Part shown: piece after piece, positions 1 to 64,000 of the stretch
Numbering within the stretch: the first letter of the stretch is position 1
Layout of the letters: each line of letters begins with the position of its first letter
Assembly (NCBI RefSeq): GCF_025854275.1
Contig: NZ_CP107567.1
Span: 3,968,001 to 4,032,000 of the forward strand
Source: Streptomyces peucetius
GTDB taxonomy: Bacteria; Actinomycetota; Actinomycetes; Streptomycetales; Streptomycetaceae
Direction of reading: 5' to 3'
Length of the DNA: 64,000 bases
Program-made: the position numbers and the translations under genes
The notes under the pieces: model-generated
Told to the model about the DNA's origin: nothing
Database searches by the model: none
What the model saw: only the letters and a program-made list of their open reading frames with translations

Positions 1-546
1 CAGGCCGCCGTGGCGACCGCCGAACGCAAGCGGAACCGTGACGCGGACAACGAGCGTTCCGGACTGCGGCGTTCCGTGCTGGTGGAGACCGGTGTCGCCG
101 TGGTCCTGCTGGCCGTGACGACCGTGCTCACGTCCACCGAGCCGGGCCGTACGGAGGAGCAGGCCGCCAAGGCCGGTGACTCCCGGGCCGCCGCGGAGGC
201 TGCAGGGCCGGCGGAGCTCGAGATGCCGTTCGACACCGGCGGCGAGAACGGCAGGGGAACCGTGCGGCTCACCCTCGACCCGGCGCTGTCCGGCGGCAAC
301 GACCTGCACCTGTGGATCGAGTCACCGGACGGCAAGGCGCTGGACGCCCCGGAGGTGAAGGTCTCCTTCACCCTGAAGACCAAGCAGATCGGCCCGCTGC
401 CCATCACCCCCGACCGCATCAGCGCGGGACACTGGACCGCGAGCACCGTCCAGATCCCGATGCCGGGCGACTGGCAGATCAAGGTGACCGTGCGGACCTC
501 GGACATCGACCAGACGACCATCGACGAGAACATCAAGATCGGCTGA
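1..546 (+). CDS. C-terminal part of a CopC/CopD-type copper protein (5' truncated)
   Basis: The reading frame is open to the left edge, so this is the 3' end of a larger gene. The visible part begins with a charged loop and one hydrophobic segment (LRRSVLVETGVAVVLLAV, about residues 19-36 of the fragment). An extracytoplasmic beta-rich domain of about 110 residues follows and resembles the YtkA/FixH-like domain found behind CopD membrane domains in actinomycetes. CopC/CopD proteins take part in periplasmic copper handling or import. The stop lies 6 bp before the peroxidase gene, suggesting one transcript. The GTG at position 10 is probably internal. The family call rests on the last helix and the tail only. 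Confidence 0.6.
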   Translation, partial: QAAVATAERKRNRDADNERSGLRRSVLVETGVAVVLLAVTTVLTSTEPGRTEEQAAKAGDSRAAAEAAGPAELEMPFDTGGENGRGTVRLTLDPALSGGNDLHLWIESPDGKALDAPEVKVSFTLKTKQIGPLPITPDRISAGHWTASTVQIPMPGDWQIKVTVRTSDIDQTTIDENIKIG

Positions 547-552
547 ACCACC

Positions 553-1821
553 GTGACAACCGGAACATCTGTGACCACTGCGGACGACGCACCCGACGAC
601 GGCATCTCCAGGCGACGGCTGCTCAGCACCGCGGGCGCCGCCGGCGCGACCGGTCTGCTGCTGGGGGCGGCGGGCGGTGCCACGGCGTACGCGGTGGCGG
701 AGGAGGACCCGGCGGAACTGGCCACCGTGGGGTCCACCAGCGTCGCGTTCCACGACCGCCCGCACCAGGCCGGCATCACGGAGCCGCAGCAGGCGCACGG
801 GCATCTCGTCGCCTTCGACCTCGCGCCCGGCGCCGGGCGCAAGGAAGCCGCCGCGCTGATGCGGCGCTGGTCGGTGCTGGCGGGCGAACTGATGGCGGGC
901 AGGCCGGCGGGCGACGGTGACACCGGCGTGGCGCTCGACGCCGGGCCGTCCTCGCTGACCGTCACCTTCGGTTTCGGCCGCTCCTTCTTCGACCGCACGT
1001 CCCTGGTGGCGCAACGCCCGGCCGGCCTCGACCCGCTGCCGTCGTTCTCCTCCGACCACCTGGACGCCAGGCGGTCGAACGGCGATCTGTGGGTGCAGAT
1101 CGGCGCGAACGACGCGCTCGTCGCCTTCCACGCGCTGCGGGCGGTCCAGAAGGCGGCGGGCGGGGCGGCCGGGGTCCGCTGGCAGATGAACGGCTTCAAC
1201 CGCTCACCGGGCGCCACCGCGCAGCCGATGACCGCACGCAACCTGATGGGCCAGATCGACGGCACCGGAAATCCGAAGCCGTCGGAGCCCGATTTCGACC
1301 AGCGCGTCTTCGTACCGTCCGGCGGGGAGCACCCCTGGCTCGAAGGCGGGTCCTACGCGGTCGTACGCCGCATCCGGATGCTGCTCGACGACTGGGAGAA
1401 GCTCTCCCTGCACAAGCAGGAGCGGGTCATCGGCCGGCGGAAGTCCGACGGCGCCCCGCTGACGGGCGGCACCGAGACGACCGAGCTCGCGCTCGACGCG
1501 ACCGGACCCGACGGAAGGCTCGTCATTCCCGACAACGCGCACGCCCGTATCTCCGCACCCGAGCAGAACGGCGGCGCCGCGATGCTGCGGCGGCCCTTCT
1601 CCTTCCACGACGGGATCGGCCCCGACGGCACGCCCGACGCCGGCCTCCTTTTCGTCTGCTGGCAGGCCGATCCGCTGCGCGGCTTCGTACCGGTGCAGCG
1701 CAAACTGGACCGAGGGGACGCGCTCTCCCCGTTCATCCGGCACGAGGCGAGCGGGCTCTTCGCGGTCCCGGGCGCGCCCAGGAAGGGCGAGTACGTGGGG
1801 CAGGGTCTGCTGGAAGCATGA
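553..1821 (+). CDS. efeB: Tat-exported Dyp-type haem peroxidase (EfeB-like)
   Basis: The 422-residue protein has a twin-arginine signal (SRRRLLSTAGAAGATG from residue 19) followed by an Ala/Gly-rich hydrophobic stretch, so it should be exported folded. The body has the Dyp-peroxidase signature GxxDG (GQIDGTGNPKP, about residue 233) and a C-terminal segment with the His/Arg pattern expected of the haem site. Members of this family oxidise substrates with peroxide; EfeB works with EfeO/EfeU in ferrous iron uptake. No efeU or efeO is visible here, and the upstream partner looks copper-related. The GTG start follows the upstream stop by 6 bp. Confidence 0.85.
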   Translation: MTTGTSVTTADDAPDDGISRRRLLSTAGAAGATGLLLGAAGGATAYAVAEEDPAELATVGSTSVAFHDRPHQAGITEPQQAHGHLVAFDLAPGAGRKEAAALMRRWSVLAGELMAGRPAGDGDTGVALDAGPSSLTVTFGFGRSFFDRTSLVAQRPAGLDPLPSFSSDHLDARRSNGDLWVQIGANDALVAFHALRAVQKAAGGAAGVRWQMNGFNRSPGATAQPMTARNLMGQIDGTGNPKPSEPDFDQRVFVPSGGEHPWLEGGSYAVVRRIRMLLDDWEKLSLHKQERVIGRRKSDGAPLTGGTETTELALDATGPDGRLVIPDNAHARISAPEQNGGAAMLRRPFSFHDGIGPDGTPDAGLLFVCWQADPLRGFVPVQRKLDRGDALSPFIRHEASGLFAVPGAPRKGEYVGQGLLEA

Positions 1822-1853
1822 TGGGCGCCATCCGGGCCCATTAGGGTGACGGT

Positions 1854-2789
1854 ATGTCGGCCACGCGCTTCACCTATCTCGGTCCCGAGGGCACCTTCAC
1901 CGAAGCCGCCCTGCGCACGCTCCCGGAAGCCGCCACCCGGGAGCTCGTCCCGATGGTCTCCGTGCCGACGGCGCTCGACGCCGTACGGGCCGGGGAGGCC
2001 GCGGCCGCTCTCGTACCGATCGAGAACTCGGTGGAGGGCGGTGTCACCGCCACGCTCGACGAGCTGGCGTCCGGCGAGCCGCTGATGATCTACCGCGAGG
2101 TGCTGCTCCCCATCGCCTTCGCGCTGCTGGTGCGCCCGGGGACCACGCTCTCCGAGGTGAAGACGGTGACCGGTCATCCGGTCGCCCAGCCGCAGGTGCG
2201 GAACTGGCTGCGCGCGCACCTGCCGGACGCCGTGTGGGAGTCGGCCGCCTCGAACGCCGACGGGGCCAGGCTGGTGCAGGAGGGCCGCTTCGACGCCGCG
2301 TTCGCGGGCGAGTTCGCCGCGGCCACGTACGGGCTGGTGCCCCTGGTGACCGAGATCCACGACGCGGAGAACGCGGAGACGCGCTTCGTCCTGGTGGGAC
2401 GGCCGGCCAGGCCAGCGGCGCCGACCGGGGCGGACAAGACGTCCGTCGTCATCTGGCTGGGCGACGACCACCCGGGCGCGCTGCTGGAGCTCCTGCAGGA
2501 GTTCGCGGTGCGCGGGGTGAACCTGATGCTCATCCAGTCCCGGCCGACGGGCGCCGGTATCGGCAACTACTGCTTCGCGGTCGATGCCGAAGGGCATATC
2601 TCGGACCGGCGTGTGGGCGAGGCGTTGATGGGCCTGAAGCGGATCTGTCCGAAGGTGCGTTTCCTCGGTTCCTATCCCAGGGCCGGGGTCACGGCGGAGG
2701 ATGTGCGGCCGCTGCGGGCGGGGACGTCGGACCCGGACTTCACGGCCGCCTCGGACTGGCTGGCGCGTTGCCAGGACGGCCGCGCCTGA
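1854..2789 (+). CDS. pheA: Prephenate dehydratase
   Basis: The 311-residue protein converts prephenate to phenylpyruvate in phenylalanine synthesis. The N-terminal catalytic domain opens with TYLGPEGTFTEAAL and has the conserved ENSVEGGV loop at about residue 62. A C-terminal ACT domain follows (GALLELLQEFAVRGVNLMLI, about residues 211-230), ending in a QSRPT variant of the ESRP motif that forms the phenylalanine feedback site. It is a monofunctional dehydratase with no chorismate mutase domain, as is usual in actinobacteria. The ATG is 32 bp after the peroxidase stop. The gene is followed by a 610-bp non-coding region rich in DnaA boxes. Confidence 0.95.
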   Translation: MSATRFTYLGPEGTFTEAALRTLPEAATRELVPMVSVPTALDAVRAGEAAAALVPIENSVEGGVTATLDELASGEPLMIYREVLLPIAFALLVRPGTTLSEVKTVTGHPVAQPQVRNWLRAHLPDAVWESAASNADGARLVQEGRFDAAFAGEFAAATYGLVPLVTEIHDAENAETRFVLVGRPARPAAPTGADKTSVVIWLGDDHPGALLELLQEFAVRGVNLMLIQSRPTGAGIGNYCFAVDAEGHISDRRVGEALMGLKRICPKVRFLGSYPRAGVTAEDVRPLRAGTSDPDFTAASDWLARCQDGRA

Positions 2790-2843
2790 GGCGGTCCGGG
2801 GGTGGCCGGGACATCGACGACCGGGCCTGCCTGCGGATTCTCG

Positions 2844-2891
2844 TCGTCCACAAAGCTTGTCCACATACCTTGTCCACAGCGCTTGTCCACA
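2844..2891 (+). promoter_or_regulatory. Four DnaA boxes in tandem at exact 13-bp spacing
   Basis: Four same-strand nonamers begin at 2844 (TCGTCCACA), 2857, 2870 and 2883 (each TTGTCCACA). The starts are exactly 13 bp apart. TTGTCCACA is the preferred Streptomyces DnaA box. Weaker copies nearby are at 2908-2916 (minus, one mismatch), 2968-2976 (CCGTCCACA) and 2993-3001 (one mismatch). The whole pheA-serS gap (2790-3399) holds no convincing gene. Confidence 0.8.
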
Positions 2892-3140
2892 GGTGCGCTT
2901 CTCGACCTGGGGACAAGTCGACAACAGAACCCCACAGGGTCGACAAATCGCCTCACCTGCCCCACTTCCGTCCACAGGGCGACAGGCCGTACCTGTCCAC
3001 CCCATTCCATTGATCAACTCTTTGGGTGAGGAATTCTCACTCGGATGAGTGCGTAAGGCCGGTTTGATACAGGAATTCACCAGCCAGGAAGCGCCTTCCG
3101 GAATGATCTCTTCCGGAATCCACAGATCACTCACACAGGC

Positions 3141-3179
3141 TGTGGATAACTTTCCGGAGTGCCGGATCCCTGTGGACAA
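3141..3179 (-). promoter_or_regulatory. Two inverted DnaA boxes
   Basis: TGTGGATAA (3141-3149) and TGTGGACAA (3171-3179) are perfect DnaA boxes read on the minus strand, 30 bp apart. They face the tandem array about 250 bp to the left. Together they make a bipartite arrangement in the serS upstream region, but with no AT-rich unwinding element. Confidence 0.7.
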
Positions 3180-3399
3180 AGCCTTCTCTCCGGGCCTCGC
3201 ACCCGGAACCCGGCACTCAGGGCGAGACGGCCCATCCGCCCCTTTTCAGGGAAGTTGCCCGATTGTCCCGCACTGCCGGACGAGGGTTTACTTCCGCTCC
3301 CGGCACCTCTCCACCGGCTCCATATTTTTCACCAACCCCCACAATTAGGACGAAGTAACACGCAAGCAGAAAGGGAGTCGGCACCGGTAGCCTGGTGGG

Positions 3400-4677
3400 G
3401 TGATTGACCTTCGCCTGCTTCGTGAGGACCCAGACCGTGTTCGCGCCTCCCAGCGCGCCCGTGGAGAGGACGTCGGCCTCGTCGACGCCCTGCTCTCCGC
3501 CGACGAGCGGCGAAGGTCCTCGGGCCTCAGCTTCGACGAACTGCGCTCCGAGCAGAAGTCGCTCGGCAAGCTGATCCCCAAGGCCACCCCCGAAGAGCGG
3601 GCCGAGCTGCTCAAGAAGGCCGAGCAGCTCAAGGCCGACGTCAAGGCGGCCGAGGCCGAGCAGAACGACGCGGACGAAGAGACCCGTCGGCTGCTGCTCC
3701 AGCTCGGCAACATCGTGCACGAGGACGTCCCGGTCGGCGGCGAGGAGGACTTCGTCGTCCTCGAGACGCACGGCACGATCCGCGACTTCGGCGCGGAGGG
3801 CTTCACGCCCAAGGACCACCTGGAGCTCGGCGAGGCGCTGGGCGCCATCGACGTCGAGCGCGGCGCGAAGGTGTCCGGCTCCCGCTTCTACTACCTCACC
3901 GGCGTCGGCGCGCTCCTCGAGCTCGCCCTCGTCAACGCCGCGATCGCGCAGGCCACCGAGGCCGGCTTCGTCCCGATGCTGACCCCGGCGCTGGTCCGCC
4001 CCCGCGCGATGGAGGGCACCGGCTTCCTCGGCCAGGCCGCGGAGAACGTCTACCACCTCGAGAAGGACGACTACTACCTGGTCGGCACCTCCGAGGTCCC
4101 GCTCGCCGCGTACCACATGGACGAGATCCTCGACGCCGACAAGCTGCCGCTGCGGTACGCGGGCTTCTCGCCCTGCTTCCGCCGCGAGGCCGGTACCTAC
4201 GGCAAGGACACCCGCGGCATCTTCCGCGTCCACCAGTTCGACAAGGTCGAGATGTTCTCGTACGTCGCGCCGGACGACGCGGAGGCCGAGCACAAGCGGC
4301 TGCTGGAGTGGGAGAAGCAGTGGCTGACCGGCCTGGAGCTGCCGTTCCAGGTGATCGACGTGGCCACGGCCGACCTCGGTTCCTCGGCTTCGCGCAAGTA
4401 CGACTGCGAGGCGTGGATCCCGACCCAGGGCAAGTACCGCGAACTGACCTCCGCGTCGAACTGCGACAGCTTCCAGGCGCGCCGCCTGTCCGTGCGCATG
4501 CGCGACGGAAAGAAGGTGCAGCCGCTGGCGACGCTGAACGGCACCCTGTGCGCCGTGCCGCGCACCATCGTGGCCATCCTGGAGAACCACCAGCTGGCCG
4601 ACGGCTCGGTGCGGGTCCCCGAGGTGCTCCGTCCCTACCTGGGCGGCCGTGAAGTGCTGGAGCCGATCTCCAAGTGA
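3400..4677 (+). CDS. serS: Seryl-tRNA synthetase
   Basis: The 425-residue class II synthetase charges tRNA-Ser. The N-terminal 110 residues are charged and helical, the coiled-coil arm that grips the long variable arm of tRNA-Ser. The catalytic core has motif 2 ([21 protein letters not shown], about residues 260-280) and motif 3 ([18 protein letters not shown], about residues 378-395). The GTG start at 3400 opens with [11 protein letters not shown], the usual family N-terminus. No T-box leader is apparent. The stop overlaps the next start by 4 bp (GTGA), so translation is coupled to the HAD phosphatase. Confidence 0.97.
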
Positions 4678-5486
4678 GCACCGCCCCCCTCCCGTACCGG
4701 CTCGTCGCCACGGATCTCGACGGAACGCTTCTGCGTACCGACGACACGGTCTCGGAGCGCACCCGCGACGCGCTCACGGTGGTCGCCGCGGCCGGCGCCG
4801 CGCACATCGTCGTCACCGGGCGCGGTGTGCCGTGGACGAAGTACATACTGGACGACCTCGGCTACGACGGTCTGGCCGTGTGCGGGCAGGGGGCGCAGGT
4901 CTACCACGCGGGTGAGCACCGGCTGCTGACGTCCGTCACCCTCGACCGGCAGCTGGCCGGCATCGCCCTGGCCAAGATCGAGGCGGAGGTCGGCCCGCTG
5001 CTGCTCGCCGCCAGCCGTGACGGACTGGAGGGCGATGTGCTGGTCGGCTCCGGCTACCAGGTGCACGACGGTCCACTGCCCTATGTGCCGATGCACGATC
5101 CGGCCGACCTGTGGGCCGCCCCGCTGACCAAGGTGTACATACAGCACCCGACGCTCGGGGACGACGAACTGGCGCAGGCTGCCAGAGCGACGGTCGGCAA
5201 TCTCGTGGACGTGGTCATGGCCGGCGCGGGCGTCGTGGAGATCCTGCCGCTGGGCCTGAGCAAGGCCACGGGCCTGTCACTGGCCGCCCGTAGGCTGGGG
5301 CTGAAGGCGGCGGACACGATCGCCTTCGGCGACATGCCCAACGACATCCCGATGTTCGGCTGGGCTGCGCACGGTGTGGCGATGGCGAACGCGCACGACG
5401 AACTCAAGGCCGTGGCACACGAGATCACCGCGTCGAACGACGACGACGGGATCGCGGTGGTGCTGGAGCACCTGCTCGCGGGCTGA
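4674..5486 (+). CDS. HAD-superfamily Cof-type phosphatase
   Basis: The 270-residue protein has HAD motif I (DLDGTLL, about residue 14) with the two catalytic aspartates, motif II (VTGR) and the C-terminal motif III/IV region [10 protein letters not shown], with a type IIB cap between. Such enzymes dephosphorylate sugar phosphates and similar small metabolites; the substrate cannot be told from sequence. It starts with GTG inside the serS stop (4-bp overlap), so it belongs to that operon. A clear paralogue lies at 15148-16017. Confidence 0.88.
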
Positions 5487-5684
5487 CCGGGCCAGTCCAG
5501 TGGCGGTACCGGCACCGGACCGGCACGGTCACCTGACGGGCTGGGTCACGCGGCGGGCTGGCTCACCGGAACGGCAAGGCCGCACGACGACTGCGGTCGC
5601 CGGAACGGCACGGTCACCGGGCGGGTGACCACCGTCGGTGCGTGCACACCGGGAAGGGGCGGCCCGCGCGGATGCGCGCTCGAA
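5487..5684. other. Intergenic segment with short imperfect repeats
   Basis: The convergent gap 5487-5878 contains no credible gene. Its left part repeats the element CCGGAACGGCA twice (around 5565 and 5600) together with related CCGG/CACGG strings. Its right part holds two strong hairpins listed separately. Confidence 0.4.
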
Positions 5685-5707
5685 GCGGCCGCCCCCTGGG
5701 CGGCCGC
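5685..5707. terminator. Hairpin with a 10-bp stem
   Basis: GCGGCCGCCC (5685-5694) pairs perfectly with GGGCGGCCGC (5698-5707) around a 3-nt loop. There is no T-tract, which is normal for Streptomyces terminators. It lies downstream of the serS/HAD operon. Confidence 0.6.
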
Positions 5708-5765
5708 CCGGCGGCCGTGCGGAGTGCGATGACTACTCCGCTGCCTGCCGGGTGCCGCCGCGAAG

Positions 5766-5812
5766 GGAGCGCGACGGACCGGGACTCGAACTCCTGGTCA
5801 TCGTCGCGCTCC
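5766..5812. terminator. 19-bp hairpin between convergent genes
   Basis: GGAGCGCGACG (5766-5776) pairs with CGTCGCGCTCC (5802-5812). The stem continues through GACC/GGTC and GGGA/TCCT to a 7-nt loop CTCGAAC, with one 2-nt bulge. It is placed to end transcription from both sides. A structured small RNA is the alternative. Confidence 0.5.
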
Positions 5813-5878
5813 TCTCCCGGTCGGTGTGCTCCTCAACTCTCCTCGCGGGGGGAGTTCAACGCCACCGAATTTCGGGCG

Positions 5879-6569
5879 TCACCTGCGGCGTCGCCGCCTC
5901 AGGTCCCTGAGCTGACGGGCGAAGTCGTCCATCCTGGCGTCCATCCGGACCATGTCGTCGGACAGCTCGCACAGCCTGTTGCTCATCGCCGCGACGACCC
6001 GGTTGGTGGCATCCAGCCGGTCGTCGAGACGGTCGAGCCGCTGCGACATCCGGTTCAGCACCGGCCCGAGCTCCTGGAGTGCCGTTCCGACGCCGGCCAT
6101 GCAGTGCTCGAGGTTCGTGACACGCCAGCCGAGCGATGCGTAGCCCTCGCGCCAACCGTGCTCGGTGTCCAGGAGGTAGCTGCGCACACGCCGGGCGATG
6201 TCGCTGTCGCGCAGAAGCATGGCGACGTCGAGCACGGCCCGGCGGGTGAAGAGCATGAGACTGGAGCGGCGCTGTGGATAACTTCCGTCGCTCCCCGATG
6301 AGAGTGACATGTTGTCACTCTGATATTCGCGCTGGTCAAAACCACGCAGTACCTGCATACCGTTCTGAGCAAGCTCCTCACGGTGCCGCGACGTCAACTG
6401 CCCGATGACGTTTGTGGATTACTTCGAAGTACCGCGCGACCCCCTCTGTGGACACGTGCACGTGGTCGGGGAGCAGCGTGAGCGCCTTCACCTTGTCGAG
6501 CGCTTCGACCTGCCCGACGTGCTCGATGCGCAGCGCGCGCGACTCGAGCAGGGCGACTTCCGACGGCAT
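5879..6569 (-). pseudogene. Frameshifted antirepressor-like DNA-binding protein
   Basis: Two minus-strand frames together make one protein of about 229 residues. The first runs from ATG 6569 and reads through DKVKALTLLPDHVHVSTEG to RYFEV; the second resumes with STNVIGQLTSRHREELAQNG and ends at 5879. One extra base near 6419 (reading GAA GTA A TCC) separates them. The middle has LMLFTRRAVLDVAMLLRDSD and the C-terminal third is a probable coiled coil of spaced Leu/Met/Arg residues. Similar Streptomyces proteins, often labelled antirepressor or restriction-associated, are intact. A Shine-Dalgarno GGAAG lies 8 nt before the ATG. A sequencing error or a +1 programmed shift could also explain the break. 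Confidence 0.6.
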
Positions 6570-6790
6570 GGAAATGACTTCCGTTCGTGAACCGTTGCTG
6601 GACGGCCCTGTCCCCGGGCACAGGGGTGGAGGTCGGCTCACGGTGCAACTCACTCGATGACCGGCCCGGGCGGTGTGCTCACCGCTCCGGCACCGGCAAT
6701 CCCCGACTTCACGAACGCTCGACGCTACGGACTCCAGTTGCCTCCACGCTCAGCGGACAACGAGCCGATAAACGTGCAGCTGCGCGATAC

Positions 6791-6826
6791 GCCTCGGCCC
6801 CTGCCGGTGAGGGCTGGGGCCGAGGC
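6791..6826 (-). terminator. Terminator hairpin of the ABC transporter operon
   Basis: GCCTCGGCCCC (6791-6801) pairs perfectly with GGGGCCGAGGC (6816-6826) around a 14-nt loop. It lies 18 bp past the last gene of the minus-strand ABC operon. Confidence 0.7.
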
Positions 6827-6843
6827 GGTGGACGGAACGCCGG

Positions 6844-7563
6844 TCACTCCTCGCCGGCGAGCTTGAGGACCCGAAGCTTCTGGCCCGCGTACCAGGTCGC
6901 GGCGACCGTGACGCCCGCCAGCAGGGCGAGGGCGGTCGGCAGGCCCACGTCGGAGCCGATGAGGCCCTCCCCGCCGATCTTCTCCGCGAGCGACAGCGAC
7001 CACTGCTGGACGCTCAGCGTGCGGGCGCCCGGCACGAGGCTGCCGAAGAGCGTCTCCCACACGAGGGCGTAGACGAGTCCGATGACGACGGCGTGCCTGC
7101 TGACCGTGCCGAGCAGCAGGAACAGCGCGCTGTAGGCGATCGACGCGACGAGCGCGGCCACCGTGTAGGCGATGGCGACCTGCTGGCCGTTGCCGTTCAG
7201 GATGAAACCGGCGATGAACGTGGGCACCGCGGAGAAGGCCATCGTCACGGCGATCGCGACGATGAGCTTGGTGAAGATGATCGTCGGCCGTTTCACCGGC
7301 TTGGCGAGCAGATAGACGATGGAGCCGTCGTCGATCTCCGGGCCGATCGAGCCGGTGCCCGCGATGACTCCGATCAGCGGCACCATCGTGGCGATGGCGA
7401 ACCCGCCGAGGACGTCCGCGGCGACCTGGTCGTCGGCGCCGTTGAAGCCCCGTACGGCGGCCGCGATCAGCAGCAGCAGCCCCGGAAGCACGAACAGGAT
7501 CGCGGCGCGGCGCCTGCCGAGGACGGCCCGATAGGTGAGCCGGGCGACTGTGGGGTCGTACAT
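6844..7563 (-). CDS. ABC-2 type transporter permease
   Basis: The roughly 239-residue protein has six hydrophobic segments. It begins with YDPTVARLTYRAVLGRRRA and includes a loop after helix 2 with IGPEIDDGSIVYLLAKPVKR, typical of ABC-2 export permeases. I chose ATG 7563 because AGGAG sits 11 nt upstream; GTG 7572 is possible but only 2 nt from the same SD. It is the last gene of a four-gene minus-strand operon and is 17 bp from the preceding ATPase, its likely partner. The substrate is unknown. Confidence 0.85.
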   Translation of the reverse strand: MYDPTVARLTYRAVLGRRRAAILFVLPGLLLLIAAAVRGFNGADDQVAADVLGGFAIATMVPLIGVIAGTGSIGPEIDDGSIVYLLAKPVKRPTIIFTKLIVAIAVTMAFSAVPTFIAGFILNGNGQQVAIAYTVAALVASIAYSALFLLLGTVSRHAVVIGLVYALVWETLFGSLVPGARTLSVQQWSLSLAEKIGGEGLIGSDVGLPTALALLAGVTVAATWYAGQKLRVLKLAGEE

Positions 7564-7580
7564 GTGCGTCACAGCTCCTT

Positions 7581-8492
7581 TCAGGCCGCTACGAGGTAGG
7601 AGAAGACCGACTCGAGGGACTCGTCCGAGGGCGAGACCGTGAGCAGCCGGATGGAGTGTTCGCGGGCGACCTTCGGCAGCAGTTCGGTGAACCGTCCGAA
7701 GTCGACGGCCTGGATGCGCAGTGCGCCCTCCGCCAGGTCGACCTCGATCCCGGCGGTCGACGGGTCGGCGATCAGGGCCGCGGCGAGCGCCCGGTCGTCG
7801 CTGGACCGTACGAGATAGCGGTGAGGCCGGTCCGTCATCAGCCGGCGGATACGGCGGAAGTCGCCGCTGGCCGCGTGGCGCCCGGCGACGATCACCTCGA
7901 TGTGGGAAGCGAGTTGCTCCACCTCCTCCAGGATGTGGGAGGAGAACAGGACGGTGCGGCCTTCGGCGCCCATCCGCCGCAGCAGGTCCATCAGCTGCAT
8001 CCGCTGGCGCGGGTCCATGCCGTTGAACGGTTCATCCAGGAGCAGCACGGACGGCTCGTGCACCAGGGCGGACGCCATCTTTACGCGCTGGCGCATGCCC
8101 TTGCTGTACGTGGAGATCTTGCGGTCCTGCGCGGGCTCCATCTCGACGGTGGCCAGCGCCTTCCGGGCCTCCTTGGCGCCCAGGCCGTGCAGTTCGGCGT
8201 TGGCGACGACGAACTCGCGGCCGGTGAGGAAGTCGTACATCGCCTCCCGCTCCGGGACGACGCCGATCTGCCGGTAGACCGACTCGTTGCGCCAGATCGG
8301 CGCGCCGTCGAGGGTGACGGTGCCGTTGGAAGGGGCCAGGAAGCCGCCCATCATGTTGATGAGCGTCGACTTGCCGGCTCCGTTGGGGCCGAGCAGTCCG
8401 GTGACGCCGGGGCCGACGGTCATCGTCACGTCGTTGACGGCGACGACGTTGCCGAACCACCGTGAGGTGTTGTCAATGCTGATCGTGGTCAC
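7581..8492 (-). CDS. ABC transporter ATP-binding protein
   Basis: The 303-residue ATPase has Walker A (GPNGAGKST, about residue 39), the signature region YSKGMRQRVKMASAL, Walker B with the catalytic Glu (VLLLDEPFNGMDP) and the switch His in SSHILEEVE. A C-terminal extension of about 80 residues follows, as in ABC-2 drug or export systems. The start GTG overlaps the upstream permease stop by 4 bp. Together with the flanking permeases it probably forms one of two export complexes encoded by this operon. Confidence 0.92.
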   Translation of the reverse strand: MTTISIDNTSRWFGNVVAVNDVTMTVGPGVTGLLGPNGAGKSTLINMMGGFLAPSNGTVTLDGAPIWRNESVYRQIGVVPEREAMYDFLTGREFVVANAELHGLGAKEARKALATVEMEPAQDRKISTYSKGMRQRVKMASALVHEPSVLLLDEPFNGMDPRQRMQLMDLLRRMGAEGRTVLFSSHILEEVEQLASHIEVIVAGRHAASGDFRRIRRLMTDRPHRYLVRSSDDRALAAALIADPSTAGIEVDLAEGALRIQAVDFGRFTELLPKVAREHSIRLLTVSPSDESLESVFSYLVAA

Positions 8493-9397
8493 AGCCCGAC
8501 CTTTCGGTAGCGGCGCATGAGGACGCCGTACGAACCGGCGACGAGCGCGAGGACGACGAGCAGATAGACCACGCCGGCACCGGTGCCCGGGCCCTCGCCG
8601 CCGGGGAAGGCCGAGGTGGCGCCGAGGAAGGCGGTCTGCACCCCGTCGACGAGCGTGACCGGGGAGAACAGGCCAAGCCACTGGATGGCACCGGGCGAGC
8701 CGGTCTCCCAGGCGATGGCCTGGACGGTGGAGACCGCGCCGTAGGTGATGGTCATGGTCGCGATGACCGCTGCGACGCCGAAGCCGCGTCGCGGTGTGAA
8801 CGCGGCAAGGACGAGCCCGATGCCGCCGAAGAGGACGGACAGCAGCGCCACCGACACCATGCCCTGCGCGAAGCCCTTCGTCTGGTCGGCGAAGTCGAAC
8901 TCGGCCAGCATCGCGCCGAGATAGAGGATCACCAGCGGTGTCGCCGTCAGCAGGAAGACGGCGGACGCCATGGCCGCGAACTTGGCGAGGACGTAGTCGG
9001 CGCGTTCGATGGGCCGGGAGAAGTACAGCGGCACGGATTTGAACCGCAGGTCGCGGGAGACCGACTGCGGCGCCTGCGCCGCCAGGAACAGGGCGATCAG
9101 CGCCTGCATGACGATCGCGTACCGCGTGTACTTCAGCGGCAGGTCGGTCATGTTGGGCGTGGCGACCGCCACGGCCACGATGATCGCCGCGACCAGGCAC
9201 ATGATGCCGAGCAGGATCATCGGCAGCACCTTGGACTTGGCCGAGCGGCCGAGTCCGTAGGCGCCGCGCAGCGACTGCGAGTAGAGGGAGCGGCGCGCGT
9301 AGGCGCGGCCGAGGCGGGGCCCGTCGTAGTGGCGGTACCCGATGTTGTGGATCCGCGTCGCCTCCGGCGTCCGGCCGTCGTGCGTGTGGGTGCTCAT
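8489..9397 (-). CDS. ABC-2 type transporter permease
   Basis: The 302-residue membrane protein has a long polar N-terminus (about 55 residues, HNIGYRHYDGPRLGRAYARR) and then six predicted membrane helices. The loop SRDLRFKSVPLYFSRPIERADYV is characteristic of this permease class. The start overlaps the upstream ATPase stop by 4 bp and its own stop overlaps the next ATPase start by 4 bp, so three genes are translationally coupled. The substrate is unknown. Confidence 0.88.
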   Translation of the reverse strand: MSTHTHDGRTPEATRIHNIGYRHYDGPRLGRAYARRSLYSQSLRGAYGLGRSAKSKVLPMILLGIMCLVAAIIVAVAVATPNMTDLPLKYTRYAIVMQALIALFLAAQAPQSVSRDLRFKSVPLYFSRPIERADYVLAKFAAMASAVFLLTATPLVILYLGAMLAEFDFADQTKGFAQGMVSVALLSVLFGGIGLVLAAFTPRRGFGVAAVIATMTITYGAVSTVQAIAWETGSPGAIQWLGLFSPVTLVDGVQTAFLGATSAFPGGEGPGTGAGVVYLLVVLALVAGSYGVLMRRYRKVGL

Positions 9398-10362
9398 GTG
9401 GCCTGCGCCTCCATGGTCCGGGCGGCCTCGGGGCGGAAGACCTCCGCGATGTGGTGGCGCCGCTGTTCCATCCGTACGAGGCCGATACCGAGGTCGGCGA
9501 CGGCGTCCCGCACGATGTCGTACGTCTCGTCGCCGGTCGCCTCCAGCAGCAGGATGTGGCCGGCGCCGGGCAGACCGTCCTCCGTGCGCTCGTGGAGTTG
9601 CAGCCCGGCGGCGACGAGTGCCGCCCGGAGGGCGGCCGTGCCGTCGGGGTGGGTGTCGGAGTCGGTGACCTCGACGGCGAGCGTCGTGGTGGTCTGGGTG
9701 AAGTCCGTGGTGGAGCTGGAGCGCAGCAGCGTCCCGCCGTCGATGACGACGACGTGGTCGCAGGTGCGCTCGAGCTCGCCGAGGAGGTGGGAGGTGACCA
9801 GGACCGAGATACCGAAGTCGGTGTGGACCCGCCGGATCAGGCCGAGCATCTCGTCGCGGCCGACCGGGTCGAGCCCGTTGGTCGGCTCGTCGAGAAGGAC
9901 CAGGCGCGGGTCGTGGACCAGCGCCTGGGCGAGCTTGACGCGCTGCTTCATGCCGGTCGAGTAGCCCCCGATGGGGCGGTACCGCTCCTCGTACAGGCCG
10001 ACGTGGCGCAGGGTGTCCGCGGTGCGTTCGCGCGCGGCGGTCGGCGGGAGGCCGGACATGCGTGCCATGTGGACGACGAACTCGGTGGCCGATACGTCGG
10101 GCGGCAGGCAGTCGTGCTCGGGCATGTACCCGACCCGCTCACGGATCTCGGCGCCTTTGGTGGCGACGTCGAGGCCGAGCACGGCGGCGCGGCCCTCCGT
10201 GGCGGGGGACAGTCCCAGCAGAATCTTGATCAACGTGGACTTGCCGGCTCCGTTGGCGCCCACCAGGCCGGTCACACCGGGGCCGATGTCCAACGAGAGC
10301 CGGTCAAGCGCGGTCACCCTGGGGAACCGCTTGCTCAGGCTTTCGGTCGCGATCACAGTCAC
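9394..10362 (-). CDS. ABC transporter ATP-binding protein
   Basis: First gene of the four-gene ABC operon. The 322-residue protein has Walker A (GANGAGKST, about residue 37), the signature YSTGMKQRVKLAQAL, Walker B (LVLLDEPTNGLDP) and the switch His in TSHLLGELE. The C-terminal 100 residues form an accessory domain. It resembles the other ATPase of the operon in its nucleotide-binding half, suggesting an old duplication of an ATPase-permease pair. Confidence 0.92.
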   Translation of the reverse strand: MTVIATESLSKRFPRVTALDRLSLDIGPGVTGLVGANGAGKSTLIKILLGLSPATEGRAAVLGLDVATKGAEIRERVGYMPEHDCLPPDVSATEFVVHMARMSGLPPTAARERTADTLRHVGLYEERYRPIGGYSTGMKQRVKLAQALVHDPRLVLLDEPTNGLDPVGRDEMLGLIRRVHTDFGISVLVTSHLLGELERTCDHVVVIDGGTLLRSSSTTDFTQTTTTLAVEVTDSDTHPDGTAALRAALVAAGLQLHERTEDGLPGAGHILLLEATGDETYDIVRDAVADLGIGLVRMEQRRHHIAEVFRPEAARTMEAQAT

Positions 10363-10389
10363 GTTTCGAAGGTAGTGGTGCGCGACACA

Positions 10390-10401
10390 GCTGACGTCAG
10401 C
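10390..10401. promoter_or_regulatory. 12-bp palindrome upstream of the ABC operon
   Basis: GCTGACGTCAGC is a perfect palindrome 28 bp upstream of the first ABC gene, in the gap before the divergent fusion gene. It could be an operator; no cognate regulator is adjacent. Confidence 0.3.
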
Positions 10402-10606
10402 CTCGCGGCTCTATCCGTCTCCGACTCAAGAGGTACGGGCCCGTAGGGGCTGTCCGACCGAAGTGGAACCCGGCGCTCGGCCGGACGCACCGCGGATTCC
10501 GGTAATGCACGGCCGGCCGGGGTTGTGCACAGCTCTTGACGCAGCCGCCGTTCATTGTCACATTCATCGATGTCAGTTACGGCTCGTGTCGCACAGGGGA
10601 CGGACG

Positions 10607-12406
10607 GTGGATGGACCGGTGAGCGTGCGAGGACTGTCGGGGGCGCGGGAGCGCCGGATCCGCACGGGAGGCATCGAGCTGTGCGTCGCCGAACTGGGCG
10701 ACGCGGCACGGCCGACCGTGGTGCTGGTCCACGGCTACCCGGACAGCAAGGAGGTCTGGTCCGAGGTCGCGGCCCGCCTCGCCGAACGCTTCCACGTGGT
10801 GCTGTACGACGTCCGGGGCCACGGCCGCTCCACGGCGCCGAAGCCGCTGCGCGGGGGCTTCACGCTGGAGAAGCTGACGGACGACTTCCTGACCGTCGCC
10901 GACGCGGTGAGCCCGGACCGGCCGGTACACCTGGTGGGGCACGACTGGGGGTCCGTGCAGTGCTGGGAGTTCGCCACCGTCGGACGCACCGAGGGCCGCA
11001 TCGCGTCGTTCACCTCCATGTCGGGACCGTCCCTGGACCACTTCGGTCACTGGATCAAGCGACGGATGAGCCGCCCCACGCCGCGCAGGTTGGGGCAGTT
11101 GCTGGGTCAGGGCGCCAAGTCCTGGTACGTGTACATGCTCCACACACCGGTGCTCCCGGAACTCGCCTGGCGCGGCCCGCTGGGCAAGCTCTGGCCGAGG
11201 ATCCTCCAGCGGGTGGAGAAGGTCCCGGCCGACGACTACCCGACGGCCTCGCTGCCGCAGGACGCGGCCCACGGTGCCTGGCTCTACCGGGACAACGTCA
11301 GGGCCCGGCTGCGCCGTCCGCGTACCGACGCCCATGCGCACGTCCCGGTCCAGCTGATCACGCCGACCGGCGACGCCTTCCTCTCCGAGCGGCTCCACGA
11401 CGACCTCGGTGCGTGGGTGCCGCGGCTCACCCGGCGCACGCTGGACGCCAAGCACTGGGTGCCCCGCACCCGGCCCGACCAACTGGCGCTGTGGATCGCC
11501 GGGTTCGTCGACGCCCATGAGGAAGGGCCCGCGCGTCACGCCGGTGCGACGACGGCGGCCGAGCCCCGACGCCGCCCGTTCGAGGAGCGGTTCGGCGGCC
11601 GGCTGGTCCTGGTGACGGGCGCGGCGAGCGGCATCGGCCGCGCCACGGCGCTGGCCTTCGCCGAGGCGGGAGCCCGGGTCGTGGCCGTGGACCGTGACGC
11701 GCAGGGCGCGGTGAGGACCGCCGAGTCGGCGCGGCTCGCGGGTGCCGCGGCGGCCTGGGCCGAGACGGTGGACGTCAGCGACGAGCAGGCCGTGGAGAAG
11801 CTCGCACAGAAGGTCACCACCGAGTACGGGACGGTCGACGTGCTCGTCAACAATGCCGGCATCGGCCTTTCCGGTCCGTTCCTGGCCACGACGTCGGACG
11901 ACTGGCGCCAGGTGCTCGACGTCAATCTGTGGGGCGTGATCCACGGCTGCCGTATCTTCGGCGGCCGGATGGCCGAGCGCGGCCAGGGCGGCCACATCGT
12001 CAACGTCGCTTCCGCCGCCGCCTACTTGCCGACCCGGACGCTGCCCGCGTACAGCACCTCGAAGGCGGCGGTGCTGATGCTCAGCGAATGTCTGCGCGCC
12101 GAACTGGCCGGCCGGGACATCGGCGTCAGCGCCGTGTGCCCGGGCATCGTCAACACCAACATCACCGCCACCGCCCGCTTCGCCGGAGTGGACGAGATCG
12201 AGGAGAAGCGCCGCCAGAAGAAGTCGGCGCGGCTGTACGGGTTGCGCAACTACCCTCCGGAGAAGGTCGCGGAGGCGATCCTGCGGGCAGTGGCACGCAA
12301 CCAGGCGGTCGTGCCGGTCACCCCGGAGTCACGCGGCGCCCGCGTCCTGTCCCGCCTCGCTCCCGGTGTGCTGCGGGCGTTCGCCAGGATCGAGCCACGG
12401 CTGTGA
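10607..12406 (+). CDS. Alpha/beta hydrolase fused to a short-chain dehydrogenase
   Basis: One continuous 599-residue protein. Residues about 1-300 are an alpha/beta hydrolase: VLVHGYPDSKEVW oxyanion region, GHDWGS nucleophile elbow where Asp replaces Ser as in epoxide hydrolases and dehalogenases, and a late His (KHWVP). A linker leads to a classical SDR: Rossmann motif VTGAASGIGRA, NNAGIG, catalytic Ser in NVASAAAY, and YSTSK. A single enzyme coupling ester or epoxide hydrolysis with a redox step is plausible, but the substrate is unknown. I chose GTG 10607 because AGGGGA lies 6 nt upstream; the frame is open further left. A MerR gene follows after 34 bp. Confidence 0.88.
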   Translation: MDGPVSVRGLSGARERRIRTGGIELCVAELGDAARPTVVLVHGYPDSKEVWSEVAARLAERFHVVLYDVRGHGRSTAPKPLRGGFTLEKLTDDFLTVADAVSPDRPVHLVGHDWGSVQCWEFATVGRTEGRIASFTSMSGPSLDHFGHWIKRRMSRPTPRRLGQLLGQGAKSWYVYMLHTPVLPELAWRGPLGKLWPRILQRVEKVPADDYPTASLPQDAAHGAWLYRDNVRARLRRPRTDAHAHVPVQLITPTGDAFLSERLHDDLGAWVPRLTRRTLDAKHWVPRTRPDQLALWIAGFVDAHEEGPARHAGATTAAEPRRRPFEERFGGRLVLVTGAASGIGRATALAFAEAGARVVAVDRDAQGAVRTAESARLAGAAAAWAETVDVSDEQAVEKLAQKVTTEYGTVDVLVNNAGIGLSGPFLATTSDDWRQVLDVNLWGVIHGCRIFGGRMAERGQGGHIVNVASAAAYLPTRTLPAYSTSKAAVLMLSECLRAELAGRDIGVSAVCPGIVNTNITATARFAGVDEIEEKRRQKKSARLYGLRNYPPEKVAEAILRAVARNQAVVPVTPESRGARVLSRLAPGVLRAFARIEPRL

Positions 12407-12440
12407 GCCGTGCGGCGGGCCGTCGTTGAGGGAGTCAAGC

Positions 12441-13382
12441 ATGTCGGAACAGTCGGCGGCCGAGTACCGGATCGAGGACCTGGCACACCGCAGCGGCGCC
12501 ACGGTCCGCACGATCCGCGCCTATCAGGACCGAGGGCTGCTGCCCACGCCCGCGCGGCGGGGGCGTTCCAACGTGTACGGCGCCGCCCATCTCACCCGCC
12601 TGCGGCAGATCGCGAACCTGCTCGACCGGGGCTACACACTGGCGTCCATCAAGGAGCTTCTGGAGGCCTGGGACACCGGTCGTGGCCTCGGCGGAGTGCT
12701 CGGCCTCGTCGCGGAGGTGCAGGGTCCCTGGACCGATGAGAAGGTCGACCGGATCTCCCGGCGGGAGCTGGAGCGCAGCTTCGGCGGCGCGACGGACGAG
12801 GACGCCGTCGCCGAGGCGGTGGAGCTCGGCGTGCTGGAGCCCGTACCCGGCGAGGAGGACGCATTCCTCGTGCCGAGCCCGCAGGAGCTGGCGGTGGCAC
12901 GGGAGTTGTATGCCGCAGGTGTCCCGCTGACCGCAGTCACCGGGCATCTCAGGGAGGTTCGGCAGCAGATCGAGCACATAGCCTCCCGCTTCCTCGAGTT
13001 CACGACGGAGCACGTGTTCGCCCGCTTTCTGGAGAACGGTCCTCCGACCGACGCCGACGCCGCGGAAGCGGCGGCCCTCGTCCGACGCCTGCGCCCTCTC
13101 GCGCAGCAGACGATCGACGCCGAACTGGCGCGGGCCATGCGGACGTTCGCCACGCTCCATCTGCAGCAGCACCTGCTTCCGGAGGGGCGGCCCCAGATGG
13201 AGAAGGGCACCGTCACCGTGGCGCTGCCACGCGCGACAACGGACGCTGTGGAACGCTTCGTTGGCCGCGCCAATGTCGCCGCCTTCGTGCATGCCGCCAC
13301 CGAACGCGAGTTGCACAGCCGGACATTGGATACTTTGACGGCAAACGCCGATGAAAAGAGCCAAGTTGGCCAAAGTGACTGA
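12441..13382 (+). CDS. MerR-family transcriptional regulator
   Basis: The 313-residue protein starts with a MerR winged helix (YRIEDLAHRSGATVRTIRAY at residues 8-27, then RGLLPTPARRGRSNVYGAAH). A dimerisation helix and a long C-terminal region of about 200 residues without recognisable effector cysteines follow. The ATG is preceded by GAGGGAG. It starts 34 bp after the hydrolase-SDR gene and may be co-transcribed with it and control it. Confidence 0.88.
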   Translation: MSEQSAAEYRIEDLAHRSGATVRTIRAYQDRGLLPTPARRGRSNVYGAAHLTRLRQIANLLDRGYTLASIKELLEAWDTGRGLGGVLGLVAEVQGPWTDEKVDRISRRELERSFGGATDEDAVAEAVELGVLEPVPGEEDAFLVPSPQELAVARELYAAGVPLTAVTGHLREVRQQIEHIASRFLEFTTEHVFARFLENGPPTDADAAEAAALVRRLRPLAQQTIDAELARAMRTFATLHLQQHLLPEGRPQMEKGTVTVALPRATTDAVERFVGRANVAAFVHAATERELHSRTLDTLTANADEKSQVGQSD

Positions 13383-13394
13383 TTCGGAAGGCTG

Positions 13395-13448
13395 TTGTCC
13401 ACAGGAACGTCAATTTCCCTGTGGATAAGACAAGTTGACTGTGGATCA
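13395..13448. promoter_or_regulatory. Cluster of three DnaA boxes upstream of kptA
   Basis: TTGTCCACA (13395-13403, plus), TGTGGATAA (13420-13428, minus) and TGTGGATCA (13440-13448, minus, one mismatch) lie within 54 bp in the 127-bp gap between the MerR and kptA genes. Confidence 0.6.
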
Positions 13449-13509
13449 AACATCCGAGGCAAAATCATTTGAGTGGCGTCGCCGACATCCGTCCGGGCAC
13501 GCTGGTCGC

Positions 13510-14091
13510 ATGAACGCAGGCCCCGCCCACCCGAACTCTGACGAGAGACGCACCGTCAGAGTGTCGAAGTACCTCTCCAAGCATCTGCGTCACCAACCGG
13601 ACCGCATCGGCATCACCCTCGACGAAGGCGGCTGGGTCGAGATCGACGAGCTGATGCGTGCCGCGGCCGAACACGGCTTCCGCTTCACCCGCGCCGAACT
13701 CGACCACGTCGTGGCGGCCAACGACAAGCGGCGCTTCGCGATCGACGGCACCCGCATCCGCGCCAACCAGGGGCACACCGTCGGCGTCGACCTCGGCCTG
13801 CCCCCCGCGGAGCCGCCGGAGTACCTGTACCACGGAACCGTGGCGCGCAGCCTCGACGCCATCCGCTCCGAGGGCCTGCGCCCCATGACCCGCCACGACG
13901 TCCACCTGTCGCCCGACCGCGAGACGGCCACATGCGTCGGCGCCCGTCGCGGCCGCCCCGTCGTCCTGTCCCTCCACGCGGGCGCGATGCACCGGGCCGG
14001 CCACGTCTTCCGGGTCAGCGCCAACGGCGTATGGCTCACCGCCTCCGTACCCCCGCGGTACATCCGGTTCCCGGGCCACCGGGACACCTGA
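13510..14091 (+). CDS. kptA: RNA 2'-phosphotransferase (KptA/Tpt1)
   Basis: The 193-residue protein has the family core motifs: KYLSKHLRHQP near residue 18 with the catalytic His/Arg, then YLYHGT near residue 109 and VHLSPDRETA near residue 134. Tpt1 enzymes move an internal 2'-phosphate from RNA to NAD. In eukaryotes this completes tRNA splicing; the bacterial role is uncertain. I chose ATG 13510 by homology, because the frame extends left into DnaA-box sequence. No RNA ligase is nearby. Confidence 0.92.
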   Translation: MNAGPAHPNSDERRTVRVSKYLSKHLRHQPDRIGITLDEGGWVEIDELMRAAAEHGFRFTRAELDHVVAANDKRRFAIDGTRIRANQGHTVGVDLGLPPAEPPEYLYHGTVARSLDAIRSEGLRPMTRHDVHLSPDRETATCVGARRGRPVVLSLHAGAMHRAGHVFRVSANGVWLTASVPPRYIRFPGHRDT

Positions 14092-14151
14092 GCCCGCACA
14101 CCCGTGGCCGGGCGGGCCGGGCGGGCCGGTGCACCCGGTGCACCCGGTGCG
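14092..14151. repeat. Short tandem repeats between convergent genes
   Basis: The gap between kptA and the LLM oxidoreductase holds GGGCGGGCC repeated twice and then CCGGTGCAC-type units repeated three times (about 14113-14151). Confidence 0.5.
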
Positions 14152-15051
14152 TCAGGCGCCCAGCTGCGCCAGCGCCTCGGTCGCGATCCGCTCGAAGACC
14201 GCCTGGTCGGCGGCGAAGTCCGAGTCCGGAATCGGCGCGTGGACGACGATCTCGGTGAACCCGAGGTCGAAGTGCCGGCCCGCGAAGTCCACGAAGGCGT
14301 CCAGCGACTCGATCGGACGGCCCCCGTCGGGGGTGAAACCGGTCAGCAGCACCTTGTCCAGCCCGGACATGTTCCGGCCCGTGTCGGCGCAGGCCTTGGC
14401 CAGCTTGCCGATCTGCCCGCGCAGAGCCTCGCGCGACTGCTCCGGAGTGCCCGTCTCGAACAGCTTCGGGTCCCCGGTTGTCACCCAGGCCTGCCCGTAC
14501 CGGGCCGCGAGCCTCAGCCCCCGCGGGCCGGTCGCGGCGACGGCGAACGGCAGCCGCGGCCGCTGCACGCACCCGGGGATGTTCCGCGCCTGATCCGCCG
14601 AGTAGAAGGCGCCCTCGTGCGTCACTGAGTCCTCGGTCAGCAGCCGGTCGAGCAGGGGCACGAACTCGGCCAAGCGGTCCGCCCGTTCCCGCGGCGTCCA
14701 GGGCTCCTGCCCCAGCGCGGTGGCGTCGAAGCCCGTGCCGCCCGCGCCGATGCCCAGCGTGAACCGCCCGCCGGAGATGTCGTCCAGCGAGATCAGCTCC
14801 TTGGCCAGCGTCACCGGGTGCCGGAAGTTCGGCGAGGTGACCAGCGTGCCGAGCCGCAGCCGCTCGGTCGCCGCGGCGGCGGCCGTCAGCGTCGGCACGG
14901 CGCCGTACCAGGGGCCGTCGCGGAAGGTCCGCCACGAGAGGTGGTCGTACGTGTACGCGGTGTGGAAGCCGAGCTGCTCGGCGCGCAGCCACTCGTCACG
15001 GCCACCGCTGTGCCACGGGCGGACGGGAAGTATCACAGTGCTCAGACGCAT
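14152..15051 (-). CDS. LLM-class F420-dependent oxidoreductase
   Basis: The 299-residue TIM-barrel protein has the luciferase-like pattern: an early strand (LSTVILPVRPW), EQLGFHTAYTYDHLSWR, the RLRLGTLVTSPNFRHPVTLA block at about residue 62, and GIGAGGTGFDA at about residue 101. In actinobacteria this class usually uses F420 and reduces or oxidises small organic substrates. It stands alone, convergent with kptA and divergent from the HAD gene. The substrate is unknown. Confidence 0.85.
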   Translation of the reverse strand: MRLSTVILPVRPWHSGGRDEWLRAEQLGFHTAYTYDHLSWRTFRDGPWYGAVPTLTAAAAATERLRLGTLVTSPNFRHPVTLAKELISLDDISGGRFTLGIGAGGTGFDATALGQEPWTPRERADRLAEFVPLLDRLLTEDSVTHEGAFYSADQARNIPGCVQRPRLPFAVAATGPRGLRLAARYGQAWVTTGDPKLFETGTPEQSREALRGQIGKLAKACADTGRNMSGLDKVLLTGFTPDGGRPIESLDAFVDFAGRHFDLGFTEIVVHAPIPDSDFAADQAVFERIATEALAQLGA

Positions 15052-15147
15052 GCCGTCGAGCGTACGCGGCGGGCCCGCCCTCCCCGTGGCCCACTCAGAT
15101 GTGCGCCCTCCCGCACGCCCGTGCAGCCGGTACGGGAGAATGCATCT

Positions 15148-16017
15148 GTGACCTCAGCTACCGATCCCCGCCGCCTGCCCGCCACCACACCCCGGCTGAT
15201 CGCCACCGACCTCGACGGCACTCTGCTGCGGGACGACAAATCGGTCTCCGAGCGGACGATCGCCGCACTCGCCGCCGCTGAAGCGGCAGGGATCGAGGTC
15301 TTCTTCGTCACCGGCAGGCCGGCGCGCTGGATGGACGTCGTCAGCGACCACGTCCACGGCCACGGCCTGGCCATCTGCGCGAACGGCGCCGCGGTGGTCG
15401 ACCTGCACGCCGGCGGCAGGATCCTTGAGGTCCGCGAGCTGCCCCGGGCCACGGCCATGGACGTCGTACGGACGCTGCGCGCCGCCGCCCCCGGCACCTC
15501 GTTCGCGGTCGAACTCACCACCGGCATCCACTACGAGCCCGAGTACCCGCCCTTCCACCTCGACCCCGGGGCCACCGTCGCCACGGCCGAGAAGCTGCTC
15601 CACGAGGCGCAGCCGGGCGAGGGCGCTCCGGTGATCAAGCTCCTCGCCCACCACCCGGAGCTGACGCCCGACGGCTTCCTCACCCTGGCGCGTACGGCGG
15701 CGGGCGAGCTGGCGTCGTTCACCCGCTCCAGCCCGACGGCACTGCTGGAGGTCAGCGGCCTGGGCGTGAGCAAGGCGAGCACCCTCGCGCTGTGCTGCGC
15801 GCAGCGCGGAATCTCCTCCGACGAAGTGGTCGCCTTCGGCGACATGCCGAACGACGTGGAGATGCTGACCTGGGCCGGCACGTCCTACGCGATGGGCAAC
15901 GCGCACCCCGATGTGATCGCCGCGGCGTCCGGGCGGACGGTCGCCAACAACGACGACGGCGTCGCGGTGGTCATCGAACAGATCCTCGCCCGTCACGAGA
16001 TGCAGCGGCGGCCCTGA
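15148..16017 (+). CDS. HAD-superfamily Cof-type phosphatase (paralogue)
   Basis: The 289-residue protein has motif I DLDGTLL near residue 20, VTGRPARW, and the C-terminal FGDMPNDVEML, with a type IIB cap. It is clearly related to the serS-linked phosphatase. I chose GTG 15148 because GGGAG lies 11 nt upstream; the open frame runs further left. It is monocistronic, with an M23 peptidase gene converging on it. The substrate is unknown. Confidence 0.87.
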   Translation: MTSATDPRRLPATTPRLIATDLDGTLLRDDKSVSERTIAALAAAEAAGIEVFFVTGRPARWMDVVSDHVHGHGLAICANGAAVVDLHAGGRILEVRELPRATAMDVVRTLRAAAPGTSFAVELTTGIHYEPEYPPFHLDPGATVATAEKLLHEAQPGEGAPVIKLLAHHPELTPDGFLTLARTAAGELASFTRSSPTALLEVSGLGVSKASTLALCCAQRGISSDEVVAFGDMPNDVEMLTWAGTSYAMGNAHPDVIAAASGRTVANNDDGVAVVIEQILARHEMQRRP

Positions 16018-16118
16018 CGCACGGCGGCGGACGAGGGCAAGGACAAAGGCAGGGCGGGACAGGGCGAGGCCGGCTGTGGCGGGGCGGCACGCCAGGGCGA
16101 GGGCTCGAAGGCCGCGCC

Positions 16119-17201
16119 TCAGAGATTCACACCGCGCTCGCGCAGCCAGGCCGCCGGATCCACCCCCGACCCCAGATGAGGCGTGAGCCGCACCTCGAAG
16201 TGCAGGTGCGGCCCCGTCGAGTTGCCGGTCGTACCCGCCTGCCCGATCCACTGGCCGGTGGCCACCTTCTCGCCCTGGTCGACGGCGACGCCCGCCAGGT
16301 GCGCGTACTGCGAGTAGTAGCCGTCGGGGTGCTTCACCAGGACCTCGATGCCGAAGCCTCCGCCGCACGAGACCGAGGCGACCCGGCCCGCTCCGACGGC
16401 GCGCACCGGAGCGCCGATGTCCACGGCGAAGTCCTGGCCCGTGTGACGGCGCACCCACCGCTCGCCCACGCTGTCGAAGCCGGCGGACAGGGTGTAGTCC
16501 TCCACGGGCGCCACCCACTCCGCCCCCTTCGACGGGCCGCCCGGCTGCTCCAGGCGCACGGCCCCCGCGCATGTGCCGGAGGCGGCGCTGCGGTCCGCCT
16601 CCGCCTGCAGCTTCCACTGCGCCGTCTCCAGCTTGGTCTCGATCCCCCGCTTGACGGCCGCCAGCCGGCGGTTGCGTACGGCGAGCTCGTGCCACGCGGC
16701 CCGGGCGTCCCGCTCCGCGGCCGTGAGGCGTCGCTCCGCCGTCCTCTCCTTGTCGAGCAGCCTGCTCACGGCCTTCTCGGCCCGGCCGGCGACGTGGTAG
16801 CCGCGCAGCAGCGCGTCCGGGTCTTCGGCGAGCAGCAGACGTCCGGTGAGGGCGAGCGTGCCGCCCGTGCGGTACTGCTCGCGGGCGACGCCGCCGATGG
16901 TGTCGTGCACGGCGGCGAGGCGCTTCCGCTGCTGCGTCAGCCTGTCCTCGAGGCGGCCCGCCGTGATCCGCTGCCGGTCGGCCGCGCGCCTGCCCTTCTC
17001 GTACCGCTCGGTCGCCTCGGCCGCCTCCGCGTAGAGCCGCGCCACTTCGGCGCCGACGGGCGGCGGGCCGTCGTGCGCCGCTTCGGCACCGGCCGGCGGC
17101 GCCGGGTCGTCGCGCGCCGCGGCGGCATGGGCCGGTGTGCCGAGAAGCGCGCACAGCACCACCGGGACGATCAGCAACCGCTCTCGGTGTCTCAAGCACA
17201 T
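16119..17201 (-). CDS. Secreted M23-family peptidase with coiled-coil domain
   Basis: The 360-residue product starts MCLRHRERLLIVPVVLCALL, a Sec signal peptide ending near AHA. Residues about 50-230 are charged and helical with heptad character. The C-terminus is an M23 domain: HTGQDFAVDIGAPVRAV carries the HxxxD zinc ligands and HLHFE the second histidine. This layout matches cell-wall hydrolases or their EnvC/NlpD-like activators. I chose ATG 17201 so that the signal peptide is at the N-terminus; the open frame extends 53 codons upstream. Confidence 0.87.
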   Translation of the reverse strand: MCLRHRERLLIVPVVLCALLGTPAHAAAARDDPAPPAGAEAAHDGPPPVGAEVARLYAEAAEATERYEKGRRAADRQRITAGRLEDRLTQQRKRLAAVHDTIGGVAREQYRTGGTLALTGRLLLAEDPDALLRGYHVAGRAEKAVSRLLDKERTAERRLTAAERDARAAWHELAVRNRRLAAVKRGIETKLETAQWKLQAEADRSAASGTCAGAVRLEQPGGPSKGAEWVAPVEDYTLSAGFDSVGERWVRRHTGQDFAVDIGAPVRAVGAGRVASVSCGGGFGIEVLVKHPDGYYSQYAHLAGVAVDQGEKVATGQWIGQAGTTGNSTGPHLHFEVRLTPHLGSGVDPAAWLRERGVNL

Positions 17202-17447
17202 GCCGGGATCGTCGCCCTGAGGCGGCCCGATCCCGGGGACCGCCGAGGTGTCGTACGGCCGACTGGCCCAGCCGCAGCCGCACCCCGGGCGACAAGCGCC
17301 CCCGAGGGAGCCCGTCCGGATCAGGCCGTACGGGTTCGGCCGGCGACAGGGCGTAGTCACGCCGCACGCGGACCGGGCGCAGCACGCGCGGGAGCGTTGC
17401 CGGGCCCTTGGCCACCGGGACGCGGCCCGCTGCCGGGGAGGGCGGCC

Positions 17448-17634
17448 TCAGGCCGTACGCGGGCGGGGCGCGGCCCGCAGCGGTACCTCCCAGATCACCG
17501 TGGTGCCGGTCCCGTCGGGGCCGATGCCGGTGCCGCCGCCGCTCGAACCGCCGGCGGAGAGATCCGGGAGGGCGGGGCCGCCCGAGCCGCGGCGTCGGGC
17601 GGGCCTTTCGGTTCCGACGAGGTCATGCCCCGAG
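17448..17634 (-). pseudogene. Possible remnant of a sensor histidine kinase C-terminus
   Basis: The roughly 420-bp gap between the M23 gene and cydCD holds no intact gene. One minus-strand frame reads GTGTTVIWEVPLRAAP before a stop at 17448-17450, which resembles the last strand of a histidine-kinase ATPase domain. Upstream, this frame ends at a stop inside the 3' end of cydCD. From memory, other Streptomyces carry a sensor kinase downstream of cydCD. The identification is tentative. Confidence 0.35.
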
Positions 17635-20600
17635 ACTAATTAGTCCCATCCCGTCCGTCCCGTCCGTCCGGCTGTCGCGGATCCTGTCCCTGCTGCCGTC
17701 CGCCGTGGCCGCTCGGCCGGCGACCCGGTCCGTGGCCCGTTCGCGGTCCAGCATCGTCCGGAACGGACCGTCGACCAGGGAGAGGTCCTCGTACGGTCCG
17801 CGCTGCACCACCCGCCCGGCCTCGAGGACGACGACCTCGTCGACCGCCTCCAGGCCGCGCAAGCGGTGCGTGATGAGCACGGTCGCGGGCGGTTCACCGA
17901 CCGCCGTGCCCGCACCCGCGGCCCGCCTCGCGGTCACCGCCAGCAGGTCGGAGGTGAGTGCGTCGGCCGTCGCCAGGTCGAGGTGTTCGGCGGGCTCGTC
18001 CAGCACGAGCACCGGGAAGGCCGCCAGGAGCGCGCGTGCCAGGGCCAGCCTCTGGCGCTGACCGCCGGACAGCCGGGCGCCGTGCTCGCCGACGAGTGTG
18101 TCGAGCCCGTCGGGCAGTGCGTCGACCCAGTCCAGCAACCGGGCGTCGTCGAGCGCCCGCCTCAGCTCCTCCTCGGTCGCGTCCGGGCGTGCCAGTCGCA
18201 GGTTCTCGCGTACGGAACTGTCGAAGAGGTGGGCGTCCTGGGCGCAGAGCCCCACGTAGCGCCGTACCGCGTCGCCTTCCATCGACGCCGCCGGGACACC
18301 GCCGATGGTGTACGTCCCGGCTCCGGCGTCCAGGAAGCGGAGAAGCACCTGCGCGAGCGTCGTCTTGCCCGAGCCGGAGACACCGACGACGGCGACCCGC
18401 CTGCCCGCGGTCAGGCTCAGGTCGAGGCCGCTCAGCGCGTCGCGTTCCTGGTCCGCGTACCGGGCGCCGACGCCGCGCAGCACCAGAGGGAAGGCGGTGG
18501 CCGGCGGAGTGGCCGGCCGCTCCGGCTCCCGTACGGGGACGGGCGCGTCGAGGACCTCGTGCACCCGCTCGGCGCTGCGCGCGACACGCCGCCGGTACTG
18601 CACGGCGAGGGGCAGGGCGGACACGGCCTCGAAGGCGGCGAGCGGCGTGAGCACGACGACCGCCAGGCACACACCGTCGAGACGCCCCTCCGACACCGCC
18701 CGCACACCGGCCACCGCGGCACCCACCACGGTCAGCCCGCACACCAGGGCCGAGAGACCGCCGCCGAGCGCCGTGGCGGCGGCCTGCCGCGCGGCGATGC
18801 GGGTCAGCGTCCGGTCCGCGTCGCGCGTCGACGCGAGACGCCGCGGGAGCGCACCGGCGACGGTCAGTTCACCGGTACCGCGGAGCAGATCGACGACCCT
18901 GGTGGCCAGCGTCCCGCGCGCGGGGGCCAGTTGCCGCTCAGCACGCCGGGCGAACGCCCCGCCGGCGAGCGGTACGGCGATTCCCGCCACGAGCAGGCCC
19001 GCGGCGAGGACCGCACCGGCCTCGGGCAGCAGCCATGCCGTGAAACCGACGGCTCCGGCACCGACGAGGACGGCCGTGGCGGCGGGCAGCATCCAGCGCA
19101 GCCAGTAGTCCTGGAGGGCGTCCACATCGGCGACGAGCCGGGACAGCAGGTCACCGCGCCGGGTCCGGCCGAGTCCGGTCGGGGCGATGCGTTCGAGCCT
19201 GGAGTACACCGCGACCCGCAGTTCAGCGAGCGTCCGCAGGACGGCGTCGTGGGAGACGAGGCGCTCCGCGTACCGGAAGACCGCCCGTCCGATACCGAAG
19301 GCCCTGGTCGCGGTCACCGCCACCATCAGATGGAGGACAGGCGGCTGTTCGGACGCGCGGGAGATGAGCCATCCGGAAACGGCCATGAGCCCGACGGAGG
19401 AGCCGAGGGCCAGACTGCCCAGCAGGAGGGCCAGAGCGAGACGTCCGCGCAGATGACGGGCGGCCGCCCGCACCCGTACCAGAGATGACCTGCCCTTCGG
19501 GCCCGTTGACGCCTGCGGTGCGGCTTCCCCGAGCGCCCCGGCGTCTGCCTCGGCCCCTGCCGGTGCCTCCACCGCGCCGGGCCGCGTCGCCCCCTTCGCC
19601 CGGGTGGTGCCCGCAGTCGCCGTACGGGACAGCGTGACCACCCGGTCCGCCACGGCCAGCAGCGCCGGGCGGTGGACGACCAGCAGCACCGTCCGTCCCC
19701 GCGCCAGTCGGCCCACCGCCTCGACGATGCCTTCCTCCGTGGCCCCGTCCAGCGCGGCCGTCGGCTCGTCGAGCAGCAGCAGCGGCCGGTCCGCGAGGAA
19801 CGCCCTGGCTAGCGCAAGCCGTTGCCGCTGACCCGCCGAGAGACCCGCGCCTTCCTCACCGAGCAGGGTCTCCGGCCCCAGAGGGAGGGCGGAGACGAAG
19901 TCGTACGCCCCTGCCTCCCGCAGCGCGGTCCGGACCGCCGCGTCGTCCGCGTCCGGCCGGGCGAGCCGTACGTTCTCGGCGATCGTCCCCGCGAAGAGAT
20001 ACGGCGTCTGCGGGACCCAGGCGATCTGCTCCCTCCACCGCTCCATGTCCAGGTCGGCGAGGTCCGTACCGCCGATGCGCACACGCCCCTCCGCCGGGTC
20101 CACGAACCCCAGCAGGACGTCGAGCAGCGTGGACTTGCCGACCCCGCTCTCCCCCACGAGCGCCACGGTCTCGCCCGGTTCCACCACCAGCGAGGCACCT
20201 TCCAGCGATGCCTCACTGCGGCGCTCATGACGGACCGTGACCTTGTCGACCTCCAGCCGGAGGGTGCTCGGGACGGGTGCACCGCCCGATCGCCTTGGCG
20301 CCGTCTCCAGCACCTCGAAGATCTCCTCCGCAGCGGAGAGCCCCTCCGCAGCGGCGTGGAACTGGGCCCCCACCTGCCGGATCGGCAGATACGCCTCGGG
20401 GGCGAGGATCAGGATCACGAGTCCCGTGTACAGGTCCAGGTCGCCGTGGACCAGACGCATACCGATACCGACGGCGACCAGGGCCACCGACAGTGTCGAC
20501 AGAAGCTCCAGCGCGAACGACGAGAGAAACGCGATCCGCAGCGTGCGCAGAGTCGCCTGCCGGTATTGGGTGGTGATGGTCCGTATGGACTCGGCCTGCG

Positions 20601-21291
20601 CCTTCGCCCGGCCGAACACCTTCAGGGTCGGCAGCCCGGCGACCACGTCCAGGAAGTGTCCGGAGAGCCGGGACAGCAGCCGCCACTGCCGGTCCGTGCT
20701 CGTCCGTGTGGCCCAGCCGATCAGCACCATGAAGAGCGGGATCAGCGGCAGGGTCACCACGATGACCGCGGCCGAGACCCAGTCCTCCGTCACGATCCGC
20801 GCCAGCACCGCGACCGGCACCACGACCGCGAGCCCGAGCTGAGGCAGATAGCGCGAGAAGTAGTCGTCCAGTGCGTCGACGCCGCGCGAGGCGAGCGCGA
20901 CGAGCGATCCGGTGCCTCCGCCGACTCGTGGGCCGGGGGATGTCCCGTGCCCGCTCAGCCGGCCGGGACCCAGCTCGGCGGCCCGGTCCAGCAGCCGGCG
21001 ACGGAGCTCCGACTTCACCTCGGCGCTCGCCCGGTGCGCGGCCAGCTCGGTCAGCCAGGAGACGGATGCCCGGCCGACCGCCACCCCGGCCAGCAGCATT
21101 AGTGGGGTCGCGAGGTCGGCGACCGACAGGTCCCGCTGGAACGCGCCCACCACCACCTCGGCGATGAGCATCGCCTGAGCGACGACCAGGCCCGCCCCGA
21201 CGGCGCCCAGCGCCACCACCGCGGCCAGGAACCCCCGGGTGGCACGCGCGTAACGGAGCAGGCGCGGATCGATCGGTTTCACGTGGAACAT
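17623..21291 (-). CDS. cydCD: Fused CydD-CydC thiol/haem ABC exporter
   Basis: The 1222-residue protein is a fusion of two half-transporters. The N-terminal half is CydD-like: six helices, Walker A VGESGVGKST, Walker B LLLLDEPTAALD. After a low-complexity linker of about 50 residues comes a CydC-like half with its own helices, Walker A VGVSGSGKTT and Walker B LVLDEPAEHLD. CydDC exports reductant needed to assemble cytochrome bd. The start lies 6 bp from cydB. The first codons, M-F-H-V-K-P, are encoded by a degenerate parS site. Fusion of the two genes is usual in Streptomyces. Confidence 0.95.
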   Translation of the reverse strand: MFHVKPIDPRLLRYARATRGFLAAVVALGAVGAGLVVAQAMLIAEVVVGAFQRDLSVADLATPLMLLAGVAVGRASVSWLTELAAHRASAEVKSELRRRLLDRAAELGPGRLSGHGTSPGPRVGGGTGSLVALASRGVDALDDYFSRYLPQLGLAVVVPVAVLARIVTEDWVSAAVIVVTLPLIPLFMVLIGWATRTSTDRQWRLLSRLSGHFLDVVAGLPTLKVFGRAKAQAESIRTITTQYRQATLRTLRIAFLSSFALELLSTLSVALVAVGIGMRLVHGDLDLYTGLVILILAPEAYLPIRQVGAQFHAAAEGLSAAEEIFEVLETAPRRSGGAPVPSTLRLEVDKVTVRHERRSEASLEGASLVVEPGETVALVGESGVGKSTLLDVLLGFVDPAEGRVRIGGTDLADLDMERWREQIAWVPQTPYLFAGTIAENVRLARPDADDAAVRTALREAGAYDFVSALPLGPETLLGEEGAGLSAGQRQRLALARAFLADRPLLLLDEPTAALDGATEEGIVEAVGRLARGRTVLLVVHRPALLAVADRVVTLSRTATAGTTRAKGATRPGAVEAPAGAEADAGALGEAAPQASTGPKGRSSLVRVRAAARHLRGRLALALLLGSLALGSSVGLMAVSGWLISRASEQPPVLHLMVAVTATRAFGIGRAVFRYAERLVSHDAVLRTLAELRVAVYSRLERIAPTGLGRTRRGDLLSRLVADVDALQDYWLRWMLPAATAVLVGAGAVGFTAWLLPEAGAVLAAGLLVAGIAVPLAGGAFARRAERQLAPARGTLATRVVDLLRGTGELTVAGALPRRLASTRDADRTLTRIAARQAAATALGGGLSALVCGLTVVGAAVAGVRAVSEGRLDGVCLAVVVLTPLAAFEAVSALPLAVQYRRRVARSAERVHEVLDAPVPVREPERPATPPATAFPLVLRGVGARYADQERDALSGLDLSLTAGRRVAVVGVSGSGKTTLAQVLLRFLDAGAGTYTIGGVPAASMEGDAVRRYVGLCAQDAHLFDSSVRENLRLARPDATEEELRRALDDARLLDWVDALPDGLDTLVGEHGARLSGGQRQRLALARALLAAFPVLVLDEPAEHLDLATADALTSDLLAVTARRAAGAGTAVGEPPATVLITHRLRGLEAVDEVVVLEAGRVVQRGPYEDLSLVDGPFRTMLDRERATDRVAGRAATADGSRDRIRDSRTDGTDGMGLISLGA
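21276..21289. other. Degenerate parS site over the cydCD start
   Basis: GTTTCACGTGGAAC differs at one base from the Streptomyces parS GTTTCACGTGAAAC. It overlaps the start codon of cydCD. Confidence 0.55.
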
Positions 21292-21297
21292 CCCCCG

Positions 21298-22299
21298 CTA
21301 GTGGGCGTCGGCGATGTGCTGGGTGCCGATCCGCTTGCGGAAGACCCAGTACGTCCAGCCCTGGTAGAGCAGCACCAGCGGTGTGGCGACCGCCGCCAGC
21401 CAAGTCATGATCTTCAGGGTGTAGGGGCTCGACGAGGCGTTGGTGACCGTCAGGCTCCAGGCTCCGTCGAGCGTGGACGGCATGACGTTCGGGAAGAGCG
21501 CCAGGAAGAGCATCGCCACCGAGGTGGCGATGGTGACGCCGGAGAGGCCGAACGACCAGCCCTCGCGGCCCGCCTTGACGGCTCCGACCGCTCCGGCCAG
21601 CGCCAGCACCGCGACGACCAGCGCCACCAGGCTCTTGCCGTCCCCGCGCGACGCCTGGGTCCACACCAGGAAGCCGAGTGCCGGGACCATGGTGAGCAGT
21701 CCGAGCCTCACCGCCATGGCCCTGGCCCGGGTCCTGATGTCCCCCAGCGTCTTCAGCGCCGCGAACACCGCGCCGTGGAAGGTGAACAGGGCGAGCGTCA
21801 CCACTCCGCCGAGCAGCGCGTACGGGTTGAGCAGATCGACGAGACCGCCGACGTACTCCTTGTCCGCGTCGATCTTCACGCCGCGCACGATGTTGCCGAA
21901 GGCGACGCCCCACAGGAAGGCCGGAAGCAGCGAGGTCCAGAAGATCGCGTGCTCCCAGTTGGTCTGCCAGCGCTCCTCCGTCCGCTTGTGCCGGTACTCG
22001 AACGCGACTCCACGCACGATCAGGCAGACCAGGATGAGCAGCAGCGGAAGGTAGAAGCCCGAGAAGAGCGTGGCGTACCACTCGGGAAACGCGGCGAAGG
22101 TCGCGCCGCCCGCCGTGAGCAGCCACACCTCGTTGCCGTCCCAGACGGGTCCGATGGTGTTGATCAGCACACGCCGCTCGGTGCGGTCCCTCGCCAGCAG
22201 CTTGGTGAGGACGCCGATCCCGAAGTCGAAGCCCTCCAGGAAGAAGTAGCCGATCCACAGGACGGCGATGAGTACGAACCAGACGTTGTGGAGTTCCAT
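21298..22299 (-). CDS. cydB: Cytochrome bd oxidase subunit II
   Basis: The 333-residue integral membrane protein starts ELHNVWFVLIAVLWIGYFFLEGFDFG, the family hallmark. It has about nine predicted helices, the loop RTERRVLINTIGPVWDGNEVW near residue 40, and GAVFAALKTLGD near residue 170. With CydA it forms the quinol oxidase that reduces oxygen with high affinity. It lies 22 bp after cydA and 6 bp before cydCD, so the three genes form one operon. Confidence 0.97.
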   Translation of the reverse strand: MELHNVWFVLIAVLWIGYFFLEGFDFGIGVLTKLLARDRTERRVLINTIGPVWDGNEVWLLTAGGATFAAFPEWYATLFSGFYLPLLLILVCLIVRGVAFEYRHKRTEERWQTNWEHAIFWTSLLPAFLWGVAFGNIVRGVKIDADKEYVGGLVDLLNPYALLGGVVTLALFTFHGAVFAALKTLGDIRTRARAMAVRLGLLTMVPALGFLVWTQASRGDGKSLVALVVAVLALAGAVGAVKAGREGWSFGLSGVTIATSVAMLFLALFPNVMPSTLDGAWSLTVTNASSSPYTLKIMTWLAAVATPLVLLYQGWTYWVFRKRIGTQHIADAH

Positions 22300-22321
22300 G
22301 CCTCAGCAGCTCCTCAAGGCC

Positions 22322-23830
22322 TCAGTAGGAGAAGGCCATCGGCCGGTCGGCGTCACGGTCGTCGCCGCCGATCTTGGTGGGCGGGGTGAGGTCGGCCTCC
22401 GTCAGTTCGGGCGGGCCCGCCTTGACGTACTTCACGAGCAGCCTGACCTCGATCACGGCGAGCACCGCGTAGAGCAGGGTGAAGACGGCCATCGAGATGA
22501 TGACCTCGCCCTGCGAGACACCGGGGGAGACGGCGTCACGGGTGCGCAGCACGCCGTAGACGACCCAGGGCTGCCGGCCCATCTCGGTGAAGATCCAGCC
22601 CCAGGAGTTGGCGATCAGCGGGAAGGCCATCGTCCACAGCGCGATCAGCCAGTACCACCTGCCCAGCCGGGGGCTGAGTGCCTTGTTCCTGAACAGCACC
22701 AGATTCGGCACCTCGTCCTCGCCGGTCCGCAGCGCCGGGGGCAGCAGGAACTTCCGTCGGGTCAGCCAGAGTCCGATCATGCCGATGGTCAGCGACGCCA
22801 TGCCGAAGCCGATCATCCAGCGGAAACCCCAGTAGGCGACGGGGATGTTTGGCCGGTAGTCGCCGGGACCGTACGTCTCCTGGAGCTGCTCGTTGACGTC
22901 GTTGATGCCGGGGACGTACGAGTCGAAGTCGCTGTGCGCCAGGAACGACAGCAGGCCGGGGATCTCGACGGCGACCTTGTTGTGCCCCTTGTCCACGTCG
23001 CCGTAGGCGAAGACGGAGAAGGGTGCGGGCGCCTCGCCGTCCCAGAGTGCTTCGGCGGCAGCCATCTTCATCGGCTGCTGCTCGTACATCACCTTGCCGA
23101 GCAGGTCACCGCTGACCGCGGTCATGAGCCCGGCGACAGCGACGGTGACCAGGCCCACGCGCAGCGACGTCCGCATCACCGGGATGTGCTTCCGGCGCGC
23201 CAGGTGGAAGGCCGCGATACCCGCCATGAAGGCGCCGCCGACCAGGAAGGCCGCCGTCATGGTGTGGAAGAACTGGGTGAGCGCCGTGTTCTGGGTCAGC
23301 ACCAGCCAGAAGTCGGTGAGCTCCGCCCGGCCCCGCTCCTCGTTGATCCGGTAGCCGACCGGGTGCTGCATCCAGGAGTTCGCCGCCAGGATGAAGTAGG
23401 CGGAGAGAACGGTGCCGATCGAGACCATCCAGATGCAGGCCAGGTGGATCTTCTGCGGCAGCTTGTCCCATCCGAAGATCCACAGCCCGATGAAGGTGGA
23501 CTCGAAGAAGAAGGCGATCAGCGCCTCGAAGGCGAGCGGCGCGCCGAAGACGTCGCCGACGAACCGGGAGTAGTCGGACCAGTTCATGCCGAACTGGAAC
23601 TCCTGCACGATGCCCGTGACCACGCCCATGGCGATGTTGATCAGGAAAAGTTTGCCCCAGAACTTGGTGGCCTTGAGGTACTTCTCCTTGCCTGTCCGCA
23701 CCCAGGCGGTCTGCAGGCCGGCGGTGAGCGCGGCGAGCGAGATCGTGAGGGGCACGAACAGGAAGTGGTAGACGGTGGTGATGCCGAACTGCCATCGCGC
23801 CAAGGTCTCGGGCGCCAGAGCGAGGTCCAC
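22322..23830 (-). CDS. cydA: Cytochrome bd oxidase subunit I
   Basis: The 502-residue haem-bearing subunit begins with ALAPETLARWQFGITTVYHF, in which the His is a haem ligand, followed by the expected multi-helix core with GRQPWVVYGVLRTRDAVSP in the C-terminal half. The Q-loop is of the short type. It heads the cydA-cydB-cydCD operon. A Rex-type operator lies about 80-100 bp upstream of the start, indicating induction when NADH/NAD rises under oxygen limitation. Confidence 0.97.
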   Translation of the reverse strand: MDLALAPETLARWQFGITTVYHFLFVPLTISLAALTAGLQTAWVRTGKEKYLKATKFWGKLFLINIAMGVVTGIVQEFQFGMNWSDYSRFVGDVFGAPLAFEALIAFFFESTFIGLWIFGWDKLPQKIHLACIWMVSIGTVLSAYFILAANSWMQHPVGYRINEERGRAELTDFWLVLTQNTALTQFFHTMTAAFLVGGAFMAGIAAFHLARRKHIPVMRTSLRVGLVTVAVAGLMTAVSGDLLGKVMYEQQPMKMAAAEALWDGEAPAPFSVFAYGDVDKGHNKVAVEIPGLLSFLAHSDFDSYVPGINDVNEQLQETYGPGDYRPNIPVAYWGFRWMIGFGMASLTIGMIGLWLTRRKFLLPPALRTGEDEVPNLVLFRNKALSPRLGRWYWLIALWTMAFPLIANSWGWIFTEMGRQPWVVYGVLRTRDAVSPGVSQGEVIISMAVFTLLYAVLAVIEVRLLVKYVKAGPPELTEADLTPPTKIGGDDRDADRPMAFSY

Positions 23831-23911
23831 GTCGTCTCTCCTTACGTCGCCGCGGTCGAGCGGCAGCCGCCCCCTCCCTTTCCACTGATTCCGGGAGGAA
23901 CCGGGGTGTGC

Positions 23912-23929
23912 TTGTGAACGCGTTCACAT
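23912..23929. promoter_or_regulatory. Rex operator upstream of cydA
   Basis: TTGTGAACGCGTTCACAT matches the Rex consensus TTGTGAANNNNTTCACAA except for the last base. A second half-site, TTCACAAG, follows at once. Its place 82 bp upstream of cydA fits redox control of the cyd operon. Confidence 0.85.
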
Positions 23930-23973
23930 TCACAAGCATTATGGCGCATACGAAATCCGTACGTTCTGCCGGG

Positions 23974-23994
23974 GGGTCCCTCTTGCGGGGACCC
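23974..23994. terminator. Small hairpin in the cydA upstream region
   Basis: GGGTCCC pairs with GGGACCC around a 7-nt loop, between the Rex site and the next divergent gene. It could be a terminator or part of a 5' leader. Confidence 0.35.
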
Positions 23995-24005
23995 TTCCCA
24001 AGAAC

Positions 24006-24022
24006 TTCAACATATTGTTGAA
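24006..24022. promoter_or_regulatory. Inverted repeat abutting a start codon
   Basis: TTCAACA TAT TGTTGAA is a 7-bp inverted repeat with a 3-bp spacer, 8 bp before the ATG at 24031. It is AT-rich against the local background and looks like a regulator binding site overlapping the promoter. Confidence 0.45.
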
Positions 24023-24030
24023 TTCCGGCT

Positions 24031-24408
24031 ATGCAGATACGCATCTCATGGCCGACCGGGCACCTGACCGCCACCATCGAGGAAACCCCCACGAGCAAGG
24101 CGCTCATGGGGGTTCTGCCGTTCTCCGCGACGGCTCAGACCTGGGGCGAGGAGGTCTACTTCGCCACCCCCGTCAGCGTCGCGCCGGAACCGGACGCCCG
24201 CCAGGTGGTGGAGCCCGGCACCGTCGCGTTCTGGACCGACGGCGACGCCATCGCCCTCCCGTACGGACCGACGCCGATCTCGCGCGGCGACGAGTGCCGC
24301 CTCGCGAGCCCGTGCAACCTCCTCGGTCGGATCGACGGCAACCCCCGCCTGCCAGCGGGCATCCGCCCCGGCGACCCGCTCAGGGTCGAGCGCGTCGGCC
24401 CGGCCTGA
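24031..24408 (+). CDS. Cyclophilin-like fold protein
   Basis: The 125-residue single-domain protein ([20 protein letters not shown], then [10 protein letters not shown], then YGPTPIS) resembles the small cyclophilin-like family typified by Thermotoga TM1367. The function is unknown; the fold resembles peptidyl-prolyl isomerases but catalytic activity is not established for the family. No Shine-Dalgarno is visible, and an inverted repeat ends 8 bp upstream, so a leaderless or tightly regulated transcript is possible. The IS1380 copy begins 77 bp downstream. Confidence 0.75.
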
Positions 24409-24642
24409 GGACGTCCGCTCCGAAGGCCCGGAAAGCTCAAGAGCCGAAGACGCTCGAGACGCTCTGGGAGCTCCGGAAGCCCTAGCCTCCCCCTTTCGCT
24501 TCGAGTGGTTGAGCTGGGGTGATGGCGGAGGACTGGTGCTGTCGGGCCCTGGTCGGTGAGTGGGCATGGCTTGGGCCCGACGCTCGGGCCGGGCTCTCCA
24601 ACGGGTTCCTTGGTGGTGGGCGGGCAGGGACAGTGCAGCAGG

Positions 24643-26046
24643 TCAGGTGGCTGGTCGCGGTAGTGCCGTGAGGCGCGCGAAGGCGTTGATGAGTTCGTGC
24701 CGCCAGGGCCAGGCCGCGGCGATCCGCAGGCGAAGGCGGCGGCCGCCGCGAGTGATGCGGGCGGCTGCGTGCAGCAGCCGGTAGCGCAGCTTCTTCGGCT
24801 CGGCGGTGGCCAACTCTCCTTCCAGCAGCAGGGTCTGGGCCCAGGCGAGCAGGTCGGTGGCGGCCAGTGACAGCTCCAGCCACGCTTGGTTGAGGGTGAA
24901 GTGGCGGGAGGGAAAGCGGCCGAAGCCGGTGGTCTTTCCGCAGCGGATGCGGTCCTCGACGCGTGCGTGCGCTCGGTGGCGGACCTCCAGGTGTTGCAGC
25001 GAGCCTTCGCCGTAGGGGGTGTCGGTCAGGAAGACCTGGTGGCGCATGCCCTCGTCGAGGTCGAACACGGACAGTTGGGCGCCGGGGTGCGGGCGCTCGC
25101 GGCGGACGATGATCCGGGTGCCATCGGGGTAGCCGTCCAGGTCGACCATGCCGGTCAGCTCGGCGACCTCGGCGCCGGTGCGCAGGGTGCCGTCTTGCTC
25201 CAGCGCGGGGTGCCAGACCTCATCGGGCAGGGCGCGGATCGCGCGGCGGACCGGTTCGGTGACGGGATGTCCGACCGAGAAGGATGTGTGGACGCCTCGG
25301 GCGCGCAGGGCCCGCAGGTGGGCCAGGAACGCTTTGGCTCCTCCGGCGCTGTCGGTGCGGACGAGGATGGGGGTGCCGTGGCGGCGGTCGTCGGGGATCT
25401 GGGCGAGCGCCGCATCGAGGACGGTGATGTGGTCGGCGGCGGTGTTGGCGCCGGCGTTTCCTGGCCGCAGCAGTCCGGCCAGGGCTTCGCCGGTGTTGTC
25501 CAGGAAGCACAACAGCGGGTGGTAGCCGAAGCCCCGCTTGTAGGTGGCTGCGGCCTGCTCTTTCTCGGAGTGGCAGGTGACCAGGGTGGCATCCATATCA
25601 ATGACCAGCCCGGGCAGGTCCCGCCCGCCGGCCTGGGCCGCGGGTATGCCGCTGTCTGTCTCGGCGGCCTGCAGCCAGGCGACCTCGCGCGCTGCAGCTC
25701 GGGCCGTGCGCAGCGCTGCCAGTGCCGTGTGGTCGATGCCGGCCAGGAGGCGCCAGGCGGTCGGGGTAGAGGCCACCGGGCCGAACACCTCGGCCTGGTC
25801 ACGCAGTAGGGCCAAGTCGGCGATGGCTTCGCCGCCGTCCGCGAGCATCACCGCCACGTCTACCGCGATCCTGCCCGGGTTGTGTCCGGTGCCGCGTGGC
25901 CGCAGGCGGCGCAGCGCGTCGGTGAACGCGTCGGTCAGGCCGGTGGCGTCAGCGAGATCGGCCAGCAGACGGGAACCGGCATGGGCGACCACCCCGTGGC
26001 CGTCGGCCGAGACGACGAGCTTGGGGCGCGACCCGGTAGTGTGCAC
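24643..26046 (-). CDS. IS1380-family transposase
   Basis: The 467-residue DDE transposase has the IS1380-type N-terminal region (SADGHGVVAHAGSRLLADLA), the first catalytic Asp in LVIDMDATLV, the second in RTDSAGGAKAFL, and a C-terminal block with RCGKTTGFGRFPSRHF and NQAWLELSLAATDL. Length and frame are intact. The start is GTG. Codon use is similar to its host, so the donor was probably another high-GC actinomycete. An extended inverted repeat lies in the 120 bp upstream. Confidence 0.9.
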   Translation of the reverse strand: MHTTGSRPKLVVSADGHGVVAHAGSRLLADLADATGLTDAFTDALRRLRPRGTGHNPGRIAVDVAVMLADGGEAIADLALLRDQAEVFGPVASTPTAWRLLAGIDHTALAALRTARAAAREVAWLQAAETDSGIPAAQAGGRDLPGLVIDMDATLVTCHSEKEQAAATYKRGFGYHPLLCFLDNTGEALAGLLRPGNAGANTAADHITVLDAALAQIPDDRRHGTPILVRTDSAGGAKAFLAHLRALRARGVHTSFSVGHPVTEPVRRAIRALPDEVWHPALEQDGTLRTGAEVAELTGMVDLDGYPDGTRIIVRRERPHPGAQLSVFDLDEGMRHQVFLTDTPYGEGSLQHLEVRHRAHARVEDRIRCGKTTGFGRFPSRHFTLNQAWLELSLAATDLLAWAQTLLLEGELATAEPKKLRYRLLHAAARITRGGRRLRLRIAAAWPWRHELINAFARLTALPRPAT

Positions 26047-26049
26047 GCA

Positions 26050-26120
26050 GAAAGTGCCTTCCTGCTGGGATGACAGAGACCTTCGACAAGCCTCATCTTC
26101 CCAGCTCAGAGGGCACTTTC
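26050..26120. terminator. Long imperfect inverted repeat upstream of the transposase
   Basis: GAAAGTGCC at 26050-26058 is mirrored by GGCACTTTC at 26112-26120. The pairing continues imperfectly through CTGCTGGGA and TCCCAGCTC, about 18 of 22 positions. It lies between the IS end and the transposase start and could block transcription entering from hisC. Confidence 0.5.
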
Positions 26121-26167
26121 GCGTTTCCGGTCAAGATCCGGACACGGCGGCAAGTGAAACGCGCAGG

Positions 26168-27247
26168 CTAGAAGCTCTTGCGGAAGGTCTCGGCGGTGTG
26201 CAGGAACACATCGTTCGCCTCGCACTCACCGATGGTGACCCGCACCCCCTCACCCGCGAACGGCCGGATCACCACACCGGCCTTCTCGCACGCCGCCGCG
26301 AAGTCGAGCGTGCGCTCACCGAGCCGCAGCCAGACGAAGTTCGCCTGCGTCTCGGGCACCGACCAGCCCTGCGCGACGAGGGCCCCGTGCACCCGGGCGC
26401 GCTCGGAGACCAGGGAGCCGACCCGGCCGAGCAGCTCGTCCTCGGCGCGCAGCGAGGCGACCGCCGCGTCCTGCGCGAGCTGCGTGACACCGAACGGCAC
26501 GGCCGTCTTGCGCAGCGCCGCGGCCACCGGCTCGTGGGCGACCGCGAAACCGACCCGGAGTCCGGCCAGGCCGTACGCCTTTGAGAAGGTGCGCAGCACG
26601 GCCACGTTGGGGCGGTCGCGGTAGATCTCGAGACCGTCGGGGACGTCGGCGTCGCGGATGAACTCCCGGTACGCCTCGTCCAGCACCACCAGTACGTCCG
26701 AGGGCACCCGGTCCAGGAACCGTTCCAGCTCCCCGCGGCGCACCACGGTACCGGTCGGGTTGTTCGGGTTGCAGACGAAGATCAGCCGCGTCCGGTCGGT
26801 GATCGCGTCGGCCATGGCGTCGAGGTCGTGCACCTCGCCGTCGGTCAGCGGGACCTGCACCGACTTCGCGCCACTGATCTGCGTGATGATCGGGTACGCC
26901 TCGAAGGAGCGCCAGGCGTAGATCACCTCGTCGCCGGGGCCTGAGGTGGACTGCAGCAGCGACTGGGCCACGCCCACGGAGCCGGTGCCGGTGGCCAGAT
27001 GGGTCACCGGCACCCCGAAACGGTCCGCCAGCTCGTTCATGAGTCCGGTGCAGGCCATGTCGGGGTAGCGGTTGAAGCTCTGCGCCGCGGCCATGGCGCT
27101 CTCCATCACACCCGGCAGCGGCGGATACGGGTTCTCGTTGGAGGACAGCTTGTAGGCCACCGGGCCACCGGCCGCCGCCGGCTTGCCCGGCTTGTACGTG
27201 GGGATGCCGTCCAGCTCGGCGCGCAGCTTGGGGCTCGTCTCGCTCAC
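26168..27247 (-). CDS. hisC: Histidinol-phosphate (or aromatic) aminotransferase
   Basis: The 359-residue fold-type I PLP enzyme has [16 protein letters not shown] near residue 33, the [13 protein letters not shown] block, DEAYREF, and the PLP-lysine segment [15 protein letters not shown] near residue 228. HisC-type enzymes transaminate histidinol phosphate and, in some paralogues, phenylalanine or other aromatic keto acids. There are no his genes nearby, so an aromatic role is possible. I chose GTG 27247 because GGAGGA lies just upstream. The TAG stop lies within the CTAG target duplication of the adjacent IS, so the protein is intact. Confidence 0.88.
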
Positions 27248-27653
27248 CGCAGGTCCTCCTCGACCGTCCGTGCACATCTGTACCGCTCAACCAATACTGC
27301 TCACCTTATGAGGATTCGCCTCCGCTGCGAATGGCCGGGAGCCGGTGGGGCTCGCCGGGCCGGCGGGAAGCGGGGCGAAGGGAACAATCCGGGGGGAGCG
27401 CTGAAGGACATGGCGTGCGCCGGTGGCTTGCGCCGTGGCGCGCGTCCCCCGTAGTGATGAGTTGAGACCTCTTCGAGACATGGACCCCTCGCCAGGCATC
27501 AGCGGCCCAGCACCCGACACTCCATGCTCAAGCGAGCCAACTCCCTTTATTTACAAGGGAATATGACTGCAATGATCATGCAGAAACGTGCCTGCCAACG
27601 CCTGCATATGCGACCGGCCCGACCACCGGTGCGAGCCCTACTATCGGCTCGCC
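27248..27653. other. Divergent regulatory region between hisC and the LacI gene
   Basis: The 406-bp gap holds no credible gene. Its right half is unusually AT-rich for this window. A small hairpin (TCCCTT at 27542-27547 with AAGGGA at 27555-27560) precedes an operator-like palindrome. Confidence 0.5.
27567..27583. promoter_or_regulatory. Candidate LacI-family operator
   Basis: CTGCAATGATCATGCAG is a near-palindrome centred on TGATCA, 70 bp upstream of the LacI-family start. Size and symmetry fit a LacI-type operator for autoregulation. Confidence 0.4.
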
Positions 27654-28766
27654 ATGACAGCAGCAGGGAAGCACCAGGTGAGCCGGACGGACACAACCCG
27701 CCGGAGCGGCAGACAGGGTCGGGCAGGCATCAGAGACGTGGCCGCCGCGGCCGGGGTCTCCATCACAACCGTCTCCGACGCCCTCAACGGCAAGGGCCGA
27801 CTCCCGGACGCCACCCGCCGGCACGTCCGCGAGGTCGCGGACAGGCTGGGATACCGCCCGTCCGCCGCCGCCCGCACCCTCCGTACCGGAAAGTCGGGCC
27901 TGATCGGCCTGACAGTGACGACCTACGGGGATGAACCTTTCACCTTCACGGAGTTCGCGTACTTCGCCGAGATGGCCAGAGCCGCGACCTCCGCCGCTCT
28001 CGCCCGCGGCTACGCGCTGGTCATCCTGCCCGCCACCTCCAGACACGACGTCTGGTCGAACGTCGCACTCGACGGCACCGTCGTCATCGACCCCTCCGAC
28101 CACGACCCGGTCGTCACCGAACTTGTGCGCCAGGGACTGCCTGTCGTCTCCGACGGGCGCCCCGCCGGCACCCTTCCGGTCACCGCCTGGGTGGACAACG
28201 ACCACGAAGCCGCCGTACTCGACCTGCTCGACCATCTCGCCGCCGCCGGCGCCCGCCGGATCGGCCTGCTGACCGGCACCACCACCGACACCTACACCCG
28301 GCTGTCGACCACGGCCTACCTCCACTGGTGCGAGCGCGTCGGCCAGGCCCCCGTCTACGAGTCCTACCCCGCGCACGACCCGTGCGCCGGAGCCGTCGCC
28401 GCCGACCGGCTGCTGGCCCGCCCCGACCGGCCGGACGCGGTGTACGGGCTCTTCGACCCCAACGGCACCGATCTGCTCGCCGCCGCCCGCCGTTACGGAC
28501 TGCGGGTGCCCGACGACCTGCTGCTCGTGTGCTGCAGCGAGTCGACCGTCTACGCCACGACCGAACCGCCCATCACCACGCTCTCGCTCAAACCCCGCAG
28601 GATCGGTACGGCCGTCGTCCAGTTACTGATCGACGCGATCGAGGGAATCGACAAGGACCGGCCGATCGAGCAGGTGATACCGACCGAACTGATCGTCAGG
28701 ACGTCGTCGCAGCGACGTCCACCGCGGACGACCGTGAGCGCGCCGCGGTCCCCCTCGCAGCCGTAA
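27654..28766 (+). CDS. LacI-family transcriptional regulator with a TTA codon
   Basis: The 370-residue protein has a LacI helix-turn-helix near residue 25 (IRDVAAAAGVSITTVSDALN), the hinge region LGYRPSAAARTLRTGKSG, and a periplasmic-binding-protein-like effector domain (GLIGLTVTTY; VDNDHEAAVLDLLDHL; GLFDPNGTDLLAAARRYG). The ligand is probably a small sugar or metabolite, not identifiable here. An in-frame TTA leucine codon at 28623-28625 makes translation dependent on the bldA tRNA. I chose ATG 27654 so that the HTH sits at the usual distance. Confidence 0.9.
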   Translation: MTAAGKHQVSRTDTTRRSGRQGRAGIRDVAAAAGVSITTVSDALNGKGRLPDATRRHVREVADRLGYRPSAAARTLRTGKSGLIGLTVTTYGDEPFTFTEFAYFAEMARAATSAALARGYALVILPATSRHDVWSNVALDGTVVIDPSDHDPVVTELVRQGLPVVSDGRPAGTLPVTAWVDNDHEAAVLDLLDHLAAAGARRIGLLTGTTTDTYTRLSTTAYLHWCERVGQAPVYESYPAHDPCAGAVAADRLLARPDRPDAVYGLFDPNGTDLLAAARRYGLRVPDDLLLVCCSESTVYATTEPPITTLSLKPRRIGTAVVQLLIDAIEGIDKDRPIEQVIPTELIVRTSSQRRPPRTTVSAPRSPSQP

Positions 28767-28778
28767 GGCCCGAAGAGC

Positions 28779-28802
28779 CCGGGCTCCTGGGCGGGAGCCC
28801 GG
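28779..28802 (+). terminator. Terminator of the LacI-family gene
   Basis: CCGGGCTCC (28779-28787) pairs with GGAGCCCGG (28794-28802) around a 6-nt loop, 12 bp past the stop. Confidence 0.7.
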
Positions 28803-29040
28803 CGAGCCGGGGCGCCTCCTGCGGATCCGGCCGGACACGCCCGGACCGCGCCGCGCGAGGGCCTGGACCTTCCCAATTGGGACGAAACAACCGGCGAACC
28901 GGGGCTGCTCGATGATTCACCACCCCTGGTGCGTCACACACCGCCTGGCGCATTCCTATGATGGGCGAACGACACCGCGGACCACCCCGACCAGGCTGGG
29001 CCGAGAGGTGAACGGCGGCGCGACGGTGGTGGAGGGGTCG

Positions 29041-30120
29041 ATGACTCAGGGGGCCGGTCAAGGACCCGTGGTGCGGACGGCGACGTTGCGCGATTTCCGT
29101 GTACCGCCGTACGCGCAGGTTCCCGTGCAGTCGCAGGCGGCGGACCCGGGTCACGCGGGCCATCCCGGCAACGCCTTCCCCGAGGGCGAACCGGAGGGCT
29201 ACACCCCCACCGCACGCGATCTGCCCGTCATCCGCCGAGGCGGTCCGGGCGACACCGTCCAGGTCCATGTCGACCCCGCCGAGCCGGCCGGGGACGAAGG
29301 ACGCGGCCCGCTGTACGTCGTCGGCGACGTCCACGGCTATCTCGACGAACTCGTGGCGGCCCTGGCCGGACAGGGCCTCATCGACGCCGAAGGCCACTGG
29401 GCCGCGGGCAACGCCCGGCTCTGGTTCCTCGGCGACTTCACCGACCGGGGCCCCGACGGCATCGGTGTGATCGACCTCGTCATGCGGCTCTCGGCCGAGG
29501 CCGCCGCCGCGGGCGGTTACTGCAAGGCGCTCATGGGCAATCACGAGCTGCTGCTGCTCGGCGCCAAACGCTTCGGTGACACGCCCGTCAACTCCGGTGC
29601 CGGCACCGCCACCTTCCAGGCGGCCTGGCTTCTCAACGGCGGCCAGAAAGCGGACATGGACCGGCTGCAGGAGGTCCATCTGCAGTGGATGGCCCGGCTC
29701 GACGCGATCGTCGAGGAGGACGACCACCTCCTGCTGCACTCCGACACGACCGCCTATCTCGACTACGGATCCACCATCGCGGACGTCAACGACACCGTGC
29801 ACGCGATCCTCACGCGCAACGACGCGGACGAGTGCTGGGACCTGTTCCGCAAGTTCACCAAGCGCTTCGCCTTCCGCGACGACGGCGGCCCGCAGGCGGT
29901 GCGCGAGCTGCTCGGTGCCTACGGCGGCCGGCGCATCGTGCACGGCCACAGCCCCATTCCGTATCTGCTGGGCGAAGTGGGCACCGAGGACGGCGAGGAC
30001 GGCGAACGCCCCGTCGTCGAGGGTCCGCACGTGTACGCGGACGGGCTCGCGATCGCCATGGACGGCGGCGTGACCATGGCCGGAAAGCTGCTTGTCCAGC
30101 ACCTCCCGCTGCCGAACTGA
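29041..30120 (+). CDS. Metallophosphoesterase
   Basis: The 359-residue protein has an N-terminal proline-rich leader of about 90 residues and then a calcineurin-like domain: GDVHGYLDEL near residue 98, GDFTDRGPDG near residue 131, and GNHELLLLG near residue 165, which carry the metal ligands, plus HGHSPIP near residue 301. It resembles PrpE/ApaH-like serine-threonine or nucleotide phosphatases. I chose ATG 29041 because GGAGG lies 8 nt upstream. The preceding gap (28803-29040) shows no gene. Confidence 0.87.
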   Translation: MTQGAGQGPVVRTATLRDFRVPPYAQVPVQSQAADPGHAGHPGNAFPEGEPEGYTPTARDLPVIRRGGPGDTVQVHVDPAEPAGDEGRGPLYVVGDVHGYLDELVAALAGQGLIDAEGHWAAGNARLWFLGDFTDRGPDGIGVIDLVMRLSAEAAAAGGYCKALMGNHELLLLGAKRFGDTPVNSGAGTATFQAAWLLNGGQKADMDRLQEVHLQWMARLDAIVEEDDHLLLHSDTTAYLDYGSTIADVNDTVHAILTRNDADECWDLFRKFTKRFAFRDDGGPQAVRELLGAYGGRRIVHGHSPIPYLLGEVGTEDGEDGERPVVEGPHVYADGLAIAMDGGVTMAGKLLVQHLPLPN

Positions 30121-30267
30121 ACCCACTTGCGGCAGGCGATTTACGGAAACCCCCTGTCACCCTGTGCCGTAACCGCTCTACCATCGGCGTATCCGTAGCA
30201 GACTCTCCTCCGCTTCCGCTCAACTGCCCGGCACACACGGGCCGTCCGGCGGGCGGAGCATCGGGGG

Positions 30268-31098
30268 ATGCACATGAACAGCGCTCCGCACCTGCTGAAC
30301 GAGGACCGCGCCGAGTACCAGCGAGTCCTCGACGAAGCACTGCGCAACGCCCATGAACGGCCCGACCTCGCCACCGTGGGACTACGTCTCAACGCCGAGC
30401 AGCTGCGCACCATGGCACTGAACGCGACGGCACTCATAACCGCCTCGGCCGCCGCCGAGTACGAGCACTATGTGAAAGTGCGCCGGGAAACGCGGGCCCC
30501 CACGACCGCCGCCTCGGTGCGCGGCTCCGTGCGCGCTTCCGCGGTCGGCGACAGCTCGGAGGGCGGCGGCGCCGGCTTCGCCGCCGTCATCGCCGTACTC
30601 GCCCCTGTCCTCGCCGGGACAGCCGCCGCGATCTTCCTTCTCGTCGGCTACATCCTCAAAATGCTCAGCCCCACCCCGTCTTTTGCCGACGCCCTGCTGA
30701 CGGCCGGGTGGTTCTTCGGCGCGCTCACGGCGGCCGCCATCCTGGTCGCAGCGGTGGGGCTGCTGCTGACGGCTCTGCGCAACGGCGCCGCCCAAGTGGC
30801 CGAAGAAGCGCCCACCGGAGAGCTGCCGGACGAGGTGTCACGGGCGAAGGACGCCTGGCGCCACGCATTGCTGGAGCGCGGGATTCTGCCCTTCCTGCGA
30901 GCAGCACTGGCCGACCCCAGCGCCGACCCGGCGTCCACGGGGCCACCGCGACCGGTGAGCCGCATGCCGAAGGTCGGGTACAGCGGACCGGAGTTCTCCA
31001 GTCCTGCGGACGGGGCGGCCTCAGGGCAGCGCCCGACCTTCACCAGCCCGGACTTCACGAGTCCGGACTTCGGCGGCCCCGAGCGCCAGCCGGACTGA
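30268..31098 (+). CDS. Membrane protein of unknown function
   Basis: The 276-residue protein has a soluble helical N-terminus (NEDRAEYQRVLDEALRNA), two adjacent membrane helices around residues 110-170, a further soluble segment, and a C-terminal tail with repeated F-T/S-S-P-D-F motifs. I do not recognise the family, although Streptomyces homologues seem common. ATG 30268 and ATG 30274 are both possible; GGGGG lies just before the first. Confidence 0.72.
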   Translation: MHMNSAPHLLNEDRAEYQRVLDEALRNAHERPDLATVGLRLNAEQLRTMALNATALITASAAAEYEHYVKVRRETRAPTTAASVRGSVRASAVGDSSEGGGAGFAAVIAVLAPVLAGTAAAIFLLVGYILKMLSPTPSFADALLTAGWFFGALTAAAILVAAVGLLLTALRNGAAQVAEEAPTGELPDEVSRAKDAWRHALLERGILPFLRAALADPSADPASTGPPRPVSRMPKVGYSGPEFSSPADGAASGQRPTFTSPDFTSPDFGGPERQPD

Positions 31099-31229
31099 AC
31101 ACCGGCCGGTGGCCACGATCAGGTGGCTGCCTCATGCCTGAGGCGTCGATGTGGGCATGGGCCGGGTGATCCGTGTGATGCGGCGTGGGAACGGCTGAGC
31201 CGACCGTTGTCCTCCTGCCCAGAACGACA

Positions 31230-31260
31230 GCGTCCCCCGGAGATTGTTCGGGGGACGCTG
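31230..31260. terminator. Bidirectional terminator
   Basis: AGCGTCCCCCG (31230-31240) pairs perfectly with CGGGGGACGCT (31250-31260) around a 9-nt loop, between two convergent genes. Confidence 0.75.
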
Positions 31261-31345
31261 GGACGACAGAAGATCAGCCCGTTGACTGTCGTGCGGTGGT
31301 ACTGCCGTGACCCGGCCGGGCGTGCGCAGGTTGCTCAGCGGCTCG

Positions 31346-32164
31346 TCAGCCGGGCGTGGAGGGCAGGAATGGTGTGGATGGAACGCGGACACGGTGGCGC
31401 GCGGAGGGACGGCGGGGCGGCCGGGCCAGCGTGACGAGCCGGACGAGTTGCTGAAAGCAGACAAGAGCTGCAAGGGCAGGGAGCGCGGCAGCAGCGACGT
31501 CGGTGAACGACCCGGCTGACTCGATCACGCACAACCAGGTCGTGATGGCCGAGAAGAAGAGTACGACCACCCAGGATTGCACCGTCCGGCGATGATGGAG
31601 CGATGCGCGCAGGATGGAGAGAGACGCAACCAGCCAGGGTCCGTAGACCAGAACCGGCCACCAGCTCATCAGGCCCTGGGACGTTCGTGACGCGGCAATG
31701 TGCCGTAGCGGGTCCAGGGCGACCATGCCTCCGAAGATGCTCACTCCGGAAACGATGACGGCGGCCACCACGGCAATGGAGACGCTGACTGTCTGCAGCA
31801 GAGAGAACCTCGGCTTCTGCGACGGTACCCGTCGGCGATGCCCCGGCACGGGGCGTACACGGGGAAGTTCGGCGGTGATGCTGTTCCGGTCTGCGAGTGA
31901 GCTGCCGTCTCCCGAGTCCAGGCCGCTGCCATAGCCGGAGAAAGCCGTGGGCTTCTCCTCTCCGGCAGAGGGCTGCAGCAATTGCTGCAGTTCCGCTGTC
32001 GGGTCCCACGTCCCGTCAAGGATCTCCAGGCCGAGAGGAGCCATCGGCTCATGGGGGCTCAGAAAGGTCTTCGGGGAAGCGGCATACGGGTCCTCCCACC
32101 TGCCATAGCCGCCCATTTCCGGGTGGGAAACCGCTGAACCGAACGAGCCGTACTCGTCATACAT
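31346..32164 (-). CDS. DUF2637-type membrane protein
   Basis: The 272-residue protein has a Gly/Pro/Ser-rich soluble N-terminus (about 130 residues) and then four predicted membrane helices beginning VSVSIAVVAAVIVSGVSIFG, a pattern found in DUF2637 proteins common on actinomycete chromosomes and plasmids. I chose ATG 32164 because it overlaps the upstream stop by 8 bp, indicating coupling; an in-frame ATG lies at 32188. GC content is visibly lower than in neighbouring genes. The function is unknown. Confidence 0.75.
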   Translation of the reverse strand: MYDEYGSFGSAVSHPEMGGYGRWEDPYAASPKTFLSPHEPMAPLGLEILDGTWDPTAELQQLLQPSAGEEKPTAFSGYGSGLDSGDGSSLADRNSITAELPRVRPVPGHRRRVPSQKPRFSLLQTVSVSIAVVAAVIVSGVSIFGGMVALDPLRHIAASRTSQGLMSWWPVLVYGPWLVASLSILRASLHHRRTVQSWVVVLFFSAITTWLCVIESAGSFTDVAAAALPALAALVCFQQLVRLVTLARPPRRPSARHRVRVPSTPFLPSTPG

Positions 32165-32453
32165 GAAGGCTTCGCCCCGTCCGTCCATCGCCTCGTACAG
32201 TCGGCGACGCGTGCACTGTGTTCGACAGTCGGTGGTAATCGGCCTGAATACGGCCGATCAACACCAGAAAGTCGTTCAGCAGGGAAGAAGCGTGCGCCGG
32301 GTCGATTCGATCCTCTTCTTGGTGGAGCGTCGCGTTACTCTCTGCCACGCCCTCCGCAGAGCGGGGATCCAACGCCCACGCGCCCGTTGGGACCGCCTCC
32401 GTGCCGGCCGTACGTCGGGCCCCGATCTCGGGGGAAAGCTGTGCTCTCGTCAT
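32157..32453 (-). CDS. Small soluble protein coupled to the DUF2637 gene
   Basis: The 98-residue product (TRAQLSPEIGARR...ASSLLNDFLVLIGRIQADYHRL) has one amphipathic helix region and no membrane segment. Its stop overlaps the DUF2637 start. I do not recognise a family. The frame also extends left to 32495, but ATG 32453 is the first good start. Support is the coupled overlap and the absence of a better frame. Confidence 0.5.
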   Translation of the reverse strand: MTRAQLSPEIGARRTAGTEAVPTGAWALDPRSAEGVAESNATLHQEEDRIDPAHASSLLNDFLVLIGRIQADYHRLSNTVHASPTVRGDGRTGRSLHV

Positions 32454-32674
32454 ATTCCTAACAACGAGCGTTCCACTAGCCCTGATGCCTGACATTCGAG
32501 TGAAACCGCTACGCCATTAGGTGGGGGCCGGTCATTACAACCATTCTTGCGAAGATACGCCGATAGACCGGCTGCCCCCGCGAACCTGCCCATCGGAATA
32601 CGCACAGCGCTCTTGGCGAAAGGCGGTGTCCCATGACCGATCGAACCACGGGGCACCGCCGTAAGACGTCACCG

Positions 32675-34586
<1,912 letters not shown>

Positions 34587-34664
34587 TGCAAAGGTGCCAC
34601 CACGCTAGCGTCATGTCTGGCGCGCTGAACAGAGGGCCCCTCCTGCTCTTGCGATGATCGGTCC

Positions 34665-35993
34665 GTGACTTCATCGCAGCAGCCCCCAGAACCGCACGGC
34701 CAGGCCCACAGTCATGCGCACGCTCATGGGCCCGCCGCGCCGGTCTCCCAGCACCTTCGCCGAGTCATCGCGGCCGTGCTCATCCCCTTCGCGACGGCCG
34801 TCCTCGTCGGGCTCGCCGTCCTGTGGCCCGGCGGGGCACCCGGGCACGAGCGCACCGGAGTCGGCTTCGACCGGCAGACGGAGCAGGGCAAGGTGGTGTC
34901 GCTCGAGAGAATCGACTGCAAGGACGTCAACGCCGCCCAGGTCCCGCCGACCGGTGATACCTCCACACCCCAGGGGCGCGAGGCGGTCAACTCGCAGCAG
35001 GGCCTCTGCGCCAGGGCGACCGTCGAGGTGACCACGGGCAAGGACAAGGGCCGTACCTTCGTCGAGATCGTCCAGCCGGACGCACCGCGGCAGTTGAAGG
35101 AGGGGCAGGGCGTCGTCGTCGCCTACGCCCCCGACGCCCCCCGCGACCTCCAGTACTCGGTGACGGACATCGACCGCGGCCTCCCGATGGCGCTGCTGGC
35201 GGCGATCTTCGCCGTCGTGGTGGTGCTGGTGGGCCGGATGCGCGGTGTGATGGCCCTGATCTCTCTCGTGGTCTCGTTCGCCCTGCTGACGCTGTTCATC
35301 CTGCCCGCGATCCTGCAGGGGTCCAATCCGCTGGTCGTGGCGGTGGTCGGGGCGAGTGCCATCATGCTGATCGCGCTCTATCTGTGTCATGGGGTGACCG
35401 CGCGGACGTCCGTCGCGGTGCTCGGGACCCTGATCTCCCTGCTGCTGATCGGGCTTCTCGGTTCGCTGTTCATCGGCTGGGCCAGCCTGAGCGGCAACAC
35501 CGACGACAACACCGGTCTGATCCACGGTCTGTATCCGGAGATCGACATGAGCGGTCTGCTGCTCGCCGGCGTGATCATCGGCTCGCTCGGCGTGCTCGAC
35601 GACGTGACGGTGACGCAGACTTCGGCGGTCTGGGAACTGCACCAGGCCGATCCGGAGATGGGCCCCCGTGCCCTCTACCGCTCCGCCATCCGCATCGGCC
35701 GCGACCACATTGCGTCCGTCGTCAACACCCTCGTACTCGCCTACGCCGGCGCCGCGTTGCCCCTGCTGCTCCTCTTCTCCATCGCCCAGTCCAGCGTGGG
35801 TACCGTCGCCAACAGCGAGCTGGTGGCGGAGGAGATCGTACGGACCCTGGTGGGCTCGATCGGGCTGGTCGCCTCGGTGCCGGTGACGACTGCGCTCGCC
35901 ACCCTGGTGGTCTCCGCCGACCGCTCCGGCCCGGCGGCGGGGACGGACGGTTCACCGGCCCGCACGGGCAGGGGGCGGCGGCGCAAGCGGTGA
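34665..35993 (+). CDS. YibE/F-family membrane protein
   Basis: The 442-residue protein starts with a His-rich N-terminus (HGQAHSHAHAHG) and one helix. An extracytoplasmic domain of about 110 residues follows, then a C-terminal block of seven or eight helices with GSLGVLDDVTVTQTSAVWEL, the family signature, and VNTLVLAYAGAALPL. YibE/F proteins are of unknown function, with a possible transport role. The GTG start lies divergently from the thiC riboswitch region. Confidence 0.88.
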   Translation: MTSSQQPPEPHGQAHSHAHAHGPAAPVSQHLRRVIAAVLIPFATAVLVGLAVLWPGGAPGHERTGVGFDRQTEQGKVVSLERIDCKDVNAAQVPPTGDTSTPQGREAVNSQQGLCARATVEVTTGKDKGRTFVEIVQPDAPRQLKEGQGVVVAYAPDAPRDLQYSVTDIDRGLPMALLAAIFAVVVVLVGRMRGVMALISLVVSFALLTLFILPAILQGSNPLVVAVVGASAIMLIALYLCHGVTARTSVAVLGTLISLLLIGLLGSLFIGWASLSGNTDDNTGLIHGLYPEIDMSGLLLAGVIIGSLGVLDDVTVTQTSAVWELHQADPEMGPRALYRSAIRIGRDHIASVVNTLVLAYAGAALPLLLLFSIAQSSVGTVANSELVAEEIVRTLVGSIGLVASVPVTTALATLVVSADRSGPAAGTDGSPARTGRGRRRKR

Positions 35994-36015
35994 CGCCGGG
36001 GGAGTCGGGGACGTG

Positions 36016-36450
36016 TCAGCCGGCGTTCTCCTCGGCGAGGATCCGCCCGAGCGCCTCCTCCAGGTTCACGTCGAAGTCACCCAGCGTGAGCTCCTGCCCC
36101 ATGGGAAGCAGTTTGTCGGTGCGGTCGAGGAAGGCGACGAGCGGTGCCGCGCCTGCTCGGAAGAGTGCCGAATCCTGCCCGACACGGAGCCTGATGTGGA
36201 CGTCCGAGAGGCTCTCCGGCCCGACGGGCGCGATGTGCACATCACCGTCCCCGCTCGGCCAGTTGATCCCGTCGAGCAGCAGCTCCCGGCCGAATGCCCA
36301 GGTCACAGGAGCATCACCGGGCAGATGGAAGGTCATCCGCACCGCGTACGGATCGCCCGTCTCATAACCCAGTTCGACCGGAATCCGGAAGGAGAGCTCC
36401 TCGGAGACGAGGAAGCTCATCAGAACCTCGGCCTGGACCGACTCGCGCAT
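36016..36450 (-). CDS. ssgA: SsgA, sporulation-specific cell division activator
   Basis: The 144-residue SsgA-like protein (RESVQAEVLMSFLVSEELSF; DPYAVRMTFHLPGDAPVTWAFGRELLLDG; GDGDVHIAP; FLDRTDKLLP) closely matches SsgA, which positions SsgB and thus FtsZ in sporulating aerial hyphae. The upstream IclR gene identifies it as SsgA and not another SALP. I chose ATG 36450; a GTG lies directly before it. The gap to ssgR is 132 bp. Confidence 0.92.
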   Translation of the reverse strand: MRESVQAEVLMSFLVSEELSFRIPVELGYETGDPYAVRMTFHLPGDAPVTWAFGRELLLDGINWPSGDGDVHIAPVGPESLSDVHIRLRVGQDSALFRAGAAPLVAFLDRTDKLLPMGQELTLGDFDVNLEEALGRILAEENAG

Positions 36451-36582
36451 CACATACCCCGCAGCAGATGAAGCATTGAATGAACCCGTACTGGAAAAGC
36501 AGAAGAAAACGGCAAGGATCGATCCCTGGGCCCTCTCGCGTCATCGTGGTCGAAGGACTAGCAGATCACAAGGAGTGATATT

Positions 36583-37356
36583 TCAGATACTGATAGAGAA
36601 GGCAAGTGACCCCAACAGCCCACCGATTCCTGTGCGCAACTGCTCAACCGCGGGAAGCAGTCTGGCCTTTTGGTGGACGGGCAGCGAAATGGCCATTGTC
36701 GCGGCGCCGGAACAGCCAGTGATCGGAATAGCCGCGCAGACTGTGCCAATTGCATATTCCTGTCGTTCCACGACCGGGTGCGCGCGCGGACGGGCGGCGA
36801 GCCGCTCGAGCAGGGTGCGCCGGTCGGGCACGGTGTACGGCGTCACGGGTTGCACGGGATGGCGGCTCAGATGCTCCCGGCGTGCCGACTCGTCGAGCTG
36901 ACCCAGCAGGCACTGGCCGAGCGCGTGCGCGTGCCCGGTCTCACGGAAGTCCGCCCACTCCGTCACCGCCGGCGCGTACGGCGTGTCGGAGACCGCGACG
37001 ATCTCGATCTCGCCCTCGTGGTAGACGGCGAAGTAGACAGGGACACCGATCGCGTCCCGCCAGTGGGCGAGGGACTCCTCGAGGGTGCCGCGACGATTCT
37101 GCATCGCCCCGCCGGTGACCAGCCGTTCCACCGCGTCCCCCAGCAGATACAGGCCGCTGTGGCGCCGCAGGTAGTCGTCGTGGGTCAGGGTGCGCAGCAG
37201 ATGGTAGGCGGTCGGCAGGGAGATTCCGGCTTCACGCGCCAGCACCTTGGCGGGGGCCCCGTCCGGATGCGCGCCGGCGGCTTCCAGCAGTCTCAGTGCC
37301 CGCTGAACAGAGCCGATCAGGGTCGGTTCAGGAGCGACTTTCGTTGCCCCGGCCAC
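36583..37356 (-). CDS. ssgR: SsgR, IclR-family activator of ssgA
   Basis: The 257-residue IclR-type protein has an N-terminal winged helix (SVQRALRLLEAAG; ISLPTAYHLLRTLTHDDYLR) and a C-terminal ligand domain. It sits directly upstream of ssgA in the same direction, the arrangement known for SsgR, which activates ssgA. The 3' third and the gap to ssgA are lower in GC than the flanks. No TTA codon was seen in either gene. Confidence 0.9.
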   Translation of the reverse strand: MAGATKVAPEPTLIGSVQRALRLLEAAGAHPDGAPAKVLAREAGISLPTAYHLLRTLTHDDYLRRHSGLYLLGDAVERLVTGGAMQNRRGTLEESLAHWRDAIGVPVYFAVYHEGEIEIVAVSDTPYAPAVTEWADFRETGHAHALGQCLLGQLDESARREHLSRHPVQPVTPYTVPDRRTLLERLAARPRAHPVVERQEYAIGTVCAAIPITGCSGAATMAISLPVHQKARLLPAVEQLRTGIGGLLGSLAFSISI

Positions 37357-37558
37357 AGGTCACCCCCAGGCGTGGTGACGGGCATCGCGCCCGCCCGCGG
37401 GGGCCGCCCCCGCGCGGCCGCCGCGGCCCCGGTCAGGGAACAGTCATTCAGCCCCGTGATGCACCGAAGCGCTGGTGAGAGCGATCCCGCTCCGGACATT
37501 TCCCGAGGGCGGCAGCGTTGAACCACTCTAATGGCAGCATCGGCCGGAACACGGGGAG

Positions 37559-37585
37559 AGCCCGGCCGTTTCCCCCGGCCGGGCT
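37559..37585. terminator. Terminator hairpin, first of two
   Basis: AGCCCGGCCG (37559-37568) pairs with CGGCCGGGCT (37576-37585), 7-nt loop. A second hairpin GGCCGCCG/CGGCGGCC lies at 37589-37607. They follow the small DUF5326 gene on the minus strand. Confidence 0.65.
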
Positions 37586-37614
37586 AACGGCCGCCGCTGC
37601 GGCGGCCCGTCCCG

Positions 37615-37833
37615 CTACCACTCACCGCGCGAATCGGAGGAGGCCATGAACTTCCGTACCAGGAACACCAGTCCGCCGACAAGGGCGACGAACACCAGCA
37701 GCTTGAACAGCAGCCCGATCACGAATCCGACGACGCTCATGATGAGTCCGCCGAAAACGAGCAGCGCGATCACCGGTACCGCGACCCACTTCACCCACCA
37801 CGGCATACCCGCGAATAGCTCCTGCACAGCCAT
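37615..37833 (-). CDS. DUF5326-type small membrane protein
   Basis: The 72-residue protein has two closely spaced membrane helices (WVKWVAVPVIALLVFGGLIM and LLFKLLVFVALVGGLVFLV) and a charged C-terminus. It matches a small Streptomyces family of unknown function usually found next to a cupin gene. A perfect SD context lies upstream of the ATG. Terminator hairpins follow. Confidence 0.8.
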   Translation of the reverse strand: MAVQELFAGMPWWVKWVAVPVIALLVFGGLIMSVVGFVIGLLFKLLVFVALVGGLVFLVRKFMASSDSRGEW

Positions 37834-37955
37834 CGTCTCTACCTCGTTTCTCCGGATTGCCTGCCTTTGATGCTAGGCGGCCGGCTGCGTCGGCAGGGGG
37901 CCGCGAGCCCTTGAACTCCCCTGATCGGTCCCCTAGGTACAGACAGGGCAGGACC

Positions 37956-38273
37956 TCAGCTCTCGGGCGGAGAGAAGACCACCATGACCCGCAAGTCCTC
38001 GCTGATGTGGTGGAACTTGTGCGGCACCCCCGCCGGCACGTACACCACGCTGCCCCGCGCGACCTGCGTCGTCTCCATCCCCACGGTGATCGCCGCCCGG
38101 CCGCTCACCACGAAGTAGACCTCGTCCTGCTTGTGGGGGAGCTGCGGGTCGATCTGACCGGCGTCCAGCGCGTACAGACCGACCGACATGTTCCGTTCGC
38201 GCAGGAACTGCAGATACGCCCCGTCGTTCGCGGCGCGTTCCGCCTCCAGGTCGTCCAATCGGAATGCCTTCAT
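37956..38273 (-). CDS. Single-domain cupin protein
   Basis: The 105-residue beta-barrel protein has the two cupin motifs: PHKQDEVYFVVSGRAAITVG and VVYVPAGVPHKFHHIS, giving His/Glu/His metal ligands. The function is unknown; such proteins bind a metal and a small molecule. I chose ATG 38273 so that the fold begins at MKAFRLDDL; the open frame runs to 38324. It lies divergent from the holin-like gene. Confidence 0.83.
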   Translation of the reverse strand: MKAFRLDDLEAERAANDGAYLQFLRERNMSVGLYALDAGQIDPQLPHKQDEVYFVVSGRAAITVGMETTQVARGSVVYVPAGVPHKFHHISEDLRVMVVFSPPES

Positions 38274-38324
38274 CGCGGTCCCGCCCCTGCACTTGGTCCG
38301 ATCACGTCTGCCACGATCAGACAC

Positions 38325-38702
38325 ATGATGAATTTCCTAGTCAAGACGATCGCCAACGCAGGTGCCCTGTGGGTGGCCGTGTGGTTGCTGCAGGACATCA
38401 CACTGACAGGTGACAGCACCGGCAAGAAGGCGTGGACGCTGATCCTGGTCGCGCTGCTCTTCGGCCTGGTGAACTTCCTTGTCAAGCCCGTGGTGAAGCT
38501 GCTCACCCTGCCGCTGTTCATCCTCACCCTCGGTCTGATCACTCTGGTGATCAACGCCCTGATGCTGCTGCTCACGTCGTGGCTCGCCGACAAGTTGGAC
38601 CTGAGCTTCCACGTCGAGGGCTTCTGGACAGCGGTTCTCGGCGGCCTGATCATCTCCATCGTCTCCTGGGCGCTGAACCTCGTCCTGCCCGACAAGGACT
38701 GA
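38325..38702 (+). CDS. Phage-holin-4-like small membrane protein
   Basis: The 125-residue protein has four helices with the pattern NFLVKPVVKLLTLPLFILTLGLITLVINALML, typical of the Phage_holin_4_2 family, which is widespread in non-phage contexts. The function is unknown. The start is ATG 38325 (a second ATG follows directly). The stop is 2 bp before the PLP lyase start, so the two are co-transcribed. Confidence 0.85.
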   Translation: MMNFLVKTIANAGALWVAVWLLQDITLTGDSTGKKAWTLILVALLFGLVNFLVKPVVKLLTLPLFILTLGLITLVINALMLLLTSWLADKLDLSFHVEGFWTAVLGGLIISIVSWALNLVLPDKD

Positions 38703-38704
38703 AC

Positions 38705-39850
38705 ATGAGCGATCTGACCGCCACTCCCCACGGGGACGGCACCACGGCGGTACGGGCCGGGCTGCCCGAGCCGGTGAAGTACGAACCGACCCTGCCCGGA
38801 CCGGTCTTCGCCGCCCACTTCCACCTGCCCGGTGAACCGACCGGCCCGTACACCTACGGCCGGGACGAGAACCCGACGTGGACCCACCTGGAGCGGGCCA
38901 TCGGCGAGCTGGAGGCCCCCGGTGAGACGGTCGAGACCGTCTCCTTCGCCTCGGGCATGGCCGCGATCTCCGCCGTACTCATGTCGCAGCTGACCACGGG
39001 GGACGCCGTCGTCATGCCCGACGACGGATACCAGGCCCTGCCGCTGGTCCACGAGCAGCTGCGGGCCTTCGGCATCGAGGTCCGCACGGCCCCCACCGGC
39101 GGTGACGCCCAGGCGGCCCTGCTCGACGGGGCCCGGCTGCTGTGGATCGAGACCCCTTCGAACCCCGGTCTCGACGTGTGCGACGTGCGGCGGCTCGCCG
39201 ACGCGGCGCATGCGGCAGGCGCACTCGTCGCCGTCGACAACACACTGGCCACCCCGCTCGGTCAGCGACCCCTCGAACTGGGCGCCGACTTCTCCGTGGC
39301 CAGCGACACCAAGGGCATGACCGGCCACGGCGACATCCTGCTCGGGCACGTGACCTGCCGTGACCCGCTGCTCGCGGCCGGAGTACGGCGCTGGCGGAAG
39401 ATCGTCGGGGCGATCCCCGGCCCGATGGAGGCATGGCTCGCGCACCGGTCGCTCGCCACCCTGCAGTTGCGCGCCGACCGGCAGAGCGCGAACGCGCTGG
39501 CCGTCGCCCGGGCGCTCGCCGGCCGGGCGGAGGTCAGCGGCCTGCGCCATCCAGGGCTGCCGACCGACCCCTCGCACAAGATCGCGGCGGGGCAGATGCG
39601 GCGCTTCGGCTGCGTGGTCTCCTTCTGCCTGCCCGACCGCGACCACGCGGAGCGCTTCCTCGAGGGGCTTCGCCTGGTCGACGACGCGACCAGCTTCGGC
39701 GGAGTGCGCTCCACCGCCGAGCGCCGCGGCCGCTGGGGCGGCGACGCCGTCCCGGAGGGTTTCATCCGCCTCTCGGCCGGCGCGGAGGACGGCGAGGACC
39801 TGGTGGCCGACGTGCTGCGGGCGCTGGACGGGGCCGCGCCTCCGGCGTAG
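38705..39850 (+). CDS. Cystathionine gamma-lyase/synthase-type PLP enzyme
   Basis: The 381-residue enzyme of the Cys/Met metabolism family has GPYTYGRDENPTWTHLE near residue 45, SFASGMAAISAVL, IETPSNPGLDVCDV and VDNTLATPL. The PLP lysine lies in SDTKGMTGHGD near residue 202. It probably cleaves or builds a cystathionine-type substrate; the exact specificity (lyase or synthase) cannot be told. It follows the holin-like gene by 2 bp. A 12-bp hairpin lies about 80 bp downstream. Confidence 0.85.
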   Translation: MSDLTATPHGDGTTAVRAGLPEPVKYEPTLPGPVFAAHFHLPGEPTGPYTYGRDENPTWTHLERAIGELEAPGETVETVSFASGMAAISAVLMSQLTTGDAVVMPDDGYQALPLVHEQLRAFGIEVRTAPTGGDAQAALLDGARLLWIETPSNPGLDVCDVRRLADAAHAAGALVAVDNTLATPLGQRPLELGADFSVASDTKGMTGHGDILLGHVTCRDPLLAAGVRRWRKIVGAIPGPMEAWLAHRSLATLQLRADRQSANALAVARALAGRAEVSGLRHPGLPTDPSHKIAAGQMRRFGCVVSFCLPDRDHAERFLEGLRLVDDATSFGGVRSTAERRGRWGGDAVPEGFIRLSAGAEDGEDLVADVLRALDGAAPPA

Positions 39851-39927
39851 AACGCACGAGACGCGCCTCCCGCGTGGAACACGCGGCCACGGACAGCGGT
39901 ACGGCCCACCGCCGCGTCACGTGCGAC

Positions 39928-39966
39928 GGGCGGTCCGAGCCTCCCCCCTCATGACTCGGACCGCCC
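39928..39966. terminator. Terminator after the PLP lyase
   Basis: GGGCGGTCCGAG (39928-39939) pairs perfectly with CTCGGACCGCCC (39955-39966) around a 15-nt loop. Confidence 0.7.
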
Positions 39967-40107
39967 CGGTTCCCGTGCACCAAGAACCGTGCCGACAAGG
40001 CTAGTTGACTCAGCGTCAGTGTCCAATCACGGTAGCGACAGAGACCTATCGACTTATTTATAGTTGGCCGGGTTCGGGGGGCAACGTCGGATCGGGAAGG
40101 GCATGGC

Positions 40108-40998
40108 ATGGATCTGGCCCTGCTGCGCACATTCGTCACCGTGCACCGGGCCGGGTCCTTCACGCGCGCCGCCGCACTGCTCGGACTCTCCCAGCCCGCG
40201 GTCACCGGTCAGATCCGCACGCTGGAGCGCCAGCTGGGCAAGCCGCTCTTCCTGCGCCAGGCGCGAGGGGTCACCCCCACCACCATCGGCGACGAGCTCG
40301 CCCAACGGGCGGCTCCCCACCTGGACGCCCTCGTCGAGATAGCCGAGGCCCGGCTCGACAGCGGGATGGGAACCCGCACACTCCATCTCGCCGGCCCGCC
40401 CGAATTCACCTCCGTCCGCGCGCTCCCCGCGCTCACCCCGCTGATCAACCAGGGGCTCTCCTTACGCGCCTCCTTCGGGAACGCGGAGGAGGCCCTCGAC
40501 GGGCTCGCGGCCGGCCACCACGACCTCGCCATCACCACCGCCCGGCCACGCGGCCGGCTGCTCACCGCCACGGCCCTCTGCGACGAGGAGCACGTCCTCG
40601 TCGCGGCTCCCCGGTGGGCGGCGCATCTGGGGCCCTCGGTCCTGCGCAAGGGGCATGTCGTCCTCGAGCAGCTCCCGGTGGTCGAGGTCCATGAGTCCCT
40701 GCCGTTCGTGTCGCGGTACTGGCACGCCGTCTTCGACTCCCCGCCGGCTGCGGCAGGCGCCGTCATCGCACCGGACCTGAGAGCCGTCCTGGAGACCACG
40801 GCCTCCGGTGCCGGGCTCGCCGTGCTGCCGCGCTATCTGTGCGAGGACGCCCTCGCGGAGGGGCGCGTGCTCGCTCTCCTCGACCCGCCGGTGCCGCCGC
40901 TGCGCACCTATTTCCTCGCCGTACGCACCGGTACGCTCGCCCACCCGCACATCGCCCGGGCTCACGAGGGGCTGCTGAGCGCGGCCGCCGACTGGTGA
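40108..40998 (+). CDS. LysR-family transcriptional regulator with a TTA codon
   Basis: The 296-residue protein begins DLALLRTFVTVHRAGSFTRA, a LysR winged helix (SQPAVTGQIRTLERQLGKPL), followed by a substrate-binding-type effector domain. Target and ligand are unknown. An in-frame TTA codon at 40462-40464 makes full translation bldA-dependent. The AT-rich upstream segment (40045-40070, CTATCGACTTATTTATAG) is a plausible promoter or operator. Confidence 0.88.
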   Translation: MDLALLRTFVTVHRAGSFTRAAALLGLSQPAVTGQIRTLERQLGKPLFLRQARGVTPTTIGDELAQRAAPHLDALVEIAEARLDSGMGTRTLHLAGPPEFTSVRALPALTPLINQGLSLRASFGNAEEALDGLAAGHHDLAITTARPRGRLLTATALCDEEHVLVAAPRWAAHLGPSVLRKGHVVLEQLPVVEVHESLPFVSRYWHAVFDSPPAAAGAVIAPDLRAVLETTASGAGLAVLPRYLCEDALAEGRVLALLDPPVPPLRTYFLAVRTGTLAHPHIARAHEGLLSAAADW

Positions 40999-41042
40999 CG
41001 GACACGGCACAGAACGCCCGCGCGCGTTTCAGAAGCGGAGAC

Positions 41043-41540
41043 ATGGGCCACTCTCTTGCCATGACCGAACGACCGGTGGTCAAGCGCACCGCACGCGCCA
41101 TCCTGCTCGACGGCGACGACCTCGTGCTGATCAAGCGCACCAAGCCCGGGATGGACCCCTACTGGCTCACACCGGGCGGTGGGGTCGAGCCGGAGGACGC
41201 CACTGTCGTCGACGCCCTCCACCGTGAGGTCGACGAGGAACTCGGCGCCAAGATCACGGACGTGGTGCCGTGCTTCGTCGACACCGTGGAGCACATCGCG
41301 GACGGCGGCGTGACCGGTGTGAAGGTGCAGCACTTCTTCGTATGCCGCCTGGAGTCCATGGACCCCGCCCTACGGCACGGCCCTGAGATCGACGAACCCT
41401 GCGGCGAGTACCATATCGTCCGGGTGCCGTTCAGCCGCGTAGGGATCGCCGCCGTGCACCTGGTGCCGCTGTCGCTTCGCCACTATCTGGACGGCAACAT
41501 CGAAGGCGTACGGGCCATGCACGCGCCCGACCTTGGCTGA
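41043..41540 (+). CDS. Nudix hydrolase
   Basis: The 165-residue protein has the Nudix box GGGVEPEDATVVDALHREVDEELG near residue 48 (GX5EX7REVxEELG pattern). It hydrolyses a nucleoside diphosphate linked to another moiety, specificity unknown. ATG 41043 gives the longest credible protein but its SD spacing is short; ATG 41061 is also possible. It is 44 bp after the LysR gene. Confidence 0.85.
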   Translation: MGHSLAMTERPVVKRTARAILLDGDDLVLIKRTKPGMDPYWLTPGGGVEPEDATVVDALHREVDEELGAKITDVVPCFVDTVEHIADGGVTGVKVQHFFVCRLESMDPALRHGPEIDEPCGEYHIVRVPFSRVGIAAVHLVPLSLRHYLDGNIEGVRAMHAPDLG

Positions 41541-41563
41541 GGCCGGGGAGTCGCGGGCGTCTG

Positions 41564-41617
41564 CTCATGTATACGCCGAGGTCAGTATCCGCTCATGTAC
41601 GCCGAGGTAAGTATCCG
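41564..41617. repeat. Tandem direct repeat upstream of a membrane gene
   Basis: CTCATGTATACGCCGAGG followed by TCAGTATCCG (41564-41591) is repeated as CTCATGTACGCCGAGG plus TAAGTATCCG (41592-41617), with a 2-bp deletion and one change. It lies 48 bp before the next gene and could hold paired regulator sites. Confidence 0.65.
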
Positions 41618-41664
41618 CGGTTACTCCCCTCGTCAGACGCAGCGGCACGCCTGGTACAGGCACC

Positions 41665-42219
41665 GTGTTTCACGTGAAACCACTCAAGCGTCCCGTTCGA
41701 CAGGTCACCCTCGTTGTACATGTCGCGGCGTCTGCCGGCTGGCTGGGTCTCACCCTCGGCCTGCTGGCGCTGGCACTCACGGCCTGCACCACGGAATCGG
41801 CCGCCATGATCGAGGCGTCGTACCGGTCGATGAAGGTCTTCACCGACTGGCTGGTGCTGCCGGTGGCACTGCTCACCCTGACCAGCAGCCTCGTACTGTC
41901 ACTGGGCACGAAGTGGGGCCTGGCCCGGCACCGCTGGGTCTTCATCAAGTTCTGGCTGACCCTTGCCACCACCACAGCGTCCGTCGTGATGCTCCGGCCG
42001 GATGTCAGCAGGGCCGCCGACACGGTCGCCGCCGGAGCAGCCGTCGCCGAACCCCGCGACCTGCTCATGGGGCCGGCCGTGTCCCTGACCGCCTATGTGT
42101 TCATGACCGTCATCTCGGTCCTCAAGCCCTGGGGCCTCACCCGACGCGGGCGACGAATGCGCGTATCTGCCAGTTCACCAAAAGTGCTGGACGAACGATC
42201 ATTGCGTCAGTCAGCCTGA
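41665..42219 (+). CDS. DUF2269-like membrane protein
   Basis: The 184-residue protein has four predicted helices (VTLVVHVAASAGWLGLTLGL; WLVLPVALLTLTSSLVLSLG and two more), resembling DUF2269-type proteins of unknown function. The GTG start at 41665 lies against a perfect parS site, so the protein begins M-F-H-V-K-P; an internal GTG at 41674 is an alternative. A GNAT gene follows after 4 bp. Confidence 0.7.
   Translation: MFHVKPLKRPVRQVTLVVHVAASAGWLGLTLGLLALALTACTTESAAMIEASYRSMKVFTDWLVLPVALLTLTSSLVLSLGTKWGLARHRWVFIKFWLTLATTTASVVMLRPDVSRAADTVAAGAAVAEPRDLLMGPAVSLTAYVFMTVISVLKPWGLTRRGRRMRVSASSPKVLDERSLRQSA
41667..41680. other. parS site
   Basis: Perfect GTTTCACGTGAAAC, the ParB-binding sequence of Streptomyces. 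It overlaps the start of the DUF2269-like gene. Confidence 0.9.
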
Positions 42220-42223
42220 CGCC

Positions 42224-43078
42224 ATGCAGACACCGCTCTCCGATCTACCCATCCGGCACCTGACCACGGACGACCTGGTCGCCTGTGCCGATCTGTCCGA
42301 GGACCGCGGCTGGCCTCGCGAGGAGCACAAGTGGGGTCTGCTGCTCGCGGCAGGTACCGGTTACGGAATCGACGACCCGGCCGGCAAGGGGCTCGTGACC
42401 GCCTGCGTGCTCACCCGCTACGGCACCGGACTCGGCGCCATCGGCATGGTGCTGGTGGCGGAGCGCCATGCCCGGCAGGGCGTCGGACGCCGTCTGATGA
42501 AGCACGTCCTCAACGAGACCGGCACTCTCCCCGTCACTCTCCATGCCACCCCCTACGGAAAGCCCCTCTACGAGGAACTGGGCTTCGCCACCACCGGTCG
42601 CGCGGAGATGGTCCGGGGCCACTTCACCCCTTCCGGGCCGCCGCCTCGGGTGGAGACCCGCCCGGCGACGGCGGAGGACCTGCCCGCGATACTCCGTCTC
42701 GACCACGAAGTCTTCGGTCTCGACCGCACCCACATGATCGTGCGGCTGCCGGCCTTCGCCGACCAGCTCCGGGTGACGGAGGAGGACGGAGTGCTGACGG
42801 GGTACGCGGCGGCGTGGCCCAACATGGATACCCATGTCGTCGGTCCGCTGATCGCCCGGGACACCGAGACGGCGAAGGCCTTGATCTCCTCCTTGGCCGC
42901 TGGAACTGACCGGCCGCTGCGCACGGACATCGACGTACGCCACGACGAGCTGCTGGCCTGGGTGAAGGAGCAGGGTCTGGCACCGATCGCCTTCAACGCC
43001 GTGATGACCTTCGGTATCGCGGCGCTGCCTGGCGACTGGACGCGCCGCTTCGCGCCCCTGACGGTGGCCGCAGGGTAG
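42224..43078 (+). CDS. GNAT-family N-acetyltransferase with two GNAT-like halves
   Basis: The 284-residue protein has an N-terminal GNAT domain with the acetyl-CoA loop ERHARQGVGRRLMKHVL (RxxGxG/A) near residue 85 and PLYEELGF. A second GNAT-like half starts near residue 140 (TRPATAEDLPAILRLD). It acetylates an unknown amine. The start is 4 bp after the DUF2269-like gene. Confidence 0.85.
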   Translation: MQTPLSDLPIRHLTTDDLVACADLSEDRGWPREEHKWGLLLAAGTGYGIDDPAGKGLVTACVLTRYGTGLGAIGMVLVAERHARQGVGRRLMKHVLNETGTLPVTLHATPYGKPLYEELGFATTGRAEMVRGHFTPSGPPPRVETRPATAEDLPAILRLDHEVFGLDRTHMIVRLPAFADQLRVTEEDGVLTGYAAAWPNMDTHVVGPLIARDTETAKALISSLAAGTDRPLRTDIDVRHDELLAWVKEQGLAPIAFNAVMTFGIAALPGDWTRRFAPLTVAAG

Positions 43079-43196
43079 GCCGCGAGCCGCATATCCCTGG
43101 CGAGGGATCGCCTTTTGATTGCAAACGCGGGCTATTGCAGTCATGGCCTACCCTGGGGGTAAGCCGCTCCGACACCGAGGAGTCTCAATGAAGAAG

Positions 43197-43320
43197 TCAA
43201 GCCGCCTGCGTGACGGGCGGGGCGGGGGTGAAGAGTCGTCCGTCGCGCAGGAGGGCCCACAGGACGCCGGCTCGTCGGCGGGCCAGGGCGATGACGGCCT
43301 GGACGTGCTTGCAGCCCTCC
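43197..43320 (-). pseudogene. 3' remnant of an IS110-type transposase
   Basis: The minus strand reads CKHVQAVIALARRRAGVLWA, then LLRDGRLFTPAPPVTQAA and a stop at 43197. This matches the C-terminal end of IS110-family transposases. Nothing else of the element remains. It lies in the 273-bp gap between the GNAT and MarR genes. Confidence 0.7.
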
Positions 43321-43351
43321 CGGGCCGCCCAACAACTTACGGAGGAGACAC

Positions 43352-43819
43352 ATGACAGCGACCGACCCCGCCCTGACCGCCCTCGCGCAGGGCTGGTGCG
43401 CCCTCTCGCTGCTCCACGGCCGGATCGAGTCCCACATCGAGCGTGCCCTGGAGGCCGAGCACAACCTCAGCGCGCGCGAGTATTCCCTCCTCGACGTGCT
43501 CAGCCGGCAGCACGACGGCGAGGGCGGCCACCTCCAGATGAAGCAGGTCGCCGACGCCGTCGTCCTCAGCCAGAGCGCCACCACCCGCCTCGTCACCCGC
43601 CTCGAGGACCGCGGCCTGCTCTCCCGCTACCTCTGCCCGACCGACCGCCGCGGCATCTACACCGACGTGAGCGAGGCCGGCCTCCAACTGCTCGCGGAGG
43701 CACGGCCCACCAACGACACCGCGCTGCGCGAGGCCCTCGACGAGGCCGCCAAGAACCCCGAGCTCGCTCCGCTGGTCAGGGCCGTCGAAGAGCTCAAGGC
43801 TCCCGCCGCGGCCGCATGA
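43352..43819 (+). CDS. MarR-family transcriptional regulator
   Basis: The 155-residue protein has a MarR winged helix: LSAREYSLLDVLSRQ, then MKQVADAVVLSQSATTRLVT (recognition helix near residue 75) and the wing RGLLSRYLCPTDRRGIYTDV. The ATG follows a strong ACGGAGGAG site. The upstream region has been replaced in part by an IS110 remnant, so its original promoter may be displaced; repeated ATTGCA elements at about 43115-43140 may be part of the old operator. Confidence 0.88.
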   Translation: MTATDPALTALAQGWCALSLLHGRIESHIERALEAEHNLSAREYSLLDVLSRQHDGEGGHLQMKQVADAVVLSQSATTRLVTRLEDRGLLSRYLCPTDRRGIYTDVSEAGLQLLAEARPTNDTALREALDEAAKNPELAPLVRAVEELKAPAAAA

Positions 43820-43875
43820 GCCGGCCGGTCGACGGACCGTTGCCAGGCGAACACGGGCGGCCCGATCGCGGCCCC

Positions 43876-43889
43876 GTTTCACGTGAGAC
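43876..43889. other. Degenerate parS site
   Basis: GTTTCACGTGAGAC, one mismatch to parS. Its centre is 19 bp from a perfect parS. Confidence 0.6.
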
Positions 43890-43894
43890 GGACG

Positions 43895-43908
43895 GTTTCA
43901 CGTGAAAC
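43895..43908. other. parS site
   Basis: Perfect GTTTCACGTGAAAC in the convergent gap between the MarR and serine hydrolase genes. Confidence 0.9.
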
Positions 43909-43919
43909 GCGGCTGCGAA

Positions 43920-45302
43920 TCAGAAACGGAACCCCTGCCACCCGGCGGCGTCCACTCCTCCGGGCACGGCGTCCCCCGGCTCGTAAGGCTCCCGGGTGAA
44001 GACGAACGAGCCCAGATCCAGATGGCTCACCGAACCGTCGTCCCGGCGCACGACCCGCAGCGTCTCCCCCGCGTAGTAGCCGTCCAGACCGGTCCAGGTC
44101 TCCTTCGCACAGGAACGGAACCGGGAGCGGCGCCCCCCGCCCCGCAGCGGCTCCAGCTCCAGGCCTCCGTCCGAGACCAGACGCAGACCGTAGGCGTAGG
44201 TCCCCCAGTACCAAGGGCCCGTCAGCGCCAACAGCCCCTGATCGACCTCGGGCAACGGGCGCCACGGCTCGGGGATCCGCGGCTCGGCATCGGCGACGAT
44301 GCGTACGAGATCCGCGGCAACCGTTGCCACCGGCGGGCCGGAGGTGGCATTGGCCAGCGCCACGGCGGCAACCCCGTCCTCCACGCTCACCCACAGCCCG
44401 GCGAGGAAGCCCGGCAGGGAACCGGAGTGCCCGACGAGGGTGCGTCCCTCGCTCCGGACGATCTGAAGCCCCAGCCCGTACGTCGCGTTCCACTCCCCCT
44501 CCTCCGGCGGCACGGACGGCGTCCGCATCTCCCGCACGGACTCCGCTCCGAGCACCAGGTCGTTCCCCTCGGCGAGGAAGGCGGCGAACCGGCACAGGTC
44601 CGCGGCGGTGGACCAGAGCTGCCCGGCGGGGGCCATGAGCCCGAGGTCCTCCGCGGGTTCGGGAAGCATCACGTCCGCCCACGGGTGCACCGCCCAACCA
44701 CCCGCGTGCGGCGCCTCCGGCTGTGTACTCGTCCTTGTCAGCCCGAGCGGCTCGAGGATCTCCTGCCTCAACGCCTCCTCCCATGACACCCCACGGACCG
44801 CTTCGACCAGCGAACCGAGCAGGGTGTAACCGGGGTTGGAGTAATGGTGCCGCCGGCCCGCAGGGTGCATCCCCGCCCCGTCGCCGAGCACATCGGACAG
44901 TTCCGGACGCGCCGAGCCGGGGGTCCGCTCCCACCAGGGCGCCGGCGCCTCGGCGCTCAGACCCGCGCTGTGGCCCAGCAGCTGAGCAATGGTCGCCTCA
45001 CCGGCCCCGGTGCCCGGCAGATGCTTCTCCAGGGCGTCGTCGAGGTCGATCAGCCCCTCGTCCCGCAGCCGCATCACCAGAACCGCGGTGAACGACTTGG
45101 TGATGGAACCGATGCGGTACTGCGTGTCGGCGTCCGGCGCGTGCCCGTCCACGGACGTGCGGGATCCCGTCCACACCAGCTGTCCGTCGCGCTGGACGGC
45201 GGCGGCGAAGGACGGAGCGCGGCCCTCGCTCTGGGCGACGGCAATGCGGTGCAGCAGTGCCCGGCGCGTACCGGGGAGCAGTTCTTCCAAAGGTGACGTC
45301 AT
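43920..45302 (-). CDS. Beta-lactamase-fold serine hydrolase
   Basis: The 460-residue protein has the SxxK motif in YRIGSITKSF (about residue 66), the YxN motif in HHYSNPGYTL (about residue 155), and HSGSLPGF in place of KTG, as in class C-like esterases and D-aminopeptidases. A C-terminal domain of about 130 residues follows. There is no signal peptide, so it is probably cytoplasmic. The substrate is unknown; it need not confer antibiotic resistance. Confidence 0.87.
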   Translation of the reverse strand: MTSPLEELLPGTRRALLHRIAVAQSEGRAPSFAAAVQRDGQLVWTGSRTSVDGHAPDADTQYRIGSITKSFTAVLVMRLRDEGLIDLDDALEKHLPGTGAGEATIAQLLGHSAGLSAEAPAPWWERTPGSARPELSDVLGDGAGMHPAGRRHHYSNPGYTLLGSLVEAVRGVSWEEALRQEILEPLGLTRTSTQPEAPHAGGWAVHPWADVMLPEPAEDLGLMAPAGQLWSTAADLCRFAAFLAEGNDLVLGAESVREMRTPSVPPEEGEWNATYGLGLQIVRSEGRTLVGHSGSLPGFLAGLWVSVEDGVAAVALANATSGPPVATVAADLVRIVADAEPRIPEPWRPLPEVDQGLLALTGPWYWGTYAYGLRLVSDGGLELEPLRGGGRRSRFRSCAKETWTGLDGYYAGETLRVVRRDDGSVSHLDLGSFVFTREPYEPGDAVPGGVDAAGWQGFRF

Positions 45303-45419
45303 ACAGCAGGTCTATCGGTGCCGGTCCCTTGCGTCGACCGCATTACCGGCACGCACGGCGCGGGTGGACGTCCGCCCTCGGGGGGAGCGCCCTCCCCTGG
45401 GCGGTCTCGGCCCGCGGGC

Positions 45420-45866
45420 TCAGACGAGGGCGGCGACCAGCAGGACGAAGGCGGCGATGATGACGGCGACCCGGACGTAGTGGTACCGGTCCCAGCGGTT
45501 CCTCTGCTGCTTCCAGTCGGCGGGCAGGCTGTCGGCGGTCCACGTCTTGCCCCGGTTGTTGATCGGGACGAGCAGCAGGACCGACGTGACCACGCTGAGG
45601 ATCAGCAGCGCGGCGGCGGTGACGACGAGGCCGGTGCCGTGGTGGTGCCATCCGGCGATGGCCCAGACCGCGATGAGGACGAGCGAGCTGATGTACCAGA
45701 CCGGCATCAGGGCGCCAAGCAGCCGGGCCCCGTGGGCGCGGCCGAGCACGCCGCTGTCCTCGGGGAGCCCGTTGAGGATCGGGTTGATGACGAAGGCGAC
45801 GGAGAACTCCACGCCCACCATCAGGCCGACGACCACGGTGGTGAACACCTCGAGTGCGTTGAGCAT
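45420..45866 (-). CDS. DUF1772 membrane protein
   Basis: The 148-residue protein has four predicted helices, starting LEVFTTVVVGLMVGVEFSVAF and including NPILNGLPEDSGVLGRAHGARLLG, matching DUF1772 proteins of unknown function. It is divergent from a TetR gene with two shared palindromes in the 91-bp gap, so it is the likely regulated target. Confidence 0.85.
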   Translation of the reverse strand: MLNALEVFTTVVVGLMVGVEFSVAFVINPILNGLPEDSGVLGRAHGARLLGALMPVWYISSLVLIAVWAIAGWHHHGTGLVVTAAALLILSVVTSVLLLVPINNRGKTWTADSLPADWKQQRNRWDRYHYVRVAVIIAAFVLLVAALV

Positions 45867-45883
45867 GACGAACCCTTCCAGGG

Positions 45884-45898
45884 TCTAGCGCTGCTAGA
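45884..45898. promoter_or_regulatory. TetR operator candidate 1
   Basis: TCTAGC GCT GCTAGA, a perfect 6-bp inverted repeat 18 bp upstream of the DUF1772 start. Confidence 0.65.
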
Positions 45899-45934
45899 AG
45901 AGGAGGCAACGCTAGTCCTGTCGCCGCTCGATTG

Positions 45935-45949
45935 TCTAGCGCTGATAGG
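45935..45949. promoter_or_regulatory. TetR operator candidate 2
   Basis: TCTAGCGCTGATAGG is an imperfect copy of the first palindrome, 9 bp before the TetR start and 51 bp from the other copy. Confidence 0.6.
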
Positions 45950-45957
45950 ATCGGCCC

Positions 45958-46536
45958 ATGTCGGTACAGGAACGCAAGGAGCGCGAACGGGCGGGCCGCG
46001 AACGCCTCATCGTGGCGACGGCCCGAGAACTCGCCGAGCGTCAGGGCTGGGACGCGGTCACCACTCGCCGGCTCGCCGAGCGCATCGAGTACAGCCAGCC
46101 CGTCCTCTACAGCCACTTCCGCGGCAAGCGCGAGATCATCGGCGCCGTCGCCCTCGAGGGTGCCGCCGAGATGGCCGCGGCGCTGCGGGCCGCGGCCTCC
46201 GCCGCGGACGGCCCGCGCGCCCGGGTCACCACCCTCGCCCGCGCCTACCTCGACTTCGCCGAACGCAACCCGGCGGTCTACGACGCCATGTTCCAGCTCG
46301 ACGGCGGCCTCGCGTTCGCGAAGGAGGACACCCCGGAGCCTCTGAAGGACGCCTTCGCCGCCCTGGTGGAGAACCTCGGCGAGGTTGCCGGCAACGGCGT
46401 CCACCCGGCGCTGTTCACCGAGGTGTTCTGGGCGGCCCTGCACGGGCTGGCGACCCTCACCCGGGCAAAACGGCTCCCGCCGGGGGACGCCGAGCGGAGG
46501 GTGGAGCTGCTGGTGGACCGGCTCGCCCTGATCTGA
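45958..46536 (+). CDS. TetR-family transcriptional regulator
   Basis: The 192-residue protein has a TetR DNA-binding domain (RERLIVATARELAERQGWDA; TTRRLAERIEYSQPVLYSHF) followed by a helical ligand domain of the TetR_C type. It is divergent from the DUF1772 gene and flanked by two matching palindromes, so it probably represses both itself and that gene. The start is ATG 45958. Confidence 0.9.
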   Translation: MSVQERKERERAGRERLIVATARELAERQGWDAVTTRRLAERIEYSQPVLYSHFRGKREIIGAVALEGAAEMAAALRAAASAADGPRARVTTLARAYLDFAERNPAVYDAMFQLDGGLAFAKEDTPEPLKDAFAALVENLGEVAGNGVHPALFTEVFWAALHGLATLTRAKRLPPGDAERRVELLVDRLALI

Positions 46537-46650
46537 CGCAGCATCCGGGTGGGCGAGTCGCCGGGGTCTTCCGACCCGGCTGCTTTCCTACGGCATCCCT
46601 TTGGGTCGACTCGGTGAGTGAGCGCGCTGAACAGTGCGCCTCACGCTGGA

Positions 46651-48129
46651 TCAGGTCTGCGCCATGTCGACGAACCGGGAGTAGTGACCCTGGAACGCCA
46701 CGGTGATGGTCGCGGTGGGGCCGTTACGGTGCTTGGCCACGATCAGATCCGCCTCGCCCGCGCGAGGCGACTCCTTCTCGTAGGCGTCCTCACGGTGCAG
46801 CAGGATCACCATGTCCGCGTCCTGCTCGATCGAGCCCGACTCGCGGAGGTCCGAGACCATCGGCTTCTTGTCCGTGCGCTGCTCGGGACCACGGTTCAGC
46901 TGGGACAGTGCGATCACCGGGACCTCGAGCTCCTTGGCCAGCAGCTTGAGGTTACGGGACATGTCGGACACCTCTTGCTGGCGGCTCTCGGCCCGCTTGG
47001 AACCGCCCGACTGCATCAGCTGCAGATAGTCGATGACCACGAGCTTGAGGTCGTTGCGCTGCTTGAGACGGCGGCACTTCGCCCGGATCTCCATCATGGA
47101 GAGGTTCGGGGAGTCGTCGATGTACAACGGCGCCTGCGACACGTCCGGCATCCGGCGGGCCAGCCGTGTCCAGTCCTCGTCCGTCATCGTGCCGGACCGC
47201 ATGTGGTGCAACGCCACGCGGGCCTCGGCCGACAGGAGCCTCATGGCGATCTCGTTGCGGCCCATCTCCAGGGAGAAGATCACGCTGGGCAGGTTGTTCT
47301 TGATGGAGGCCGCGCGTGCGAAGTCCAGCGCCAGCGTCGACTTTCCCATCGCCGGACGGGCGGCGATCACGATCATCTGGCCGGGATGCAGACCGTTGGT
47401 GAGGGAGTCGAAGTCGGTGAAGCCCGTCGGCACACCGGTCATCTCGCCACTACGCGAACCGATCGCCTCGATCTCGTCGAGCGCGCCCTCCATGATGTCG
47501 CCGAGCGGAAGATAGTCCTCGCTCGTGCGCTGCTCGGTGACGGCGTAGATCTCGGCCTGGGCGGAGTTGACGATCTCGTCGACGTCCCCGTCGGCGGCAT
47601 AACCCATCTGCGTGATCTTGGTACCGGCTTCCACGAGTCGGCGCAGCACGGCGCGCTCGTGGACGATCTCCGCGTAGTACGAGGCGTTGGCCGCCGTCGG
47701 TACCGACTGGACGAGCGTGTGCAGATACGGGGCTCCGCCGACCCGGGTGATCTCGCCCCGTTTGACCAGCTCCGCAGCGACCGTGATCGGGTCGGCCGGC
47801 TCGCCCTTGGCGTACAGGTCGAGGATGGCCTGGTAGACCGTCTCATGGGCCGGCCGGTAGAAGTCGTGGCCCTTGATGATCTCGACGACATCGGCGATGG
47901 CGTCCTTGGACAGCAGCATGCCGCCGAGCACGGACTGCTCCGCGTCCAGATCCTGGGGCGGAACGCGCTCGAACCCTGGGGACCCTCCGTCCCAGCCGCC
48001 ACCCTCCCTCCCCCGGTCGTGCTGGTCCTCGCGGCCGCGGCCTTCGTTGCGACGCTGACGGGAGGCGGGGAGCCGGTCCCCCGGACTCTCGGCCGCCCAC
48101 GGGTCGTCCAAGGGTTCGGAAATGCTCAC
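46651..48129 (-). CDS. dnaB: Replicative DNA helicase DnaB
   Basis: The roughly 492-residue hexameric helicase has the N-terminal domain (VPPQDLDAEQSVLGGMLLSK near residue 60) and a RecA-like motor with Walker A ARPAMGKSTLALD, Walker B LVVIDYLQLM and the C-terminal DLRESGSIEQDADMVILL. A disordered charged N-terminus of about 50 residues is typical of actinobacteria. No intein interrupts it, although dnaB often hosts one. I chose GTG 48129, nine nt after GGAGGAG; GTG 48138 touches that SD. Confidence 0.97.
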   Translation of the reverse strand: MSISEPLDDPWAAESPGDRLPASRQRRNEGRGREDQHDRGREGGGWDGGSPGFERVPPQDLDAEQSVLGGMLLSKDAIADVVEIIKGHDFYRPAHETVYQAILDLYAKGEPADPITVAAELVKRGEITRVGGAPYLHTLVQSVPTAANASYYAEIVHERAVLRRLVEAGTKITQMGYAADGDVDEIVNSAQAEIYAVTEQRTSEDYLPLGDIMEGALDEIEAIGSRSGEMTGVPTGFTDFDSLTNGLHPGQMIVIAARPAMGKSTLALDFARAASIKNNLPSVIFSLEMGRNEIAMRLLSAEARVALHHMRSGTMTDEDWTRLARRMPDVSQAPLYIDDSPNLSMMEIRAKCRRLKQRNDLKLVVIDYLQLMQSGGSKRAESRQQEVSDMSRNLKLLAKELEVPVIALSQLNRGPEQRTDKKPMVSDLRESGSIEQDADMVILLHREDAYEKESPRAGEADLIVAKHRNGPTATITVAFQGHYSRFVDMAQT

Positions 48130-48290
48130 CCGGGCCACCTCCTCCCGTCCGCTCCACGGACCTACGCCGTGGCACTCTTTCTACGCCACGACACTGACAA
48201 AACGAGTCGCCCGGCTCCGCTTGAAACAGGGGCTCACGCACGCCGGGCGACGGTCCACGGTAGGCCCGCGGGCACCGTCAGCCAATCTGG

Positions 48291-48379
48291 TTATCCACAG
48301 GGACTGTGGACCAAGGACCAGATGCTGTGGAGAAGTCTCCGCAACCTGTGCACGGACCGGGGGACAGCACTGTGGAAAA
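48291..48379. promoter_or_regulatory. DnaA-box-like cluster upstream of dnaB
   Basis: TTATCCACA (48291-48299, plus), TGTGGACCA (48305-48313), TGTGGAGAA (48326-48334) and TGTGGAAAA (48371-48379) on the minus strand, the last three with one mismatch each. The 438-bp gap between dnaB and the MATE gene has no other recognisable gene. Confidence 0.5.
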
Positions 48380-48567
48380 GTTCACGACACTCTGCCCGCG
48401 ACCCCTCTGAGCTGCTACTTCGGCATCCACCGCCTGTGGGGGAGAAAAACTTTCCCCGCCGGACCAAGATCAGAACAAACGGCACACGGACGAGCGGTCC
48501 ACACACCTCACGGTAAGGAGTGCGAACGCATTGCATCTCTTACCTGTGGAAGATTAGATTGACGCCC

Positions 48568-49905
48568 ATGACACAGGTACCGGCAGAGCTGAAGGAACGA
48601 CGTCGGCGACACGACCGGGAGATCATCGCGCTCGCCGTTCCGGCCTTCGGCGCCCTGGTCGCCGAGCCGCTGTTCGTGATGGCCGACAGCGCCATCGTCG
48701 GCCATCTCGGTACCCCGCAACTGGCGGGTCTCGGTGTCGCCGCAGCGCTGCTGATGACTGCGGTCAGCGTCTTCGTCTTCCTGGCCTACGCGACCACGGC
48801 GGCGGTCGCACGGAGAGTGGGAGCGGGCGATCTCCAGGCTGCCATCCGCCAGGGAATGGACGGAATCTGGCTGGCGCTGGGGCTCGGCATCGCTGTCGTC
48901 GCCGTCACCCTCCCCACCGCCCCATGGCTGGTGGACGTGTTCGGCGCCTCCGAGACGGCCGCACCCCACGCCATCACCTATCTACGGATCTCCAGTCTCG
49001 GCATTCCCGCCATGCTGATCGTGCTCGCGGCCACCGGAGTCCTCCGGGGGCTCCAGGACACCCGCACCCCGCTGTATGTCGCCGTCTGCGGCTTCGCCGC
49101 CAACGCCGGCCTCAACGTGGGCCTCGTGTACGGGGCGGATCTCGGTATCGCCGGCTCCGCCTGGGGCACGGTGATCGCCCAGTGCGGTATGGCAGCCGCC
49201 TACCTCGTCGTCGTGGTGCGGGGAGCACGGAAGCACGGCTCGTCGCTTCGTCCCGACGCCGCCGGTATACGGGCCAGCGCCCAGGCGGGGGCCCCGCTGC
49301 TGGTCCGTACGCTCTCCCTGCGGGCCGTACTCATGATCGCCACGGCTGTGGCGGCCCGGCTCGGCGACGTGGAGATCGCCGCCCATCAGATCGTGCTCTC
49401 CCTGTGGAGCCTGATGGCCTTCGCGCTGGACGCCATCGCCATCGCCGGGCAAGCCATCATCGGCCGGTATCTCGGTGCCGGCGATGCCGCGGGTGCCCGG
49501 CAGGCATGCCGACGGATGGTGCAGTGGGGTGTGGCGTCGGGCGTAGTGCTCGGAATTCTCGTCGTGGCCTCCCGGCCGCTGGTCACCCCGCTGTTCACGG
49601 GGGATCCGTCGGTGCAGGACACGCTGATTCCCGCGCTCCTGGTCGTCGCCGTGTCGCAGCCGATCGCCGGAGTGGTCTTTGTGCTGGACGGCGTCCTGAT
49701 GGGCGCGGGCGACGGGCCGTATCTGGCGGCCGCCATGCTGCTCACGCTGGTGGTCTTCGCGCCGGCCGCACTGCTGGTGCCCGCTCTCGGCGGCGGCCTG
49801 ACCGCGCTGTGGTGGGCGATGACCTTGATGATGACGGTCCGGCTGCTGACCCTCTGGTGGCGGGCGCGTTCAGGACGATGGATCGTGACGGGCGCTACTC
49901 GCTGA
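48568..49905 (+). CDS. MATE-family efflux transporter
   Basis: The 445-residue protein has twelve predicted helices in two halves, with the family pattern ADSAIVGHLGTPQLAGLGVA near residue 40 and a matching IAAHQIVLSLWSLMAFALDA segment in the second half. It resembles the DinF-type branch. Substrates are unknown (drugs or metabolites, driven by Na+ or H+). I chose ATG 48568; the open frame extends 16 codons upstream. Confidence 0.9.
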   Translation: MTQVPAELKERRRRHDREIIALAVPAFGALVAEPLFVMADSAIVGHLGTPQLAGLGVAAALLMTAVSVFVFLAYATTAAVARRVGAGDLQAAIRQGMDGIWLALGLGIAVVAVTLPTAPWLVDVFGASETAAPHAITYLRISSLGIPAMLIVLAATGVLRGLQDTRTPLYVAVCGFAANAGLNVGLVYGADLGIAGSAWGTVIAQCGMAAAYLVVVVRGARKHGSSLRPDAAGIRASAQAGAPLLVRTLSLRAVLMIATAVAARLGDVEIAAHQIVLSLWSLMAFALDAIAIAGQAIIGRYLGAGDAAGARQACRRMVQWGVASGVVLGILVVASRPLVTPLFTGDPSVQDTLIPALLVVAVSQPIAGVVFVLDGVLMGAGDGPYLAAAMLLTLVVFAPAALLVPALGGGLTALWWAMTLMMTVRLLTLWWRARSGRWIVTGATR

Positions 49906-49927
49906 CCGGCGTAACACCCTGGTCCAG

Positions 49928-49941
49928 GTTTCACGTGAAAC
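49928..49941. other. parS site
   Basis: Perfect GTTTCACGTGAAAC, 22 bp after the MATE gene stop. Confidence 0.9.
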
Positions 49942-50062
49942 GTCGCCACGGTCGGTCGGCAGCTGCTCCGGCAAGCCACCCCGGCCCGTGCAGGCCCGCC
50001 ACAGACGCCTGTACGGCCGCAATGGTGCTCGTACAGCCACGGGGAGCGGGCTCGCAGAATAC

Positions 50063-50098
50063 GGAAAGGGCCGCGCCCCGAGGGGTACGGCCCTTCCT
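50063..50098. terminator. Terminator of the rpsF-rplI operon
   Basis: AAGGGCCG (50066-50073) pairs with CGGCCCTT (50088-50095), with flanking GGAA/TTCC partly extending the stem. It lies 23 bp past rplI on the minus strand and also faces the MATE gene. Confidence 0.6.
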
Positions 50099-50120
50099 GC
50101 TGCTCTGTCGAGCACAGCGC

Positions 50121-50567
50121 TTACGCGGCGACAACCTCGACGCCGAGCTGCGCGGCGACCTCGGGGTGCAGACGCACGGACACCTGGTGCGAGCCCAGGG
50201 TCTTGATCGGCGAACCGAGCTCGACGCGACGCTTGTCGACCTCCGGGCCACCTGCGGCCTTGATCGCCGAGGCGATGTCGGCCGGGGTGACGGAGCCGAA
50301 GAGGCGGCCGGCGTCGCCGGAGCGAACGGCAAGCCGCACCTTGACGGCCTCGAGCTGGCCCTTGATCGAGTTGGCCTGCTCGATGGTCGCGATCTCGTGG
50401 ATCTTACGGGCGCGGCGGATCTGCGCCACGTCCTTCTCGCCACCCTTGGTCCAGCGGATCGCGAAACCACGCGGGACCAGGTAGTTGCGAGCGTATCCGT
50501 CCTTGACGTCGACGACGTCGCCGGCGGCACCGAGGCCAGAGACCTCGTGGGTGAGGATGATCTTCAT
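50121..50567 (-). CDS. rplI: 50S ribosomal protein L9
   Basis: The 148-residue protein begins [21 protein letters not shown], includes [20 protein letters not shown], and has the long connecting helix and C-terminal domain of L9. It binds 23S rRNA at the L1 stalk base. It is the last gene of the rpsF-ssb-rpsR-rplI operon, 18 bp after rpsR. Confidence 0.98.
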
Positions 50568-50585
50568 GTCTAGGTCACCCTTCCC

Positions 50586-50822
50586 TTATCGCGCGGTGGA
50601 CGTGTAGGGCAGCAGCGCCATCTCACGGCTGTTCTTCACGGCCGTGGCGACGTCACGCTGGTGCTGCGTGCAGTTGCCGGTCACGCGGCGGGCACGGATC
50701 TTGCCACGGTCGGAAATGAACTTCCGCAGCATGTTCGTGTCCTTGTAGTCCACGTACGCGGTCTTGTCCTTGCAGAATGCGCAGACCTTCTTCTTAGGCT
50801 TGCGCACAGGCGGCTTCGCCAT
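50586..50822 (-). CDS. rpsR: 30S ribosomal protein S18, zinc-binding (C+) form
   Basis: The 78-residue protein has Cys residues in [10 protein letters not shown] near residue 14 and NCTQHQ near residue 51, the zinc-ribbon form. Streptomyces usually also carry a zinc-independent copy elsewhere. It pairs with S6 on the 30S platform. It lies between ssb (42 bp) and rplI (18 bp). Confidence 0.97.
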
Positions 50823-50864
50823 GGTGTTTCTCCTGTGTGATCAAGAAGTGGGGTACGGGCCGCC

Positions 50865-51446
50865 CTAGAAGGGCGGCTCGTCCGAGTAGCCGCCGCCGGA
50901 ACCGCCGGAGCTTCCGCCCCAGCTGCCCCCGCCCTGCTGGCCACCGCCGGCCGGAGCGCCGGTCGCCCAGGGGTCGCCGGCGGGTGCCCCGCCGCCCTGC
51001 TGCTGACCGCCGCCGGGGCCACCGCCCCAGCTGCCGCCCTGCTGGCCGCCGCCACCGCCGTAGCCGCCCTGACCGCCGCGACCGGTGGTCTTGGTGACCT
51101 TGGCCGTGGCGTTCTTGAGGCTGGGGCCGACTTCCTCGACGTCCAGCTCGAAGACCGTGCGCTTGACGCCCTCGCGGTCGTCGTAGGACCGCTGCTTCAG
51201 CCGGCCCTGCACGACGACGCGCATGCCCTTCTGAAGCGACTCGGCGACGTTCTCCGCCGCCTGACGCCAGACCGAGCAGGTGAGGAAGAGGCTCTCGCCG
51301 TCCTTCCACTCATTGGTCTGACGGTCGAAGGTGCGGGGAGTGGACGCGACGCGGAACTTCGCGACCGCCGCACCGGACGGGGTGAAGCGCAGCTCGGGGT
51401 CGTCGACGAGATTGCCGACGACCGTGATGACGGTCTCGCCTGCCAT
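50865..51446 (-). CDS. ssb: Single-stranded DNA-binding protein
   Basis: The 193-residue protein has an N-terminal OB fold ([57 protein letters not shown]), a long Gly/Gln-rich linker (about residues 122-185) and the acidic tail DEPPF that binds partner proteins. It is the essential SSB of replication, co-transcribed with rpsF and rpsR in the usual order. Confidence 0.97.
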
Positions 51447-51519
51447 GGGTGAACCTCTCGGCGGGATTGCTTCTGGCTGCTTGCTGCTACTCGAACCCGA
51501 TGACCTCTGAGCTAGGTGC

Positions 51520-51810
51520 TCAGTGGGTCTCGGGACGGAGGACCTTGGTCCGGAGGACCGACTCGTTCAGGTTCATCTGGCGGTCGAGCTCCTTGACGAC
51601 TGCGGGCTCAGCCTGCAGGTCAATGACCGAGTAGATGCCCTCGGGCTTCTTCTTGATCTCGTAAGAGAGACGACGACGGCCCCAGGTGTCGACCTTCTCC
51701 ACCTTTCCGTTGCCCTCACGGACGACGGAGAGGAAGTTCTCGATCAGCGGGGAGACAGCTCGCTCCTCGAGATCGGGGTCGAGGATGACCATCACCTCGT
51801 AGTGACGCAT
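51520..51810 (-). CDS. rpsF: 30S ribosomal protein S6
   Basis: The 96-residue protein starts [20 protein letters not shown] and contains [20 protein letters not shown]. The ATG follows an excellent AAAGGAGGTGGG ribosome-binding site; the upstream in-frame extension is spurious. It is the first gene of the rpsF-ssb-rpsR-rplI operon. The 270-bp region upstream shows no gene. Confidence 0.97.
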
Positions 51811-52080
51811 GTGGAACCCACCTCCTTTGGACTCAGCGGCCACGGTCGATCCGTGGCAGGAGGGTCGTGATGCGTGAGCAACGGTATCGGCCGCCACTGA
51901 CAATCCCTCTCGGCCGAGTGAGATCGCTTCGTGGTCCAGGCAGACACCGGTGCAGACCGTACACAGTACCCGCACCGGGGCTTCCGGTTGAAATCCGGCG
52001 ACCTATGGCCGCAATCTGTACACATCGGGTGCGCGCGGCGCTACCATGCGCCGCCTTCCGGCACAGCCAGGAGGTGCCTC

Positions 52081-52395
52081 ATGGCACAGGCAATGCGACG
52101 ACAGTCCCCCGCTTCTCTCCTCAACACGGACGGAAAGCCCCATCCGCTTCAGGACACCCTGATGGCGGTGACGCTGGTGCTCGGTGCCGTCGCGTTCATC
52201 ACGGCGATGTTCCATCACCTACATCTGCTGAGCTCTTGGGCGGGGCTCGTCGGGATCGCCACAGGTGCCTACGGGCAGTTCATCTCGGCGACGACCCGTG
52301 AGCGATTCCTCCTGATCATCGGGCTCGGGGCATCGGCCGTCGGATTCTTCCTGGGCATGGCCCACGGTGGCCTCTTCGGCGGAGTCCTCGGCTGA
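52081..52395 (+). CDS. Small membrane protein of unknown function
   Basis: The 104-residue protein has three predicted helices (TLMAVTLVLGAVAFITAMF; SWAGLVGIATGAYGQFI; LLIIGLGASAVGFFLGMAHG). I do not recognise the family beyond being common in Streptomyces at this place. The ATG follows AGGAGG. A 15-bp terminator hairpin lies 37 bp downstream. Confidence 0.8.
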   Translation: MAQAMRRQSPASLLNTDGKPHPLQDTLMAVTLVLGAVAFITAMFHHLHLLSSWAGLVGIATGAYGQFISATTRERFLLIIGLGASAVGFFLGMAHGGLFGGVLG

Positions 52396-52431
52396 GACGG
52401 GAACCGGAAGCGGAAGCAAGCACGGAAGCAA

Positions 52432-52467
52432 GCACGGAAGCGGGCCGGGACCGGCCCGCTTCCGTGC
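52432..52467 (+). terminator. Terminator with a 15-bp stem
   Basis: GCACGGAAGCGGGCC (52432-52446) pairs perfectly with GGCCCGCTTCCGTGC (52453-52467). Just before it the unit GCAAGCACGGAA is tandemly repeated. Confidence 0.75.
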
Positions 52468-52562
52468 ACAGCCATTCGGGGCCCCGCCCCGGACCAGTAG
52501 GCTTCGGCGCGAGAGCCGGAGCCCCTGACCCATGGGGACACACCTGCCGAGGAGCGCCCCGC

Positions 52563-53681
52563 ATGAGCCTGACCCTGAGGACCATCAGTCGTGAGCAGCA
52601 TCTGGCCTATGTCCAGACCCTGCCCTCGGCTAGTCACTGCCAGGTCCCGGCGTGGGCGGACGTCAAGACGGAATGGCGCTCGGAGAACCTCGGCTGGTTC
52701 GACAAGAGCGGTGAGCTCGTCGGCGTGGGCCTGGTCCTCTACCGCCAGCTGCCCAAGATCAAGCGGTACCTGGCGTATCTCCCCGAGGGGCCGGTGATCA
52801 ACTGGTACGCCCCGAACCTGGACGACTGGCTCCAGCCGATGCTCGCGCACCTCAAGAACCAGGGCGCCTTCTCGGTGAAGATGGGCCCTCCGGTCGTCAT
52901 CCGCCGCTGGGACGCACCGGCGATCAAGGCCGGGATCCAGGACCCGGACGTGAAGCGCCTGCGGGACGTGGAGGCGACGCACATCGAACCGCGCGCCTTC
53001 GAGGTGGCGGACAGGCTGCGCAAGATGGGCTGGCAGCAGGGCGAGGACGGCGGCGCCGGCTTCGGTGACGTCCAGCCGCGCTTCGTCTATCAGGTGCCGC
53101 TGGCGAACCGCTCGCTCGACGACGTCCTCAAGGGCTTCAACCAGTTGTGGCGGCGCAACATCAAGAAGGCCGAGAAGGCCGGTGTCGAGGTCGTCCAGGG
53201 CCGCTACGAGGACCTCGAGGAGTGGCAGCGGCTCTACGAGATCACGGCCGAGCGGGACCGCTTCCGGCCGCGCCCGCTGTCGTACTTCCAGCGCATGTGG
53301 ACGGTGCTCAACAACGAGGACCCGAACCGCATGCGCCTGTACTTCGCGCGCCACAACGGGATCAACCTGTCGGCGGCGACGATGCTCGTCGTCGGCGGCC
53401 ACGTCTGGTACTCCTACGGCGCCTCGGACAACATCGGGCGCGAGGTCCGGCCCTCGAACGCGATGCAGTGGCGGATGCTCCGCGACGCGTACGCCATGGG
53501 CGCGACGGTCTACGACCTGCGGGGCATCAGCGACTCGCTCGACGAGACGGACCACCTCTTCGGTCTGATCCAGTTCAAGGTCGGCACCGGCGGAGAGGCC
53601 GTCGAATACGTCGGCGAGTGGGACTTCCCGCTCAACAAGCTGCTCCACAAGGCACTGGATCTCTACATGTCGCGCCGCTGA
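52563..53681 (+). CDS. femX: FemAB-family lipid II aminoacyltransferase (FemX-like)
   Basis: The 372-residue protein is a Fem transferase with two GNAT-like halves (QVPAWADVKTEWRSENLGWF near residue 28; RFVYQVPLANRSLDDVLKGF near residue 176; RRNIKKAEKAGVEV; YDLRGISDSLDETDHLFG near residue 319). Its likely job is adding the first glycine to lipid II, since Streptomyces peptidoglycan is cross-linked through one Gly on LL-DAP. The start is ATG 52563. It heads an envelope gene group. Confidence 0.88.
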   Translation: MSLTLRTISREQHLAYVQTLPSASHCQVPAWADVKTEWRSENLGWFDKSGELVGVGLVLYRQLPKIKRYLAYLPEGPVINWYAPNLDDWLQPMLAHLKNQGAFSVKMGPPVVIRRWDAPAIKAGIQDPDVKRLRDVEATHIEPRAFEVADRLRKMGWQQGEDGGAGFGDVQPRFVYQVPLANRSLDDVLKGFNQLWRRNIKKAEKAGVEVVQGRYEDLEEWQRLYEITAERDRFRPRPLSYFQRMWTVLNNEDPNRMRLYFARHNGINLSAATMLVVGGHVWYSYGASDNIGREVRPSNAMQWRMLRDAYAMGATVYDLRGISDSLDETDHLFGLIQFKVGTGGEAVEYVGEWDFPLNKLLHKALDLYMSRR

Positions 53682-53766
53682 CGACGCCGCGGGCGACTGA
53701 GTGGTCTCGTAAGTTTCGTACATACCTCTGATACACCGCAGCCACCAGAAAGGTTCCGGGCCGGCC

Positions 53767-54798
53767 ATGGCGCTCTCCCTCTACGTCGACACCGCTCGCT
53801 GGCGGGCGCACCAGAAATCGGTCATCGACCAGTTCCCCGGTGTCGTTCCGGTCTGCAAGGGCAACGGCTACGGCTTCGGCCACGAGCGGCTGTCGGAGGA
53901 GGCATCACGCTTCGGCGCCGACATGCTGGCCGTGGGCACGACGTACGAGGCGGCGCGGATCAAGGACTGGTTCGGAGGCGACCTGCTGGTCCTCACGCCG
54001 TTCCGGCGCGGTGAGGAACCGGTGCCGCTGCCGGACCGGGTGGTCCGCTCGGTCTCGTCGGTCGACGGAGTGCACGCCCTGGTGGGCGCACGGGTCGTCA
54101 TCGAATGCATGAGTTCGATGAAGCGGCACGGCATCTCCGAGCAGGACCTCGGCCGGCTGCACGCGGCCATAGAGGACGTACGGCTGGAGGGCTTCGCCCT
54201 GCACCTTCCGCTGGACCGCACGGACGGCTCCGACGCCGTCGAGGAGGTCATCGGCTGGATGGACCGGCTGCGTGCGGCCAGGCTGCCGCTGCACACGATG
54301 TTCGTGAGCCATCTGCGCGCCCAGGAGCAGGCCCGGCTGCAGCAGCAGTTCCCGCAGACCCGGTTCCGCGCCCGTATCGGCACCCGGCTGTGGCTCGGCG
54401 ACCACGAAGCGACGGAGTACCGCGGTGCCGTGCTCGACGTCACGCGCGTGGCGAAGGGGGATCGTTTCGGCTACCGCCAGCAGAAGGCGGCCTCCGACGG
54501 CTGGCTCGTCGTCGTCGCGGGCGGTACGTCGCACGGCGTGGGCCTGGAGGCCCCGAAGGCCCTGCACGGGGTGATGCCGCGCGCCAAGGGTGTGGCACGG
54601 GCGGGTCTGGCAACGGTCAACCGCAATCTGTCGCCGTTCGTCTGGGCCGGCAAGCAGCGCTGGTTCGCCGAGCCGCCCCACATGCAGGTCTCGATCCTCT
54701 TCGTGCCCGCCGACGCCCAGGAGCCGAAGGTCGGAGACGAACTCGTCGCGCACCTGCGGCACACGACCACCCAGTTCGACCGGCTGGTGGACCGCTAG
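53767..54798 (+). CDS. Alanine-racemase-like PLP-domain protein
   Basis: The 343-residue protein resembles the N-terminal barrel of alanine racemase: VVPVCKGNGYGFGHERL near residue 26 carries the PLP lysine and matches the V-K-A-N-A-Y-G-H-G pattern. The C-terminal part is shorter and diverged, with GYRQQKAASDGWLVVVAGG where alanine racemases have the catalytic Tyr in a GY-DG motif. It may be a racemase with other specificity or a non-catalytic relative. It lies 85 bp after femX in the same direction, suggesting a linked cell-wall role. Confidence 0.75.
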   Translation: MALSLYVDTARWRAHQKSVIDQFPGVVPVCKGNGYGFGHERLSEEASRFGADMLAVGTTYEAARIKDWFGGDLLVLTPFRRGEEPVPLPDRVVRSVSSVDGVHALVGARVVIECMSSMKRHGISEQDLGRLHAAIEDVRLEGFALHLPLDRTDGSDAVEEVIGWMDRLRAARLPLHTMFVSHLRAQEQARLQQQFPQTRFRARIGTRLWLGDHEATEYRGAVLDVTRVAKGDRFGYRQQKAASDGWLVVVAGGTSHGVGLEAPKALHGVMPRAKGVARAGLATVNRNLSPFVWAGKQRWFAEPPHMQVSILFVPADAQEPKVGDELVAHLRHTTTQFDRLVDR

Positions 54799-54804
54799 GC
54801 GGAC

Positions 54805-54826
54805 CGGCGCTCCTGACGGAGCGCCG
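54805..54826. terminator. Bidirectional terminator
   Basis: GGCGCTCC (54806-54813) pairs with GGAGCGCC (54818-54825), TGAC loop, one further C-G pair. It lies between convergent genes. Confidence 0.7.
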
Positions 54827-54849
54827 AAGGATGCCGAGGCCCTGGGGGC

Positions 54850-56397
54850 TCAGACCGACGGCTGCGGGCCCGTCCCGTTCCCGCCCGCGCCCGCAGGAGA
54901 GGCACCCCATTCCACGCGCGGCCCCTCCCCTTCCAGTGCTGCGGCATGCCGCGGCTGGTGCGTCGTCCCCAGGACGAACGCGTCCGGCGCGCCGTCGAGC
55001 ACGCCCCCACCGGGGTCGTCCGAGCCGTCCTGGCGTACGCCGTCGCGTTCCGGCATGAGGATGTCGCGCACGATCACGGCGCAGAGATACAGCGTCCCGA
55101 GCAGGTGCAGCGCGATGGCCAGCTGGTAGCCCTCGACCGGCAGTCCCTGGTGCTTGGGGCTGGTCGTGTACGCCAGGTACATCCAGATGCCCAGGTAGTA
55201 CATGACCTCGCACGCCTGCCAGACGAGGAAGTCACGCCAGCGGGGGCGGGCGAGCGCGGCCAGTGGAATCAGCCACAGCACGTACTGCGGCGAGTAGACC
55301 TTGTTGGTGAGGATGAACGCGGCCACGACCAGGAAGGCGACCTGGGCGAAGCGCGGGCGGCGGGGCGCCCTCAGAATGAGCAGACCGATGCCGGCGCAGG
55401 CGACGAGCATCATCAGGGTGGCGTAGGTGTTGACCTTCTCGACGTCGATCGATTCGCCGGTGCGCTGCGTGATGATCAGCCAGAACGAACCGAAGTCGAT
55501 CCCTCGTTCCTGGCTGAAGGTGTAGAACTTCTTCCAGCCCTCCGGCGCGAGCAGCATCACGGGCAGATTGACCGCGAGCCAGACCGCCGCCGCGCCGAGC
55601 GTCGCCGTGGTGAATTCGCGCCATTTGCCGGCCCGCCAGCACAGGACCAGCAGCGGCCCCAGCAGCAGCACGGGGTAGAGCTTGGCGGCGGTCGCGAGTC
55701 CGATGAGAATGCCGAACGCCAGAACCCTGCCGCGTGACCACATCAGCATCGCCGCCGCGGTCAGCGCCACGGCGAGCAGGTCCCAGTTGATGGTGGCGGT
55801 GAGGGCGAACGCGGGAGCCAGGGCGACGAGCAGCGCGTCCCAGGGGCGCCGTCGGTGGGTGCGGGCGATACAGACGGCGATGATCGCGGCACAGATCATC
55901 AGCATGCCCGCGTTGACCATCCAGTACAGCTGCTGCTGGTCCTGGCCCGAGCTGCCGCCCACGCCGCTGAACCATGAGGCGACCTGCATGAACACGCCGG
56001 TCAGCACGGGGTACTCCAGGTACTCCATGTCGCCGGGGAGCCGGTCGAAGTAGGGGATGAGGCCTTCGGAGAAGCCACGGCCCACGAACAGATGGGGGAT
56101 GTCCGAGTAGCAGGCGTGGGTGTACTGCGAGCTCGTTCCTCTGAACCAGGCCCAGTTGTAGCAGGGCAGCTTCTGCACCATGCCGAGCGCGAACATCCCG
56201 ATGGCGACGAGCGCCACCACATGAACGGGCGTGAACCGGCCGTTGCCGCCGTGCAGTGCCCAGCGTCCTGCGGGGCCGCCGATCAGCTCACTGCCGGCCG
56301 CGGCGATCCGGTCGCGCCGCGTGGGGCGCACGTCGTCGGGCGCGGGGCGCGCGCCGGACCGTTCCTCGTACACGCTCGTCTGCTCTGCGCTGGGCAT
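54850..56397 (-). CDS. GT87-family polyprenyl-phosphate mannosyltransferase-like protein
   Basis: The 515-residue integral membrane protein has about eleven predicted helices and an N-terminal cytoplasmic segment. A loop after helix 1 contains CYNWAWFRGTSSQYTHACYS and DRLPGDMEYLEYPVLTGVFM, typical of the PimE/DUF2029 group that uses polyprenyl-phosphate mannose. It may add mannose to membrane lipids or glycans. I chose ATG 56397; ATG 56406 and further codons upstream are possible. Confidence 0.83.
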   Translation of the reverse strand: MPSAEQTSVYEERSGARPAPDDVRPTRRDRIAAAGSELIGGPAGRWALHGGNGRFTPVHVVALVAIGMFALGMVQKLPCYNWAWFRGTSSQYTHACYSDIPHLFVGRGFSEGLIPYFDRLPGDMEYLEYPVLTGVFMQVASWFSGVGGSSGQDQQQLYWMVNAGMLMICAAIIAVCIARTHRRRPWDALLVALAPAFALTATINWDLLAVALTAAAMLMWSRGRVLAFGILIGLATAAKLYPVLLLGPLLVLCWRAGKWREFTTATLGAAAVWLAVNLPVMLLAPEGWKKFYTFSQERGIDFGSFWLIITQRTGESIDVEKVNTYATLMMLVACAGIGLLILRAPRRPRFAQVAFLVVAAFILTNKVYSPQYVLWLIPLAALARPRWRDFLVWQACEVMYYLGIWMYLAYTTSPKHQGLPVEGYQLAIALHLLGTLYLCAVIVRDILMPERDGVRQDGSDDPGGGVLDGAPDAFVLGTTHQPRHAAALEGEGPRVEWGASPAGAGGNGTGPQPSV

Positions 56398-56551
56398 GGT
56401 GCACATCCTGCCGTACGAAGCCGGGGACACGGCGAGGGCCGCCGCCCCGGTGCCCGGCACAGTCGATGTGCCTTCCCGGGTGCGGCGGCCCTCGCCGACG
56501 GTTCCGTGCCAGGCGCCGGCCGGCGGTCATCGGCCGGCCGGCGCCCTCACC

Positions 56552-59206
56552 TCACTCTTCTCCGTCCGTGCCCGCGAAGAGGCCACCACCGCTGTTGCCG
56601 GTTCCGCCGCCGTTGCCGTTCCCACCGGTGTCCGTACCGCCGTCACTACCGGGCGGCGTCGCCGGGGAGGACGACACGCCCCCGTTCTCGCCGCCCTGGT
56701 CGGTGCCTGCGTCGGTGCCGCCGTCGACGCCGCAGGTCCAGTCCTCCCACGGGTTGCAGGTCTCCGAGGGCCGCCCTCCCGGGCTCTGCGACGGGCTCTG
56801 CGAGGGCGACTGCGACGGGCTCTGAGAGGGCGACTCGGAGGGAGAGTTGCTCGGGCTCGGCTTCGGGCTGGGGGCACCGCCGCCGTAGACGGCCTCGCCG
56901 TCGATGGGCTCCGCCTCGGTGAACTTCATGATCTTCGTGCCCTTGAGGGCATTCGACATGTAGTCCTGCCAGATCTCGGACGGGAACGACGAACCGTGGA
57001 TCTTGTCCTGGCCACCGGTGTCGTACATCTCGAGGAACTCGCGGTTCTTGTTCTTCTCGTTGTCGTCGAGGCGGTACATGTCGATGGCCGTCGACAGCTG
57101 CGGCGTGTAGCCGACGAACCATGCCGACTTGTTGCCGTCGGTCGTACCCGTCTTGCCCGCGACCTGGCGTCCGGGGATCCGGGCGTTCTTGCCGGTGCCC
57201 TCTTCGACCACGTCCACGAGAACGTCGGTCACGTTGTTGGCGATGTTCTTCTCGAAGGCCTGCTCGGCCTCGTCCTCGTGCTTGTAGACGGTCACGCCCT
57301 TGTGCTCGACGAACTTCACCGAGTACGGCTCACGCTGCTCGCCTTCTGCGGCGAAGGTCCCGTAGGCACTGGCCATGCGGATGGCGCTCGGCTCGGAGAT
57401 GCCGAGCGAGAAGGAGGGCACATTCCCCTTGGTCAGGCTGGATTCGAGCAGACCCGCGTCGACGGCCGCCTCACGGACCTTCGGGATGCCGATGTCCATG
57501 CCGAGCTGCACATAGGGGGAGTTCGCGGAGTGGATCATGGCTTCGCGGAGGCTGATGTTGCCGTAGTCCTCCTGACCGTCGTTGGTCTGGAGCCACTCCT
57601 TGCCTTCCTCGTTGTGCCAGATCGAACCGTCCCAGTTCCTGATCTTGAGCTTGTTCTTGCCGCTGTACCGGCTCTTGTCGGGATCGACGATCCGGCGGGT
57701 GTCGGCTCCCTGCTCCGCACCGAGCTCCGGATCGCGGACTCCGTCGCGCATGGCAGCCGCCAGGACGAACGGCTTGAACGTCGAGCCGACCTGTGCGCCC
57801 GTCGCGTCGGAGTTGTTGGTGAAGTGCTTGGTCGCGTCCTCACCGCCGTAGATCGCGACGATCTGGCCCGTTCGGGGATCGACCGAGGCGCCACCGAACT
57901 GGACGTGGGTGTCCGTCTTGGGGCGCTTCTTCGGGTCGATGTTCTCGTCGATGACCTTCTTGACGGCCTTCTCGAGCTCCTGGACCTTCTTCTTGTCGAA
58001 GGTCGTGTGGATCTCGTAGCCGCCCTTGGTCAGGTCCTCGGCGGTGATTCCCCGGGTGTTGCTGTTCACGAAGTTGGCCTTCGCCAGGTCGACGAGGTAG
58101 CCGATCTGACCGCTGAGCTGCGCGTTCTTACGGGGCTCCTCGATCGGGGGGAGCTCGGTGTACTTCTGGCGCTCCGCGGCTTCCAGGTGATCGTCCTTGA
58201 CCATCTCGTCGAGGATCCAGGTCCAGCGCTTCGTCAGCCGCTCGGTGTTGGCCTCTTTGGTCGCCGCCTTGTCGATGGAGGTGGCGCCGGCCGGGTCGTA
58301 GTACGTCGCACCCTTGAGGAGGGACGCCAGGACGGCGCACTCGCTCGCGTTCAGCTCCTTGGCGTTCTTGTTGAAGTACGTGCGGGCGGCTGCCTGGATA
58401 CCGTAGGCGCCACGGCCGTAGTAGGAGGTGTTGAGGTAGCCCGCCATGATGTCGGACTTCTCCATCTGAGAGTCGATCTTCATGGAGATGAACAGCTCTT
58501 TGAACTTACGGCTGAGGGTCTGGTCCTGGTTGTTGAGCCGCGCGTTCTTCACGTACTGCTGGGTGATGGTGGAGCCACCCTGGGTCTGCTCGCCGAGTGC
58601 CATGTTGAACACGGCCCGGCCGATACCCATCGGGTCGATGCCCGAGTCCTCGCGGAAGGTCTTGTTCTCCGCCGAGATGACCGCGTTCTGCATCTCATCG
58701 GGGATCTGTCCGATCCCGATGATCTGCCGGTTGACCTCACCACCGGTGGCGACCATCGGCGAGCCGTCGTCCCAGTAGTAGACGTTGTTCTGCGCTCCGG
58801 CGATCTTGGCCGGCTCGGGGATCCCCACCATGGCGTAGGCGATCGTCCCCGCCGTCATCAGGCTGGCGAGGAACCCCAGGAACAGTCCGGTGACGAGCTT
58901 CCACGACGGCACCCAGCGACGCCAGCCGTACTTGTCATGGCGGGGGTAATCGACCAGCCGCTTCTTCCCCGGCGGGCCACCTCGGCGCCCGGCCACGTCG
59001 TGCCCGACCGCACCGCGACGACCGCCACCCCGCTGGGCGGCGCGCCGGGCCTCGGCGCGGCCGCCGTAGGGGCGCTCTTCGCCGTGGGAGACGGAGGAAG
59101 AGGCCGGCGGGGCGCCCCGACGGCCGGAAGGCTGCTGGGCGGCGCGTCTGGCCGCGGCTCGCCCGCCACCCTGTGGCTGCGGCTGTTTGCGACGGTGCTC
59201 GCTCAT
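56552..59206 (-). CDS. Class A penicillin-binding protein (bifunctional)
   Basis: The 884-residue protein has a long basic Arg/Gly-rich cytoplasmic N-terminus (about 95 residues) and one membrane helix (WKLVTGLFLGFLASLMTAGT). The GT51 glycosyltransferase has EDSGIDPMGIGRAVFNM, GGSTITQQYVKN and KFKELFISMKID. The transpeptidase has STFKPF (SxxK), SANSPYVQLG (SxN) and AGKTGTTDG (KTG). The C-terminal tail of about 100 residues is low-complexity, with repeated S-P-S-Q units and Gly/Asp-rich stretches. It polymerises and cross-links peptidoglycan outside the membrane. Confidence 0.95.
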   Translation of the reverse strand: MSEHRRKQPQPQGGGRAAARRAAQQPSGRRGAPPASSSVSHGEERPYGGRAEARRAAQRGGGRRGAVGHDVAGRRGGPPGKKRLVDYPRHDKYGWRRWVPSWKLVTGLFLGFLASLMTAGTIAYAMVGIPEPAKIAGAQNNVYYWDDGSPMVATGGEVNRQIIGIGQIPDEMQNAVISAENKTFREDSGIDPMGIGRAVFNMALGEQTQGGSTITQQYVKNARLNNQDQTLSRKFKELFISMKIDSQMEKSDIMAGYLNTSYYGRGAYGIQAAARTYFNKNAKELNASECAVLASLLKGATYYDPAGATSIDKAATKEANTERLTKRWTWILDEMVKDDHLEAAERQKYTELPPIEEPRKNAQLSGQIGYLVDLAKANFVNSNTRGITAEDLTKGGYEIHTTFDKKKVQELEKAVKKVIDENIDPKKRPKTDTHVQFGGASVDPRTGQIVAIYGGEDATKHFTNNSDATGAQVGSTFKPFVLAAAMRDGVRDPELGAEQGADTRRIVDPDKSRYSGKNKLKIRNWDGSIWHNEEGKEWLQTNDGQEDYGNISLREAMIHSANSPYVQLGMDIGIPKVREAAVDAGLLESSLTKGNVPSFSLGISEPSAIRMASAYGTFAAEGEQREPYSVKFVEHKGVTVYKHEDEAEQAFEKNIANNVTDVLVDVVEEGTGKNARIPGRQVAGKTGTTDGNKSAWFVGYTPQLSTAIDMYRLDDNEKNKNREFLEMYDTGGQDKIHGSSFPSEIWQDYMSNALKGTKIMKFTEAEPIDGEAVYGGGAPSPKPSPSNSPSESPSQSPSQSPSQSPSQSPGGRPSETCNPWEDWTCGVDGGTDAGTDQGGENGGVSSSPATPPGSDGGTDTGGNGNGGGTGNSGGGLFAGTDGEE

Positions 59207-59497
59207 CGAACGACTACTCCTCGGGCAGGCGAGACGCCTGGAAGCGGCAGTTGAGTTCCGGTCCCCCCGAAATGGATACGGACGGGCCCCACGAGGGGCT
59301 CATCCGCTGTGCATCCACGGCGATGACGCGTGGGGGCGTCACATGGTTCCCGCTGGTCTGCATCCGCACAGACTACGCACGGCCAAAACCCCCCTAGGCC
59401 TGAAGTTCACCCCAAATCAGGCGACTCGACCCCGGCGAATTGACGATGTGACGCCGCTCACCGTGGCCCCTCTTGTCGCCACCGCCGCGCCGTTCTA
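59207..59497. other. Divergent upstream region without a gene
   Basis: This is most of the 359-bp gap between the PBP and PadR genes. I see no credible coding frame. The right end leads into the PadR palindrome. Confidence 0.4.
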
Positions 59498-59532
59498 TCG
59501 TGCTGATGTATCGACTCGATACATCAGCACGA
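59498..59532. promoter_or_regulatory. 35-bp palindromic operator of the PadR gene
   Basis: TCGTGCTGATGTATCGA (59498-59514), one central C, and TCGATACATCAGCACGA (59516-59532) form a perfect 17-bp inverted repeat, 33 bp before the PadR start. PadR regulators typically bind ATGTAT-type dyads, so autoregulation is likely. Confidence 0.8.
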
Positions 59533-59565
59533 CATAGGCCACCGGGACCGGCGAGGGAGGCGACT

Positions 59566-60282
59566 GTGAGCAGGCGCTCCGGCATCCTCGAGTTCGCCGT
59601 TCTCGGTCTCCTCCGCGAAGCCCCGATGCACGGCTACGAGCTGCGCAAGCGGCTCAACACGTCACTGGGAATCTTCCGGGCCTTCAGCTACGGGACCCTC
59701 TACCCCTGCCTCAAGACGCTGGTCGCCAACGGCTGGTTGATCGAGGAGCCGGGGAATGCTCCCGAGGACGCCCTCGCCGCCTCGCTCGCGGGCCGACGCG
59801 CCAAGATCGTCTACCGGTTGACGGCAGAAGGTAAGGAGCACTTCGAGGAGCTGCTCTCCCACACCGGACCCGACACGTGGGAGGACGAACACTTCGCCGC
59901 CCGCTTCGCCTTCTTCGGCCAGACGGAGCGCGAGGTGAGGATGCGGGTGCTCGAGGGCCGCCGCAGCCGGCTGGAGGAGCGCCTGGAGAAGATGCGCGCC
60001 TCGCTGGCCCGCACCCGCGAGCGCCTCGACGACTACACCCTCGAGCTCCAGCGTCACGGCATGGAGTCCGTGGAGCGCGAGGTGCGCTGGCTGAACGAGC
60101 TCATCGAGAGCGAGCGGACGGGGCGGGATCAACGACGAACCGCGCCCGGGACCACCGCTCAGCAGGACGACACATCTGGAGCGACGGGCGGCCTGCCCCG
60201 GCACAGGGACGACGAGCCCTCCGGAGGGACACCTCCCAAGGGTTCCACCCCGCCGGATCCGTCCGACGACACCGCCAAGTGA
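59566..60282 (+). CDS. PadR-family transcriptional regulator
   Basis: The 238-residue protein has a PadR winged helix ([37 protein letters not shown]), a Vir-type C-terminal helical dimerisation domain ([20 protein letters not shown]) and a disordered Pro/Gly-rich tail of about 45 residues. I chose GTG 59566 because GAGGGAGG lies just upstream; the open frame runs left into the operator. It is 62 bp before ino1 in the same direction, and may control it. Confidence 0.88.
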
Positions 60283-60344
60283 GGCCCTGCGCACCGCAGG
60301 GTTTCAACCGGAATACCGAGATCACACACAGGGAGCAACCGCCA

Positions 60345-61427
60345 ATGGGTTCGGTTCGCGTAGCCATCGTCGGCGTGGGCAACTGCGCCGCCTCGCTGGT
60401 GCAGGGCGTCGAGTACTACAAGGACGCCGACCCGGCCGGCAAGGTGCCGGGTCTGATGCACGTCCAGTTCGGCGACTACCACGTGCGTGACGTGGAGTTC
60501 GTGGCCGCCTTCGACGTGGACGCCAAGAAGGTCGGCCTCGACCTCTCGGACGCCATCGGCGCCAGCGAGAACAACACCATCAAGATCTGCGACGTGCCGA
60601 ACACCGGCGTCACCGTTCAGCGTGGCCACACCCTCGACGGTCTGGGCAAGTACTACCGCCAGACCATCGAGGAGTCCGCCGAGGCCCCGGTCGACATCGT
60701 CCAGACCCTGAAGGACAAGCAGGTCGACGTCCTGGTCTGCTACCTGCCCGTCGGTTCCGAGGACGCTGCGAAGTACTACGCGCAGTGCGCCATCGACGCC
60801 AAGGTCGCGTTCGTCAACGCTCTCCCGGTCTTCATCGCCGGGACCAAGGAGTGGGCGGACAAGTTCACCGAGGCCGGTGTCCCGATCGTCGGCGACGACA
60901 TCAAGTCCCAGGTGGGTGCCACCATCACGCACCGCGTCATGGCGAAGCTCTTCGAGGACCGGGGTGTCATCCTCGACCGCACGATGCAGCTGAACGTCGG
61001 CGGCAACATGGACTTCAAGAACATGCTCGAGCGCGAGCGCCTGGAGTCCAAGAAGATCTCGAAGACGCAGGCCGTCACCTCGCAGATCCCCGACCGTGAG
61101 ATGGGCGAGAAGAACGTCCACATCGGCCCGTCGGACTACGTGGCCTGGCTGGACGACCGCAAGTGGGCCTACGTCCGCCTCGAGGGCCGCGCCTTCGGTG
61201 ACGTCCCGCTGAACCTGGAGTACAAGCTCGAGGTCTGGGACTCCCCGAACTCGGCGGGTGTCATCATCGACGCCGTGCGCGCCGCGAAGATCGCCAAGGA
61301 CCGCGGTATCGGCGGCCCCATCCTCTCCGCGTCCTCGTACTTCATGAAGTCCCCGCCGGTGCAGTACTTCGACGACGAGGCTCGCGAGAACGTCGAGAAG
61401 TTCATCCAGGGCGAGGTCGAGCGCTGA
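60345..61427 (+). CDS. ino1: Inositol-3-phosphate synthase
   Basis: The 360-residue NAD-dependent enzyme turns glucose-6-phosphate into inositol-3-phosphate, needed for phosphatidylinositol and mycothiol. It starts [20 protein letters not shown] (Rossmann loop) and has the actinobacterial core [20 protein letters not shown] near residue 185, [12 protein letters not shown] near residue 217 and [16 protein letters not shown] near residue 300. ATG 60345 follows GGGAG. The long terminator after it ends the PadR-ino1 unit. Confidence 0.97.
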
Positions 61428-61445
61428 GCGTTCGCACCTGACCGT

Positions 61446-61486
61446 CGCGGAGGGTCCCCGGGTCGTCGGCCCGGGGACCCTCCGCG
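61446..61486 (+). terminator. Terminator with a 17-bp perfect stem
   Basis: CGCGGAGGGTCCCCGGG (61446-61462) pairs perfectly with CCCGGGGACCCTCCGCG (61470-61486) around a 7-nt loop, 18 bp past ino1. Confidence 0.85.
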
Positions 61487-61504
61487 TATGTGACCCTTGC
61501 TCGC

Positions 61505-62773
61505 ATGCCCGTCGTACGTGATCTGCGCGTACTCCTGCGCCTGCCGAACTTCCGCCGACTGCTGACCGTACGGTTGCTCTCGCAGTCGGCCGACGGCGTC
61601 TACCAGGTCGCCCTCGCCACGTACGTGGTGTTCTCTCCCGAGAAGCAGACCTCGCCGGCGGCGATCGCCTCGGCCATGGCCGTACTGCTCCTCCCGTACT
61701 CCTTCGTCGGCCCCTTCGCCGGCGTCCTGCTGGACCGCTGGCAGCGCCGTCAGGTCTTTCTGTACGGGAATCTGCTGCGTGCCGTGCTCGCCGGCTGCAC
61801 CGCGCTGCTGATCCTCGCCTCCGTCCCGGACTGGCTCTTCTACGTCTCGGCCCTGTCCGTCACCGCTGTCAACCGCTTCGTCCTGGCCGGACTCTCCGCG
61901 GCGCTGCCGCGGGTCGTCGACCCCGACCGTCTGGTCATGGCCAACTCCGTCTCACCGACTGCCGGGACACTGGCCGCGACCGCCGGGGGCGGTCTGGCCT
62001 TCCTCGTGCGACTCGTCGCCTCAGACTCGGACGCCGTGGTGGTCCTGGTCGGAGCAGTGCTCTATCTCTGCTCGGCGCTCGCGTCACTGCGCATGGCCCG
62101 CGAACTGCTCGGCCCCGACCAGGACGTGGTGCAACCTGGTCTGGGCGCCGCCCTCGCCTCCACCACGCGCGGCCTGCTGGACGGCCTGCGCCATCTGGGT
62201 CACCGCCGCACCGCGGCCCGTGCGCTCGCCGCGATGACCCTGCTGCGCTTCTGCTACGGGGCGCTGACGGTCATGGTGCTCATGCTGTGCCGCTACTCCT
62301 GGTCGACGGACGAGTCGGAGGGACTCGCCCTGCTCGGACTGGCTCTCGCCGTCTCGGGCGCCGGCTTCTTCGCGGCGGCCGTGGTGTCCCCGTGGGCGAT
62401 CGGAAAGCTCGGCCGGTTCGGATGGATGGTGGCCTGCGCGGCGGCCGCTGCCGTCCTTGAGCCGGCACTGGCGCTGCCCTTCGCTCCGGCACCCATGTTC
62501 GTGGCCGCGTTCGTACTCGGCCTCGTCGCCCAGGGCACGAAGATCGCGACGGACACCGTGGTGCAGACATCCGTGGACGACGCCTTCCGCGGCAGGGTCT
62601 TCTCCCTCTACGACGTGCTCTTCAACGTCGCATTCGTCGGCGCTGCGGGCGTCGCCGCCCTCATGCTGCCCCCTGACGGCCGGTCCGTCGTGCTGGTCGT
62701 CATGGTGGCTGGGATCTACGCGGCCACGGCCGTCGCCTTGGGCCGTTGGAGGCACGCGGGGCGAGTGCTATAG
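61505..62773 (+). CDS. Major facilitator superfamily transporter
   Basis: The 422-residue protein has twelve predicted helices, LLDRWQRRQVFLYGNLLRAV in the loop between helices 2 and 3 (the MFS signature region) and a central cytoplasmic loop around residue 205. The substrate is unknown. I chose ATG 61505; the GTG at 61490 lies only 3 nt after the ino1 terminator stem, leaving no room for a ribosome site. Confidence 0.85.
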   Translation: MPVVRDLRVLLRLPNFRRLLTVRLLSQSADGVYQVALATYVVFSPEKQTSPAAIASAMAVLLLPYSFVGPFAGVLLDRWQRRQVFLYGNLLRAVLAGCTALLILASVPDWLFYVSALSVTAVNRFVLAGLSAALPRVVDPDRLVMANSVSPTAGTLAATAGGGLAFLVRLVASDSDAVVVLVGAVLYLCSALASLRMARELLGPDQDVVQPGLGAALASTTRGLLDGLRHLGHRRTAARALAAMTLLRFCYGALTVMVLMLCRYSWSTDESEGLALLGLALAVSGAGFFAAAVVSPWAIGKLGRFGWMVACAAAAAVLEPALALPFAPAPMFVAAFVLGLVAQGTKIATDTVVQTSVDDAFRGRVFSLYDVLFNVAFVGAAGVAALMLPPDGRSVVLVVMVAGIYAATAVALGRWRHAGRVL

Positions 62774-62820
62774 CGTGCCCGCGTCAAAGGATTCGAGCGC
62801 ATGTTCACGGCAGTTTCCAC

Positions 62821-63346
62821 ATGCCCTATCCGCCGCAGCAGGGACAAGGCCCGTACGGGCAGCCCGGCCCGTACGGCCAGCAGCCGCAGTAACCGCAGCC
62901 CGGATACGGCTATCCGCAGCAGCCCCAGCCCGGGTACGGCTACCCACAGCAGCAGGCGCCGCAGCAGAAGTGGGGCACGCCGCCTCCCCCGCCTCCGGCG
63001 CCCGCACGCCCTGGCCTCAGCCTCAAGATGAAGTTCCAGATAGTCGTCGGCGTCCTGGCCGCGATCGCGTTCGCCGTGTTCTGGTTCATGGGCCGGGACG
63101 ACGCGGACACAGCGAAGGTCGGCGACTGCCTCAAGAGCAGCGGCAACGACATCAACCCGGACCTTCAGGTGGTCGACTGCGGCGGCACCGAGGCGGCCTA
63201 CAAGGTGGTCTCCGTGCACAACGACACGACGGACTGGGAAAATCTGCGCAGGCAAGGCCGACATCGGCTACTACGAGCAGACCGATGGCGGCCGACGCAG
63301 CTCAGGCAAGTCGTTCGTGCTCTGCCTCAACGAGATCAAGAAGTAG
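62821..63346 (+). pseudogene. Broken proline/glutamine-rich membrane protein (LppU/SCO3897-like)
   Basis: From ATG 62821 the frame encodes a P-Y-G-Q-Q-P-rich N-terminus, which stops at an in-frame TAA (62890-62892, one change from CAA). The same frame then resumes with GYGYPQQPQPGYGYPQQQ, one helix (FQIVVGVLAAIAFAVFWFMG) and an extracytoplasmic domain with KVGDCLKSSGNDINPDLQVV. Near 63240 a one-base indel shifts the frame; in the new frame it reads CAGKADIGYYEQTDGGRRSS and ends LCLNEIKK at 63346. The intact homologues are secreted Cys-paired domain proteins of unknown function. Two separate lesions argue for real decay. Confidence 0.7.
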
Positions 63347-63347
63347 C

Positions 63348-63401
63348 CCGCCCGCGTCGGGGGTCATGTTTCACGTGAAACATGACCCCCGACGCGGGCG
63401 G
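63348..63401. repeat. 54-bp perfect palindrome centred on parS
   Basis: The arms 63348-63374 and 63375-63401 are exact reverse complements (27 bp each). The centre is a perfect parS (63368-63381). It starts 2 bp after the broken gene and can act as a terminator hairpin. Confidence 0.85.
63368..63381. other. parS site
   Basis: Perfect GTTTCACGTGAAAC at the centre of the 54-bp palindrome. Confidence 0.92.
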
Positions 63402-63441
63402 AAGGGCGCGGTGTTTCACGTGAAACACCGCGCCCTTCCGC
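63398..63441. repeat. 44-bp perfect palindrome centred on parS
   Basis: The arms 63398-63419 and 63420-63441 are exact reverse complements (22 bp each) around a second perfect parS. The centre is 45 bp from that of the first palindrome, and the two overlap by 4 bp. It ends 2 bp before the stop codon of the CCA-adding enzyme gene. Confidence 0.85.
63413..63426. other. parS site
   Basis: Perfect GTTTCACGTGAAAC at the centre of the 44-bp palindrome. Confidence 0.92.
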
Positions 63442-63443
63442 GC

Positions 63444-64000
63444 TCAGGACTGAGCAGCCCACCACTCCTTGAGCGCGGACACCGCGGCGTCGCGCTCCAT
63501 CGGCCCGTTCTCCAGTCGCAAATCGAGGAGGAAGGCATACGCCTTGCCGATCACCGGACCGGGACCGATACCCAGGATTTCCTGGATCTCATTGCCGTTC
63601 AGGTCCGGCCTGATCGCGTCCAGCTCCTCCTGCTCCTTGAGCTGTGCGATGCGGTCCTCGAGGCCGTCGTAGGCGCGGGAGAGAGCTCCGGCCTTGCGCT
63701 TGTTCCTCGTGGTGCAGTCCGAGCGCGTCAGCTTGTGCAGGCGGTCCAGCAACGGTCCTGCATCGCGCACGTACCGCCGAACCGCGGAATCGGTCCACTC
63801 GCCGGTCCCGTAGCCGTGGAAGCGCAGATGCAGCTCCACGAGTCGCGAGACGTCCTTGACCATCTCGTTCGAGTACTTGAGCGCCGTCATCCGCTTCTTG
63901 GTCATCTTCGCCCCGACCACCTCGTGGTGGTGGAAGGAGACTCGGCCGTCCGGCTCGAAACGCCGCGTCCGGGGCTTGCCGATGTCATGCAGCAGGGCGG
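63444..64000 (-). CDS. CCA-adding tRNA nucleotidyltransferase, C-terminal part (5' truncated by the window)
   Basis: The frame runs off the right edge, so only the last about 185 residues are present. They include an HD-type motif (LLHDIGKPRTRRFEPDGRVS, then FHHHEVVGAKM) and the helical tRNA-binding region (TGEWTDSAVRRYVRDAGPLL; ALSRAYDGLEDRIAQLKEQE; GPGPVIGKAYAFLLDLRLEN). This matches the actinobacterial CCA tRNA nucleotidyltransferase with an HD domain, often labelled PcnA, which adds or repairs the CCA end of tRNA. It converges on the palindrome/parS region. Confidence 0.88.
   Translation of the reverse strand, partial: ALLHDIGKPRTRRFEPDGRVSFHHHEVVGAKMTKKRMTALKYSNEMVKDVSRLVELHLRFHGYGTGEWTDSAVRRYVRDAGPLLDRLHKLTRSDCTTRNKRKAGALSRAYDGLEDRIAQLKEQEELDAIRPDLNGNEIQEILGIGPGPVIGKAYAFLLDLRLENGPMERDAAVSALKEWWAAQS

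Follow-up and report, generated by a model that had tools for sequence, protein, structure and literature searches.

What might a dense group of DnaA boxes be doing at a site that is not the replication origin? The question is raised by the gap between pheA and serS in Streptomyces peucetius, which lies in a window of 64,000 nucleotides (the whole stretch of DNA analysed; bases 3968001–4032000 of an 8.05-Mb single-contig genome). The gap is flanked on the left by pheA, encoding prephenate dehydratase (1854–2789, + strand; Pfam PDT and ACT), and on the right by serS, encoding seryl-tRNA synthetase (3400–4677, + strand; Pfam Seryl_tRNA_N and tRNA-synt_2b). An initial annotation, made from the sequence, had stated that this is not oriC and contains neither dnaA nor dnaN, which is right for the gap. 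The dnaA gene occupies genome positions 4050015–4051754 and the dnaA–dnaN gap 4051755–4052565; therefore, the pheA–serS array lies ~80 kb from oriC, with dnaA itself ~79 kb away. The perfect box TTRTCCACA occurs 61 times in the genome, against 15 occurrences of the reversed pattern. Five of these 61 boxes fall within a 323-bp stretch of the pheA–serS gap, forming the densest group in the genome, and 17 fall inside 3.971–4.100 Mb, which is 1.6% of the chromosome. At up to one mismatch, TTGTCCACA is matched 20 times in the window versus 6.3 expected, a count reached by none of 100 shuffles.

On the + strand, four boxes start 13 bp apart, three of them perfect, exactly as first described: the one-mismatch box TCGTCCACA (2844–2852), followed by TTGTCCACA at 2857–2865, at 2870–2878 (box B, 13 bp before A; mean majority base in the alignment of relatives, 0.818) and at 2883–2891 (box A, 0.997). 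They are faced on the − strand by box D, TTATCCACA (3141–3149; 0.982), and, 30 bp from D, by box E, TTGTCCACA (3171–3179; 0.841). Both facing boxes had been called perfect; E is, whereas D is of the E. coli type, one base off the Streptomyces box. Between 2883 and 3141, where three weaker boxes had been counted, there are actually one one-mismatch box and five two-mismatch boxes (at 2916, 2938, 2968, 2993 and 3116, scored against TTRTCCACA). Named elements of this interval are box C, TTGTCCCCA, with one mismatch and a box start at 2908, within the conserved block TGGGGACAAGTCGACA (2908–2923, − strand); motif F, the conserved GGTCGACAAATC (2938–2949), which on the − strand is a two-mismatch DnaA box; the moderately conserved weak box G, CCGTCCACA (2968–2976, + strand; 0.707); and the weak box H, GAATCCACA (3116–3124, + strand), in which TCCACAG is conserved and whose distance to D is nearly fixed. 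The reported lack of an AT-rich element is true only in a relative sense, as 3000–3115 has a GC content of 51.7% versus 69.4% for the window. By base composition and alignment, 3010–3115 is an AT-richer, partly conserved spacer that separates two subclusters, and conservation is rather good over its part at 3010–3070 (mean majority base, 0.74). A conserved hairpin considered at 3032–3057 was rejected, the best stems being about as long as in shuffled sequences. Neither the AdpA motif (TGGCSNGWWY) nor an MtrA-like motif has an exact match in 2790–3400, and no Rfam family matches at gathering score inside the pheA–serS gap; elsewhere in the window, 39925–40050 (− strand) matches the Streptomyces small RNA Scr3920 with 125.9 bits. 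A further pair of facing perfect boxes, TTGTCCACA (+) and TTATCCACA (−), is found at 13395–13428, between MerR-type and KptA-type genes; its members are 25 bp apart, equal to the A–C spacing.

The layout was compared among relatives. A total of 222 serS loci were entered, 196 of which had pheA upstream, and 157 distinct pheA–serS gaps were kept after identical sequences, loci with serS identity below 79% and gaps outside 300–1000 bp had been dropped. One locus set consisted of the best 80 of 552 loci and thus leans to close relatives; in two 61-genome draws the serS gaps of G001 and G050 (first draw) and of G061 and G081 (second draw) were left out, and a class draw contributed 26 loci from 56 genomes outside the genus. 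The conserved core comprises A (2883), C (2908), GGTCGACAAATC (2938–2949), D (3141) and, less strictly, E (3171); that is, a + box, a facing box 23–25 bp on, and the facing boxes D and E ~260 bp on. The mean majority base is 0.96–0.997 in boxes A, C and D, against averages of 0.29 and 0.38 in the flanking spacers, and box A reads TTATCCACA in 137 of 149 gaps. The A–C spacing, sought at 22–26 bp, is 25 bp in 126 gaps, 24 in 13 and 23 in 10, with none found in 8 of the 157. For D–E, sought at 29–32 bp in 149 gaps, the spacing is 30 bp in 74, 31 in 42 and 29 or 32 in 3, with none found in 30; by alignment, it is 21–24 bp in 17 of the 157 gaps.

The four-box array itself fares differently. The scan of relatives bears out the core boxes, but the run of four is private to this genome: at least three boxes in a row occur nowhere else among the 157 gaps, itself included, and its nearest relative in the set (serS identity, 96%) has two. 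A second + box before A, assessed in the 149 gaps with A placed, stands at 13 bp in 75, at 12 bp in 28 and is absent in 46. The segment 2844–2865, holding the two extra copies at 2844 and 2857 that no other gap shares, is without counterpart in the alignment (mean majority base, 0.008). The initial emphasis on a strictly 13-bp-phased set of four boxes is thus not supported, and the run was rejected as a conserved unit. It probably arose recently by local tandem expansion, reinforcing the left half.

Within the genus, the cluster is conserved. When 2790–3200 was searched as DNA, 25 of 41 relatives gave matches: 24 of the 25 from the same genus (S. peucetius included) and, with a match of 22 bp, one from elsewhere in the class; the 15 from the same order gave none. 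In 138 of 297 family genomes, the 15-mer spanning box C is present, with no match to the reversed control; this number counts matches rather than confirmed loci. The match in G062 was rejected as another locus, with no pheA, serS or perfect box within the surrounding 7 kb. Farther out in the family, other genera have a rearranged cluster, often without C and with A–D at ~200–255 bp, out of register with 260. Among 12 loci with serS identity of at least 74% and no pheA in the 1.5 kb upstream, 6 are boxless at up to one mismatch, 1 has a single one-mismatch box, and 5 keep a cluster. In the class draw, 12 loci with pheA upstream lacked any box at up to one mismatch.

Comparison with oriC was made in the best 30 of 61 genomes, one of which (G021) offered too little sequence, leaving 29 to be read, and another (G050) no serS locus, so that 28 were compared. 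In every one of these 28, the pheA–serS gap exceeds oriC in perfect boxes (mean 3.04 versus 0.21); with position 3 left free, it still does so in 22, while 4 are tied and oriC leads in 2. Conversely, one-mismatch boxes are commoner in oriC (mean 11.5 versus 2.3), which carries 7–14 per gap. The S. peucetius dnaA–dnaN gap contains no perfect TTRTCCACA, nor do 24 of the 29 dnaA–dnaN gaps read. Spacing within oriC is nearly fixed across the 29 genomes, apart from a few 1-bp variants and variants of +10 bp at three places (in 10, 2 and 1 genomes); free variation is confined to the segment on the dnaN side. Streptomyces oriC thus shares with the pheA–serS cluster the box motif and a nearly fixed spacing with +10-bp variants, but differs in lying in the dnaA–dnaN gap and in having mostly imperfect boxes. 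The distance between serS and dnaA is 59–137 kb (median, 86 kb) in the 47 of 61 genomes with both genes on one contig, 12 genomes with separate contigs and 2 with the distance running across the record end being left out. The relative orientation of the two genes differs in 2 of these 47 (G012 and G037).

Loci of this kind have precedents. Smulczyk-Krawczyszyn and colleagues are said to have described, in 2006, three clusters around oriC of S. coelicolor (H24, H54 and D78), and such a cluster reportedly affects initiation negatively. In S. coelicolor, pheA is SCO3962, and cosmid D78 presumably carries its region. The pheA–serS cluster is probably the counterpart of D78: D78 is likewise a DnaA-box cluster close to oriC, while the four-box array of S. 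peucetius occurs in none of the other gaps among the 157. Three clusters are reported from S. coelicolor and three conserved ones were found here, an agreement that is suggestive only. Reviews describe box clusters near oriC of S. coelicolor as repressing untimely initiation in a datA-like manner (PMC10950094; PMC4585315; PMC5742627); in datA of E. coli itself, a long stretch separates the box groups (PMC5742627). The initial comparison with datA draws strength from these accounts, from the conserved site near oriC and from the strong boxes set against the weak ones of oriC. The pheA–serS locus is a box cluster outside oriC, not beside dnaA and dnaN, close to oriC at a conserved position, with an AT-richer, partly conserved spacer between its box groups (3010–3115). 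The likeness to datA, a non-coding box cluster near oriC with separated box groups, is one of layout. The oriC-proximal clusters of B. subtilis, which according to the same reviews repress untimely initiation (Okumura et al., 2012, as cited in PMC10950094, PMC4585315 and PMC5742627), are, by description, alike in place and in the putative repression.

The lengths between the two subclusters are distinctive. By alignment, the A–D distance is 256–261 bp in 93 of the 157 gaps, 268–274 in 35 and 278–282 in 17, with rarer values of 290–294 (3 gaps), 302 (1) and 312 (1), and seven shorter ones (185, 241, 248 and four at 250); no gap among the 157 falls at 262–267, 275–277 or 283–289 bp. The same groups emerge from box positions alone, with no alignment, in 119 gaps, and segments between anchors likewise change by ~10 or 20 bp. 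Length events were reconstructed with equal costs on a serS tree, i.e., a tree of one gene, and were counted as in phase when no more than 2 bp away from a multiple of 10.5, both this rule and the segment anchors having been chosen after the pattern was seen. The core shows 102 events of 1–3 bp, 51 of 4–26 bp (none at 4–6 or 14–18) and one larger, and of these 51, 47 deviate by at most 2 bp from 10.5 or 21. In the pheA-side spacer, only 14 of 37 are in phase (Fisher p 5e-8 against the core). Excluded from these counts were events above 26 bp, of which the core had 1, the pheA-side spacer 70 and the E–serS spacer 26. Under an earlier cost scheme that made small steps cheap, the pheA-side spacer appeared weakly phased (64 events of up to 60 bp; mean cosine 0.26, p ~0.01), against 0.79 for the core. 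The signal is less clean for whole A–D events (24 of 31 in phase) and absent from D–E changes (0 of 4). Among sister pairs, 18 of 78 differ in A–D by 4–60 bp, with a mean cosine of 0.42; the corresponding values are 0.06 on the pheA side and 0.43 for E–serS. The spacing under apparent evolutionary constraint is that between the subclusters, in steps of ~10–11 bp. A literature search covering few subscription journals returned no report of whole-turn length changes at such loci.

On the strength of these comparisons, we consider it likely, at a probability of roughly 0.7, that the locus is a conserved DnaA control site, the counterpart of D78, which would restrain oriC ~80 kb away as an ordered complex. 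DnaA would bind the facing left (A/B/C) and right (D/E) subclusters cooperatively and bridge them, closing a loop of ~235–260 bp with both subcomplexes on a fixed helical face. Such a complex would sequester, or inactivate, DnaA; because it lies near oriC, the locus would be duplicated soon after initiation, so that free DnaA would drop and the next round be delayed. Several properties of DnaA are in keeping with this scheme. A one-turn change between selected boxes of E. coli oriC is tolerated and a part-turn change is not (PMC4285127); a review describes weak binding of S. coelicolor DnaA to a single box; and for S. lividans it has been proposed that self-contacts of DnaA domain I and the long domain II link distant oriC box clusters (PMC13270200). 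A passive titration site, at which boxes act singly as a DnaA sink and geometry is irrelevant, could account for the perfect boxes in the gap and their scarcity in oriC, which is what a sink needs, and for a number of perfect boxes per gap that varies from 1 to 5. However, it leaves unexplained the fixed orientation, the near-fixed A–C and D–E spacings and the mostly whole-turn changes across a sequence-variable spacer, and we regard it as unlikely. Because length changes in the core are mostly whole turns (47 of 51, against 14 of 37), an ordered, probably looped, DnaA complex is favoured over such a sink.

The steps of 10–11 bp might instead reflect a mutational habit of Streptomyces spacer DNA rather than selection for helical phase. 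Phasing is indeed not exclusive to the core, since it extends to part of the serS-side spacer and recurs in one segment of an unrelated gap. Taken whole, the E-to-serS spacer shows partial phasing (42 of 60), and two of its segments, 3180–3216 and 3341–3384, are in phase at 23 of 31 and 21 of 26, mostly through changes of 10–12 bp; phasing may therefore reach the serS promoter. The pck gap, serving as a control in 30 loci, was not clean either, with steps of ~11–12 bp in one segment. The observation concerns 34469–34664 of the window, upstream of the gene at 32675–34468, where one segment has length classes ~12 bp apart. A control downstream of serS was unusable because the next gene is not conserved (5 of 80 loci). 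Against a general habit, phasing is absent from the pheA-side spacer and from the E–serS segments across 3216–3341 (30 of 70 in phase, p 1e-8 against the core, with three segments that were pooled once their values had been seen); in the dnaB–MATE gap, a box-free segment changes by ~23 and 35 bp; and the inserts differ in sequence, with no evident tandem copies by eye. We therefore judge this account distinctly improbable.

A third possibility, that DnaA acts at these boxes to regulate serS (or pheA) transcription, would suit their place upstream of serS and the partial phasing of the E-to-serS spacer. Nevertheless, the distance from the start of E to serS varies from 94 to 381 bp among the 119 gaps with D and E placed, and in S. 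peucetius 220 bp separate the end of the nearest box from the start codon. In 7 of 9 loci of one sister genus, an open frame of 307–352 codons intervenes between serS and the boxes, which stand ~0.9–1.4 kb away; the other two have the usual arrangement. Because the box layout is kept while the distance to serS varies, there is little likelihood of such control. A DARS-like site, promoting initiation by recharging DnaA with ATP, would also be a compact box cluster outside oriC. It is very improbable, as the S. coelicolor cluster, provided that it is the same locus, is described in reviews as repressing untimely initiation, i.e., as acting with the opposite sign (PMC4585315; PMC5742627).

The putative control site at pheA–serS has companions, each followed in 30 of 61 genomes. 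A cluster in the divergent dnaB–MATE gap, ~35 kb from oriC (window 48291–48379), consists of a + box and − boxes at +14, +35 and +80; the latter two offsets are +35/+80 in 29 of 30 genomes and +46/+91, 11 bp longer, in the remaining one. The third cluster lies downstream of a rhomboid gene, ~18 kb beyond oriC (genome 4070456–4070657; L229 7457–7658), and is present at 30 of 30 loci. Its two + boxes are 147–150 bp apart in 24 loci and 158, 159, 161, 161, 169 and 180 bp apart in the others, and these longer spacings are about whole turns longer in 6 of 30. A bolder proposal, which we advance tentatively and with more doubt than belief, is that the three clusters (at about −80, −35 and +18 kb) are all conserved and helix-phased, each fold into a fixed DnaA loop and jointly act as a brake that depends on geometry. 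Such a brake would be the actinobacterial equivalent of DnaA inactivation driven by datA, and these sites, not oriC, would hold the majority of perfect boxes in the origin region.

For Streptomyces, the occurrence of perfect boxes at pheA–serS and imperfect ones in oriC suggests that both evolve as one control system. Whether such a locus is a sponge or a structured machine becomes directly testable in this genus. Length changes in natural sequences, being mostly whole turns, speak for structure; on this basis, the locus is predicted to be broken by an insertion of 5 bp and to withstand one of 10 bp.
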